From: an uncultured bacterium
GTDB lineage: Bacteria; Hydrogenedentota; Hydrogenedentia; Hydrogenedentales; CAILVY01
Length of the DNA: 50,497 nt
Direction: 5' to 3'
Assembly: GCA_937951485.1 (NCBI GenBank)
Contig: CALEDJ010000050.1
Coordinates: 1-50,497, forward strand
A program made the translations under genes and the position numbers. Numbering within the stretch: the first letter of the stretch is position 1; each line of letters begins with the position of its first letter. Below are positions 1 to 50,497 of this stretch, one piece after another. The notes beneath the pieces were generated by a model that was given only the letters and a program-made list of their open reading frames with translations, ran no database searches and was not told the origin of the DNA.

Positions 1-55
1 GGGGGGGCCGCTTTTGCGAAGCGCTCCAGTGGGATGTCCGGCCCCAAAGGATAAT

Positions 56-175
56 GTGCTTGTCGTCCTTGCTGTCCTTGTCTTCCTTGCCTTCCTTTCC
101 GTCCTTTTCGTCCCTTCGGTCCTTTTGGTACTTGCTGTCCATGTTGTCTTTATTCCCGCGTTGTCCTTCCTTGTT
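56..175. repeat. 9-bp-period degenerate tandem tract upstream of the glycyl radical enzyme
   Basis: About a dozen degenerate 9-mers can be read in register, for example GTCCTTGCT, GTCCTTGTC, TTCCTTGCC, GTCCTTTTC, GTCCCTTCG and GTCCTTTTG. The tract translates openly on the plus strand into a low-complexity V/L/F string, which I regard as a by-product of the period being a multiple of three. It belongs to the dispersed family also seen at 5495, 9138, 25229, 39362, 39520 and 48127. Confidence 0.75.
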
Positions 176-245
176 ATGACGCCCACAGTCCTGGAATCTG
201 TGATATGATGTCAAAGAACCAGCCCAATTCAGGAGCCTGACGACG

Positions 246-2642
246 ATGCAATGCGATACTGGAAACCGCGCAGGGCGCGCGGTGTGGCATGCGTCAGAGG
301 CGCTGTCGGACCGGGTGAAGCGGCTGCGGCAGGAGTTCTTTTCGTTCGAGACGCGCGCGTTCCGGAACGAGGTGATCCCTTTCACCACCGGCGCGCCGTG
401 GGACACGGTGTATTCGTATCATCGGTGGACGAACGTGCCGGAGGTCGCCACCTTCCTGCGGGCCTATGAGGATTCGCTGACGGCCGCGGCGCGGTCCGTG
501 CCCTTGCCGCCCGATTTCTGGAAAATGCCGCTCATCAAGCGCGTCGCGGTGTTTTTCGCCGAAGTGCTGCGCCGGCATCTGCCGGTCGTCATTCTCGACG
601 GCGAATTGATCGTCGGGGCGCATTTCAACGTGGCATTGTCGCTATGCCTGAACAAGCGCGAAGCGCACCGCCGCAACCACATGGAAGAGGCGTTCCGCCG
701 GGACATCCTCGCAGCGTCGAATTACGGCATCGGGAATTGCGGCGCGGTGCCGGGGCATCTGATTCCGGACTATCCGCGGGTGCTGCGCGAGGGTTTCCGG
801 GGCATTGTCGAAGAAATCCGCACCGAGACGGCGCGCGAATCAGACCGGGACAAGCGGGCCGCGCTGGAGGCTTTCCTGACCGCCTGTGAGGCGGCGCGCG
901 ATTTCGCGCGGCGCTATTCGGCGGCGGCGGATGCCGCTGCGGCGGATGCGCCGCCGGAACGCGCGGCGGAACTCCGTGAAATCGCGCGCATCTGCCGCAA
1001 AGTGCCCTGGGAACCGGCGACGACTTTCCACGAGGCGCTGCAATCGCTCTGGCTGACGCACATGCTCGTGCTGGTCAGCGAGTCCTATCCCGGCGCGGGT
1101 ACGTCCTTCGGGCGCTTTGATCAATATCTCTGGCCGTATTACCGCGACGACATCGCGTCGGGCCGCATCACCCGCGCCTGGGCGCAGGAACTGCTGCGGT
1201 GCTTCTGGATCAAGCCGAATTACGCCTACGACTACCAGGGCCGCGTGGGCCGCAACCAGGGCATCAACTCCTCCTTCGGGCAACTGGTCACGCTGGCGGG
1301 CTGCGGCCCGGACGGCGAGGACCTGTCGAACGACCTGACCTATCTTTGTCTCGATGTCATCGAGGAGATGAATCTTCTCGAACCCAAGCCCAACGTGCGG
1401 CTGCATGCGAGGACGCCCGCCCCCCTGCTCGACCGCGTCTGCGCCATGCTCGCACGCACGCAGGGCGCGCCGTTCCTGCTGAATTTCGACGAGATTTCGA
1501 TGCGCGGCCTGCGCCGCGAGGGGCTGCCGGAGGATTCCCTCTGGGACTATGGCATTGTGGGCTGTCTGGAGAATACGCGCCAGGGCGACGACCGGTCCGG
1601 CACGGTGGACGTCAACCTGAATCTGGCAAAACCCGTGGAATTGGCGCTCTTCCGAGGATGCGACCAGGCCAGCGGCGCGCAACTCGGTCCGCGAACGCCC
1701 GACCCGCGCGTCATGCGCACGTGGGAAGAATTTGAAGCGGCCTTCCGCGCACAACTCTCCTGGTGCTTGCGACGATTGGTCGAACTCAACAACAGGGCGG
1801 ACACCGTGCGTGCGCTGTATGAGCCGACGCCGTACCTGTCCGCGCTGGTCGGCGGCTGCGTCGAGAAGCGGCTGGACATCACCCAGGGCGGCGCGCGCTA
1901 CAATTACATCACCGTCGAGGGCGTGGCGATGGCCACCGCCGCCGATTCGCTCTGCGCCGTGAAACGGCTCGTTTTCGAGGAAAAGCGCGTCCCGATGGAT
2001 GGTCTAATCCACGCCATAGAGAAAAACTTCGAGGGCGAGGAATTTCTGCGGCAAATGCTATTGAACAAGGCCCCGAAGTTCGGCAATGACGACCCCGAAG
2101 CGGACCGCATGGCGCATGATTTGACGCAATGGTGGGCAGAGGAGACCGCCACATTGAAAACGCCAGTCACGGGCAAGCGCTACCGCGCGGGCTATCTATC
2201 ATGGAACTATGGCATCGCCTACGCGCCGCTCACCGCCGCCACGCCCGACGGGCGCAAGCGCGGCGCGTATCTTTCCAACGGTGTCGCCGCCGTGCCCGGC
2301 ATGGACCGCGAAGGCCCCACCGCCGCCGCGCGTTCCGTGGGCAGCCTCGGCCTGGAATGCGTGCCCAACGGCGCATCGCACACCATCTCGCTGTCCCCAT
2401 CGCTCGTGCGCGATGACGAGCACCTGAAAAAACTCGCCGCGTTCTTGCGCGCCTACGCCCATGAAGGCGGCTCCGCCCTGCAAATCAACATGATTGACGT
2501 GGACACCCTCCGCGCCGCGCGCGACCACCCCGACGCGTTCCGCAACCTCCTTGTCCGCGTCACCGGCTACAACGCTTACTTCGTCAATCTCGGCCGGGAA
2601 ATCCAGGAAGAAATCATCGCCCGCGAAGCGCACCGGCTGTAA
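246..2642 (+). CDS. Glycyl radical enzyme, pyruvate formate-lyase family, substrate unknown
   Basis: This is a 798-residue protein, the usual length for the PFL/diol-dehydratase superfamily. The active-site cysteine lies in the motif VGCLEN (Cys440, with Glu442). The C-terminal radical loop reads RVTGYNAYF with Gly774 as the presumed radical site. Such enzymes cleave C-C or C-X bonds anaerobically and need a radical SAM activase, but none lies in this window, so it must be upstream or elsewhere. The loop around Cys440 is GCLE rather than the GCVEP common in diol dehydratases, so I do not assign a substrate. An AGGAG ribosome site lies about 11 nt before the ATG. The last 79 bp recur at 3363-3441 beyond the hicBA pair. 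Confidence 0.88.
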   Translation: MQCDTGNRAGRAVWHASEALSDRVKRLRQEFFSFETRAFRNEVIPFTTGAPWDTVYSYHRWTNVPEVATFLRAYEDSLTAAARSVPLPPDFWKMPLIKRVAVFFAEVLRRHLPVVILDGELIVGAHFNVALSLCLNKREAHRRNHMEEAFRRDILAASNYGIGNCGAVPGHLIPDYPRVLREGFRGIVEEIRTETARESDRDKRAALEAFLTACEAARDFARRYSAAADAAAADAPPERAAELREIARICRKVPWEPATTFHEALQSLWLTHMLVLVSESYPGAGTSFGRFDQYLWPYYRDDIASGRITRAWAQELLRCFWIKPNYAYDYQGRVGRNQGINSSFGQLVTLAGCGPDGEDLSNDLTYLCLDVIEEMNLLEPKPNVRLHARTPAPLLDRVCAMLARTQGAPFLLNFDEISMRGLRREGLPEDSLWDYGIVGCLENTRQGDDRSGTVDVNLNLAKPVELALFRGCDQASGAQLGPRTPDPRVMRTWEEFEAAFRAQLSWCLRRLVELNNRADTVRALYEPTPYLSALVGGCVEKRLDITQGGARYNYITVEGVAMATAADSLCAVKRLVFEEKRVPMDGLIHAIEKNFEGEEFLRQMLLNKAPKFGNDDPEADRMAHDLTQWWAEETATLKTPVTGKRYRAGYLSWNYGIAYAPLTAATPDGRKRGAYLSNGVAAVPGMDREGPTAAARSVGSLGLECVPNGASHTISLSPSLVRDDEHLKKLAAFLRAYAHEGGSALQINMIDVDTLRAARDHPDAFRNLLVRVTGYNAYFVNLGREIQEEIIAREAHRL

Positions 2643-2687
2643 ATGGGCGAAACAACACCCTTTCCCTTATACAGGTGCCTGGAGATT

Positions 2688-2905
2688 CTAGAGTTTTTCC
2701 CAATCATCCTTGCTCACTCCGGCTTGGCGGAGTATGCGCATCAAGAGTTCCCTCCTTATGCCGGCTTGATGAGGATTGGGCACCCGTATGGTGATATCGT
2801 CCTTGACCATGAAAGCGTGCCTGCCGCCGGATGGGGGCCTTCGAAACCAAGCAACTTGAGACAGCGGAGAAGTTCCCTGCGCTTGATTGGCCCAAACACA
2901 GGCAT
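2688..2905 (-). pseudogene. hicA: HicA-family toxin, frameshifted
   Basis: The reading frame starts at the ATG overlapping the hicB stop (TGATG) and gives MPVFGPIKRRELLRCLKLLG followed by FEGPHP. The frame then has to slip by one base near 2818-2826 to continue as RHAFMVKDDITIRVPNPHQ, followed by a helix ending KDDWEKL and a stop. The joined product of about 72 residues matches the dsRBD-like HicA mRNA interferase, including the catalytic-type His in RHAF. The 218-nt span is one base short of a multiple of three. Either the toxin is inactivated or there is a base-calling error. The order antitoxin-then-toxin is known for hicBA loci. Confidence 0.78.
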
Positions 2906-3147
2906 CAGGCCACTTCCCGAATGTTCAGTTCAATGCCATCTATTGCAGGCAGCGGCAGATTCTTGTGAACCCGGAAAAGCACCCATTCTTCCAACACTTC
3001 ACGCAATTCTTCGCGGCACCGTTCCAATGTTTCAGCGTTGGCATAAACGCCGTTGCATTCAGCGATTTCACCATAATAACTGCCATCATCGGGGAGAATT
3101 TCATATCGCGCACGGCCCAGTGCTGCTTGCAGGTATTCAATCAGCAT
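2905..3147 (-). CDS. hicB: HicB-family antitoxin
   Basis: This 80-residue protein has the HicB partial RNase H-like fold pattern: YEILPDDGSYYGEIAE, then GVYANAETLERCREELREVL, then a short beta tail. HicB neutralises HicA and usually represses its own promoter. A GGGAGG ribosome site lies 5 nt before the ATG. The stop overlaps the hicA start, so the two are translationally coupled. A perfect dyad, TTGTGA-N3-TCACAA, lies 22 nt upstream at 3169-3183 and is a likely operator. The protein has no separate C-terminal HTH domain, so DNA binding by this short form is inferred. Confidence 0.85.
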   Translation of the reverse strand: MLIEYLQAALGRARYEILPDDGSYYGEIAECNGVYANAETLERCREELREVLEEWVLFRVHKNLPLPAIDGIELNIREVA

Positions 3148-3168
3148 GAAGACCTCCCTTCTTGACTC

Positions 3169-3183
3169 TTGTGATATTCACAA
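3169..3183 (-). promoter_or_regulatory. Palindromic operator candidate for hicBA
   Basis: A perfect inverted repeat, TTGTGA-TAT-TCACAA, lies just upstream of the hicB start, where an autoregulatory antitoxin would bind. No clear -10/-35 pair was found to fix the transcription start. Confidence 0.45.
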
Positions 3184-3291
3184 CACCTACGTCCGCATTT
3201 GCCGGGCTTCTTGTGTTTTGACCGTGGATAGATGCGCTGTTACTACAGGATAACACAAAAAATGATTGTTCGATAGTTCTTCTTTAAGCCG

Positions 3292-3326
3292 AAGACCTGT
3301 GAGGTCATGCAAACCTTACAGGTCTT
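3292..3326. repeat. Hairpin AAGACCTGTGAGGT / ACCTTACAGGTCTT
   Basis: A 14-bp stem with one G-U wobble and a 7-nt loop lies between hicBA and the duplicated radical-enzyme tail. It resembles short dispersed palindromes rather than a gene-specific terminator, but its run of T at the end could let it terminate leftover transcription. Confidence 0.6.
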
Positions 3327-3362
3327 TTGTGCGAACTTGGGAAGTTTCCGCACTTCCGCTGT

Positions 3363-3441
3363 CGGCTACAACGCCTGCTTCGTCAATCCCGGCCGGGAAA
3401 TCCAGGAAGAAATCATCGCCCGCGAAGCGCACCGGCTGTGA
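3363..3441 (+). repeat. Second copy of the glycyl radical enzyme's last 79 bp
   Basis: This segment matches 2564-2642 without gaps. It has four differences, all transitions, one of which turns the TAA stop into TGA. It still reads GYNACFVNPGREIQEE before EIIAREAHRL and the stop. There is no upstream gene attached, so it is a fragment, not a functional radical domain. Together with the original it brackets the 720-bp hicBA segment as direct repeats. Confidence 0.9.
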
Positions 3442-3450
3442 TATTGGTGC

Positions 3451-3759
3451 TTATTGAACGCTTTCCTGGGAGAACCATTCGATGCGGTGGACACGGGTGC
3501 CGAAGCCTTCGACGCGCGCGCCCCGGATGCGCCCGATGGGCTTCTTTTCGGCGTCAAGGATTTCGGCCTCGAAAGGCAGCACGCCGCCCCGGCGTTGTTC
3601 CATAAACCGGACGGTCCCGATTCGGGCGCCACGATCGGTGATTGTCTTGAGTTGACTGAGGTTTTCCGCTGTCAGGCGCGCTTCTTTGGAAGGACCGCAG
3701 GCGGCCAGCAGCGCGCCCGCCACAAGTATGATCGTCAGCAGTCCCGGCATCTTGCGCAT
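3451..3759 (-). CDS. Small lipoprotein, function unknown
   Basis: This is a 102-residue protein. It begins with a basic N-terminus, a hydrophobic stretch and the lipobox LLAAC (Cys21), so it is predicted to be lipid-anchored after Lgt/LspA processing. The rest is a small soluble domain with the segment GRIRGARVEGFGTRVHRIEW. I recognise no family. A GGGAG ribosome site precedes the ATG. It lies 12 nt downstream of the prepilin-like gene in the same orientation, so the two are probably co-transcribed. Its stop is 10 bp from the duplicated radical-enzyme tail, facing it. Confidence 0.65.
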   Translation of the reverse strand: MRKMPGLLTIILVAGALLAACGPSKEARLTAENLSQLKTITDRGARIGTVRFMEQRRGGVLPFEAEILDAEKKPIGRIRGARVEGFGTRVHRIEWFSQESVQ

Positions 3760-3771
3760 GCCTTGACTCCC

Positions 3772-4728
3772 CTAGTTGTCGCGGGCGCGATCGAGCAGGG
3801 TTCCCAGGAACAGCGCCATTCCCTTGGACACCGGCGCGGCTCCCGGATAACGGATAAACTCGACATGCCCGTCCATAAACAGCACATTGGCCCCGCCGGG
3901 CACATGGTTGAAGTACCGCACGTTGCGCGAAATCGTGTCGAACATCACGAAGACCTCACTCTGCGCCGTAGCGCTCGCGGCGGGATTGTTGATGTCCGTG
4001 ATCAGGAAGCGCTCGATGCCTTCGCGGAGCCGGTACACGGTGGCGCCGCCCGCATTGCCGTCGTTCTGATAGCCCGGCGGCATGGCGCGGTCGGAATCCA
4101 CGAGTTGAAAACTGCGGGCGAGGAACTGCGATTCATCCGTCAGCGTGACCGAGGTGATCGCCTCGAAAAGGAGGCTGAAAAAGGCCCCGATGAACTGGCG
4201 CGGCCCCGAAGCGTTGGGGTCGTCCAGAATGAGGTTATGGCTTCCAGGCAGATTGGCGATGATGTCGCCGATGTCAATCTGCGGGTGCTGATCGCCGCAT
4301 CGGTCCAGCACCCAGCCGGTATAGACGTAACTGAGATCGATCTGCCCGCGCCGCCGGTGCAGGTTGTATGCTCCTGTTTCCGGGTCCCGGATTTGATCGA
4401 GGGTGCTGTCGGGATCGGATGGGCACAGGATGATGGCGGGATCTGTGAGGTACTCCGGATAAATTGCATTGACCATCGGCCCGGCGGCAAGTATCACGCG
4501 CGTGCGCGATCGCGCCTCGAATTGCAGCGGAGGAAACTTCCCCCCCGGCGACTCGTTGGCGTACATCTTGTAGATCAGCCCGAATTGCTTGAGATTGTTC
4601 TGGCAACTCGAACGGCGGGCCGCTTCACGGGCGCGGGCCAGCGCAGGCAGGAGTATCGCGGCCAGAATGGCGATGATTGCGATGACCACCAGCAGTTCAA
4701 TGAGGGTAAAGCCTTTGGATTCCTTCAT
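3772..4728 (-). CDS. Prepilin-like protein with N-methylation motif (DUF1559 type)
   Basis: This is a 318-residue protein. It opens with the type IV prepilin/pseudopilin signature [20 protein letters not shown], where a peptidase would cut after Gly6 and methylate Phe7. An amphipathic region with [10 protein letters not shown] follows. The C-terminus carries [15 protein letters not shown], the H-x-DG tail typical of the large DUF1559 families of Planctomycetota, Lentisphaerota and Hydrogenedentota. These proteins are membrane-anchored and surface- or periplasm-facing, but their individual roles are mostly unknown. A GAGGAA ribosome site supports the start. The lipoprotein gene follows directly. 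Confidence 0.85.
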
Positions 4729-4835
4729 GTCGGATTCCTCGCGTGGTTTTTATCCAGCGCAGGATCGATCACGGCCGCCGAAACACGCGCCCATCTTCAG
4801 AATGTGAATATGACCCAAGACGGGACACCGGGGTT

Positions 4836-5432
4836 TCATGTGGAATCAGGCTTTGCTCTCTGCCGATAGAGGGCGGCGTCCACCGCAGCGGCCATGGCCG
4901 CCGTGTCGAGGCCACCGCCAAGGAATGCGTCCAGTGCCGTGGCGGCGGCGAGGGGATTGTCAATAATGGCCCTGTGTTCAAGATACAGCGCCTGAATCCA
5001 GGGCTGCGCGGCGATCCACGACGCCACCTGCTTCAGGTGTTTGGCATAGACTTCGGCCATTTGCGCGTCGTCGTCCGCATCGGTCGCTTCGCCCCGGCGT
5101 ATCATCATCTGGCGCTGCGACGCAAGCACTTCGGGCATGGCCCGCCGCATAAAGACGACCCGGCACGGATGCGTGGGCGGCAATTCGGGCAGAAGAAAGG
5201 AAATGATTTTCACGGCCTTGCCGACGGCCTCCGGCAGCCACGTTTTGTCGTCCTTCAGACGCTTCACCCGCTCGAATTCGTAGTAGCCCTTCGGATTGTC
5301 GTCATCGGCCCGGCGGATGCGGTCCGTCAGGACGGGCATGCCGCCCGCCTCCAACATCCTCATGGCCATCGAGGTGCCCGAACGCGGCAAGCCGGAGACG
5401 ATGGTAATGAAGTCTCGCGGGGTGTTTCCCAT
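4836..5432 (-). CDS. Sulfotransferase-family protein
   Basis: This is a 198-residue protein. It has an N-terminal 5'-phosphosulfate-binding loop, SGLPRSGTS (about residues 13-21), followed by MRMLEAGG. A second conserved block is VVFMRRAMPEVLASQ, corresponding to the 3'-phosphate-binding region of PAPS-dependent sulfotransferases. It would transfer sulfate to an unknown acceptor in the cytoplasm. I chose the ATG at 5432 because the frame upstream of it is only the 9-bp repeat tract. The protein is short for the family, so it may be a minimal version. The prepilin-like gene lies 107 nt downstream on the same strand. Confidence 0.75.
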   Translation of the reverse strand: MGNTPRDFITIVSGLPRSGTSMAMRMLEAGGMPVLTDRIRRADDDNPKGYYEFERVKRLKDDKTWLPEAVGKAVKIISFLLPELPPTHPCRVVFMRRAMPEVLASQRQMMIRRGEATDADDDAQMAEVYAKHLKQVASWIAAQPWIQALYLEHRAIIDNPLAAATALDAFLGGGLDTAAMAAAVDAALYRQRAKPDST

Positions 5433-5494
5433 GGGGGGATTGTAGCGAATAGCGGAGTGCCGGCGCCACGCGCCGCGCCGGGAAAAGGTCAACA

Positions 5495-5631
5495 AGGACG
5501 GCAGGGACGGCAGGGACAAGAGGGACAAGAGGGACGGCAGGGACGGCAGGGACAAGAGGGACAAGAGGGACGGCAGGGATGGGAGGGACAAGAGGGACGG
5601 CAGGGATGGGAGGGATGGGAGGGACGGCGGA
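5495..5631. repeat. 9-bp tandem tract between divergent genes
   Basis: About 15 consecutive 9-mers alternate between three units: GGGACGGCA, GGGACAAGA and GGGATGGGA, in blocks. It lies in the divergent intergenic region of the sulfotransferase and sugar isomerase genes. The purine strand is the plus strand. The reading frames through it (Gly/Gln/Arg/Glu on one strand, Leu/Pro/Ser on the other) are not supported as proteins. Confidence 0.9.
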
Positions 5632-5748
5632 CAGCGGCAGAAAGGATGGGGAAGGCGATGTGGTATGCCTTTGGGTGCTGCGCGGGGCGGCTGTTGTTTG
5701 CTATGATGGCCGATATGCTTGAGGATTGATTGGGAGTATCCAACCATT

Positions 5749-6618
5749 ATGTTCAAACTGGCGGCGTTTACGGACGAAATATCGCAGGATTTGGCGCATG
5801 CCTGCGCGGTGTGCCGGGAATTTGGCGTGACGGGCGCGGAAATCCGGGGTGTGTGGGAGACGAATGTAGCGGCGCTGAGCGACGCGCAGGTCGCGGATAT
5901 CCGGCGCATCGTGGCCGATCACGGCATGACGGTGTGCAGCATCGGTTCGCCGTTCGGCAAATGCGAACTGGATGATCCCGCCGCTGTCGCCGCGCACATG
6001 GAGATGCTGCGCCGCTGCGCGGCGATCGGGCACGCGCTGGATTGCCGCATGGTGCGCGGCTTTGTGTTCTGGGGGCACGGCCGCATCGAGAAGCCGTGGG
6101 ACGTCATCCTGCGGGCCTATGAACCCGTCCCGCGGATCCTGGAATCGCTGGACATTGTGCTCGGCGTGGAGAATGAAGCCGCCTGCTGCGTCGGCACGGC
6201 GGGACATCTGCGGACGTTTCTGGACAAGATGCAGTGCGATCGCATCCGGGCGGTGTGGGATCCGGCGAACCACGTCCATGACCCGGAAGGCGCGGCCATA
6301 CCGCCCTATCCCGACGGTTATGCGCTGCTGAAAGATGACATCGTGCATGTACACATGAAAGACGCCGGACCCGGCCCGGACGGCGTCATGCAGAATGTGT
6401 TTCTGGGCACGGGCCGCGTGGATTGGGCGGGGCAGTTGCAGGCGCTGAAGGATGACGGCTACGCCGGCTATGTCTCGCTGGAAACCCACGTCAATCCGGA
6501 AGACCTGCCGGAGGGGCTGCGGCCGCGCTACGGCCGCTATTGCACGGGACAAGGCCGTGAGGGCGCGAGCCGGGTCTGCCTGGCGTGGGTGCGCGATGCA
6601 GTGTCCGCATTGGCATGA
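5749..6618 (+). CDS. Sugar phosphate isomerase/epimerase, xylose isomerase-like TIM barrel
   Basis: This is a 289-residue protein of the AP endonuclease 2/xylose isomerase-like barrel family. The expected metal ligands are visible in order: Glu in LGVENEAA, Asp/His around WDPANHVHD, His in VHVHMKD and the last Glu in SLETH. GTGRVDW is also typical. Such enzymes isomerise or epimerise sugars or hydroxy-acids in the cytoplasm; the substrate cannot be read from sequence. I chose the ATG at 5749 because the Met is followed directly by the first beta strand FKLAAFTDEIS. The ABC ATPase starts 6 nt downstream, so they share a transcript. Confidence 0.85.
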   Translation: MFKLAAFTDEISQDLAHACAVCREFGVTGAEIRGVWETNVAALSDAQVADIRRIVADHGMTVCSIGSPFGKCELDDPAAVAAHMEMLRRCAAIGHALDCRMVRGFVFWGHGRIEKPWDVILRAYEPVPRILESLDIVLGVENEAACCVGTAGHLRTFLDKMQCDRIRAVWDPANHVHDPEGAAIPPYPDGYALLKDDIVHVHMKDAGPGPDGVMQNVFLGTGRVDWAGQLQALKDDGYAGYVSLETHVNPEDLPEGLRPRYGRYCTGQGREGASRVCLAWVRDAVSALA

Positions 6619-6624
6619 ACCCTT

Positions 6625-7389
6625 ATGGAATACTGTATCGAGACACGAGGTCTGACGAAGGTTTATGACGGCGTCTGTGCGGTGGACAGCATCAATCTGC
6701 GTGTCGAGCGCGGCGCCTTTTACGGCTTCCTGGGGCCGAACGGCGCAGGCAAGTCCACGACCATTAAGATGCTTACGGGCATTGTCGCGCCGACGCGCGG
6801 CGACGCCCGCCTGCTGGGGTATCACCTCGGCCGCAGTCCTTTGCAGATCAAAAAGCGCATCGGCGTGGTGCCGGAGGAGTTGTGCCTGTTTGAAAACCTC
6901 TCGGCGCGGGAGTACCTGACCTTCGTGGGGCGGATGTACCGACTGCCGCGCCAGGTGGCGCTGCGCCGCGCCGGGGAATTGTTGGACCTGCTGGGGCTGG
7001 GCGACACCGACAGGACGCTGGTGCTGGAGTTTTCCCACGGCATGAAGAAGAAACTCTCGCTGGCGGCCGCCCTGATCCATGATCCCGAACTGCTGTTCCT
7101 CGATGAGCCGTTCGAGGGCATTGACGCGATCGCGTCGCGTACCATCCGCCAGGTCCTGGACCGCGTAGTGGCGCGGGGTGGCACGATCTTCCTCACCTCG
7201 CACATCCTGGAAATTGTCGAGCGGCTCTGCTCGCATGTCGGCATCATCCACAAGGGCCGGCTGGTGAAGGAGGGGCCGTTGCGCGAATTGGCGGCGGGCG
7301 GCTCGCTGGAGGAATTGTTCGTGTCGGCGGTGGGCGAGGCGTTGGAGCCGGGCGTCGAGTTGTCGTGGCTGGCGGGAGGGCGCGGCTGA
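6625..7389 (+). CDS. ABC transporter ATP-binding protein
   Basis: This is a 254-residue protein. It has Walker A GPNGAGKST (residues 37-45), a signature region EFSHGMKKKL (about 135-144), Walker B LLFLDEP (156-162) and the H-loop His193. The signature is SHG rather than SGG, a variant common in ABC-2 type exporters such as the EcsA/NatA group. It energises the membrane partner encoded next, whose start codon overlaps its stop (TGATG). The substrate is unknown. Confidence 0.92.
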   Translation: MEYCIETRGLTKVYDGVCAVDSINLRVERGAFYGFLGPNGAGKSTTIKMLTGIVAPTRGDARLLGYHLGRSPLQIKKRIGVVPEELCLFENLSAREYLTFVGRMYRLPRQVALRRAGELLDLLGLGDTDRTLVLEFSHGMKKKLSLAAALIHDPELLFLDEPFEGIDAIASRTIRQVLDRVVARGGTIFLTSHILEIVERLCSHVGIIHKGRLVKEGPLRELAAGGSLEELFVSAVGEALEPGVELSWLAGGRG

Positions 7390-9077
7390 TGCCGGGGCAG
7401 TGCTGGGCGCTGATGACGCTCAAAATCGCCTTGTTGCGCAACACATGGTCCACCGGAAAGATGCTGAGCATCGCGGTGCTTGCCGTGCTGGTGGCGGCGG
7501 GTTCGGCGCTGTCCCTTGCGTTGGCCGTCGGCGCGTACCTGCTGGGCCAATGGGTGGCGGGACAGGACCCGCTTATGGCGCTTCTTGTGCTCGATGGCGT
7601 GACGCTGCTGTTCTTTTTCCTGTGGGGTTGGGGATTGCTGCTGGAATTGCAGCGCGCCGATGTCGTTGACTTCCGCAAGATGCTTCATTTCCCCATCTCG
7701 CTGCGGATGGTCTTCTTCCTCAATTTCATCGCATCGCTGTTCAGTCCGGCGCTGTTGTTTTTCATGCCGTCGGCGCTGGCGCTGGCGGCGGGCATGGGCA
7801 GCCGTGTCGGGCCGCGCATGCTGCTCGCAGTGCCGCTGGCGGCGATCTTCTTCCTGATGCTGTCGGCGTGGGCGTTCTATTTTCGCGGCGCGCTGGCCAT
7901 CATTATGGAGAACAAGCGGCGGCGGCGTATCGTGCTCACGGTGATCCCGCTGATCTTCGTATTCATCGCCCAACTCCCCAATATCCTGACCTACACCCTG
8001 CGCACGCAGGGCGACCGCGAACACTGGCGGGCTTTGATCGCGCGGGCGGATACGGCGCAAGTGACGGAATGGCTCAATGTCGCCGTGCCTGTCGCCTGGC
8101 TGCCCTACGGCGTGCACGGAATTTTGCGCGGCGAAGCCGCGCCGGCGGCGCTGGGCTATGCGGGGCTGACCGGCCTGATGACGCTGGGGCTGGCGCTGGG
8201 CTATCGCGCAACGCTGCGCCATTACACCGGCGCGGGCAATCGCCGCAACGGACGCCGCGCCGCCGTGCGCGCGCCGGGTACCCCATTGACCGCGCGTCGG
8301 ATTCCGTTCCTGGGGGAGGACGGCAGCGCCATGACCTGGGCCGCGTTCCTGACCTATGCGCGACATCCCAGCATCCGCATCATGATGATCATGCCCCTGT
8401 GCATGGGACTCCTGTTGATATTCATGGTGCGCGCGGATTTTTCAGAAGTGCCGTTCACGCCGGCGCGGTCCTGGCTGCCGCTGGGGGTGCTCGTCTGGCC
8501 CTATCTCAATTTCTCGTTCATGATGCTCAACATCTTCGGGATTGATCGCGAGGGCTTTCGCGGCATGGTGCTCCTGCCCGCGCCGCGCCACAAGTACATA
8601 CTGGCGAAGAATCTGGGTTTGTTCCCCTTTGCGGGCGGGTTGAGTCTGTTTTGCGTAACGCTGGGCGGCTGGTGGCTGGAAATTCCCCGAAACCTCTTCG
8701 TCATCTCAGTGATTCAGGTCTTTCAGTTGTATCTCATCTATTGCCTCGCGGGGAACTATGTCTCCCTGTATTTCCCCTATCGCATCGGCCGCGACACGCT
8801 CCGCGCCAACACCGCCCGTCCCATCATGTTTTTCGTGGGACTGTGTTCCATGGCCATTGTGGCCATATTGCTGCTTCCGGCGATGGCGTGTCTCATGGCG
8901 GACGAATTCGCGGCGGCGCGATGGGGCGCAAACGCGCCGCCCGTGGGAGTGATCGCCGCCATTGCGTTGCTGCCGGCGACCGCCGCCGCCTATGCCGTAT
9001 CGTTACGCCACGCGGGGGATTTGCTTCTGCTGCGCGAGCAACGCATTCTGGCCCTGCTCGTCGCAGACCGGGAATGA
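7389..9077 (+). CDS. ABC-type transporter permease, multi-pass membrane protein
   Basis: This is a 562-residue, strongly hydrophobic protein with many predicted membrane segments, for example MLSIAVLAVLVAAGSALSLA, LLFFFLWGWGLLLEL, IVLTVIPLIFVFIA and the C-terminal cluster. A cytoplasmic loop near the middle carries basic residues. Its ATG overlaps the ATPase stop, which strongly indicates that the two form one exporter. No sequence feature identifies the cargo. The length and pairing fit ABC-2-like permeases with two internal repeats of membrane helices. Confidence 0.85.
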   Translation: MPGQCWALMTLKIALLRNTWSTGKMLSIAVLAVLVAAGSALSLALAVGAYLLGQWVAGQDPLMALLVLDGVTLLFFFLWGWGLLLELQRADVVDFRKMLHFPISLRMVFFLNFIASLFSPALLFFMPSALALAAGMGSRVGPRMLLAVPLAAIFFLMLSAWAFYFRGALAIIMENKRRRRIVLTVIPLIFVFIAQLPNILTYTLRTQGDREHWRALIARADTAQVTEWLNVAVPVAWLPYGVHGILRGEAAPAALGYAGLTGLMTLGLALGYRATLRHYTGAGNRRNGRRAAVRAPGTPLTARRIPFLGEDGSAMTWAAFLTYARHPSIRIMMIMPLCMGLLLIFMVRADFSEVPFTPARSWLPLGVLVWPYLNFSFMMLNIFGIDREGFRGMVLLPAPRHKYILAKNLGLFPFAGGLSLFCVTLGGWWLEIPRNLFVISVIQVFQLYLIYCLAGNYVSLYFPYRIGRDTLRANTARPIMFFVGLCSMAIVAILLLPAMACLMADEFAAARWGANAPPVGVIAAIALLPATAAAYAVSLRHAGDLLLLREQRILALLVADRE

Positions 9078-9137
9078 TCGGATGGTGCGTAATCCGCAGA
9101 CCCCGGATACAATGCCCATACCCTGAACAGCAACATT

Positions 9138-9190
9138 GTCCGACCCGTCCGGCCCGTCCGACAGGTCCGACAGGTCCGACAAACCGACAA
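9138..9190. repeat. 9-bp tandem tract before the TauE-like gene
   Basis: Five to six copies with period 9 are present: CCGACCCGT, CCGGCCCGT, CCGACAGGT, CCGACAGGT, CCGACAAAC. The tract ends about 20 nt before the ATG at 9209, so it lies in or just upstream of the leader. Confidence 0.85.
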
Positions 9191-9208
9191 CGTATTACGG
9201 AGCCGCTC

Positions 9209-10039
9209 ATGCTTGAAGGATTCATCGAACCGGGCACGCCGTTGGCCGTGTTCTGGGTTTTCGTGGGAGTCGCGATTCTGATCCAGGGCATCAGCAAGTC
9301 GGGTTTCGCGGGGGGTGCGGGCATCCTCTCGCTGCCGCTGATGATGCTGGTGATGCCGGTGGACCGGGTGGCGGCGGCGCTGTTGCCGCTGCTCATCCTC
9401 TGCGATTTCAACGCCCTCTACAACCACTGGGACAACAAGGTCTGGAAGCCGATTCTGGAGATTTATCTCCCGTCCATCGCAGGCATTCTGCTGGGCGCGC
9501 TGGTGTGGTGGCAGGTGGGGCGGCAGGGGGTGGAGGAATACGGCGCGTGGATAAAGCGCTTCGTCGGCGTGATCGCCATCATCTTTGCGCTGTACATCGT
9601 GGCGCGGGAAGCCTCGATGCGCTGGGTGGCCGGACACCGCGCGGGCCGCTGGACGGCCGTCGCGGCCGGGGTTGCGGCGGGCTTCACTTCGACCATTGCG
9701 CATGCTGCCGGGCCGATTGTCAGCCTCTACATTTTCTCGCAGGGACTGGGTAAAACGCTCTTCGTGGGCACGGTCGCGTGGACCTTTACGCTCATCAACC
9801 TGACCAAACTGCCCTTCTATTGCGCTGTGGGGCTGGTGGACTACAGCGTCCTGCGCTTCGATATATTGCTCGTACCGCTCATCCCTATCGGTTCGTATTT
9901 GGGCAAGTGGATGCACACCCGCATCTCGGAGCGCGCCTTCAACCGCGTGATCATGGTCCTGACCATGGTCTCCGGCTTGGAACTGCTCTTCAACGTCCGA
10001 ATCGTACAGCGTTTCTTCTCCCTTCTGGTGCTGTGGTGA
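9209..10039 (+). CDS. TauE/SafE-family sulfite/sulfonate exporter-like membrane protein
   Basis: This is a 276-residue protein with about eight hydrophobic segments. It has the family's two-fold pattern: an N-terminal SKSGFAGGAGILSLPLMML followed later by AAGFTSTIAHAAGPIVSLY and LINLTKLPFY. TauE/SafE members move sulfite, sulfoacetate or other small organosulfur or organic acids across the inner membrane. Substrate assignment here would be a guess. An upstream 9-bp repeat separates it by 131 nt from the permease gene, so it may have its own transcript. Confidence 0.85.
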   Translation: MLEGFIEPGTPLAVFWVFVGVAILIQGISKSGFAGGAGILSLPLMMLVMPVDRVAAALLPLLILCDFNALYNHWDNKVWKPILEIYLPSIAGILLGALVWWQVGRQGVEEYGAWIKRFVGVIAIIFALYIVAREASMRWVAGHRAGRWTAVAAGVAAGFTSTIAHAAGPIVSLYIFSQGLGKTLFVGTVAWTFTLINLTKLPFYCAVGLVDYSVLRFDILLVPLIPIGSYLGKWMHTRISERAFNRVIMVLTMVSGLELLFNVRIVQRFFSLLVLW

Positions 10040-10363
10040 GAATCCTTTTAAAGAATCCCGATCACTTCCCAGACGAGTAACATGATGCCTTCATATTTGC
10101 CCGAAGGTGCATCCCCCCTCGAAGATTCCGAAAATCAATCGAGATATATCCATATTCTTCATTCATAGCATTCCTTGCACGTTTTTCTGAAACACAGAAC
10201 GCGGCGCGCAGAGGTGTATTCTGCCGATCAAATGAATGCTGAATTTTTTTCTTGACATATTGACTACTTTGTGTATACTAAACCTTGCGTTTATTGAATT
10301 GATACAGTATTTCTGACAAAAGTTTATCCAAAAACAGCGAAAAAAATCGAACAGGTTTGAGAT
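10040..10363. other. AT-rich intergenic region with promoter and operators
   Basis: This 324-bp gap is sharply lower in GC than its neighbours (18 G+C in the 60 bases from 10261). It holds a consensus-like promoter and a candidate regulator half-site, annotated separately. I see no gene in it on either strand. Confidence 0.7.
10252..10279 (+). promoter_or_regulatory. Sigma-70 type promoter for the HTH/HsdR-N-like operon
   Basis: The -35 is a perfect TTGACA (10252-10257) and the -10 is TATACT (10274-10279), separated by 16 bp. The transcript would begin near 10286, giving a leader of about 78 nt. A TTGACTA...GTATA arrangement at 10260-10277 lies inside the spacer and resembles the operator at 10367. 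Confidence 0.75.
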
Positions 10364-10972
10364 TTGTTGACTATTGAGTATAGTCAAGAAGCGGCTTGGA
10401 AAGCACTGGATGCAATCTTTGCATCGGGGGCCCGGGTCGCCGTTTTGCGCGTTTTTCTCCTCGACCCCCTCCGCGAATACTACCAGCGGCAGTTGGAAGC
10501 GGCGACGGGTCTGCCCATCCGGGCGGTGCAGCGGGAATTGGAGCGCCTGACAGCCATAGGTCTGTTGTATCGGCGGGCGGAAGGGAACCGCACCTATTAC
10601 CAGGTGGACATGCAGTTCCCGCTGTTTCCGGAATTACGGGGGATGATGTTGAAAAGCGTGGGGCCGTCGGATGCGCTGCGCGGCGCATTGGCGCTGGATG
10701 AGGGCGTGCATCTGGCGTTTCTGTCGGAGGGCGGCGATCAGGCGCTGGTGGTGGCCCGACCCGGCAAAAGCCCCGCCGTTGTCTGGGCGGGTCCGCCTGC
10801 AGTGACATGCATGACGGCGGAGGAATTTCAGAGCGCTTTGGCCGCCCGGCGGGCGGATGTGGACGCTTTCCTGCGGCGGGGCTGCGATTTGCTGGGCCGT
10901 CGCGACGAGATGATTTGGCGTCACATTGAAGCAGCAGGTTATGACGTAAAGAAGGGAGCAGGCGTACCATGA
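10364..10972 (+). CDS. HTH regulator fused to a degenerate nucleotidyltransferase-like domain
   Basis: This is a protein of about 202 residues. The N-terminal winged helix (LRVFLLDPLREYYQRQLEAA, then LPIRAVQRELERLTAIGLLY with a YYQV wing) is of the ArsR/MarR-like type often fused to MNT-type nucleotidyltransferase domains. The second half (KSVGPSDALRGALALDEGVH and onwards) sits where that domain should be but lacks the GS-x-ARGE and DxD motifs, so catalysis is unlikely. No ATG is available; translation probably starts at TTG 10364 or 10367. An inverted repeat covers the first codons, so the gene looks autoregulated. Its stop overlaps the next ATG by four bases. Confidence 0.72.
   Translation: MLTIEYSQEAAWKALDAIFASGARVAVLRVFLLDPLREYYQRQLEAATGLPIRAVQRELERLTAIGLLYRRAEGNRTYYQVDMQFPLFPELRGMMLKSVGPSDALRGALALDEGVHLAFLSEGGDQALVVARPGKSPAVVWAGPPAVTCMTAEEFQSALAARRADVDAFLRRGCDLLGRRDEMIWRHIEAAGYDVKKGAGVP
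10367..10387 (+). promoter_or_regulatory. Operator-like inverted repeat over the start codon
   Basis: TTGACTAT-N5-ATAGTCAA is an 8-bp perfect dyad. It coincides with codons 2-8 of the HTH gene and is about 80 bp downstream of the transcription start. A related TTGACTA/GTATA arrangement lies in the promoter spacer. Two similar sites around promoter and start codon suggest repression by the gene's own product. Confidence 0.6.
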
Positions 10973-12408
10973 GAGAAGCATCGGTGGAAATTGCGAAGTT
11001 GTGCGAAGCGTGGTGGGACCGGCTGGCTGATTCCTCGCGCAATGAGCAACTGCGCTATGCCGAGGATCTGCTTGGGCTTCTGGGCTGGGAAATTCCGTTA
11101 CCATTCACGCCGCAGGGCGGCATCGCGGCGTTGTCGGCCGCGCCCTATCTGTTGCGCGCGCGCGGGCAAACGCTGGTGGCCGCGTATTTCCTGATGCCGG
11201 GCGTGCTGGAGCCGCCGTCGGCCATGCTGGACCGGGGGCTGGATTTCTGCCCGGCCACCCGGACGCTCGTGGACGAAACACGCGCGCTCAATGTGCCGTA
11301 TGTCCTGGCCACGGACCTCTACCGGTCGTACTTCTATGACACGCGCACCGAAGAACTCCTGCTCTACGCGGATGACCCCAAGACTTTCAACAGCGAATTC
11401 GCCGATACGCTGCGCCGGGAACGCATAGAGCGCGGGGCGCTGGAGGAACTGCGGCGGCAGCCGCGCAGCACCGTCGCACGCCAATTGCGCGAGTGGGCGC
11501 AGCGTTGGATCGATCACACGATGGCGCGCACGCGCATTGGCGAGGAACTCGCCTGTCTGTTGATTGATCGCCTGCTGGTGATTCGCTTTCTCTTCGACCA
11601 CGACATTCTTCGCCGAACAAGGTGGCGCCTGCAACAACGGTTTGAGGACCTGGCGGGCCGAGCCGCCGGGGCGCAACCGGACGGGGTGGGCGAGGCCCTG
11701 ACGCGGCTCTTTCACGACATGTGGTTCGACTGGAAAATTGACCTGTTTGAAGCAGCGCCGGAACTGGACCGCGCCCTCGCCAACGACGCCCTCGCCGCGC
11801 CGCTACTGCGCGAATTTACGCTGATCGCGCGCAGCAAATTCACCATTGAGACCATACTCGAGAGTTTCAACCACGGCGATCCGTCAGAAAAGATGCGCGT
11901 GCGCATGGTGCCGGATGAAAACGAGGAGCGCGACCGCTATCTGCAGAAGCAGAGCCTGGAAACTGTGGACGGGGCGCGCATCGAGATTGATCTCCTGGAA
12001 GAGGGATACCGCGCCATCTTCCACTGGTTCGACAAGGTGGCGGCGCTTTATGATCGTCTCGACGCGGATTTTGACGCCCGGGCGCGTGCCGTCGGCCCGC
12101 CCGCCGAAGACTTTGATCTCTTCGCATGGTCCGAAGTCAACAGCCGGCGGCCCAGCGCCTGCGCCGACCGCTTCGCTCACGCCTGCGAACGCGGCTTCGG
12201 TGTATACTGCGCCGGGCCCCGCCAGCACCGCATCGCGCGGCTCCTGCTCACCCTGCATCTCATCCGCTGTTACGACCAGGCGAGGTGCCCCGTGGATGCG
12301 CTGCCCAGCCTGAAAAACGTGATCATGGACCGCCCGCGCGTCCTCTCCTCCGAGCGCGTCATGTCCCCCCGCGTCCCCAAGGAATTCCAATACGAACCAA
12401 ACCGATAG
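10969..12408 (+). CDS. Unknown protein with HsdR-N / type IIG-like helical features
   Basis: This is a 479-residue soluble protein that I cannot assign to a named family. Residues of about 30-130 read like a restriction-type PD-(D/E)xK fold: TLVAAYFL, then LDFCPATRTLVDETRALNVP and YVLATDLYRSYFYD. However, the expected ExK is missing (VAAYF). A helical block, ACLLIDRLLVIRFLFDHDIL, resembles the region joining nuclease and methyltransferase domains in type IIG enzymes, but no methyltransferase motif follows. It is translationally coupled (ATGA overlap) to the HTH gene, so the two likely work together. Defence, DNA sensing or a stress role are all possible. The family resemblance is my inference. 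Confidence 0.55.
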   Translation: MREASVEIAKLCEAWWDRLADSSRNEQLRYAEDLLGLLGWEIPLPFTPQGGIAALSAAPYLLRARGQTLVAAYFLMPGVLEPPSAMLDRGLDFCPATRTLVDETRALNVPYVLATDLYRSYFYDTRTEELLLYADDPKTFNSEFADTLRRERIERGALEELRRQPRSTVARQLREWAQRWIDHTMARTRIGEELACLLIDRLLVIRFLFDHDILRRTRWRLQQRFEDLAGRAAGAQPDGVGEALTRLFHDMWFDWKIDLFEAAPELDRALANDALAAPLLREFTLIARSKFTIETILESFNHGDPSEKMRVRMVPDENEERDRYLQKQSLETVDGARIEIDLLEEGYRAIFHWFDKVAALYDRLDADFDARARAVGPPAEDFDLFAWSEVNSRRPSACADRFAHACERGFGVYCAGPRQHRIARLLLTLHLIRCYDQARCPVDALPSLKNVIMDRPRVLSSERVMSPRVPKEFQYEPNR

Positions 12409-12429
12409 CAGGGGAAGGACACCCCTGAA

Positions 12430-13596
12430 TCAGAAGCCGAACATGGGGTCGCCGAATTCGTCGCGCAGTTGGGCGGGATCGGGCAATTTGTCTTCGTAGA
12501 TTTCGACGCCGTGCTCCTCGCGCAGGCGCTGTATCTGCTTGGCGATGAGGATCGGCGGGGCGAGCATGGGCTTGGCTTCGTCGAGGGTCATTTCGGTTTC
12601 CGGGTGGAGTTCGAGCACCTTGAAGACGAGATAGGCGTCGGGCATGTCCACCACGCTGGCGCGTCCCTGGGCATCCTGGGTCATTTGCTGGTATTGCGGC
12701 AGATACACGGGTCCGATGATGTCGCCGGGCTGCGCGCCCGAAGCGGCAAGCCAAAAGCCCCGGAATTTGGCCAGGTTCGGGTTATTTTCGATCTCGGATT
12801 CGATGACCGTGGCCATCTGCTCGGCGGGGCGCAGGAGGGGAAGCGCGTCGCGCTGCAGATATTCCTCCACAATCGCGTCGAAGGATTCGCCCGCGTCTAT
12901 GCGGCGGCGGAGCGCAGCGGCCTGCTCCAAAGCGCCCTCCATGGCCGCCGGAAAGCGAATGGCGAGAAAGCGCATCCACTCAAATCTTTTCAGACTGTCC
13001 CGGCGCAGGCGGAATTCGCGTTCCAGGTCGGTTTCATCCAGCGTGAGTTCGCCGTTCTGGATGGCGATCGCCGCCAGATGGGCCACCGCCTCTTCCGCGA
13101 TCATTTTTTCCAGCACCTTGTCGGTGCGCTGCTCGATGATCGTTTTGGTCGTGTTGATGAGTTGGGGATTGAGGTTGTAGAGTTGCATCAGGGGCGTGAT
13201 TTCCCCGGATTCGGGCACTTCAATCTCCCACATCATCCGGAGTTGCTCCTGCTCGTCGCCGCTCTCGCGGAAAAAGCGCTCGCGCGCGGCCTCGCGCGAA
13301 ACCCTGATCTTGCCCTCCTCCGCAAGACGGCGGCCCAGCGGGACGGTAATGGACGCGTCAATATGCTGGTTCAAGACCCGGAGAAGATCGCTGCGGCTCC
13401 GGATTTTGGGGCGTTCGGTATCCTCCATTTCGCGGATCAGTTTGAAGAGATCACCGCGCGTGATATAGGTTCCGTCCACCCTCGCAATGCGGATGCGGTC
13501 AGGATCGGCGATCCGGCCGCAGCCGACAAGCGCCACCCCGCCCAGCATGACCGCCAAGCCCATCATGGTATAGCAGACTCGCTTAGAAGTATTCAT
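12430..13596 (-). CDS. Lipoprotein foldase, SurA/PrsA-like peptidyl-prolyl isomerase
   Basis: This is a 388-residue protein. A signal with lipobox ALVGC (Cys26) predicts a lipid-anchored envelope protein. It then shows the SurA/PrsA layout: a beta start DRIRIARVDGTYITRGDLF, a long helical chaperone part, and a C-terminal parvulin-like stretch with LRRRIDAGESFDAIVEEYLQ, GDIIGPVYLP and DAYLVFKVLELHPE. Such proteins help exported proteins fold. The rotamase core is divergent, so activity is uncertain. I chose the ATG at 13596 because it places the signal peptide at the N-terminus. The gene converges on the HsdR-N-like gene with a 21-bp gap. Confidence 0.75.
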   Translation of the reverse strand: MNTSKRVCYTMMGLAVMLGGVALVGCGRIADPDRIRIARVDGTYITRGDLFKLIREMEDTERPKIRSRSDLLRVLNQHIDASITVPLGRRLAEEGKIRVSREAARERFFRESGDEQEQLRMMWEIEVPESGEITPLMQLYNLNPQLINTTKTIIEQRTDKVLEKMIAEEAVAHLAAIAIQNGELTLDETDLEREFRLRRDSLKRFEWMRFLAIRFPAAMEGALEQAAALRRRIDAGESFDAIVEEYLQRDALPLLRPAEQMATVIESEIENNPNLAKFRGFWLAASGAQPGDIIGPVYLPQYQQMTQDAQGRASVVDMPDAYLVFKVLELHPETEMTLDEAKPMLAPPILIAKQIQRLREEHGVEIYEDKLPDPAQLRDEFGDPMFGF

Positions 13597-13657
13597 GGCA
13601 TCTATGGTAGCATGCGTTTGGCATTCAATAAAAGGCGCATCTGCGGGGAGAGAAGCG

Positions 13658-13789
13658 ATGCTCGAATATGCCTTGTTCATGGCGCTGCTGGCGGCCGCCG
13701 GCTTGTTCTGGGCCATTGCCGCGTTCCGCGAAGACATTCCCCGCGAACGCGGCGCGCAGCGCGCCCGGGACAGGCGTCGCAAGCCATAA
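13658..13789 (+). CDS. Small single-pass membrane protein
   Basis: This is a 43-residue open frame beginning MLEYALFMALLAAAGLFWAI and ending in a highly basic tail (RERGAQRARDRRRKP). It has one membrane span with a positively charged C-terminus. A GGGGAGAG ribosome site is correctly spaced, which is the main support. No function can be inferred. Confidence 0.5.
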   Translation: MLEYALFMALLAAAGLFWAIAAFREDIPRERGAQRARDRRRKP

Positions 13790-13832
13790 TCGCATCCGCC
13801 CATTGCCACGCCGCAACGAGGGAATATTCGCC

Positions 13833-14830
13833 TTGACGCTTCCAGAACAGAATGCCGCGCATGTGGGAAGGAGGTGCGGTCGCCAATGGGCGCGCCGACT
13901 GGTTGGCGTGTTTCTCATCGGGGCGCTGTTTCCGTGCCTGGTGATCGCGTTGCTGGAATCGGGTCTGCGGGCGATGGAATATGGCGTCAATACGGCGCCT
14001 TTCTTGCGCATTTCATGGAACGGCAAGCCGCTGTATCTTCGTAATGACGCCTTTATCCAGCAGTTTTTCACATCCCCAATCGTGAGTGAGCAACCTGGCA
14101 CCACAGGGTACGCCATGCCCGAGCAAGCGCCACCTGATACCTTCGGCATATTCTTGTCGGGCAGTTCGGCAGCCACGGGATGGCCCTCGCCCGAATACGG
14201 ATTTGGAAGCATTCTGGAACTCATGCTCGAGCGCGCCCATCCGGCCGTGCGTTCCGAAGTGCATGTGTTCGCCGTGCCCGGCGTCAATTCGCATATCCTG
14301 CGCGCCTTGGCGGCGGAGTACGCGGCGGCCGCCGCGATTCACGATGGGTTCGCGCCGCTGCATTTCCACCGGGCGCGCTGCCTCCTGCACGCACGCCGGC
14401 AATTACAACGGCGCGATGGATTCCGTGAAACGGGCTTTATCGCTGTTCCCGGACAATCATCCTGCAATTCTGACCATGGGTTTCATCTGTGCCGCACGGG
14501 GTGAGACCGAAAAAGCCGCCGGGCTGTTCCGGCAGGCCATCGCGCGTGTGCCCTGGGGTTGGCCCCCCCTGCGAGGCCCTGACCGAAATTTACTCGGATA
14601 GCAATGACCCTGAAGGGATGGTCCGGGAATGGCAGACCATCACGAGGCGTTTCCCGAAGGGCGTACTGGCGTGGTACTCTCTGGGGCTGGCGCTGGAATA
14701 CCTGGGCCGTCGCGAGGAGGCGATCGCAGCGTAAAAAGAGACCTTGGCCCGCAATCCCGGCGATGCCGGTGCGCGGGAAGGCCTCGAACGATTGGGCGAG
14801 CCGTTTGCCTTGGATGTCGGCGACCCGGCG
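13833..14830 (+). pseudogene. Broken SGNH-hydrolase/TPR protein gene
   Basis: The gene starts at TTG 13833 (GAGGGAA upstream) with a membrane anchor. An SGNH-like block, FGIFLSGSSAATGWPSPEYG, and GVNSHIL follow. Three lesions can be read. CACGCACG at 14388-14395 is a 4-bp duplication that shifts the frame into TPR sequence (HAGNYNGAMDSVKRAL, LFPDNHPAILTMGF). Seven C at 14563-14569 shift it again into EALTEIYSDSNDPEGMVREW. An in-frame TAA at 14732-14734 (probably once CAA) interrupts GRREEAIAA before KETLARNPGDAG. The middle of the SGNH domain also seems missing. Each lesion alone would truncate the protein. Confidence 0.8.
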
Positions 14831-14863
14831 CCGGAGCAGGAAACGGGTGGATGCCCGGTCCGC

Positions 14864-15217
14864 TTACACCTCATTGTCGCCATAGCCCAGCGACCGCAGG
14901 AATCCGTCAATATCCACCGGGCCGGCCGCGCCGCCCTGTTCGGGATGGAAGCGCAGGGGATTGCGGATATACGCGCGCTGACAGGTCGGACAAAGGTCAA
15001 GCGTGATGCGCTTATACACCTGTTCTTCCAGGGTCTGCGCATCGCTCCGGCGCATCCGCGCGATCAGCGCGAGAATCTCCGACCGGTGGTCGCGGACGAG
15101 GTCCGCAAGGCTGATCTCCAGTTCATCATAGGCTGCGCGCACTTCCACCGTGACGGTGTAGCGCAAGTCGCCCTTCTGCATTTCCAGGCCGCATCCATCG
15201 CAGTGGTAGGCAATCAT
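14864..15217 (-). CDS. Zinc-binding (two CxxC) small protein
   Basis: This is a 117-residue protein. An N-terminal YHCDGCG and a later LDLCPTCQ supply two CxxC pairs, enough for one structural zinc. The helical segment between them is rich in charged residues. I chose the ATG at 15217 because GGGAGAC sits 7 nt upstream; a longer frame from 15256 lacks such a site. The function is unknown. It is a compact family resembling regulators or assembly factors with a split zinc ribbon. Its 3' end overlaps the decayed tail of the SGNH-TPR pseudogene. Confidence 0.7.
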   Translation of the reverse strand: MIAYHCDGCGLEMQKGDLRYTVTVEVRAAYDELEISLADLVRDHRSEILALIARMRRSDAQTLEEQVYKRITLDLCPTCQRAYIRNPLRFHPEQGGAAGPVDIDGFLRSLGYGDNEV

Positions 15218-15352
15218 GGGCTGTCTCCCAGGTTCCGCCTGGAAAAGGCTGGTCATTCTTCTGCAGGCCGCCGCCCTGACCTTGGGGCATCCGCACGGCG
15301 GGCGACGCCACGACTGGCGGCGATTTCCCGCGGTCGCGCGCCCATACCATAA

Positions 15353-16282
15353 TCACAGTATACCACCGGCGGCACGCCGCCGGAGCATATCCAGCGCCGC
15401 ATCCGGGTGTGCCTGGGGAATCCAATGGATTTGCATTCCCTGGCGTTCCATGCGGCGGAACCAGGTTTCCTGACGTCTGGCGAATTGCGCTATGGCGGCG
15501 CACAGTTTCTGGAACAGGTCGTTCCGGTTGCGGATTCTTCCCTGGAGATACGCCGCGATAAAACGGCACTCGAGACCGAGTTCCTCCAGACGTTCCCACG
15601 CGCAGCCCGCCGCATGCAAACGTCCAACTTCTTCGATCATGCCCGTATCCAGGCGCGCGCGGAGCCTGTCGGCGATACGCCGGCGCAACTGCGGGCGCGG
15701 CCATGCCGCGCCGAAAATCAACGGACGTACCGCCGGCGCGGGCGGCGGCGCGTGGTCCTTTGCGTATTCGGCAATCTCAATGGCGCGAATCAGCCGCGCG
15801 CGGTCCGCGAGGTCCGTGGTATTGTGCAGGGCGGGCTTCAGGGCGCGCAGACGGTCCGCCAGCGACTCCATGGACATCGCCGCCAATTCGCGCCGCAGGC
15901 CGGGATTCTCCGGCGCTTCCACCATGCGATACCCCCGCAGTGCCGCATCCAGATACAGGCCCGTGCCCCCGACAATGACCGGCATGCGACCGCGTGCCAG
16001 CACCTCCTCAAAGCAGCGGTAGAACGCCTGCTGATAGTGGAACACGCTGAATTCCGTCCCTATCGGCGCGATATCAATCAGATGATACGGCACCGGCGCG
16101 CCGCCTTCACGGTATTCATGCAGGTCTTTTCCGGAGCACAAGTCCAGCCCGACATAGACCTGGCGCGAATCGGCGGACAGAATCTCCCCATTCACGGCGC
16201 GCGCAAGACACACCCCCAGCGCCGTCTTGCCCGAAGCCGTCGGCCCCAAGACCACCAGCGCATTTTCCGGTGCATTGCCCAT
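15353..16282 (-). CDS. miaA: tRNA dimethylallyltransferase
   Basis: This is a 309-residue enzyme that adds the dimethylallyl group to A37 of tRNAs reading UNN codons. Motifs: P-loop GPTASGKT, substrate block SADSRQVY, VGGTGLYLDAALRG, and RARLIRAIEIAEY. I chose the ATG at 16282 because GAGG sits 8 nt upstream and the protein then begins a few residues before the first strand, as is usual. An in-frame ATG at 16327 would add 15 residues but has no ribosome site. A palindrome TGCGACA-N11-TGTCGCA lies just upstream at 16331-16355. Confidence 0.93.
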   Translation of the reverse strand: MGNAPENALVVLGPTASGKTALGVCLARAVNGEILSADSRQVYVGLDLCSGKDLHEYREGGAPVPYHLIDIAPIGTEFSVFHYQQAFYRCFEEVLARGRMPVIVGGTGLYLDAALRGYRMVEAPENPGLRRELAAMSMESLADRLRALKPALHNTTDLADRARLIRAIEIAEYAKDHAPPPAPAVRPLIFGAAWPRPQLRRRIADRLRARLDTGMIEEVGRLHAAGCAWERLEELGLECRFIAAYLQGRIRNRNDLFQKLCAAIAQFARRQETWFRRMERQGMQIHWIPQAHPDAALDMLRRRAAGGIL

Positions 16283-16330
16283 CACGGATGCCTCGGCCAT
16301 GTTGCAGGATGTCCACAAAATGTTCATTTT

Positions 16331-16355
16331 TGCGACAATCTATTAAACTGTCGCA
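16331..16355. promoter_or_regulatory. Inverted repeat TGCGACA-N11-TGTCGCA upstream of miaA
   Basis: A perfect 7-bp dyad with an AT-rich 11-bp spacer, immediately upstream of the miaA reading frame. The shape fits a dimeric repressor or activator site. No known regulator consensus is recognised. Confidence 0.4.
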
Positions 16356-16456
16356 TATCGTCCCGTCATTTTCCAAATGTATCGGAAATCAAGCAGGGAA
16401 GACGGACTTCCTTGAAAACTACCGTCGTATCCAGCGAGGCGGGATCGTCGCGGTAG

Positions 16457-16515
16457 TGCGTTACACCGCAGGAGCGGCGTAACGAGGGGAATAATGCGTT
16501 ACACCGCAGGAGCGG
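16457..16515. repeat. Two direct copies of a 21-bp hairpin repeat
   Basis: TGCGTTACACCGCAGGAGCG plus one further G occurs at 16457-16477 and 16495-16515, period 38. The first copy folds as an 11-bp stem CGTTACaCCGC/GCGGcGTAACG with loop AGGA; the second has lost its right arm. This is the form of a REP-type intergenic palindrome. Confidence 0.75.
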
Positions 16516-16660
16516 TTAAAGAGAAGAACGCTTTACCGAGGAAAGAGGTTTTTCTGCGCGGGTTGTTGCGCCGGTGCCGGGCGGCGTGTTTGGCATTTCG
16601 CCAAAGCAGACATATAATCCCCGGTATTCGAAATGTACCTGTTCGGAGAATCCCCAACCC

Positions 16661-17761
16661 ATGGCAATCAAGCATTTTCCCGTGGCATTCCGTCTTCTTG
16701 CGGCGCTGATGAGTGTTGCCGTATCGTCTGTCGCGGTCACATGGCCGCCGTTGCCGGATCATGACGGCGAAGCGGCGCTTCCCGCACAGGAATGGCCGCA
16801 GCGTCCGGGACCGCGCACGGTCACGGCGCATCTGCGCTATCCCGGCGGCGCGCTGGCGCAGGTCACTGCGGAGACCGGCCTGATGCTCGTGTTGCACAAC
16901 TGGGGCGGCACGGCATGGCGCGGCGCGCCGGACCCCGGGCAACTGGTTGCACGATACAACGTCATCGCCATCGGCGTGGATTACCTGCAAAGCGGCCCCC
17001 ATGACGCGGACAACGACCCGCCCTATGATTTCGGCTGTCTCCAGGCGGTGGACGCGCTGCGCGCGCTTTGGTGGATCTATGACGGACTGACGATGATGAA
17101 CAAGCCCTTCGACAGCGGGCGCATCTACGCGACAGGCGGGTCCGGCGGCGGCAATGTGGCTTTGATGGCCAACAAATTCGCGCCGCGCACCTTCGCCTGC
17201 GTCGTTGACCTCTGCGGCATGGCCAAACTCAGCGATGATATCGCTTTCGGGCTGCCCGGCGGCAGCCGTCTCGACGCCGGTTACCGGCGGGACGGCGACG
17301 CATCCCGCGCATTGCCCACCCATGCGCAGGAAATCCGTTTTGTGGGACACCCCGTTCATCTCGAAAAGATGCGCGCCCTCGGCAATACGGCACACGTGAT
17401 CACCGTACATGGCATCGAAGATGAGGCGTGCCCGGCGGCCGACAAGCGCGAAATGGTCGCAAACATGCAGACCGCCGGGCTGCGCGTTACGGCTTATTTC
17501 ATCAGACCGGACGATTTGGACGGCGAGGCGCTTAAGAGCATCGGACACGCCCTCGGCGACCGCACCCGCATCGTGTTTCGCTTTGCCGACCCCTGCCTTC
17601 TCCCCAATACGCCCGAAACCGCACACCGCGCCGCGCCCAGCGACTTTGAGCGCCGCGATGACGCCGTCGCCTATACGGTTTCAGGCGGCCGATATGTTGT
17701 TTCGTATCGGGCGGGATACCCCACGATCCGCTACGAAACGGACGAATCCACATTGCCTTGA
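16661..17761 (+). CDS. Secreted alpha/beta hydrolase-like protein
   Basis: This is a 366-residue protein. An N-terminal hydrophobic signal ends near SSVAVTWP. The hydrolase fold shows LMLVLHNWGG (oxyanion region), a nucleophile elbow ATGGSGGGN, DLCGMAKL, and a late acid/His pair in VHGIEDEACP and SIGHALGD. It resembles the DUF2920/peptidase S9-like exported hydrolases. The substrate is unknown, an ester or peptide being possible. GGAG lies 12 nt before the ATG. Confidence 0.72.
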   Translation: MAIKHFPVAFRLLAALMSVAVSSVAVTWPPLPDHDGEAALPAQEWPQRPGPRTVTAHLRYPGGALAQVTAETGLMLVLHNWGGTAWRGAPDPGQLVARYNVIAIGVDYLQSGPHDADNDPPYDFGCLQAVDALRALWWIYDGLTMMNKPFDSGRIYATGGSGGGNVALMANKFAPRTFACVVDLCGMAKLSDDIAFGLPGGSRLDAGYRRDGDASRALPTHAQEIRFVGHPVHLEKMRALGNTAHVITVHGIEDEACPAADKREMVANMQTAGLRVTAYFIRPDDLDGEALKSIGHALGDRTRIVFRFADPCLLPNTPETAHRAAPSDFERRDDAVAYTVSGGRYVVSYRAGYPTIRYETDESTLP

Positions 17762-17902
17762 CCGTCCTTTCACAGCAATGCCGCCCAATATCATTCGGGT
17801 TGAAGCGCATTGTGGATGGACTTTGCGGCACAGCGGGATAAGCCCGTTGTATACCATGACTTGCGCTGGACTGACAGGTGTATTGCGGGGGGCCGAGCGT
17901 AC

Positions 17903-17931
17903 TTGACATGGGTGTTGGAATATGATACCAT
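17903..17931 (+). promoter_or_regulatory. Promoter of groEL
   Basis: TTGACA (17903-17908), a 17-bp spacer and TACCAT (17926-17931). The CIRCE element begins 10 bp downstream, the usual geometry for HrcA repression. The -10 match is weak. Confidence 0.55.
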
Positions 17932-17940
17932 TTCCGCTTG

Positions 17941-17967
17941 TTAGCACTCGATCTCATGGAGTGCTGA
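17941..17967 (+). promoter_or_regulatory. CIRCE heat-shock operator (HrcA site)
   Basis: TTAGCACTC-N9-GAGTGCTGA matches the CIRCE consensus TTAGCACTC-N9-GAGTGCTAA at 17 of 18 arm positions. It predicts that groEL here is repressed by HrcA and induced by heat. hrcA is not in the window. Confidence 0.93.
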
Positions 17968-18053
17968 TAGCGCCCGCCCCATTCAGTGTCGGGCGCAGGC
18001 ATGTTGCCGCAATCCACACAACGATAAACTGAAACAGTGAAGAGGAGAAATAG

Positions 18054-19670
<1,617 letters not shown>

Positions 19671-19689
19671 TCGCACCCATTGAAACACC

Positions 19690-19728
19690 AGCCGATCCGC
19701 ATGCGTCCGGTGGAAATGCGGGTCGGCT
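19690..19728 (+). terminator. Intrinsic terminator after groEL
   Basis: A 13-bp stem (AGCCGATCCGCAT / ATGCGGGTCGGCT, one U-G wobble) is followed by a modest T stretch, 19 nt after the groEL stop. Confidence 0.7.
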
Positions 19729-19858
19729 TTGCGTTTCTGCGGCGCTGATTATGGCATGCCGCTTCAAAGCCCGGTGTCGCCTGTCCATCGGTCTGGAAAC
19801 ACCGCCCCGGGCGCGCGGCCGCGCACCGCGCAATGTTCCGGGGTGCGTTCAGCCCCGT

Positions 19859-20758
19859 TTACCCGTCGCCGCGCGCGATGACGCCTTCCGTTTCGCGGTC
19901 CAGTTCATCATGCGAGAGGATTCGGGCGCGCCGGATGCGGTCCAGCCGTTTCTGGAACTGCCCCGCGCCATAGGCGGCAAAGGCGTCCGCCGTAATGCCG
20001 AAGGGCACAGGGTCGTAGTGCGCGAAGATGTCCGTGATGACGCCGAGGCCGGGATCAAACAGTTCGTTCATGGTGGATTCAACAATGTCCCAGAGGTCGG
20101 GGTTCTCGGCCATCAGGCGGGAGATGAGATAGACGCCATAGGCGATATGCCGGGATTCATCGAGGCGCAGATTGCCGATGCCCTGGCGGATGCCTGGAAG
20201 GATGCCGCGTTTCTCGATGATCGTGAAATAACCGTGATAGCCCGTTTCGGCGAGCATGCCTTCGACAACCATGTTATACACGGTCGAAGCGCGCACCTGG
20301 GCAGCCGGCGAGGGGTCCGCGTTCAGGGCGTTCAGCGACTGCGGCAAGGCCTCATACACGATCTTGCGAAACCCGTCGGACTGGTAATGCGCGAGCGCGG
20401 CCGGCGCGTCACAGACCTCTTCCAGAATCCGGCTGAAAAAGTCCACATGTTTCGCCTCTTCCCAAAGGAAGGTGCTGAGAAAGATTTCCTCTTCAATGCG
20501 GCCCTCACGGGCGATGACTTGCACCAACGGCAGCAGGTCAAGCGCTACCGCCTCCTCCCCCGCGATGAACAGCGCAGTGAGCCGCAGCAGGATGTCGCGC
20601 TCGTCGTTGTCGAGTCGTTTCCAGTCGCTTTTATCCCGGCTGAAATCAATGTCGCTGGGATTCCAGACGCCATATTTCTTCGCGCGCTCGAACAACAGCA
20701 TCGGTGGAGTGTTCCGTCGTAGCCTGCGCGTGGTGGTCTTGATGTTGTCATGGGCCAT
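19859..20758 (-). CDS. R2-like ligand-binding oxidase (R2lox)
   Basis: This is a 299-residue ferritin-fold protein of the ribonucleotide reductase R2 superfamily. The metal ligands are all present: E68 in GEEAV, E101 and H104 in WEEAKH, E166 in NMVVEGML, E201 and H204 in DESRH. Val71 and Tyr161 are where R2lox proteins form their Val-Tyr crosslink. Together with the ETGYH segment these point to R2lox, which binds a Mn/Fe site and a fatty-acid ligand, rather than a true reductase subunit. No nrdA-like gene is nearby, consistent with this. The ATG at 20758 has GGAG 10 nt upstream. Confidence 0.85.
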   Translation of the reverse strand: MAHDNIKTTTRRLRRNTPPMLLFERAKKYGVWNPSDIDFSRDKSDWKRLDNDERDILLRLTALFIAGEEAVALDLLPLVQVIAREGRIEEEIFLSTFLWEEAKHVDFFSRILEEVCDAPAALAHYQSDGFRKIVYEALPQSLNALNADPSPAAQVRASTVYNMVVEGMLAETGYHGYFTIIEKRGILPGIRQGIGNLRLDESRHIAYGVYLISRLMAENPDLWDIVESTMNELFDPGLGVITDIFAHYDPVPFGITADAFAAYGAGQFQKRLDRIRRARILSHDELDRETEGVIARGDG

Positions 20759-20823
20759 TTTCTGAGTGCTCCAGATTTCGGCAGGGTATGCAGCACCCCC
20801 TTCCCTGTCCGTATTCGCGCATC

Positions 20824-20832
20824 AGTATAGCA
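20824..20832 (-). promoter_or_regulatory. Extended -10 promoter for the R2lox gene
   Basis: On the minus strand the sequence reads TGCTATACT, an extended -10 (TG-n-TATACT), with transcription expected near 20817 and a leader of about 60 nt. No convincing -35 is seen, as is acceptable for extended -10 promoters. Confidence 0.45.
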
Positions 20833-20914
20833 TATATTCCCCAATCGCTGGATAAGAGGCGAATTTGTGACGTGGCAGGGGCGTCGTGTCCCTCAAAACT
20901 CCTCTGTTTTGAAG

Positions 20915-21029
20915 TGCGCAAGCCCTGCCGGCGTTTTCTCTCTCATAGCACCGCGCCCTGCAGGTTGACAGACAACACGCAGGGTTTGCGTGAACAAGAA
21001 GGCAAAAGCGGAAGCATGGCTTGCGCACT
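20915..21029. other. Gene-free region with a long-range inverted repeat
   Basis: The 454-bp gap between the R2lox and oxidoreductase starts contains AGTGCGCAAGCC near 20915 and its perfect complement GGCTTGCGCACT about 90 bp downstream, enclosing a CCCTGC/GCAGGG dyad. It could fold as a roughly 115-nt structure. I see no protein gene here; a non-coding RNA or a dead palindromic element are possible. Confidence 0.4.
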
Positions 21030-21128
21030 CCACAGGGGGGGGACTTGCGAACACACTCATGGCGCGGTCGGGAGTCCGGGCACAACAAATCTTTCTTGCC
21101 ATCACAGCAGGAGCGGGGCGGTGCGTCC

Positions 21129-21158
21129 GTGACAAGGGAGTGCCTGGAGGTATACAAT
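21129..21158 (+). promoter_or_regulatory. Promoter for the oxidoreductase operon
   Basis: GTGACA (21129-21134), a 16-bp spacer and TATACA (21151-21156), which continues AAT so TACAAT at 18 bp is an alternative. The leader would be about 50 nt and ends with an AGAGGAA ribosome site before the ATG at 21213. Confidence 0.5.
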
Positions 21159-21212
21159 CTGTCCCCGTTGCGGAAGGGACCTGCAGGCAGACCACAGTGA
21201 AGAGGAACAGTT

Positions 21213-22511
21213 ATGAAAAGGAAAATTTCACGCCGGCGTTTTCTGTCCAGTGCGGTGGCGGCGGTGGCCGCGCCGTATGTCGTGCCCGGATCGGCGCTCG
21301 GCCTGAACGGCGCAACCGCGCCGTCGGAGCGAATCACGGCGGCAGGCATCGGCATCCGCGGCCGCGGCATGCACGACCTGCGCTGGATGATTCAGCACAA
21401 GGACGTGCAGGTGCTCGCCATCTGCGATGTGACGAAAAAGCAGCGCGAATCGGTGAAGGCATTTGTGGACGACCACTACGGCAACAACGATTGCGCGATG
21501 TACCGGGATATCCGGGAGTTTCTGGCCGAGCGCGCCGATATTGACGCCGTGCTGATCGCCACGGGCGACCGCTGGCACGCCCCGGCGTCCATCATGGCCA
21601 TGCGCGCCGGCAAGGATGTGTTCACAGAGAAACCGTCGTGCATGACGATCGCGGAAGGGCGCGCGGTGCTTGAGACGGCGCGGCGCTACGGGCGCGTGTA
21701 CCAGACCGGCACGCAGCGGCTGAGCGAAGCGAACCATGTGTTCTGCATCGAAATGGCGCGAACCGGCCGCCTGGGCAAAGTGCATACCGCCTATGCGCAC
21801 ATCGCGCCGTGGGACACTGCGAAAATGGGGCACAAATGGCTGCCCGCGCAGAAGGAACCGCCCAAGGAGGAGATTGACTGGGACATCTGGCTGGGGCCGT
21901 GTCCGTGGCGGCCGTTCAACCGCAGGTACGTGGAAGGCGGCTGGCGCGGCGACTACGACTTCCACACCAGTTGCATCGGCGAGTGGGGCGCGCACACCTT
22001 TGCGCAGGCGCAGGCCGGCCTCGAAGTGGACGGCATGCCGCCGGTCAAGTATGAGTATGTGGACAACGATTCGGGCGACGGCATGGTCTGTCATTTCGCC
22101 AACGGCCAGAAAATGATCCTCTCGCGCGGAGACAAGTACTGGTATGGTTCGTGCGGCGAACGCTTCGATGGCGACTTGGGCTGGGTGGCGGCGGCGGACG
22201 GCTATTCCATGCCCGACGCCTCCTCGCCGGAACTGCTGGCCGACTATAAAAAGGTGATCGGCGAATATGTCGCGCGCACCGGGCGCACCATTGACCACAT
22301 GCGCAATTTCCTGGATTGCGTCAAGTCGCGCGAGCAACCCGTGGCCAATGCCGAGGTGATGCACTACTCGATGCTGACGGTGCATGCGGCCAACATCTGC
22401 ATGTGGCTGGAACGCGATATGACCTTCGACCCGGCGACCGAGATGTTTGTGAACGACGACGAAGCCAACCGGCTGCGCTCCCGCGCGCAGCGGGAACCTT
22501 GGGTCTTATAA
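21213..22511 (+). CDS. Tat-exported Gfo/Idh/MocA-family oxidoreductase
   Basis: This is a 432-residue protein. The N-terminal SRRRFLSS followed by AVAAVAAPYV is a twin-arginine signal, so it folds with its NAD(P) cofactor before export. The Rossmann domain shows VLAICDV and the family's EKP motif in FTEKPSCMT. The later HIAPWDTAKMGHKWLP and EWGAHTFAQAQ belong to the substrate domain. Exported members of this group oxidise sugars, some at C3 of glycosides. The next gene carries a 3-keto-disaccharide hydrolase type domain (DUF1080), which supports such a role. TatA is encoded at 39746. Confidence 0.88.
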   Translation: MKRKISRRRFLSSAVAAVAAPYVVPGSALGLNGATAPSERITAAGIGIRGRGMHDLRWMIQHKDVQVLAICDVTKKQRESVKAFVDDHYGNNDCAMYRDIREFLAERADIDAVLIATGDRWHAPASIMAMRAGKDVFTEKPSCMTIAEGRAVLETARRYGRVYQTGTQRLSEANHVFCIEMARTGRLGKVHTAYAHIAPWDTAKMGHKWLPAQKEPPKEEIDWDIWLGPCPWRPFNRRYVEGGWRGDYDFHTSCIGEWGAHTFAQAQAGLEVDGMPPVKYEYVDNDSGDGMVCHFANGQKMILSRGDKYWYGSCGERFDGDLGWVAAADGYSMPDASSPELLADYKKVIGEYVARTGRTIDHMRNFLDCVKSREQPVANAEVMHYSMLTVHAANICMWLERDMTFDPATEMFVNDDEANRLRSRAQREPWVL

Positions 22512-22540
22512 CGCCCTTTGTGGAAGGAGTGCCTGAAATC

Positions 22541-25228
22541 ATGCGAAAGGCCGTTCTTTTTATTCTGCTGGCGGGTGTGCTTGCCGTGTCCGCCCCGGCG
22601 CAGGAAGACAATCCCCTCGCCGTGCTGCAATCCGATGCCTCTCTCGAAGAAAAGATGAACGCCTGCCGTGCCCTGTCGCTTTCCGGCGACGCCTCGGCCG
22701 TGCCCGCGCTGGCGGCGCTGCTCGACAACCCGGAACTGGCGCACATGGCGCGGTACGCGCTGGAGCCGATGCCATGCCCCGAAGCGGACGCGGCGCTCCG
22801 TGCCGCCCTGATGAAGACCAGCGGCAATCTCAAAATCGGCGTCATCAGTTCCATCGGCGTGCGGCGCGATGCGCAGGCCGTACCCGCGTTGGCGGCGTTG
22901 CTCTCCGACGCTGACGCCGAGATCGTCCGGGCCGCCGCGTTGGCGCTCGGCGCGATTGCCACTCCCGAAGCCGCCAAGGCGCTGGCGGATGCGATTGCCG
23001 CGGGCGACGCACCCGCTGTGCGGTTCCAAAACCTTTCCGACGGCCTGCTGGCCTGTGCGGAACATCAGGCCGCGTCCGGACGGCGAGACGAGGCGTGCGC
23101 CACCTATGACGGATTGCTGGCGCGCGCGGACGCGCCCCGGCATGTCCGCGCCGCCGCGTTGCGCGGCGCCATCCTGATGCGCGACGGCGATCAGGATATG
23201 TCGCTGTTGACCAACGCGATGCGCGGGGAAGACCCGGATGATTTCCGCACGGCGCTGCGCGCGGCGCGGGAACTGGAGGCGAGGGATCAGACCGCCGAGG
23301 CGCTGGCGGCAATCCTGCCGACACTGCCCGATGACCGCAAAGTGCCGGTGATGGGGATACTGGGCATACTGGGCGGCGAGGCGGCGGGAAAAGCGGCGCT
23401 GGCCGAAGCCCGACAGGGCTTGATTGAAGTGCGCACGGCCGCATTGGCCGCCCTCGCGCAAATGGGGCACCGGCCCGGACTTGAACTCATGATGGAATTG
23501 TCCTGGACCGAAGACGGCGACCTCGCAAAGTCCGCGCGGAACGCGCTGAGTTACTTCCCAGGCGAGGAGGGCGATGCCGCCGTGCTGGCGCTGTTGCGTC
23601 ATGCGCAGCCCCTGGCGCGGCTTGCCGCCGTCGAAATGATCGGCCAGGGCGCCTTGGAAAAACCGGCAAATGTTCTGATGCCTGTCGCCAAAAACGACAA
23701 AGACAAAGACGTACGAATGGCCGCGCTGCGCGCATTGCAGGAAAGTGCGGGGCTGGATGAATTGCCGGCGCTGCTGGAGGTGCTCAAGCGCGGCCGCACC
23801 GACGCCGAAAAACAGGCCGCCGAGCGCGCGCTCGGCGCGCTGGTCCAACGGCAGAAACGCATGCCCGTCAGCGATATCGTCATCCAAAAGGCGGTCTATG
23901 GCGACCTGCCGGACGGCAAATCCGAGGACGTCAAGGCAAACGTGGAGCGGTTGCTGGCGTCGGGCGCGCGCGAAGTGGCGGCGTCCAACGAAAACTTTGG
24001 CGATCCGGCCCCCAACGTGGTCAAGAGACTGCTCATCGAGTACACCGGCAACGGCGAGAAATTCAGCAAGATGGTGCAGGAGGGCGAGACGTTGAAACTG
24101 GCGGTCGTCGAGACGCCGCAGGTTATCGTGGACGCCTTTCTCCAGGCGCTAAACAAAGCGCCGAAGGAGACCAGACCTGCCTTGCTGGAACTTCTGGGCA
24201 GCACCGGCAGCCATCGCGCGCTGGAAGCGGTCCGAAAGGTCGCATCCAAGGGCGATGGGGAGATCAAGGAAGCGGCATTGCGCACGCTTTGTGACTGGCC
24301 GACCCTTGACGCGTTGCCCGTCGTGATGGACCTGGTCCGAGACGCCGACGACCCGACGCTGCGCGTGCTGGCGCAGCGCGGCGCGTTGCGGCTGCTGGAG
24401 CAGGGCAATCTTGAAAGCGCGGAATTCCTGGGATATTACGCCGAATTGCTGGCCCGCGCCGACGACCCGGGCGGGAAAAAAGCCGTCTTCGCCGGGCTGG
24501 CCAAAGTGCAGCATCCCGATGCGTTCGACATGGTCCTCCGGCATTTCGCCGACGAATCGGTCAAGGCCGAGGCGTTACAGGCGGCCGTCGCCATTGCCAG
24601 AAACCTCGGCAAGGCCGCCCGGGAAGACCAGGGGCTGTTCAACGGACAGGACCTGAGCGGCTGGACCGGTAACGCGCCCTACTGGCGGGTCGAAGACGGC
24701 GCCATCGTCGGCCACAGCGACACGCCCATCCCGCGCAACGAGTTCATCTGGTCCGACACGGAAATCCGTGATTTTTACCTCGTGGTCTCCGTCAAACTGG
24801 AACCCAACACGGCCAACGCCGGCATACAGTTCCGTTCGAAAAAAGTGGATGACTACGGCCAGGCACTCGGCTACCAGGCCGATGTCGGCCAGGACGTCTG
24901 GGGGCGGCTCTATCACGAGCACGGTCGCGGCAAACTGGACTGGACCGACGCCGCCGAACAGGCGGTCAAGCCCGGAGAGTGGAACCGTTACGAAATCCTC
25001 GCCGTCGGCCCCGCCATCTGGACCGCCATCAACGGCAAACTGGGCGTGGCCTGTCTGGATATCGCTCAGGAAGGCGAACGATCCGGGTGGATTGCGTTGC
25101 AGGTCCATAGCGGCCCGCCGCAGACGGTCCGTTACCGCATCGTAAAACTTGTACACGATCCCAAAGTCGAATTGGAGGGCATCGGCGCGGAGGAATTGGT
25201 CAACGCCCTGCGCATCCCGGAGCGATGA
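22541..25228 (+). CDS. Secreted HEAT-repeat protein with C-terminal DUF1080 (3-keto-disaccharide hydrolase) domain
   Basis: This is an 895-residue protein. It has a signal peptide (MRKAVLFILLAGVLAVSAPA). About 650 residues of HEAT/PBS-like helical repeats follow, with recurring AVPALAALL and AAALALGAI units. The last 200 residues are a DUF1080 jelly-roll: LFNGQDLSGW, WRVEDGAIVGHS, then GIQFRSKKV and WNRYEILAVGP. DUF1080 domains include hydrolases that split 3-keto-glycosides. The HEAT part may bind partners or substrate. A GGAAGGAG ribosome site precedes the ATG, 29 nt after the oxidoreductase stop, so the two are co-transcribed. I inferred the enzyme role from family and context. Confidence 0.85.
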   Translation: MRKAVLFILLAGVLAVSAPAQEDNPLAVLQSDASLEEKMNACRALSLSGDASAVPALAALLDNPELAHMARYALEPMPCPEADAALRAALMKTSGNLKIGVISSIGVRRDAQAVPALAALLSDADAEIVRAAALALGAIATPEAAKALADAIAAGDAPAVRFQNLSDGLLACAEHQAASGRRDEACATYDGLLARADAPRHVRAAALRGAILMRDGDQDMSLLTNAMRGEDPDDFRTALRAARELEARDQTAEALAAILPTLPDDRKVPVMGILGILGGEAAGKAALAEARQGLIEVRTAALAALAQMGHRPGLELMMELSWTEDGDLAKSARNALSYFPGEEGDAAVLALLRHAQPLARLAAVEMIGQGALEKPANVLMPVAKNDKDKDVRMAALRALQESAGLDELPALLEVLKRGRTDAEKQAAERALGALVQRQKRMPVSDIVIQKAVYGDLPDGKSEDVKANVERLLASGAREVAASNENFGDPAPNVVKRLLIEYTGNGEKFSKMVQEGETLKLAVVETPQVIVDAFLQALNKAPKETRPALLELLGSTGSHRALEAVRKVASKGDGEIKEAALRTLCDWPTLDALPVVMDLVRDADDPTLRVLAQRGALRLLEQGNLESAEFLGYYAELLARADDPGGKKAVFAGLAKVQHPDAFDMVLRHFADESVKAEALQAAVAIARNLGKAAREDQGLFNGQDLSGWTGNAPYWRVEDGAIVGHSDTPIPRNEFIWSDTEIRDFYLVVSVKLEPNTANAGIQFRSKKVDDYGQALGYQADVGQDVWGRLYHEHGRGKLDWTDAAEQAVKPGEWNRYEILAVGPAIWTAINGKLGVACLDIAQEGERSGWIALQVHSGPPQTVRYRIVKLVHDPKVELEGIGAEELVNALRIPER

Positions 25229-25253
25229 CGGACGGAATGGACGGAATGGACAA
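25229..25253. repeat. Short 9-bp tandem tract
   Basis: Nearly three copies of GGACGGAAT / GGACAATCT lie directly after the DUF1080 stop, with exact 9-bp spacing. It is a small member of the dispersed family. Confidence 0.7.
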
Positions 25254-25316
25254 TCTATCGCGAAGAAAAACACACTGAAACGTGGGAAACGTTGAAAAAG
25301 GAAAGGAATATATCGC

Positions 25317-26525
25317 ATGTATGACCATTTGACCAGATATCGAAAGGCAAAGACGGCGCGTTGTTCTTCATGGGATGTGACCGGGCGCAATCGCGACGCA
25401 TGGATGATCAAGCCCGGCGAAATGCGCGTGCTGGCGGACCTGCGCGGGCCGGGCTGCATCACCCACATCTGGATGACCCAACCCTGCCATTACCGCAGCG
25501 TGCTTCTCCGCATGACATGGGACAACGCAAAGCATCCGAGTGTGCTCGTGCCCCTTGGCGACTTCTTCGGTCTCGGTCACACGATTGTGAACAGTTACCA
25601 GAGCGCGCTGTTTTCCGCATCCACCCATCACAACAACAAGATGGAGCAGGGCTGCGCGCTGAATTGCTATGTGCGGATGCCGTTCCGCGAGCGTGCGCTG
25701 ATTGAACTGATCAACGAATCGGGCGAGGACCACGGCCAGTATTTCTACATTGACTACGAAACCTACGACGCGCCGCAACCCGGCGATGACCTCTATTTTC
25801 ACGCGGAATTCCGCCGCCAGAACCCCTTCGGCGGCTGGGCGCACGAGATTCTGGTCAATGCGCCGGAGGCGGACGCCGTCAACAAAGAGCGGGTCGCCTG
25901 GAACAACAACTATGTCATTCTGGGGACGAAGGGACGCGGCCACTATATAGGCTGCAATCTGAGTGTCACGAATTTCCAGGGAACGTGGTGGGGCGAAGGC
26001 GACGACATGATCTGGGTGGACGGCTACAAGTGGCCGCCCGACCTGCACGGCACCGGCAGCGAGGACTACCTCAACCAGGCATGGGGCATGCAGCGCAACG
26101 CGTTCATGCGCAACGGGTCTTCCATTTTCGAGGGCGACACCGGCGGCTATCAGACCAGTTATGTTTTTCACCTGGAAAATCCGGTGCGCTTTGAAAAGGA
26201 AATCAAGGTGACCATCGAGCACGGCCATGCCAACCACCTCTGCAACGAAATGAGCAGCACCGCCTATTGGTACGCCGCCGAGCCGACCGCCGCGATCGCG
26301 CCGCCGCCCGCCGCCAAGCGCGCGCCCGTTATGAAAGATGAAAGAGGCCGATGGAAATACGATCCGGCCAACCAGATCACCACGCAACACGTTAAAGTGA
26401 CGCCGGAAATGAAACGATTGAAGGCGATGTGGAAGAAACTGCGTGTGGACCCCTATCAGGTTTTGGCAAAGGAACGCCAACGCGAAAAAGACGCCGCGAG
26501 CAAGCCGCGCAAACGAAAGAAATAA
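25317..26525 (+). CDS. DUF2961 / GH172-family glycoside hydrolase
   Basis: This is a 402-residue protein of the double jelly-roll family now called GH172, whose known members act on furanosides such as difructose dianhydride and D-arabinofuranosides. Family signatures: RGPGCITHIWMT near residue 45, VPLGDFFGLGH, MPFRERALIELINE, and DLHGTGSEDYLNQAWG with a candidate catalytic Glu. No signal peptide is visible, so it is probably cytoplasmic. The tail is long, lysine-rich and probably disordered. It follows the DUF1080 gene by 88 nt and likely acts on the sugars that system releases. Confidence 0.82.
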   Translation: MYDHLTRYRKAKTARCSSWDVTGRNRDAWMIKPGEMRVLADLRGPGCITHIWMTQPCHYRSVLLRMTWDNAKHPSVLVPLGDFFGLGHTIVNSYQSALFSASTHHNNKMEQGCALNCYVRMPFRERALIELINESGEDHGQYFYIDYETYDAPQPGDDLYFHAEFRRQNPFGGWAHEILVNAPEADAVNKERVAWNNNYVILGTKGRGHYIGCNLSVTNFQGTWWGEGDDMIWVDGYKWPPDLHGTGSEDYLNQAWGMQRNAFMRNGSSIFEGDTGGYQTSYVFHLENPVRFEKEIKVTIEHGHANHLCNEMSSTAYWYAAEPTAAIAPPPAAKRAPVMKDERGRWKYDPANQITTQHVKVTPEMKRLKAMWKKLRVDPYQVLAKERQREKDAASKPRKRKK

Positions 26526-26542
26526 CACAAACACCGGCATTT

Positions 26543-26624
26543 GCGAAATGGGCTGTTTCCGCGCTTATGATCGCGAAATATCCGGGATTTTTGATGGGGC
26601 CGAGGTCCGGAACGCCCATTTCGC
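26543..26624. other. Intergenic stem-loop, 11-bp inverted repeat
   Basis: GCGAAATGGGC (26543-26553) and GCCCATTTCGC (26614-26624) are perfect complements 60 bp apart, with partial pairing continuing inward (GTT-CCG). It occupies the gap between the GH172 and GDPD genes and could be a processing or attenuation structure. No poly-T follows. Confidence 0.5.
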
Positions 26625-26650
26625 TGATGCCTTGAACAGATCGTGGAGCC

Positions 26651-27529
26651 ATGCATTCCATCACTATCGCACTGGCGGCGCTGGCCCTGATCGGGCAGCC
26701 AGGGAATCCGGCGGCGGATGCGGTTTTCTTTCAGGCGCACCGCGGGGGACTGCTGGAGGTCCCGGAGAACACCCTGGCGGCGCTGGACCACGCCTGGGCC
26801 ATCCCCGGAGCGGTGCCGGAAATTGACCTGCGCACCACAAGCGACAATGTAATCGTCTGCATGCACGACGAGACGCCGAAGCGCACCACCAACGCGCCGC
26901 CGCCGTGGGCCGACGCCAATCTCCGCGAGATTCCGCTCGAACAGGTGCGTCAGTGGGACGCGGGCGCGCATTTCGGCGCGGCATACGCGGGCGAGAAGGT
27001 TCCGACGCTGGATGAGGTCTTCGACCGGATGAAGGGCCGCCCGGAACGGCAGGTGTATCTGGACATCAAGGACGTCGATCTGGATGCGCTGCCGGCGAAA
27101 ATCCGGGGCTACGCGCTGGATCGGCAGGTGATTTTCGTGCACGGCGACCCGGAAATGTGCGGGAAACTCCAGGCGCTCTATCCCGGCGCGCGCACCATGA
27201 CGTGGATCAGCGGCACGCCAACGGCCATCCGCGCGAGGTACGGGGAACTCGCGCGCGGCGGCTTCGCGGGGATCAGCCAACTCCAGTTTCATCTGCGCGC
27301 GCGGCGCGCGCAGCCGCCGTTCGCGTATGTACTCGACGACGATTTTCTCCGCGAAGCGGTGCGGGCCACGCGCGCGGCGGGCGTGGAACTGCAACTGCGT
27401 CCGTTCCAGTTCGATGCGGCGTCGCTGCGGCGGCTGATGGACCTCGGCGTCCGCTGGTACGTCACCGATGAACCCCGCGCCTTCGCCGCCGCGGTTGAGG
27501 CCGCGAGACGGCTGGACGCCGCCCCATGA
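26651..27529 (+). CDS. Glycerophosphodiester phosphodiesterase, exported
   Basis: This is a 292-residue TIM-barrel enzyme that hydrolyses glycerophosphodiesters to glycerol-3-phosphate and an alcohol. Motifs: QAHRGG (first catalytic His), PENTLAAL, EIDLRTTSDNVIVCMHD (metal ligands and second His), VYLDIK and the final WYVTDEP. The N-terminus is a short hydrophobic signal, so it is probably periplasmic. Its last codons belong to the 97-bp direct repeat whose other copy lies at 30947. In the ancestral arrangement the gene probably ran straight into trmH by an ATGA overlap. Confidence 0.9.
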   Translation: MHSITIALAALALIGQPGNPAADAVFFQAHRGGLLEVPENTLAALDHAWAIPGAVPEIDLRTTSDNVIVCMHDETPKRTTNAPPPWADANLREIPLEQVRQWDAGAHFGAAYAGEKVPTLDEVFDRMKGRPERQVYLDIKDVDLDALPAKIRGYALDRQVIFVHGDPEMCGKLQALYPGARTMTWISGTPTAIRARYGELARGGFAGISQLQFHLRARRAQPPFAYVLDDDFLREAVRATRAAGVELQLRPFQFDAASLRRLMDLGVRWYVTDEPRAFAAAVEAARRLDAAP

Positions 27530-27605
27530 TGGGCCGTTGTCCCCACAGCGAACCCTTCGAGATCGGCGGGCGGGCGTTCACCGCCGCCGAGATCATCGCG
27601 GCGCT
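27509..27605 (+). repeat. Left 97-bp direct repeat: GDPD end plus trmH start
   Basis: This segment matches 30947-31043 at 92 of 97 positions without gaps. Weaker similarity continues upstream with a small in-frame deletion. It carries the end of the GDPD gene and the first 26 codons of trmH (MMGRCPHSEPFEIGGRAFTA and AEIIAAL), after which the trmH frame runs into unrelated sequence. The left trmH start is therefore a dead fragment. Confidence 0.92.
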
Positions 27606-27668
27606 TTGGTCTTGCCGGGCAAGCGGCCTGGGCCATTGCCGCAAGATGTTCAGGCGAACACGAAATAT

Positions 27669-28480
27669 TCACTCATTGCAACGTTTATGTTTCTTGATCT
27701 GCGTCATTGCAATCAGAACACAGCCCGCTCCAAGGAACAGGGCCGCTGAAATTGCCTGGGAAAAGGTAATTCCAAGATACACGAGGGGCGAATCACCCCG
27801 AAAAAATTCCGTGACGAATCGGAAAAGTCCATAGCCACAGAGAAAGAGCAAAAAGACTTGACCATCGTATTGCTTCCGGGGTAATGCCAAGAGGCACATA
27901 AAGAAAAGAAAAAGTTTAAGAAAAGCGTTGTATATCTGAACGGGGTGTAAAGGGATAGTCGAGGTACTTTCGGATGCAATCATTCCCTGGATGTAATGGC
28001 TAACGACAACAGGAGTCAGTTTCATTGGAAAAGTCACCGCCCACGCGACATTGGTTGGCCTTCCCCAGCAGCAACCACTAAGAAAACAGCCAACACGGGT
28101 GATGGAAATTCCCAGCGCAAGAGGTGCCGCGAGCAAATCGAGGCCGCCCAACACGCGCGTTTTTGCCACTCGGAAATAGGCGACGGCCGCAACGAGCCCG
28201 CCCAAGAAACCGCCGTAGAACACCCAGCCACTTTGCCAGATATATAAGGCCCGTCGAGCGTTTTGCAGGCTCTCGTACTGGAGAATCCAGAAAAGCCGGG
28301 CCCCGAAGAGCGCACAGAGACGAAGACAGGTAAGGCAATGATAGGAGTCAGCACGATTTCAGGGTCATACCGTCTCCGCAAACGAATTGTCAACCATATC
28401 CCTACCACAAAAGCAAGAATAAGAAATACCATATAACTGAATAGACCAAAATTATCGGTTGAGATAAGAACAGGATACAT
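27669..28480 (-). pseudogene. lgt: Prolipoprotein diacylglyceryl transferase-like gene, frameshifted
   Basis: The N-terminal part MYPVLISTDNFGLFSYMVFL and GIWLTIRLRRRYDPEIVLTP is in one frame. The frame must shift near 28318-28322 (one base missing) to give LCALFGARLFWILQYESL and then GWVFYGGFLGGLV. The core TRVGCFLSGCCWGRPT and HPVQIYNAFLKL fit Lgt, the membrane enzyme that lipidates prolipoproteins. The 812-nt span is not a multiple of three, as expected for a one-base loss. GAGAGAAG precedes the ATG at 28480. A housekeeping lgt presumably exists elsewhere, and this copy would serve the island's own products if it were intact. Confidence 0.78.
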
Positions 28481-28551
28481 TTCTTCTCTCGCTTGACACG
28501 TGCAAGAACTCACCATCAGAAATCTAATGGGGGGTAAGATGCTATTGACGG

Positions 28552-29274
28552 CTAAGGCGTATTGTGGATAGCCTTCGAAGACTTCTTGACATAGTAGCGC
28601 ACACCGGCCGTTGCATATATGGCATTAACGGCATCGAGTCCCGTCTTGTGGATACATCCATGCCCGAACTTTCCCCGATAGTAATAAACCAGGATATCCT
28701 GTTTCCCCCCATCGTTTTCGAGCGGTGCCACGGTCCCTTTACAAGAGATGGGGGGAATGCCTTCGCCTGAAACGCGACTTGCATGCTCAGGCCTAGCAAA
28801 GAAGCCCTCACCAAGATGTATCGCTATATCCGCGTCTCTTACATCGTCTTTTTCGATAAGGTCACCCTCCGTTATCAGGGTTTCAATGCCAGGTGGGAGA
28901 ATCCAGCAATTCGTTACCTGATAAGCATAAGCAAAACAGTTGTACTTGATGCTTGCGTTTCCTACGTGGTTGCTATCATCCAAGTAATTTAGGCTATGCA
29001 TCATGCGATGCATGTCTGCACGCTGACCGCTGGTAAAATTTGATGAGGTTGTCTCTGTCCGCATATCTTTTACCATCGTATACCGTCTGGCTGCGACGAC
29101 AACCCTCGTACTTGTTCTCAATCCGTCGTAGGGTTCATAGTAGATATGAATTGTGTACGGATTGTTGTTGGAATCACGCATGGTTCGTTGTTCGAACGGG
29201 AGTTCTTGAGCAAGCACAACGCAGTTCAAGAAAAGCATAATGGAAATGATAGTGATCAAAGCGGATCTTTTCAT
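28552..29274 (-). CDS. Secreted protein, possible papain-fold cysteine peptidase/amidase
   Basis: This is a 240-residue protein. A clear signal peptide (KRSALITIISIMLFLNCVVLA) ends near QELPF. No family is certain. The arrangement KYNCFAYAY, then DVRDADIAIHLGEGFF, then DILVYYYRGKFGHGCIHKTG resembles NlpC/P60- and CHAP-like folds, in which a Cys at a helix start (NCFAY) pairs with a later His (FGHG). The active-site assignment is an inference. It lies 15 nt downstream of the membrane-anchored gene and 71 nt upstream of the Lgt-like gene, all on the minus strand. Confidence 0.55.
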   Translation of the reverse strand: MKRSALITIISIMLFLNCVVLAQELPFEQRTMRDSNNNPYTIHIYYEPYDGLRTSTRVVVAARRYTMVKDMRTETTSSNFTSGQRADMHRMMHSLNYLDDSNHVGNASIKYNCFAYAYQVTNCWILPPGIETLITEGDLIEKDDVRDADIAIHLGEGFFARPEHASRVSGEGIPPISCKGTVAPLENDGGKQDILVYYYRGKFGHGCIHKTGLDAVNAIYATAGVRYYVKKSSKAIHNTP

Positions 29275-29289
29275 GGCCGTTCTCCTTGA

Positions 29290-30471
29290 TTATTTTCGGA
29301 CATTATTGCGGATCACTTCTCGAGCGAATGTTAGAATCTCGCGCTCTCTCAAATACGCTCCTCTTATCATCTCTTGTGGCTCCATGTAAACACCAAGGAT
29401 ATCCGCCAGAAGCCAGCCATATTCGTCTACTTGGGAATCATCCCCGAGGACTGCCATGGCTTGCCGTGGCTCGATCCACCCCTGGCTCACTCGGTCTTCT
29501 ACAGCAGCCCTTACGAGGGCGCGCATATCCTCACGAAATTGAAGGTAGGCATCAAGCGTTGCGCCTTGGAGTGGGGAGAATGTATCTTCGTTCGCCCATT
29601 CGTCTGCAAGTTCCCCCAAGACGTGATCAATGTGATAGGCAAGTGTCGTGGTCGTACGTGATACCAGCGTTTCAGGTCGTTGGTCTGGGTGCGGCCAAGT
29701 CTGAAGGATATCTTCCTGATGGGCGGCTTCAATCCGATCGGCCATGGCCACGAGAAGTTCAAGGTGCTCGACCGAGGCGGGAAAAGCAGCCAGCAGCATA
29801 GGTAAGGCATTGCCGCTCCAGGGGTCCATGACCGTTGGCATCGGCGGGACGCCAATAGATTGCATCAACGGTAGTTCAAATAGGAAAACATTCACCGCGT
29901 TGCGAATCTCCCTGTACAACGCCGCCACTTCCTGCTGAGAACCGTACTCGATGACTTCCAGAAGCCTGGCGATCCTCGGGTCCGCCGCAAGGTCTATGCT
30001 TAGCGTCACCGCATCCCATACAGGACCAGCGTGCGTTATGGCGCGCCAGCGTGGCGAGAAAAGCGGCGAAAGGTCATGGGTCAGCAGATTGCGGACCGAT
30101 TCCTCCAGCGTTTCACGCGCCACTTCGTCGCGAATGGCCTGCCGTTCCTCCTCCATCTTTTGCGCAATGGCTGGATCAACGATGTCAAATCCGGGAAAAC
30201 GGAATGGGGTGGCGGCGCTTTTCTGCTGTTTTGGTGGTGACGCGGCATCATCGGAAGAGGGAGCAGGGGGCGGAGCAGACAGATCTTCGTCATGCGGAGC
30301 GGTCATGCCCGTCGGCGTTTCTTGGGGGGCCTCCTCCGATATGACGATTGGCTTGATCGTTACGCCGATGAATGAGCGCCCCCACGACGCGGCAATTACG
30401 AAAAAAACGAGCACGCCAAACACTGCAAGCCACTCTAACGCGGGGCGTTTAAGAGTCTGACGCTTTCCCAT
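29290..30471 (-). CDS. Membrane-anchored protein of unknown function
   Basis: This is a 393-residue protein. One N-terminal membrane span (WLAVFGVLVFFVIAASWG) is followed by a proline/serine-rich linker (about residues 45-85) and a long, mainly alpha-helical soluble part facing outward. I recognise no domain. It is the first gene of the island's transcription unit. The promoter upstream contains a run of ten C between its -35 and -10, so expression may switch on and off. The ATG is about 108 nt from the predicted transcription start, with a stem-loop in the leader. Confidence 0.62.
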   Translation of the reverse strand: MGKRQTLKRPALEWLAVFGVLVFFVIAASWGRSFIGVTIKPIVISEEAPQETPTGMTAPHDEDLSAPPPAPSSDDAASPPKQQKSAATPFRFPGFDIVDPAIAQKMEEERQAIRDEVARETLEESVRNLLTHDLSPLFSPRWRAITHAGPVWDAVTLSIDLAADPRIARLLEVIEYGSQQEVAALYREIRNAVNVFLFELPLMQSIGVPPMPTVMDPWSGNALPMLLAAFPASVEHLELLVAMADRIEAAHQEDILQTWPHPDQRPETLVSRTTTTLAYHIDHVLGELADEWANEDTFSPLQGATLDAYLQFREDMRALVRAAVEDRVSQGWIEPRQAMAVLGDDSQVDEYGWLLADILGVYMEPQEMIRGAYLREREILTFAREVIRNNVRK

Positions 30472-30501
30472 CTTTCTACTCCCCCATTCACAAATGTGTA
30501 A

Positions 30502-30533
30502 TCAGGGAGACGTCTTTGGATGTCCCTGATTGC
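30502..30533 (-). promoter_or_regulatory. Leader stem-loop upstream of the island genes
   Basis: AATCAGGGA and its complement TCCCTGATT flank a 14-nt loop inside the predicted leader. It may be a repressor site at DNA level or an RNA hairpin. Confidence 0.4.
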
Positions 30534-30585
30534 AGGATCATTGCTGCTCTCCGGCAATTACGTGTATGCTGTCATCCGACTTTAT

Positions 30586-30616
30586 CGTATATTTCACCCC
30601 CCCCCCGAAATGTCAA
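30586..30616 (-). promoter_or_regulatory. Promoter with a homopolymer spacer (C10 / G10)
   Basis: Read on the minus strand: TTGACA (30616-30611), then TTTC, ten G (30606-30597), TGAAA, then TATACG (30591-30586). The spacer is 19 bp. Slippage of the G run by two would give the optimal 17 bp. Promoters of this form control phase-variable surface genes in Neisseria and Bordetella. Confidence 0.55.
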
Positions 30617-30946
30617 GAAAAAAATCTCGCGGTTTGTGTGAAGACTCAGGGGGCGCTGTCGGGGGAGGTAGGTAAGAGTTCGACGTGACTTCGGGGGAGT
30701 GAAGTTTGTGCATGTGCTACACTTCAATCGTGGGGATTGGAGGATAGATTGTTGAACGAGGCTCAGCGCGGGTTTCAGGTTGTGAGGGTACGGTGTATTC
30801 TATTGCGGATGTTGGCGCGCCGGTTTGAACTGGGTGTAGCAATGCGTTTCACGGGATTCAATTTCGTCGGGCTGCAACTCGTGTGCGGGTCGCTGGATGA
30901 ACGCCCGCAGTGGATAAGGCGCGGCTGCACGGTCGCGGTTGCGCGG

Positions 30947-31043
30947 CGGCTGGACCCCGCCCCATGATCAGCCGTTGTCCCCACAGCGAACCCTTCGAGG
31001 TCGGCGGGCGGGCATTCACCGCCGCCGAGATCATCGCGGCGCT
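30947..31043 (+). repeat. Right 97-bp direct repeat: intact trmH start
   Basis: The partner of 27509-27605. Just upstream of it the sequence still encodes ARRLDPAP and a stop, a second copy of the GDPD C-terminus (ARRLDAAP in the intact gene), and the ATG of trmH follows at 30964. Confidence 0.92.
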
Positions 31044-31668
31044 CGCGCCCATGCTGCTGGAGGAGCGCCGCCGCCGCATTGACGCGGTCGTCGCGGAACG
31101 CACGTACAGCGTCGTGCCGGTGCTGGAGGGACTCTACGACCTGGGCAACGTCAGCGCGGTGCTGCGCAGCGCCGAGGCGCTGGGCTTTCAGTCGGTGCAC
31201 ATCGTGGATTCCTCACCGGAATTCAAGGCGGCCAACCGCGTCACCCAGGGCGCGGAAAAATGGCTGGACATCCATGTCTGGCCGGACACCCCGGCGTGCG
31301 TCACCCAACTCCGGGACCGGGGCTACCGGATTCTCGCCACGCACTTCGACTGCGCGCGCCCCATTGAGGAAATCGCCTTCGATGCGCCGGCGGCCATTGT
31401 CTTCGGCAACGAGCGCGACGGCGTCAGCCCGGAAATGCTCGCCTGCGCCGACGAACGCATCATCATCCCCATGCCGGGCTTCAGCCGGAGTTTCAACATC
31501 TCCGTCGCCGCCGCCATTGCGCTCTACCACATCCGCCGCGACCGTATCGCCCGCCTCGGCCGCCACGGCGACCTCGACGCCGCCGATCGCCGCATCCTCA
31601 CCGCATCCTATTACCTTCGCAGCATCGTCAACGCCGAAAGCATTCTCCTGCGCAGCACAAGGCAATGA
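30964..31668 (+). CDS. TrmH/SpoU-family RNA 2'-O-methyltransferase
   Basis: This is a 234-residue SPOUT methyltransferase. The three family motifs are clear: LGNVSAVLRSAEALGF (motif 1), AIVFGNERDGVS (motif 2) and IPMPGFSRSFNISVAAAIAL (motif 3). It uses AdoMet to methylate a ribose 2'-OH, most likely tRNA Gm18 (trmH), but rRNA is possible. The start is fixed by conservation between the two repeat copies. The island separates it from its former upstream partner, the GDPD gene, so it may now depend on sequence within the island's right end for expression. Confidence 0.88.
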   Translation: MISRCPHSEPFEVGGRAFTAAEIIAALAPMLLEERRRRIDAVVAERTYSVVPVLEGLYDLGNVSAVLRSAEALGFQSVHIVDSSPEFKAANRVTQGAEKWLDIHVWPDTPACVTQLRDRGYRILATHFDCARPIEEIAFDAPAAIVFGNERDGVSPEMLACADERIIIPMPGFSRSFNISVAAAIALYHIRRDRIARLGRHGDLDAADRRILTASYYLRSIVNAESILLRSTRQ

Positions 31669-31722
31669 CACCGTTTTTAATTGACAGAGGAACTATGGTG
31701 CCATCCTCCTTTGGGAGAAAAA

Positions 31723-31777
31723 GGTTTGGAGTACAGGCTTCAGCCTGCCGGGTTTGGAATACAGGCTTCAGCCTGCC
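31723..31777. repeat. Two copies of a 28-bp unit with the palindrome CAGGCTTCAGCCTG
   Basis: GGTTTGGARTACAGGCTTCA then GCCTGCC occurs twice in tandem. Each unit contains a CAGGCT-TC-AGCCTG hairpin. It lies between the converging trmH and epimerase genes, a typical REP-like location. Confidence 0.75.
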
Positions 31778-32712
31778 TTGTTGTTCTTCTCAAACTGGGC
31801 GCGGATGTGATCCACAGTGCGGCGAAGTCCCTCGCGCAGGTCCACTTCGGGGCGCCAGCCCAACACCGCTGCGGCGCGGTCGCCGCTGATGTAATTCTTT
31901 TCGACTTCGCCGGGGCGCAACGCCGCCAACACCGGTTCGCCCTCGTAGCCCACGAGTTCGCGGATGATGTCGAACAGTTCCCGCACCGAGGTGCCCCGCC
32001 CCGAACCCAGGTTCAGCGTAACGCAATCCCCCCTGTCCAACGCCAGCGACATCGCGCGCGCGATGTCGCCCACATACACGTAATCGCGGAGCGGCGCGCC
32101 GAATCCGTACAGGGTCGGCTGTTGCCCGCGCAGCATCAATCCCGTGAGGATCGAACAGACCCCCGCCTCGCCCTCCGGACTCTGCCGGGGACCGTACACG
32201 TTCGGGAAGCGCAGGATGGCATAGGGCAGTTCATAGAGCGTGTGGTAGAGATGCAGATAGAACTCGAATGCGAGTTTGCTTGTGGCGTAATGGCATTTCG
32301 GGTTCGGCGGGCATTCCTCCGTGGCGGGCAGTTCTTTCGGCTCCCCGTAAATCGCGCCGCCCGTCGAGGAGAAAATGAACTTGCGCACGCCATGCGCCAC
32401 GCTCTGCTCCAGGACGTTCAGCGAACCGAGGATGTTCACCTCGGCGTCGAACAGCGGCTCCGTCAGGCTGCGCCGCACGTCAATCTGCGCCGCGAGATGA
32501 CTCACATATTCCGGTTTCTCCCGGGCGAAAACCGTGCCCAACTCCTCCGACCGGATGTCCACCGGGTAAAAAGTGGCCGCCGCCGGCACATTCTCCTTCG
32601 ACCCCGCGATCAGGTTGTCCACCACAGCCACCGCATGCCCCGCCGCCAGATACGCATCGGCCACATGCGAGCCGATGAAGCCCGCGCCGCCCGTCACCAG
32701 TATTTTCGCCAT
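31768..32712 (-). CDS. NAD-dependent nucleotide-sugar epimerase/dehydratase
   Basis: This is a 314-residue extended SDR of the UDP-glucose 4-epimerase type. Features: NAD motif TGGAGFIGS near the N-terminus, HLAAQIDVRRS, SSTGGAIYGE, the catalytic YxxxK in CHYATSKLAFEFYL, RFPNVYGPRQ and late RDYVYVGDIARAM. It makes sugar nucleotides for envelope polysaccharides. AAAGGAG precedes the ATG. Its 3' end overlaps the 28-bp repeat unit. The substrate (UDP-Glc, UDP-GlcNAc or a uronic acid) is not fixed by sequence alone. Confidence 0.9.
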   Translation of the reverse strand: MAKILVTGGAGFIGSHVADAYLAAGHAVAVVDNLIAGSKENVPAAATFYPVDIRSEELGTVFAREKPEYVSHLAAQIDVRRSLTEPLFDAEVNILGSLNVLEQSVAHGVRKFIFSSTGGAIYGEPKELPATEECPPNPKCHYATSKLAFEFYLHLYHTLYELPYAILRFPNVYGPRQSPEGEAGVCSILTGLMLRGQQPTLYGFGAPLRDYVYVGDIARAMSLALDRGDCVTLNLGSGRGTSVRELFDIIRELVGYEGEPVLAALRPGEVEKNYISGDRAAAVLGWRPEVDLREGLRRTVDHIRAQFEKNNKAG

Positions 32713-32949
32713 CCCCGCATCTCCTTTGATTCCGCATCGCCCCCCAGCCCCTTGCGACCGCGCCGCATCATAACAAAGCCGGAGAAAGCGCCACAAATCC
32801 TATTATGGGGGCAAGATCAAAAAGCCACCGGCCCGGAAGAGCAAAGCGGCCCCCAGAGAAAAAACGGGAGGCCGGACCCAGTTTCTCAGCCCCCCGGGTC
32901 CAGCCTCCACCCTCCCCTCTCTCTGCGCCCGAATCAGCCTTACGGCTGC

Positions 32950-34161
32950 TCACGGCGCGGGAAAACGAAGCACGAAGCGCGCGCCGCGCTCAGAGGGTTG
33001 TTCCAACCATACGTCGCCGCCGTGTTGCTCCATCACGTGTTTCACCACGGTCAGGCCCAAGCCGGTGCCGTGCTTGCCTTTTGTGGTGAAGAGGGTTTCG
33101 AAAATGCGTTCGCGATGTTCCGGCGGCACCCCCGGCCCGGTATCTTCCACCGACAGTCCGATGTATCCCGGTTCGGCCCATGTGCGCAGGCGGATTTGAC
33201 GGATTTCCGCCTGCTCGTGCATGGCTTGCGAGGCGTTGTAGATCAGATTCAACACGGCCTGACGCACCATCACGAGGTCTCCCTCGAAACTCGGAAGCCC
33301 CATCGCCAGTTCCGTTTCCGCCGCAACGCAATGGTTCACCAGGAAGGGTCGCGCCACTTCCAGGCACATCTCAATGACGTTGTTCAAAGAGACGCTGGCC
33401 GAGGAACCGGGGGCGCGGCGAATGAAACTCATTGTGGTGCGCACGAGGTCGCTGCAATGCTTGACCTGGTTCTGCATTGTTTCCAGGCGCTTTCTTATGT
33501 CCTCTCGTTGCGGGGCGGAAAGCACGCCCGACATCTCGTGGAAAAATCGGTTGAGCAACAGGTCGAGGTTGGTGGCGATCACCGAGAGCGGGGTGCCCAG
33601 GTCGTGCATTGCGCCGGTCACCAGATGCCCCATGGTTTCAAAGCGGTTGGCCTCCAGCGCCAGATATTCCAGTGCGCGCCGGGCGCGTTCCTGGCGTTGT
33701 TTTTTCAGGCAGGTCTGAATCTTTTCCAGCATCACCGCACTATCAAACGGCTTCTCGATGTAGGCGAATGCGCCTCCTTCGATCGCCTCCATCGCCGTGT
33801 CCAACTGGCCATATCCGGTCAGAATGATGACCTGGATGTCCGCGTGCCGGCGCTTTGCCTCGCGAAGCAGGTCCAGGCCGTTCTGATGCGGCATCCGAAT
33901 GTCGGTGATGATGACGTCAACGGGTTCTTGTTCCAGAATCTCGAGTGCAGGCTTCACCCCGTCCGCCAAATACACCTGATACTCCTCTTTCAACAACATC
34001 CGAAGGGACTGTCGGGGGCCGTTCTCATCATCCACCACCAGTATCCGCGCCGCCTGAAGTTCCTTGCCAAGACCGCATTGGCACAACGCCTTCCGGTGGG
34101 ATGCGGCGGCGATGGTCCCGTTCTCACCGAGGTTGTCTGGAGGTATCGCCACGAGCGTCAT
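32950..34161 (-). CDS. Receiver-histidine kinase (response regulator joined to kinase)
   Basis: This is a 403-residue soluble protein. The N-terminal receiver (VVDDENGP, phospho-acceptor Asp87 in IITDIRMP, Lys137 in YIEKPF) is joined to a HisKA-like domain with His186 in GAMHDLGTPLSV and an HATPase with NLIYNASQAM, VEDTGPGVPP and GTGLGLTVV. Receiver-first kinases act inside phosphorelays, taking their signal from another kinase. There is no membrane sensor. I chose the ATG at 34161 because GGAGAGGA lies directly upstream. A sigma-54-like promoter sits at 34211-34227. Confidence 0.9.
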   Translation of the reverse strand: MTLVAIPPDNLGENGTIAAASHRKALCQCGLGKELQAARILVVDDENGPRQSLRMLLKEEYQVYLADGVKPALEILEQEPVDVIITDIRMPHQNGLDLLREAKRRHADIQVIILTGYGQLDTAMEAIEGGAFAYIEKPFDSAVMLEKIQTCLKKQRQERARRALEYLALEANRFETMGHLVTGAMHDLGTPLSVIATNLDLLLNRFFHEMSGVLSAPQREDIRKRLETMQNQVKHCSDLVRTTMSFIRRAPGSSASVSLNNVIEMCLEVARPFLVNHCVAAETELAMGLPSFEGDLVMVRQAVLNLIYNASQAMHEQAEIRQIRLRTWAEPGYIGLSVEDTGPGVPPEHRERIFETLFTTKGKHGTGLGLTVVKHVMEQHGGDVWLEQPSERGARFVLRFPAP

Positions 34162-34502
34162 CCTCTCCTGCTGGACCCATGAATGCAAAGACACAAGACC
34201 TCCCGGATTACGCAGGTGCCATGCCAAAGCGCTGGATTCACGTAAAGGCTTTACATCAAAGAACTTGCATGAGATTCACGCGTGGACCGCCGCGTACATT
34301 TCCGTGCAATTCGCCCGATCTTCCCCCCTCGCGGCACAAAAATGAACACTTGAGGCGGCTATCGGCCATCATATGCAGGGCATTACAGGGCATTTCGTGC
34401 GCTTGAAACGGTGCGGGGGGATGGGCAACGCATAAACTGCCGCCATGGGCGGCGTGCGATACATGGATTAGTTTCAGAAGCCCCAGATGCTGCGGGATGC
34501 CG
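34162..34502. other. Gene-free region between the receiver-kinase and ROK kinase genes
   Basis: This 341-bp gap contains the sigma-54-like site (34211-34227) and the palindrome GTAAAGGCTTTAC (34242-34254). Nothing else is recognisable, and no credible gene is present on either strand. Confidence 0.6.
34211..34227 (-). promoter_or_regulatory. Sigma-54-like promoter for the receiver-kinase
   Basis: On the minus strand TTGGCATGGCACCTGCG has the invariant GG and GC separated by ten bases and matches most of the -24/-12 consensus. It lies 50 nt before the ATG. Confidence 0.42.
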
Positions 34503-35483
34503 TTATCTGCCGAGGCGTTCGGCGATCAGGACACCCGCGCCGAGTACGACGGCGTCGTCGCCGAGTTTCGCGGGCACGATGCGCACGTTCCGGCGCAGGA
34601 AGGGCATGGCGTGTTCTTCAACGGCGCGGCGGACTTCTTCCAGGTAGATGGATGTCATCGCTTCGACCAGGCCGCCGCCAAGCACCACCGCCTCCGGACT
34701 GAGGATGTTGATGAGATCGGCGGCCGCGATGCCGGTGTAATAGGCCGCTTTGCGCACCACGCCCTCGACCATCTTCTCGCCCGCCTCGATGGCCTTGGCG
34801 ATGGCGCCGCTGCGGATGTTGGCGAGGTCGGTGCCGCAGTTCTCTGCGATGTAGGGCGCGTCGCCGCGCGCGGCGAGCGCCGCGATTTCCTTGGCGATGG
34901 CGATGCGCGAGGCCAGCGCCTCGAGGCAGCCGCGCTTGCCGCAGCCGCAGTACGGCCCGTTCCACTCCAGGGTGATGTGGCCGACCTCTCCGGCAGCGCC
35001 GGAATAGCCGTGGAGCAGGCGGCCGTTGATGATGATGCCGCCCCCGATGCCCGTGCCGGGGAAAATCCCCACCAGGTCTTCGCAATCGCGCACGGCGCCC
35101 AAACGCCATTCGCCGTAGGTGCCGACGTTCACGTCGTTGTCCACCACCACGGGCACGCCGTAGCGCTTGGCAAGGATGTCCGCCAGGGGAAAATCCTTCC
35201 AGCCGAGGTTGGGCGTGTCAATGATCACGCCGGTTTTCGGGTCGAGCGGCCCCGGCGACCCCACGCCGATGCCCCGGATTTTGACGTTCTTTGCGTCTGA
35301 CAGCGCCTCCTCGACGATTTCAAAGATGCGGCCTTCCGCGCTTTCCCCATTCTTGCGCGACTTGCTCTTCTTGCGGCAGCGCCCCACCACCCGCAGGTCG
35401 GCGTCCAACACCGTCGCCATGATTTTCGTGCCGCCGATGTCCAGCCCCAGCACATGATCCCCGTCGCGCAGCCATTCACCCAT
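34503..35483 (-). CDS. ROK-family sugar kinase, glucokinase-like
   Basis: This is a 326-residue protein. Features: N-terminal ATP site LGLDIGGTKIMATV, catalytic Asp in VVVDNDVNVGTYGEW, GIFPGTGIGGGIIING, the ROK zinc motif GHITLEWNGPYCGCGKRGCL plus EAL, and a late GGGLVEA nucleotide-binding loop. It phosphorylates a hexose such as glucose. No HTH domain is present, so it is an enzyme, not a NagC/XylR repressor. It is a single-gene unit on the minus strand. Confidence 0.9.
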   Translation of the reverse strand: MGEWLRDGDHVLGLDIGGTKIMATVLDADLRVVGRCRKKSKSRKNGESAEGRIFEIVEEALSDAKNVKIRGIGVGSPGPLDPKTGVIIDTPNLGWKDFPLADILAKRYGVPVVVDNDVNVGTYGEWRLGAVRDCEDLVGIFPGTGIGGGIIINGRLLHGYSGAAGEVGHITLEWNGPYCGCGKRGCLEALASRIAIAKEIAALAARGDAPYIAENCGTDLANIRSGAIAKAIEAGEKMVEGVVRKAAYYTGIAAADLINILSPEAVVLGGGLVEAMTSIYLEEVRRAVEEHAMPFLRRNVRIVPAKLGDDAVVLGAGVLIAERLGR

Positions 35484-35912
35484 GCTTCATCCTCCGTCGT
35501 TTCCAGCGCAAGCATAGCACGTTTGTGCCGCGCATGAAAGCGCGTATGTTGTTCACGCTTTAGCGCGTTTGTATGTTGTCCACGCTTTAGCGTGCCAGTG
35601 TCCCATATCCTTCCGAGGTGCGAAGGGATCGGCCACGTGACGTTCGTGCGCTATCCCGGTGATACCCCGATGACCCGCGGCATTGCGGAACTGGTCCCGC
35701 TGCTCCAGCGTTGGCGGCAGGATAATCCCGATTGGGCAAACGGGCGCCCGGATCGGCCCCAATGCGAAACGCGGCGTTTGCCCCGGAAAACGCTTGCGTC
35801 CATAATGATTCCTGATCTTTCCCGGCGGCCTTGATCGGTTGCCGCGATAACACACCGGTCTGCCGGAATCTCGTGAGAATTTCGGCGGACTGAAATGTTT
35901 GTGCCCTGGCGG
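35484..35912. other. 429-bp region without a convincing gene
   Basis: Two repeats occupy the first 110 bp (separate entry). Open frames of 80-100 codons exist on both strands, but none has a ribosome site or recognisable composition. A decayed coding sequence is possible. Confidence 0.5.
35544..35595. repeat. Two copies of a 27-bp unit with palindrome CACGCTTTAGCGTG
   Basis: GTATGTTGTYCACGCTTTAG and CGYG repeat in tandem. Each forms a CACGCT-TT-AGCGYG hairpin. This is another REP-like family, distinct in sequence from the others in the window. Confidence 0.75.
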
Positions 35913-36572
35913 CTAAACGACAAGCCGCGCCACGGTCCGCGGAATTTCCGAGGCGGCGCGCACGATGACATCGGCGTCGCGGAGTTCTTCGGGCGCCCCG
36001 AAACCGTAGGCCGCGCCGATGGCCAGTCCGCCGTTTTGATGCGCGGCGGCGACATCGTCGGCCCGGTCGCCGACGACGATCAGTGGTCCCCCAACGGGCG
36101 ATTCCGCAAGCATCTCCGCCTGGATTTCCGCGACCAGCCGCGTTTTGCCGTCGCGGCGCGCGCCCCGCGCGCGCACAGCAGCAAAAAAGGGCCGCAGTTC
36201 GTGCGCATCGAGCACGCGCTGCACATAATCCTCCGGCCCGTTGGAGCAGACGGCGAGCAGGTGCCCCGCGGTGCGCAGGGTTTCCAGCGCGGCGCGTGCG
36301 CCGGGATAGAGCCGGCCTTCCTCGCCGATCAGTTCCAGTTCGAGGCGATTGATCGCTTCGATGATGCGCGGCGCGTCGCCGGGCGGCAGGAGCGAGGCGA
36401 GCCACGCCTCATAGGCCGCGACCGACCGCCCGAAAAAGGCGCGCACGGCGGCGGCCTCCGGCGGCGGCAATCCATGCGCGGCAAAGCCGTGCTGCACCGC
36501 CGGCACAGTCACCAGATCGGTCTGCAGCAGCGTCCCGTCAATGTCCCATATAATGATGGCCTGTCGGGGCAT
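35913..36572 (-). CDS. HAD-superfamily phosphatase
   Basis: This is a 219-residue protein with the four HAD motifs: DIDGTLLQ (nucleophile and acid Asp), VCSNG (motif II), a Lys in DGKTRLV (motif III) and VGDRADDVAAA (motif IV). The cap between motifs I and II is helical, as in phosphoglycolate phosphatase-like enzymes. It probably removes phosphate from a small metabolite. I chose the ATG at 36572, giving a start just before the first strand QAIIIWDIDG. Confidence 0.85.
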   Translation of the reverse strand: MPRQAIIIWDIDGTLLQTDLVTVPAVQHGFAAHGLPPPEAAAVRAFFGRSVAAYEAWLASLLPPGDAPRIIEAINRLELELIGEEGRLYPGARAALETLRTAGHLLAVCSNGPEDYVQRVLDAHELRPFFAAVRARGARRDGKTRLVAEIQAEMLAESPVGGPLIVVGDRADDVAAAHQNGGLAIGAAYGFGAPEELRDADVIVRAASEIPRTVARLVV

Positions 36573-36650
36573 GGTGCGTTTCCCGCATGGGGCTGTTCTC
36601 GAAAACCTTCGTGTCAAACGGCAAGCATACTATCAAGGTCCGCGCAGGAA

Positions 36651-38714
36651 TCAATCCCGGACGACGGCATGGAAAACTGCGGTGGTGGTGTTTTTCCGGG
36701 CGTCGCGGATTTCCAGGGTGATGGGGTAACGGCCCGGGGCGGCATAGGCAAAGGGCGTGCGCGCCTGTTTGGACCGTTTTCCATCGCCGAAATTCCACAG
36801 GACCTGTTTCACCGTGAAGGAGGGGTCATAGGGCACGGCGAAGCCCGCCGGCAGCGCTTCGGAAAGGGTGACGGGGAGGCGTCCGGCGGGAACCTGGATG
36901 ATTTCCATCACATCGAAGGTGCGCGTCTCACCGGTCCGGAATTGCAGATCGCCCGAACTCTCCAGAATGCGCACCGGCCCCTCGCCCATCAGCACGTCTG
37001 CCATGGCGCGGAGCGTTTCCCCGGTCGTGGCGGCGTCGCAGTAGGCCAGCAGCATCGCGTCGGCGTCGGCGAAATGCACCGCATTGCGGGGGTGCCCCAG
37101 GAGCACCACCACAACGGTCGCACCTTTTCCCTTCAATTCGCGCACCAGTTTAATCTGACCATGAACACGGGGAGCGTCGGCGAAGACGCAGACGGCGGTG
37201 CGCACGGGACCGGCGCGGCGGGTGACGCGCTGCACCTCAAAATCCTCGATATCGCCCACGTGTTTTGCGGTGAGGATGGTGTGTTTGCCAACTCTTTTCC
37301 GGGCGTACTTGCTCAGCGCCTCGTATAGTTCCACAACCCCTGCCGTGCCCGTGACGAGGATCGGCGTGGAACTGTCCTTGCGCAGCGGGAGCGCCTGGCC
37401 CCGGTTTTGAATCAGGGTGATGGATCGGCGCTCGACCAGTTGCGCCGCCTGTACGATTTCCTTCCGGCTGCCCAGGCCCATCAGTTTCCGCTCTTTGGGG
37501 ATGAGGCGCTCCCCGCGCACATATTCCACCTTTGCCGCCAGCACCCGCGCCGCCGCCGCGTTCACCGCGGCCTCGCTGATGCGCCCGGCCTCCACCATCT
37601 GGACCAGCCGGTCCACCACGCGCATGATGCGTTCGCCGCCGCCGCGCCAGTACAGCATGTCGGCGCCGCTCTCCAGCGCCAGGGCCGCCGCCTCCGCCGT
37701 ATCGTATGCGGTGATCATTTCGTCGGCGTCGATCGGCCCCGCCACGATCACGCCGGCATAGCGCAGTTCCCCGCGCAGCAAATCCTGCATCACGGCCGGC
37801 GACAGGCTCGCGGGCCGGTTGTGCGGGTCCAGCATCGGGACCAGGGTGTTGCCGACGTGCAGGAATGGTGGATTGTGCGCGATCAATCGCAGATACGGCA
37901 GCAAATCTTCATCCCGCATGAGCGGGGCAGGCGTCAGGAGCACCGCCGCCGATTTCGGCAGGCGATTCAGTCCGCCACCCGGAAAACCCATCGGCATGAG
38001 CGCGACGCCGCCCTCCAGAAATGCCTGATAGATGGTCTCGCCTGCGTCGGCGACAAAGGTCGGACTGCTTCCGAGGGTGTCCAAAGTCGGCGGCGCGCCT
38101 TCCAGGGTCGGGGCCAATTCCAGCGACGGTCCCAAATGCAGGTTGAAGCCCATTTCGCGCACATGCGCCGCAAGCAGCCGCGCCCATGCGCCGGTCGCCG
38201 CCGGATCATTTGCCGCCGCCACCGCAAGCAGCGTCGGCAATTGAATGAACGTGCTCCGCGCCAGGCGCTCGCGCCGCGCCAGTTCGTACATGTCACAGCC
38301 GATGAGCATCGGAATGCGCGATTCCGCTTCAATCGTCTTGAGGCTGCGGGCGAACACCGCCGCCATGTCCGGGGTCAACATCTGCCGGACCACCGCGCCG
38401 CCGGGCGTATACGTGCGCAGCAGCGTCAGGTCCGGTCCCTGCGGCCCGCGTTCGCCCTGCAGCGTCACCAGCATCAACTGCGAAACCCGGCCCTTGAGGT
38501 CCAGGGATTGCAGCATCGTTTCCGCCGGTTCGGCGTCGAGTTCCGGGGCCGCCGTCTGCGACGCCGTCCTGCGGTCCGGCTGCACCGCCGCGTCATCGCC
38601 GAACGCCGACACCTGCGCCCGCGCCGCTTCCCAGGTGCCCAGCGCCAGCACCAGACACCCGACCAACGCAAACATGTCTCGCCATACGGAATGGCCTCGC
38701 ATTGTATAGGGCAT
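36651..38714 (-). CDS. GH3-like protein with degenerate active site and C-terminal PKD domain
   Basis: This is a 687-residue secreted protein with an N-terminal signal. Residues of about 70-400 follow the GH3/NagZ barrel: QLMLVTLQG, LIGCDMYELARR, MGFNLHLGPSLELAPT and ALESGADMLYW. Two catalytic sites are altered. The KHFPGHG loop reads PMGFPGGG, and the place of the nucleophile Asp (normally SD) reads VAGPIDADEM. A second alpha/beta domain follows, and the last 90 residues form a PKD fold (VLWNFGDGKRS, YAAPGRYPITLEIRD). It probably binds rather than cuts a glycan, such as peptidoglycan. It starts 15 nt after hslV and is in the same transcript. Confidence 0.78.
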   Translation of the reverse strand: MPYTMRGHSVWRDMFALVGCLVLALGTWEAARAQVSAFGDDAAVQPDRRTASQTAAPELDAEPAETMLQSLDLKGRVSQLMLVTLQGERGPQGPDLTLLRTYTPGGAVVRQMLTPDMAAVFARSLKTIEAESRIPMLIGCDMYELARRERLARSTFIQLPTLLAVAAANDPAATGAWARLLAAHVREMGFNLHLGPSLELAPTLEGAPPTLDTLGSSPTFVADAGETIYQAFLEGGVALMPMGFPGGGLNRLPKSAAVLLTPAPLMRDEDLLPYLRLIAHNPPFLHVGNTLVPMLDPHNRPASLSPAVMQDLLRGELRYAGVIVAGPIDADEMITAYDTAEAAALALESGADMLYWRGGGERIMRVVDRLVQMVEAGRISEAAVNAAAARVLAAKVEYVRGERLIPKERKLMGLGSRKEIVQAAQLVERRSITLIQNRGQALPLRKDSSTPILVTGTAGVVELYEALSKYARKRVGKHTILTAKHVGDIEDFEVQRVTRRAGPVRTAVCVFADAPRVHGQIKLVRELKGKGATVVVVLLGHPRNAVHFADADAMLLAYCDAATTGETLRAMADVLMGEGPVRILESSGDLQFRTGETRTFDVMEIIQVPAGRLPVTLSEALPAGFAVPYDPSFTVKQVLWNFGDGKRSKQARTPFAYAAPGRYPITLEIRDARKNTTTAVFHAVVRD

Positions 38715-38729
38715 GCCTGAAAACCTCTG

Positions 38730-39263
38730 TTACAGCATTTCCACCGTGATGTGCGCATTGGTGTAGATGCAGATTTCCGCGGTTGTCGCGAGGGCCTCGC
38801 GCACAATGCCCTCGGCATCCAGATGCGAATGTTTCATCAGCGAGCGCGCCGCCGCCAACGCGTAGCCTCCGCCCGATCCGATGGCGAGGATGCCGTCGTC
38901 CGGCTCGATGATCTCGCCGCTGCCGGAGATCAGCAGCGAGCGCTCGCGGTCGCATACGGCGAGCAGCGCATTGAGTTGACGGAGGTATTTGTCGGTGCGC
39001 CAGATTTTTCCCAGTTCCACCGCCGCGCGGAGCAGGTTCGTGTTGTATTCCTTGAGTTTGCCCTCAAATCGCTCGAAAAGCGCCAGCGCATCCGCCACCG
39101 CCCCCGCGAAACCCGCCAGCACCGCCCCTTCCGCCAGCCGCCGCACCTTCGTGGCGTGCATCTTCATGACCATGTCGCCGATGGTGACCTGGCCGTCGCC
39201 GCCCATCGCCACGCGTCCGTCCTTGCGGACCGCGAGAATCGTTGTGCCGTGATACTGTTCCAT
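38730..39263 (-). CDS. hslV: ATP-dependent protease subunit HslV
   Basis: This is a 177-residue proteasome-like peptidase. The precursor starts MEQYHG, and cleavage leaves the catalytic Thr of [20 protein letters not shown]. Later blocks [24 protein letters not shown]-like [20 protein letters not shown] and [14 protein letters not shown] are typical. It forms a double hexamer that works with the unfoldase HslU. hslU normally lies beside it but is absent here; the neighbour is the GH3-like gene. GGAG lies 9 nt before the ATG, and a 9-bp repeat tract is 100 bp upstream. Confidence 0.94.
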
Positions 39264-39361
39264 GCGTCGTTCTCCACGGCGGGACACCCCGCCGCCCATC
39301 AGCATAACGTTGCAGCGCCCGGAATTCCATTTGCGGAGCCGGGGCACAATGACAGGCGGCG

Positions 39362-39452
39362 ACAAAACCCGAAGGACAACAAGGACCAAAAGGACGGCAA
39401 GAGCGGCAAGGACCAGAAAAGACCAAAAGGACAGCAAGGACAAAGTGTATTG
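39362..39452. repeat. 9-bp tandem tract upstream of hslV
   Basis: Units such as AAGGACAAC, AAGGACCAA, AAGGACGGC and AAGGACCAG repeat with a period of 9. The tract lies in the divergent hslV/tatA intergenic region. Confidence 0.85.
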
Positions 39453-39519
39453 AATAAGGGTAATATACTCGTGGGTTGGCCTGAGAACCGGTGGAAATGG
39501 AGACCGCACACGACAACTG

Positions 39520-39592
39520 TTGTCCCGTTGGCCTTGCCTCCCATCGTGTCTTCTTGTCCTTTGTTTCCTTTGTGTCCCTCTCTCGCCATCCT
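39520..39592. repeat. 9-bp-period tract, opposite strand polarity
   Basis: Units TGTCTTCTT, GTCCTTTGT, TTCCTTTGT and GTCCCTCTC repeat with a period of 9, pyrimidine-rich on the plus strand. The tract at 39362 is purine-rich on the same strand, so the two face each other about 70 bp apart. Confidence 0.65.
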
Positions 39593-39745
39593 CTCCAGTG
39601 CGCTTGCGGCGCGACGAAAAGAGGACTATAATGGGTGCAGTATCAGAAAAAAGCCGCATTGCGGCGCGGAACCGGTTCCGAAAATGCCGGACAGATGTCG
39701 GACCGCGCGGGCGGATACGTCCGCGAAGGGTTTTGGAGGTGGACT

Positions 39746-39928
39746 ATGTGGACTCCGGGTATTGGCGAGTTGCTCATTATCATGGTGATTGTGCTGGTGC
39801 TCTTTGGCGGCGGCAAACTGGCGGGCATCGGAAAATCGCTGGGCACGGCGATTTCCGAGTTCAAGGAGGCGGTGAAAGAGGACAAAGACAAAAAGCCCGC
39901 AACGGAGAACAGCGAAAAGACGGATTAA
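39746..39928 (+). CDS. tatA: Twin-arginine translocase subunit TatA/E
   Basis: This is a 60-residue protein: a short membrane helix (IGELLIIMVIVLVLFGGGKL), the glycine hinge, an amphipathic helix (AGIGKSLGTAISEFKEA) and an acidic/lysine tail. It forms the pore component that exports folded Tat substrates such as the oxidoreductase encoded at 21213. A strong GGAGGT ribosome site lies 7 nt upstream. tatC is not in the window. The regulator at 39941 converges on it with a 12-bp gap. Confidence 0.95.
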   Translation: MWTPGIGELLIIMVIVLVLFGGGKLAGIGKSLGTAISEFKEAVKEDKDKKPATENSEKTD

Positions 39929-39940
39929 CCGCTTTTCGGT

Positions 39941-41302
39941 TCACTCCCCGTCATATTCTCTGAGTTTACGATAGAGGGTGCGGAGACCAATGCCGAGGGT
40001 CTTCGCACATTTTACTTTGTTGTAGCCGCAGCGTCGCATCGTTTCCTCGATCGCGATGCGCTCGATTTGTTTCATGGAAGCGCCGGCAGGGATGCGGATT
40101 TCGCCGTTTTCGGGCGCCGCTGCGCGGCGGATGTGGTCGGGAATGTCCTGCACGCCGATCACGGTGCGCCCCCCCAGGGTGATCACGATTCCCTCGATGA
40201 TGTTTTCCAGTTCCCGGCAGTTGCCCGGCCAGTCGTAGCGCTGGAGCAGGTGGACCGCGTCGCGGTCCACGCCGTCCACGCGGCGCTTCGCAAAAGCCGC
40301 TGCCTGCTCCACGGCCTGATCAATGAGCAGCGGAATATCCTCCCGACGCGTGCGCAAGGCCGGCGCTTCGATGATCACTTGGCTGATTATTTCCCAGAGA
40401 CGCGGGTCGAAGGCGCCGCGCGCGGCGGCATCCACGCGGCGGTCCGTGGCCGCGATCACGCGTACATCCGCAGCGATGCGCTTGCCATCTCCGCCGCGCA
40501 CAATCCGCCCCCGCGCCAGCAATTCCACGAGTTTCTCCTGCAGCGGCAACGGGAGTTCGGTAATGCCGTCGAGATAGAGTGTGCCCCGATCCGCCAATGC
40601 CGCGCGACCCTCCTGCGGGCGGTCGCCGGGATGCGCCGCATCCGGTCCCCAGCCGAACAACTCGCGGTCAAGCATGGCTTCCGACGCGCCGGCGCATTGA
40701 AATTTGACGAACGGGTCATCGCGGCGGGGGCTGTTGTTGTGCAGGGCCTGCGCGATGCGTTCCTTGCCGGTTCCCGGCTCGCCCACGATAAGCACGGGGT
40801 CCGGGCGCGGCCCGAACTGCCGCACGGCGTTATAGACCTGAATCATCTGCCGGGACTGCCCCGCAAGACTGCCCAGTCCGAAGCGTTCGTCCAGGCGGCG
40901 CTGTAACGCGATGCGGTCCAGCGCGAGGCGCTGATGCTCCAATCCGCGCCGGATCACCGCGTCCAGCCGATCCAGGTTGACGGGCCGCACCTCAAAATCG
41001 TAAGCGCCCTGCCGCATCGCTTCGACAGCAAGCGGCACACCGCCTTCGTCGGTGATAAAGATGACGCACACATCGGGGTTGCGATCGCGCGCGACCGTCA
41101 GCAGGCGCATGATGGGGCCGCGCTGCATTCTCAGGTTGGCGACGATTACATCGTAGGGCTGCGCGTCAATGCGGTTGTACGCTTTCTCCAGACTGTCCGC
41201 CCACTCCGCCGCGTATCCCCGCTCCTCCAGAAAAGCCAACAGCCCGCGCCCCGATTCCGGATCGCGTTCCACCAGCAGCACCGTTGCGCCTGCGTCGCTC
41301 AT
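39941..41302 (-). CDS. NtrC-family regulator with degenerate receiver and AAA+ motifs
   Basis: This is a 453-residue protein with the receiver-AAA+-HTH order of sigma-54 activators. Walker A GEPGTGKE (174-181) and the Fis-type HTH ([20 protein letters not shown]) are intact. Three key features are not. The receiver's phospho-acceptor Asp is Asn56 (IVANLRMQ) and its Lys is Arg106. The sigma-54-contacting GAFTGA loop is replaced by PDAAHPGD (about 220-227). The Walker B Glu is Gly246 (LYLDG). It should therefore neither be phosphorylated normally nor activate sigma-54, but can bind DNA and perhaps ATP. GAGGAAG supports the start. Confidence 0.88.
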
Positions 41303-41479
41303 GGCTTCCTCATCCACACGCCCCACAGCCGTGCGTGCGCGGCGCAGTCTAGCAAAAGCATTCCCTGCGCGTAAACCGCCGGATGATCCTTTTTGTGCAA
41401 ACCTTGCCAATTCCACGTCTCCCCTGCTATTATTTCATAGTAAAGGATATATTGCTGATGACATTCAGGAGGCTTTTCC

Positions 41480-41704
41480 ATGCCCTTGTTTGAATATCGT
41501 TGCCGGGACTGCAATCAGGTGAGAGAAGTACTGGTGCGCGGCGCGGAACAGCCGGTCTGCGCCCATTGCGGGTCCAGGCGCGTCGAGAAACAACTGAGCG
41601 CCTTTGCCGCGTTGCGCGGTGGCGCCGCGCCGGAGCCGGCCTGCGCCTCGTGTTGCAGCGCCTCGCCAGGGTGTCCCTACCAGGGCGGCGCGTGCGCGGA
41701 GTAA
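41480..41704 (+). CDS. FmdB-family zinc ribbon protein
   Basis: This is a 74-residue protein. It starts MPLFEYRCRDCNQV, followed by CAHCGS, giving the two CxxC knuckles of the FmdB family. The tail is cysteine-rich (CASCCSASPGCPYQGGACAE), possibly a second metal site. The family is regulatory by annotation only; its function is unknown. A textbook AGGAGG lies upstream. Confidence 0.85.
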   Translation: MPLFEYRCRDCNQVREVLVRGAEQPVCAHCGSRRVEKQLSAFAALRGGAAPEPACASCCSASPGCPYQGGACAE

Positions 41705-41762
41705 TGCGCCGTTTCACAGATTAGATGATGTATTGCGGTCGGCCAAAGCGCAGTTCCCGTTC

Positions 41763-41870
41763 GTCATTGCGAGCGGTGCGGCGCTTTGCGCCGCCGATTC
41801 CTGTTCTTCATTGCAACCGATGCGGCGCTATGCGCCGCTGAGCGAAGCAATCTTGCGCACGATTGCATTT
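41763..41870. repeat. Two TCATTGC...GCGGCGC palindromic repeats
   Basis: GTCATTGCGAGCGGTGCGGC then GCTTTGCGCCGCC and a second TTCATTGCAACCGATGCGGC with CTATGCGCCGC. The second runs into GAGCGAAGCAATCTTGCGC, the widespread TCATTGCGAG...GCGAAGCAATC repeat seen in many bacterial intergenic regions. Confidence 0.7.
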
Positions 41871-41917
41871 TCAAAATCAGCCGTTACGCTGAGTGAAACG
41901 CGGTCGAGACCAATATC

Positions 41918-42307
41918 ATGGCGGACGATGAACAATCCCCAAAACGCAGCGCGCCGGGAGGCGACAGCCCTCCGGCGGCGATGACTTTTTGGGGGCATTT
42001 CCGCAGGGCGCTGCGTGAGGCGAATCGCCGGCGGCCTCGAAGTTTCTATTTCCTGCTGGCGGTCCCGCTCGTGCTGCTCGGCGGCGTGCACATGATCCAA
42101 TACCGTGACCAGCCCCTCCGCTTCGCGCTCATCCTTGCGCTGCTCTTCGTCTTTTTCGGCGTCATTCTCATTCAGGCGATCATAGACCTCTTTGAGATCA
42201 GCCGCCGCCATTACGTCGAACGCAAGCAGAGTTTCGTGGAAACCCTCGGCGAACAGGACTTCATTCACGAACTCGGCAAGCGCGTAAAGGACAAGACCGA
42301 CCAATGA
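41918..42307 (+). CDS. Two-span membrane protein, unknown function
   Basis: This is a 129-residue protein. A disordered charged N-terminus is followed by two membrane spans (FYFLLAVPLVLLGGVHMI and LILALLFVFFGVILIQAII) and a charged tail. I recognise no family. Its stop overlaps a short 23-codon frame (42304-42375) by ATGA, which in turn overlaps the heptosyltransferase start by ATGA, so all three are translationally coupled. A role in envelope or LPS assembly is only suggested by this neighbour. Confidence 0.68.
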   Translation: MADDEQSPKRSAPGGDSPPAAMTFWGHFRRALREANRRRPRSFYFLLAVPLVLLGGVHMIQYRDQPLRFALILALLFVFFGVILIQAIIDLFEISRRHYVERKQSFVETLGEQDFIHELGKRVKDKTDQ

Positions 42308-42375
42308 AACAGCAGACGAACGGCATCACTCCGGTGACGCGGCGGGCGGCGGACCGACGGCGGCGCGCTGCATGA
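42304..42375 (+). CDS. 23-codon coupling ORF between membrane protein and heptosyltransferase
   Basis: ATG at 42304 overlaps the upstream stop, and its TGA (42373-42375) overlaps the next ATG. The peptide (MKQQTNGITP, then basic) has no recognisable function. It may simply pass ribosomes to the next gene, or it may be chance. Confidence 0.3.
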   Translation: MKQQTNGITPVTRRAADRRRRAA

Positions 42376-43421
42376 AAGAACTCGCCTCCGCGCATGTGCT
42401 GGCCTTCGCGCCCAACTGGTTGGGCGACGCCGCCATGTGCACCCCGGCGCTGCGCGCCCTGCGCAGGCGATTCCCCGCCGCGACGCTGAGCGTCGCGGGA
42501 CGCGATGCGGTCTGCCGTCTGCTTGAAGGCATTTCGTGGATTGACAGGCTCCTGCCGGTCGTCCCGCAGCCCGGCCTCCGCGAGATGCTGCGATTCGCGC
42601 GGCAAGTCCGCCCCTTACGCCCGGACCTCGCCGTCGTCTTTCCACATTCCTTCCGCGCCGCGCTGCTCGCGCGGCTCACGGGCGCGCGGCGGCGACTGGG
42701 CTATCTCCGCGACGGGCGCGGCCTGCTATTGACGGACCACATCCCACCGCACCGCGAGAACGGCGTGATCACACCCATCTACATGGCCTTCGAGTACCTC
42801 GCGTTGGTGACCCCGTTGGGCTGCGAGGACGATGGCCAGGGGCTTGAACTAGCCGCAGACCCGCAGGAATGCGACGCCGTGCGCCGCAGGATTCCGGGCG
42901 AAGGCCCCATCGTCGCCATCGCGCCGGGCGCGGCCTACGGCCCCAGCAAGCGCTGGCCCGCCGATCGTTTCGCCGCTGTCGCCGACGCTCTCGCCCGCGA
43001 GGCGGGGGCGCGATGCGTGCTCCTGTGGGGGCCGGGCGAGGAAGACACGCGCGCCGCCTTTCTCGACGCCGTCCAGACGACTGTGCATGAATGCCACGAC
43101 GGGCACCCGGCCATCGCGCGGATGAAGGCCGCCGTCGCCGTGTCCGACCTCCTGATCTGCAACGACAGCGGGCCGCGCCACGTCGCCATCGCACTCAAGA
43201 AACCCGTGGTCTGCATCATGGGGCCGACGTCCCCGCGCTACACCGACAGCCCTTGGGAACAAGGGCGCATCCTGCGCGTGGACGTGGATTGCGGCCCCTG
43301 CCAGAAACCCGTCTGCGCCACCGACCACCGCTGCATGACCCGCATCGCCCCCAGCGATGTGGTCGCCGCCGCCTTGGAGCATTTGTTGCCGCGTGATCAG
43401 CAGACTCCAGGAAAAATTTAA
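42372..43421 (+). CDS. waaF: LPS heptosyltransferase-like, glycosyltransferase family 9
   Basis: This is a 349-residue protein. The N-terminal acceptor domain has APNWLGDAAMCTPALRALR and the C-terminal donor domain has IAPGAAYGPSKRWPADRFA, with LICNDSGPRHVAIALKKPVV and GPTSPRYTDSPW. These match WaaF/RfaF, which adds heptose to the LPS inner core, but other GT9 enzymes look similar. Its presence points to an outer membrane with LPS. A hairpin follows the stop. Confidence 0.85.
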   Translation: MKELASAHVLAFAPNWLGDAAMCTPALRALRRRFPAATLSVAGRDAVCRLLEGISWIDRLLPVVPQPGLREMLRFARQVRPLRPDLAVVFPHSFRAALLARLTGARRRLGYLRDGRGLLLTDHIPPHRENGVITPIYMAFEYLALVTPLGCEDDGQGLELAADPQECDAVRRRIPGEGPIVAIAPGAAYGPSKRWPADRFAAVADALAREAGARCVLLWGPGEEDTRAAFLDAVQTTVHECHDGHPAIARMKAAVAVSDLLICNDSGPRHVAIALKKPVVCIMGPTSPRYTDSPWEQGRILRVDVDCGPCQKPVCATDHRCMTRIAPSDVVAAALEHLLPRDQQTPGKI

Positions 43422-43452
43422 GAGGCCTGACACGTGTGCCGTACCAGGCCTC
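43422..43452 (+). terminator. Terminator-like hairpin after waaF
   Basis: GAGGCCTG (43422-43429) and CAGGCCTC (43445-43452) form an 8-bp perfect stem with a 15-nt loop. No clear U run follows. Confidence 0.45.
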
Positions 43453-43524
43453 CGCGGAAGGAGAAACGCCATATGTGGCGTTGACCATCCTCATTTTACC
43501 ACAAAAACGGGAATTTCGCAAAAT

Positions 43525-43548
43525 CAATGTAAACTATTGCTTACATTG
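43525..43548 (-). terminator. Terminator-like hairpin after glpK
   Basis: CAATGTAA and TTACATTG form an 8-bp perfect stem with an 8-nt loop, nine bases past the glpK stop, in an A/T-rich stretch. Confidence 0.55.
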
Positions 43549-43556
43549 GATTTAGA

Positions 43557-45038
43557 TCAGCCCACTTGACTGCGACAGCGCCGCACCGCGTCGTCCCAGC
43601 CAGCCAGGGCACGCTGTCGGCGGGTCGCATCCCACTGGGGTTCAAAGACCCGCTCGGGCTGCCAAATCCCGCGCAGGGCGTCGAGGCCGGGCCAGAATCC
43701 GACCGCCAAACCGGCGAGGAAAGCCGCGCCAAGTGCCGTTGTTTCAATGGTTTGACCGCGCATCACGGGGATGTTGAGCAGATTGGCCTGGTGCTGCATG
43801 AGCAGGTTGTTGGCGGCGGCCCCGCCGTCCACCCGCAGTTGCGGAATGCCCGCGCCCATGTCGCGTTCCATGGTGCGGACGACATCGGCGGACTGAAAGG
43901 CGATGGACTCCAAGGCAGCGCGCACGAGATGGGCGCGTCCCGCGCCACGGGTCAGGCCGACAATGACCCCCCGGGCACGCATGTCCCAGTGGGGCGCGCC
44001 CAGGCCGACGAATGCGGGGACGATATAGACGCCGCCGGTGTCCTCCACTTCCGCGGCGACTGTTTCGCTGTGGGCGGCGGAGTCAATGAGTTTCAGTTCA
44101 TCGCGCAGCCATTGGACCACTGCGCCGCCGACAAAGACGCTGCCCTCGAGGGCGTATTCCACCTTGCCGCCCAACCCCCAGCCGATGGTCGTCAACAGCC
44201 CGCTCTTGGACGCCACCGGCTTCTCGCCGGTGTTCATGAGCAGGAAACAGCCGGTGCCGTAGGTATTCTTACAGTCGCGGGGATCAAATGCGGCCTGGCC
44301 GAAGAGCGCGCCCTGCTGGTCGCCGATGAGCGAAGCGACAGGGATTTCGCCGCCGATCGCGGTGGTGACGCCGTAGACCTGACTGGACGGACGCGCCTCC
44401 GGCAGCATCTCCGGCGGCACATCGAGCCGCCGCAGAAGGGTCTCGTCCCAGCGGCAGTCATGGATGTTGAAAAGCAACGTACGCGACGCGTTGGAATAGT
44501 CCGTGGCGTGGACGCCGGTGAGTTTATACAAAAGCCATGAATCAATGGTGCCGAAACAGAGTTCGCCGCGCGCGGCCCGTTCCCGCGCACCGGGGACATG
44601 GTCCAATAACCATTTCACCTTCGTGCCGGAGAAATAGGCGTCAATCACCAGGCCGGTGCGGCTGCGAAAGGTCTCCTCCAGCCCCTGCCCCTTCAACTGC
44701 TCGCAAAGGTCCGTGGTGCGGCGGCATTGCCATACGATCGCGTTGTGGATGGGTTGCCCCGTGCGCCGGTCCCATACCACGGTCGTCTCGCGCTGGTTGG
44801 TGATGCCGATCGCCGCCACCGCCGCCGGGGATGTGCCCGCCTTTTCCAGCACGGCGCGCGCCGTCGCCAGTTGCGATTCCCAGATTTCCATGGGGTCATG
44901 CTCGACCCAGCCGGGTCGCGGATAATATTGGCGGAACTCCTGCTGCGCCGCCGCCACCGGCTTGCCCTCCCGGTCAAAAAGAATGCTCCGTGAACTCGTC
45001 GTGCCCTGGTCCAGGGCGAGAATATATCGCGCGCTCAT
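43557..45038 (-). CDS. glpK: Glycerol kinase
   Basis: This is a 493-residue FGGY kinase. It phosphorylates glycerol to glycerol-3-phosphate. Features: [15 protein letters not shown] (nucleotide loop), [13 protein letters not shown], the glycerol contacts in [37 protein letters not shown] and the late [18 protein letters not shown] supports the ATG at 45038. It and the GDPD (26651) feed the same glycerol-3-phosphate pool, although they are not in one operon. No glpF or glpD is nearby. Confidence 0.95.
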
Positions 45039-45217
45039 GACCTGCCTCCCGCGCGGCCCCGCGCCGCGCCGCATACGATAGCATGCCGCACACGCTGGAG
45101 GCACTATCCCCCTGAGGTTGCGCGCACAGCGCCGCGTGTCAGCCACACTACGTTTGTTTTCGTAAGGGTATGGAGAATCGCTGTGGGTTGGCGCGGAGTT
45201 ATCAATCTTGTTACATT

Positions 45218-45328
45218 TTTTTGGAGTGCGGCGGATCGACGACGCTTTCAGCCGGGCGGCGTGCCGCCCGGGGCGTCCAGGCAGACCTGGACGCAGCAAA
45301 GCGGCGGCAAGCCGCCGCAGTCCAAAAA
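45218..45328. repeat. Multi-hairpin palindromic element
   Basis: The outer arms TTTTTGGAGTGCGGCGG and CCGCCGCAGTCCAAAAA are complementary with one mismatch. Inside lie CGGGCGGC-GT-GCCGCCCG (45253-45270) and GCGTCCAGG-N4-CCTGGACGC (45273-45294), then GCGGCGGC-AA-GCCGCCGC next to the right arm. This is typical of REP clusters mobilised by REP-associated transposases; no transposase is in the window. Confidence 0.8.
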
Positions 45329-45350
45329 CGTTCAAGATGGAGTGGATTGA

Positions 45351-47405
45351 ATGCAGGCAGTTTTGCTGATCGCGTTGATGTTGACCGTCGGGGAGAGCGC
45401 GGAGGAACGCTTGTATTTGCAGGCGGCCACGGAGGAGCGCGCGGGTCGGATCGCCCAGGCGCAGGTGCTTTTTGAGCAATGTGCGCGGGAAAAAGGCGCG
45501 CTGGCGCGGTATGCCGAAGTCCGGGCGCTGGCCTGTACAGCCAAACAGGGCCGGAGCGTGGAGGCGGTCGAGGGGTATCGCGCGTTTCTGAAGGCGCACG
45601 GAGACACTCCCTGGGCGCGCATGGCGGAGGCATGGCTGGCGAGGCTCCTGGCGGAAGAGAAGCGCCATGCGGAGGCTGCCCCGTATTTCACGGCGGCGCT
45701 GCGTCTTGATCCCGAACCGTGGTGGCTGGACCGCTACGCCTGGCCTGCGGTTGAAAGCCTGCTGGCCCACCCCGAAGGCCATGCCGAAGGCTATATGTGG
45801 CTGCGGCATCGCGTGGAAACGGCGACGCTCGGCACGCCGCGCCTGCATGCGGCGCGGCGGCTCGTGCAGTCGCCGGACCCCACCGACCGCGCCGTGGCGG
45901 TGATCGGCATGCTCCGCTCCAACGCTTACCAGGAAGCCGCCGAGGCGCTGCAACAGGTCGTCGTATCGCTTCGGGGGCCGGAAGACGTGGAACTGCCGGT
46001 GTCGCTGATCGTGCCCCGCTTGCTCGATGACAAGGCCCCCGTCGCCGATCAGCGCGAATTGTGCCTGAAACTCGCCGAGGCGAACCCGGATGACCGGTGG
46101 ACGCCGCTGTTGCTCACCTACGCGATGCGCGTCCACGCTGCGCACCGGCGCTTCGGGCGCGCGGAATCGTTCTGCGACGTGCTCGTCCGGCGCTATCCCG
46201 CGACCCGCGAGGCGGGCGACGCGCTGTGGTGGCTGGCGAACTACCAGCGCGATGAGGGACGTCACGACGCCGCCTTGGCGCTGTATGAACGCCTCGCGCG
46301 GGACTGTCCAACGCATCTGCGCGCGCCCGACGCGCTGTTCCAAATCGGCTGGCGGCATTATCAATCCGGCAAGCACCGCGACGCGGAGGCGGCATTCCTC
46401 GACTTGGGCAAACGCTATCCGGACAGCATGGCCCGGGCACAGGGCTACTACCTCGCGGGCCGTATCCGCGAGGCCGCCGGCGATTTGCGGACCGCCCGCC
46501 TCTACTATGTCTATGCGGCCCACGACGCCATCGGCGATTACTATGCGCACCGCGCCCTCGACCGCCTCATTTCCGGCGACGATGGAGATGATGAAACGCC
46601 CGTAAATCTCCGCGTCGTCGGCGACACGTCGTTTGTGCGCCCCTTCCTCGGCAAGCCCCAGGAACCGCCCGCATTCCCGCCGCACATCGAAAAGGACGCG
46701 CGGGCGCAGCGGCTGCGCTTTTTCGGGCTGCACGGCTTCGAGGAGGGCGAGTGGGAGGCGGTGCATCTGTGCCGGCAACTGGGCGGCCACCGCGACGCGG
46801 ACCACTGGTACCGGCTGGCCGCCGAGGCGGGCTTCGCCCACACCGCGCTGCGCCATGCCGACGCCTATGGATGGGGTTTGCGACATGGCCGGCCCACACC
46901 CGACCGAATTCGGCTGCTCTTTCCGCGCGCGTACTGGCCCGAAATATCCGCCCAGGCCCGCGATGCCGAGGTGGACCCCTATCTCCTGCTGGCCATTGCG
47001 CGACAAGAGAGCACTTTTCGCGCGAGCATCGTCTCGCATGCGGGCGCGACCGGCGTCATGCAGATCATGCCCGCGACGGGGCGTTGGCTTGCCGACGTGG
47101 ACGCCAATATCCCCGCCGATTACGCCAAGAATCTGGAATCCGCCCGCCACTCCATCCGCATGGGCGCGTTTTACATGCGCCGCATGCTCCGTCGCTCCGG
47201 CAACAACCTCATCTTCGCCCTCGCTTCCTACAATGCCGGCCCCGGCAATTGCGACAAATGGCGCAATCGTTTCCCCAATCTCGAGATGGAGGAATTCATC
47301 GAGGCGATCCCTTTCAGGGAAACGCGCGATTACGTGAAGAAAGTGCTCGGCAACTATGCCGCCTACTACTCCCTCTATCCGCCGCCGGAGACTCCCGCTC
47401 CGTGA
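45351..47405 (+). CDS. Slt-type lytic transglycosylase with helical repeats
   Basis: This is a 684-residue periplasmic enzyme that cleaves peptidoglycan. It has a short N-terminal signal ([17 protein letters not shown]), about 500 residues of TPR-like helices (for example [38 protein letters not shown]) and a C-terminal SLT domain. That domain has the catalytic Glu in [20 protein letters not shown] then [11 protein letters not shown], and [11 protein letters not shown]. The layout matches Slt70. The multi-hairpin element directly upstream occupies the promoter area. The stop is 124 bp from the next gene. Confidence 0.92.
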
Positions 47406-47529
47406 TTCTATTTCTGCGGACGGAATATTACGGTCTTGCCTTGCGCGTCCCGGGGTGTGTAGCATAATCGCAAGACCAGGATGCGGCGTCCGGGTTGGAG
47501 GCGGGCCGGCGCAGCACAGAGACGGAACA

Positions 47530-48102
47530 ATGATTGACTTTGCATGTCCGCACTGCGAAAGGATGCTGCGGGTTTCCGATAAGGAACTGGGCAAGGCAGG
47601 TAAATGCCGTCATTGCGGGGGGGTGTTCATGGTGGTGCTGGTGGAGCCGCCGGACGCAGCGCCCAACGAAGACGCCGAGGCCTACCAGTACGATGTCGCG
47701 CTGGAGAGCAGCCCGGACACACAGGCGCGCGTGCGGCTGGAAGTGCAGTCGCGCGCACCGCTCGGCAATATCCTCGACACGCACTACCTCTACGAAGAAG
47801 TCATCGCCTACTTTCATGAACATCGCGCCGAGGACCCCCTGGCGCTCCCGTTGACCGCGCAGGCATGCATGCAGCACATCGCGCTCGCTCCCGAAATAAA
47901 GGACGCCTTCGCTGCGCGCGGCCTCTCCCTGCCCACACATGCGGGCTATCAAGTTCTCGCAGGCATCCGCGAAAAACAAAGACGATTCAAGGATGTCGTG
48001 GAAATGTGTATGCAAGCCAAAACCGAAGGCTGGGCCGGCGACTGGGATCAGCGCATCGCGAGGTGCCGCAAAACCACGGTAATGAAAAAACACCCGGAAT
48101 GA
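47530..48102 (+). CDS. Zinc-ribbon protein, unknown function
   Basis: This is a 190-residue protein. The N-terminal [20 protein letters not shown] then GKCRHCG is an MJ0042-type zinc finger. The remaining roughly 150 residues are a soluble helical domain ([40 protein letters not shown]). No function can be given. Such N-terminal zinc ribbons are common in Planctomycetota-type proteins. A 9-bp repeat tract lies between it and the next gene. Confidence 0.7.
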
Positions 48103-48126
48103 GCGACGCCGAAGGGGAAGGGTGGT

Positions 48127-48158
48127 GGGTCGGACAGGTCCGACAAGAAAAGGAACAC
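48127..48158. repeat. Short 9-bp tract
   Basis: TCGGACAGG, TCCGACAAG and AAAAGGAAC follow with a 9-bp step directly before the ATG at 48163. This is a weak member of the family; the last unit doubles as the ribosome site (AAGGAA). Confidence 0.5.
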
Positions 48159-48162
48159 ACCC

Positions 48163-49374
48163 ATGAAACGCATCATTCTCTGGGCGGCATTCGCGGCCAT
48201 CGCGTTCCTCGGCGCGGCGGCGTTTGCCGAAGCGCCCACACCGCCCGATCCCGACCAGGCGTATGTCGAGAAGTTTCTCGAAAAGAATCCACGGGTTGCG
48301 AATCCGCCGGCATTGGCGGACTACGCCACGGTGGACCGCTACCAAGAACGCTTCCTTGGAGAATATCTGGACAAGCAACTGGAGTATATCTCGAACGACC
48401 GGGGCGGCATCGCATGGGGGCTGGCCTATTTCATGATTTCGCTGAACGAAATGCGCCGCGCCACGGGCGATCGCAAATACCTCGATGCCAACCTGCGCTG
48501 CGTGCGCGCCGTCATGGCCGCCACCGACGACAAGCGGGGCAAGGCGTTGTGGACCGGGCGTGTCGTCCCCGCGTGGGGTTGCGACATATACGCCCAGCGC
48601 GGCCGCGCGGTATTCGCCGTGCACACGGGTATCATCGTCGCGCCTGTCCTGGAATTTCTGCTGCTGGCCAAAGAGGACGCCGCATTCCTGGCCGACTTGG
48701 GCGACGAATACGAAAAGATTGTCCAGGGCGCGCTGGCGGCGCTCGCCGTACATGACCGGCAATGGCGCGACGGCCCAAGTCCCGACGAAGGCCATTACAT
48801 CGGACTGGACCAGGAGGACATGCTGGAGAACCGCCCGCTGCCCGCGAACCGTCTCAACGCGATGGGCTGGGCGTTGTGGCGCGCGGGCGAAATCACCGGC
48901 GATGCGCGGCATCGCGACCGCGCCGTTGCGCTCGGGCGCTACTTTCGCAACCGCCTGACACTGCACGACAATGCCTATTACTGGCCCTATATGTTGCCGG
49001 ACGATCCCGTACCCCCGGTTCCGGTCCAAGAACAGCCGCCGGGCGAAGACAGTTCCCACGGCGGCCTCACCATGATGCTGGTCCATGCGCTGGCGGATGC
49101 CGGACAGGTCTTCGATATCGAAGACCTGCGGCGCTTCGCACGCATGGTCATCCAGGGCGTAGCGCGGCGCGATGACGGCATCCTCATCAGCCGCATCAAC
49201 GGTGCGGCAGACCTGTCGCCGGATTACATCGGCGCGCCCTCGAAGTACCTGCCGCTCGCGCGGGTCAATTCTGAAGTGCGGGACCGCATTGTCACCTTTT
49301 ACCTCCGCTACCGGCCCAGCCCAGCGCCCATCGAACTCGCGCAACTGGTCCGATACGCGCTGCCTGTGTCCTGA
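48163..49374 (+). CDS. Secreted alpha/alpha-barrel protein, possible sugar-active enzyme
   Basis: This is a 403-residue protein. The signal peptide (KRIILWAAFAAIAFLGAAAF) ends at AEA. The rest has the repeating helix-pair pattern of (alpha/alpha)6 barrels: GGIAWGLAYFMISLNEMRRA, KYLDANLRCVRAVMAA, NRLNAMGWALWRAGEITGD and SSHGGLTMMLVHALADAG. Such barrels include glucuronyl epimerases, lyases and GH88-like enzymes. No signature fixes the reaction, so I call it only a possible enzyme. It could work with the other secreted sugar-active proteins. Confidence 0.65.
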   Translation: MKRIILWAAFAAIAFLGAAAFAEAPTPPDPDQAYVEKFLEKNPRVANPPALADYATVDRYQERFLGEYLDKQLEYISNDRGGIAWGLAYFMISLNEMRRATGDRKYLDANLRCVRAVMAATDDKRGKALWTGRVVPAWGCDIYAQRGRAVFAVHTGIIVAPVLEFLLLAKEDAAFLADLGDEYEKIVQGALAALAVHDRQWRDGPSPDEGHYIGLDQEDMLENRPLPANRLNAMGWALWRAGEITGDARHRDRAVALGRYFRNRLTLHDNAYYWPYMLPDDPVPPVPVQEQPPGEDSSHGGLTMMLVHALADAGQVFDIEDLRRFARMVIQGVARRDDGILISRINGAADLSPDYIGAPSKYLPLARVNSEVRDRIVTFYLRYRPSPAPIELAQLVRYALPVS

Positions 49375-49458
49375 AGGCGGTGTCCGTTCCCATTGCGCTC
49401 CGCTTGATTGTCCATGGCCCAAAGACTACGATCTTTTCGTGGCGAAAGGGTCAATCCC

Positions 49459-50328
49459 ATGGAACTGAGCATGGAGACGATGCGGGGCATCCTGCCGGCG
49501 CGTCCGAGGGATGGCCACAAAGGCCGGTTCGGCCACCTCTTCGTGATTGCCGGGTCGCGCAGATTCACCGGCGCGGCGAGGCTGGTCTGCGAGGCGGCGC
49601 TACGCTCCGGCGTGGGACTCGTCACGGCGGGCGTGCCGCGACCGCTGGCCGACTGCCTGGCGGCCGCCTTCCTGGAGGCGATGAGCCTGCCGCTGCGCGC
49701 CACGGATGCCGAGAGCATTTCATCCGAAGCGCTCGCGCCCGCCCTCCGCTTCGCGGAAGACAAGGATGCAGTTGCCATCGGGCCGGGATTGTCGGTACAT
49801 CCCGACACGGTGGCGTTCGTGCGGGAATTTGTGCCGCATTGTCCCGTGCCGCTGGTGATTGACGCCGACGCGCTCAACGCCTTGCGTGAATCCCCCGCGA
49901 CGCTGCGCGCCATCCGCGCACCGTGCATCCTCACGCCGCATCCCGGTGAAATGGCCCGCCTCACCGCAAGCACCACGACGGCGGTCCAGTCGGATCGCGA
50001 AGGCTGCGCGCGGCGCCTGGCGCAGGAATCCGGTTGCGTGGTGGTATTGAAGGGCTACCGGACGGTGGTCGCCGCGCCGGACGGAAGGATCGCGATCAAT
50101 CCGACCGGCGGGCACGGACTGGCCAAAGGCGGCACGGGCGATGTGCTCACCGGCCTGGTCGGCGGGCTGATCGCCCAGGGCATGACGCCCTTTGACGCCG
50201 CGTGCCTGGGTGTTTTTGTGCATGGACTGGCCGGGGACCTCGCGGCCACGCGATTCACCGCGCGTGGCATGACCGCAGGCGATGCGCTCCGCATGATCCC
50301 CGCCGCCTGGAAGAAACTGGAGGGGTAA
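49459..50328 (+). CDS. nnrD: ADP-dependent NAD(P)H-hydrate dehydratase
   Basis: This is a 289-residue ribokinase-like enzyme that repairs hydrated NAD(P)H (NADHX). Motifs: GRFGHLFVIAGSRRFTGAAR, AIGPGLS, VIDADALNAL, LTPHPGEMARL and NPTGGHGLAKGGTGDVLTG with the catalytic Asp. It lacks the N-terminal epimerase domain (NnrE) that is often fused, so the epimerase must be encoded elsewhere. I chose the ATG at 49459; in-frame upstream starts exist (49408, 49414) but have no better ribosome site. The 54-bp tandem repeat begins about 36 bp after the stop. Confidence 0.9.
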   Translation: MELSMETMRGILPARPRDGHKGRFGHLFVIAGSRRFTGAARLVCEAALRSGVGLVTAGVPRPLADCLAAAFLEAMSLPLRATDAESISSEALAPALRFAEDKDAVAIGPGLSVHPDTVAFVREFVPHCPVPLVIDADALNALRESPATLRAIRAPCILTPHPGEMARLTASTTTAVQSDREGCARRLAQESGCVVVLKGYRTVVAAPDGRIAINPTGGHGLAKGGTGDVLTGLVGGLIAQGMTPFDAACLGVFVHGLAGDLAATRFTARGMTAGDALRMIPAAWKKLEG

Positions 50329-50363
50329 TTACGACTTCCACACAACAGTTTCCCTCACCCTGC

Positions 50364-50497
50364 CCCTCTCCCAGAGGGAGAGGGAACCGTTGTCGTGCTC
50401 GGGTTTTGCAGCAACTGCCCTCTCCCAGGGGGAGAGGGAACCGTTGTCGTGCTCGGGTTTTGCAGCAACTGCCCTCTCCCAGGGGGAGAGGGAACCG
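50364..50497. repeat. 54-bp tandem repeat with internal hairpin, running off the window
   Basis: Units start at 50364, 50418 and 50472. Each begins CCCTCTCCC-AGR-GGGAGAGGG, a 9-bp perfect hairpin, followed by a constant GAACCG-like tail ending GCAGCAACTG. The first unit differs in the hairpin loop. The array continues past the window end, so its length is unknown. Confidence 0.9.

Follow-up and report, generated by a model that had tools for sequence, protein, structure and literature searches.

An island without a detected recombinase between two diverged copies of a GDPD-trmH gene junction in a Hydrogenedentota genome and its likeness to insertion with long target duplication

Many bacterial genomes contain small islands that lack a recombinase gene, and for most of these islands there is no explanation; the target duplications made by transposases measure 2–14 bp. 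Long target duplications of variable length have been documented (PMC3031569, PMC1643837), and the term 'insertion with long target duplication' was introduced in 2000 in a comparison of Helicobacter pylori strains (Nobusato et al., as described in PMC1643837, PMC3031569, PMC4978471 and PMC3154945). In H. pylori such insertions mainly accompany restriction-modification genes, an association that is frequent but does not define the class. A further known route is homology-facilitated (homology-assisted) illegitimate recombination, described for Acinetobacter, Pseudomonas stutzeri and Streptococcus pneumoniae (PMC2884548).

Here we describe an island at the junction of a GDPD-family phosphodiesterase gene and a trmH-like gene in an uncultured bacterium of the Hydrogenedentota. 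The window analysed (50,497 nt) is the whole of contig C50 of a 77-contig, 4.55-Mb metagenome-assembled genome (MAG) which is 94% complete.

The duplicated junction and its cargo

The GDPD-trmH junction is present twice on the plus strand, at 27492–27605 and, offset by 3438 bp, at 30930–31043, and the two copies are 90% identical over 114 bp. Within them a 97-bp core (27509–27605 and 30947–31043) shows exactly five mismatches. Leftward the homology fades in the right copy. A gap of ∼6 bp, placed by eye, also lets the motif CGCGGTT align at the left edge, so that the duplication may extend over ∼120 bp. The junction repeat is not a product of chance: when 10-kb segments of this genome were paired at random, none of 214 pairs contained a two-copy repeat of such quality.

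Each copy completes one of the neighbouring genes, and both genes are intact. The GDPD gene (26651–27529, plus strand; PF03009, E = 6.6e-22) is complete and has its 3' end within the left copy, which consists of the GDPD end, an ATGA overlap and the first 27 codons of trmH. At this overlap (27526) the GDPD stop codon shares bases with the ATG that starts the 27-codon trmH fragment. The right copy holds a truncated GDPD end and the start of the complete trmH-like gene, which encodes a SpoU-family RNA methyltransferase (30964–31668, plus strand; PF00588, E = 9.1e-35). Compared with this intact gene the left fragment carries one silent and three replacement changes.

The island itself (27606–30929) is 3324 bp long with a GC content of 0.517, compared to ∼0.62 in the flanks, and contains three genes, all on the minus strand. 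A paralogue of prolipoprotein diacylglyceryl transferase (Lgt) at 27669–28516 is interrupted by a frameshift near position 28300; the copy in the relative discussed below is intact and is 39% identical to another Lgt gene found on contig C27. The other two genes encode orphan proteins of 240 aa (28552–29274) and 393 aa (29290–30471), each with one hydrophobic stretch at the N-terminus, in the 240-aa protein a probable signal peptide. Neither belongs to an accepted family in Pfam or NCBIfam, and searches of the PDB sequences returned nothing significant. The 240-aa protein gave a faint match to DUF7689 below the cut-off and, by eye, its YNC, GDL and HAS motifs resemble those of NlpC/P60-like peptidases. 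Structure models were poor for both orphans (pLDDT 31 for the 240-aa and 54 for the 393-aa protein); the larger one is predicted to be mostly helical, and a fold search with its model gave nothing at E < 0.1. A few other Hydrogenedentota encode distant relatives of the 393-aa protein. In one of them (G019) such a relative adjoins a protein faintly related to the 240-aa protein, so the two genes are probably an old pair.

Island reading frames were searched against Pfam, NCBIfam, PADLOC and PHROGs, and no recombinase, transposase or integrase family was found in the frames tested. The island has no detectable terminal inverted repeats, and its genes contain no restriction-modification domains. 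These observations bear out the anatomy described in the first-pass annotation, namely 97-bp direct repeats with 5 of 97 positions differing, a left copy that completes GDPD and a right copy that completes trmH, around a lower-GC, minus-strand block of three genes without transposase, integrase or terminal inverted repeats; of the three genes, the Lgt gene proved to be frameshift-split.

Several other classifications of the island were rejected. For a phage origin, the 393-aa protein was unmatched in viral contigs and no PHROG match fell below E 0.05; for a defence island, there was no convincing PADLOC match. A multi-copy mobile unit was dismissed since each genome has a single occurrence of the left-end motif, at the island, and within the genome the island DNA has no match but itself. 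Structured DNA at the island end was also discarded, as the sequence folds no better than shuffled sequence.

The same island in a second lineage

The island is also present at this locus in a second Hydrogenedentota MAG, on contig DSBB01000362.1 (L037/L046; SpSt-1162). SpSt-1162 is binned in another family and the rest of the bin has no equally close matches to a 12-kb query; the contig is possibly misbinned. Its gene order is GDPD (92% identity to the window), trmH codons 1–85 and then the island, and it stops within the 393-aa gene, short of the right repeat and boundary. The left end of the island falls on the same base in both lineages (window 27606, L037 860), although the trmH fragment beside it is 179 bp longer in the relative than in the window. 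Among the relatives compared, GDPD adjoins trmH only in L037, which has the island; an empty site with a single junction copy, which the first-pass annotation had expected in some close relatives, was seen in none of them.

Identity between the window and the relative is 92.2% in the flank and 92.3% in the island. This equal divergence argues that the insertion probably took place before the two lineages separated. Furthermore, the 97-bp core differs at 6 and 8 of 97 positions between the lineages, similar to the five left-right differences within the window. The insertion is thus not recent, in agreement with the first-pass annotation, which had judged the repeats not to be fresh.

Between the relative's trmH fragment and the intact trmH of the window there are 10 silent and 6 replacement changes, the same proportion as between the two GDPD genes (30 silent and 18 replacement), whereas the short fragment of the window has one and three. 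These small numbers hint that only recently the longer fragment may have become superfluous or may have been refreshed from the intact gene.

Identity is uneven along the island: ∼92% from 27606 to ∼28238, 46–66% over most of ∼28238–30088, with 67–80% at 29688–30088, and mostly ∼90–98% from ∼30088 on. The diverged interior corresponds to window 28239–30040 and L037 1493–3334 and lies between arms of ∼92%. Judged by these identities, one of the lineages has acquired a distantly related allele in the middle of the island (the start of Lgt, the 240-aa gene and the end of the 393-aa gene). The exchange is sharp, which suggests that the two orphan genes undergo diversifying recombination.

Gene-end duplications elsewhere

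A scan for local repeats present in two copies, with a minimum length of 60 bp and a minimum identity of 85%, covered 2.34 Mb or 51% of the genome. Just three such pairs were identified, and all of them are gene-end duplications. Besides the island, one lies in the same window and concerns the 3'-terminal 77 nt of a gene for a PFL-like glycyl-radical enzyme (246–2642), at 2564–2640 on the plus strand, which recur with three mismatches 799 bp downstream at 3363–3439 (plus strand). The 722 bp between them (2641–3362, minus strand, GC 0.50) carry a HicB-like gene (2905–3147; PF21748) and a HicA-like frame, which was recognised by eye and is split or broken (2688–2905). The other pair is a 94-bp repeat on contig C3 (17814–17907 and 20069–20162; L081 17814–20000 with L198). 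In this case the convergent junction of a trmL-like gene (17316–17840) and a sodium:solute symporter (SSF) gene is copied whole on both sides of a 2161-bp cargo with a DUF1559 gene, and again the left copy completes one gene, trmL, and the right copy the other, the symporter.

A further case was encountered in a MAG of another family (L044 of G030, 4528–5293), where 57 bp of the 3' end of a trmH gene (5214–5990) are repeated around a 652-bp cargo with a gene for a small membrane protein. It comes from 149 kb of relatives' DNA, largely trmH-centred and hence a biased sample. Over the four cases the repeats are 57–114 bp long and 4–14% divergent, and they have no obvious sequence in common. Repeats at C45 124756, C10 90836 and C9 139057 were rejected as lying within paralogous or repetitive genes, and one at L042 10521 as a structured intergenic repeat.

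SpoU-family RNA methyltransferase genes are found at three of the four loci. This is a post hoc observation, with one of the three from the trmH-centred sample, and either a target preference or coincidence is possible.

The window also contains repeats of other kinds. A dispersed palindromic repeat of ∼97–110 bp at 26536–26633 has the ends GAGGCATTTGCGAAATGG...CCATTTCGCAAATGCCTC and forms a strong hairpin. The first 1.22 Mb sampled contained 29 copies, which corresponds to perhaps 100 per genome, and several of them lie ∼10 bp upstream of a promoter-like TTGAnn-TATnnT. No Rfam match was found in the window at gathering scores; the repeat could be either a MITE-like or a regulatory element. 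A tandem array of 9-bp units occupies 5478–5652 and a 54-bp tandem repeat lies at the contig end (50364–50471).

Origin of the island and comparison with known systems

The anatomy of the locus suggests that the island is probably an old insertion with a long target duplication at the GDPD-trmH junction. A linear or circular fragment with a small accessory cluster (the orphan pair and the Lgt paralogue) would have been joined into the junction, and the target would have been duplicated on both sides over ∼100 bp, perhaps originally up to ∼290 bp. As the junction was duplicated on both sides, both host genes stayed intact. The process may have begun with breaks or nicks in opposite strands some 60–300 bp apart or, alternatively, with one-sided homologous invasion while the other end was joined illegitimately. 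The fragment would then have been captured and the direct repeats produced by fill-in or copying. Afterwards the superfluous copy would drift and the cargo decay, with the left trmH fragment trimmed in the window lineage or extended in the relative. We infer both the break-and-fill-in chemistry and this order of events.

Ku-dependent end joining was tried as the joining step and rejected. A search for Ku (PF02735) recovered it from the positive control, Bacillus subtilis, but not from this 94%-complete genome or from nine relatives, and classical bacterial end joining is therefore unlikely. The genome encodes a ComEC-family competence protein, so DNA uptake is possible.

Several points speak against the long-target-duplication reading: none of the relatives compared showed an empty site, the cargo is not of the restriction-modification kind that prevails in H. 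pylori, and the contig of the relative stops before the right repeat. A further point is the identical left end of the island beside two trmH breakpoints 179 bp apart. It needs a one-sided deletion or extension whose endpoint coincided exactly with the island edge; otherwise a unit with a fixed end would have inserted twice. Such a unit would be a discrete mobile element whose left end is defined and which entered the trmH locus two or more times by means of enzymes from elsewhere in the cell, and the base-identical end beside different trmH positions is what speaks for it. We consider it distinctly improbable, as the equal divergence of island and flank favours a single shared insertion, the end sequence occurs once per genome, terminal inverted repeats are lacking and the targets of the other cases have no obvious sequence in common. 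The longer trmH fragment of the relative would also be accounted for by Campbell-type integration, if the homologous stretch carried in differed in length. In that scheme a circle with the cargo and ∼100–290 bp of GDPD-trmH recombined at the junction, and the repeats are the carried homology. The gene-completing topology is exactly what it predicts, and the repeats could have differed from the outset, compatible with the 5 of 97 differences. However, a donor circle that already had the host junction beside the cargo would be required in every separate case, and we found no such circle, no plasmid gene and no recognised replication or transfer gene in any cargo, which makes Campbell-type integration rather unlikely.

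Att sites that restore a gene end typically have repeats of this length and position, and the two copies might accordingly be the attL and attR of a site-specific integrative element that lost its integrase. The island has no integrase in either lineage, though, and the four cases involve unrelated sequences and positions (the start of trmH, the end of the PFL-like gene, the trmL/SSF junction and the end of another trmH), so that we regard this origin as very unlikely. Both sequences stem from metagenome assemblies, which could raise the suspicion of an assembly artefact or a strain mixture, and the first-pass annotation had likewise considered a strain-mixing artefact. The repeats are, however, short and 5–10% divergent, hence easy to resolve, and the separately deposited assembly of the relative shows the same linkage of the island to a trmH fragment. 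With the same island on the independent contig DSBB01000362.1, we reject an artefact as scarcely credible.

Insertion with long target duplication remains our preferred reading, and the interpretation in the first-pass annotation is supported in part. A foreign-looking insertion with old repeats and no recombinase was correctly recognised in the first-pass annotation; the accompanying claim of an unrecognised insertion route was too strong, as long-target-duplication insertion was named in 2000 and the homology-facilitated route (PMC2884548) is also known. The repeats far exceed 2–14 bp, the copies run into their own neighbour genes and neither a transposase nor an integrase was found. The route itself is recognised, and the locus fits long-target-duplication insertion or the related homology-assisted illegitimate recombination. 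A broader, two-part claim is unlikely to hold as a whole, namely that Hydrogenedentota undergo recurrent recombinase-free insertion leaving gene-end target duplications of 57–114 bp (possibly up to 290 bp), and that the island is in addition a discrete unit whose left end is fixed and which entered GDPD-trmH more than once.

At least three insertions of one topology in a single MAG, with different ages and unrelated cargoes, and one in a relative suggest that insertion with long target duplication extends beyond H. pylori and is not peculiar to restriction-modification genes. Genes can in this way be added at gene junctions without breaking their neighbours, and two-copy repeats at gene ends provide a simple sequence signature for searches.

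Among the known systems, classical transposons differ from the island in their terminal inverted repeats and short target duplications of fixed length. Islands of tyrosine or serine integrases are likewise bordered by gene-end repeats of comparable length, but here there is no integrase and no att sequence common to the four cases. In eukaryotic moved genes the direct repeats also derive from host sequence that is not a transposon, and the authors of that work draw the comparison with the H. pylori target duplications; unlike the island, that system is attributed mainly to ectopic recombination of excised circles. Homology-facilitated illegitimate recombination likewise traps foreign DNA with one homologous anchor and without a recombinase, and a ComEC-family protein is encoded here, but in each case the route would require a donor fragment with the host junction beside the cargo. 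The H. pylori insertions share with the island repeats of host sequence that far exceed a transposase target duplication, the lack of an obvious recombinase and the preservation of host genes. They differ in that the cargoes here are an orphan pair with Lgt, a HicB/HicA-like pair, a DUF1559 gene and a small membrane protein instead of restriction-modification genes, in the narrow range of repeat lengths (57–114 bp, 4–14% divergent), in the phylum and in that no empty site was seen here among the relatives compared. The novelty lies in the setting, with another phylum, cargo other than restriction-modification genes, several events of different age in one genome and a fairly narrow range of repeat lengths.
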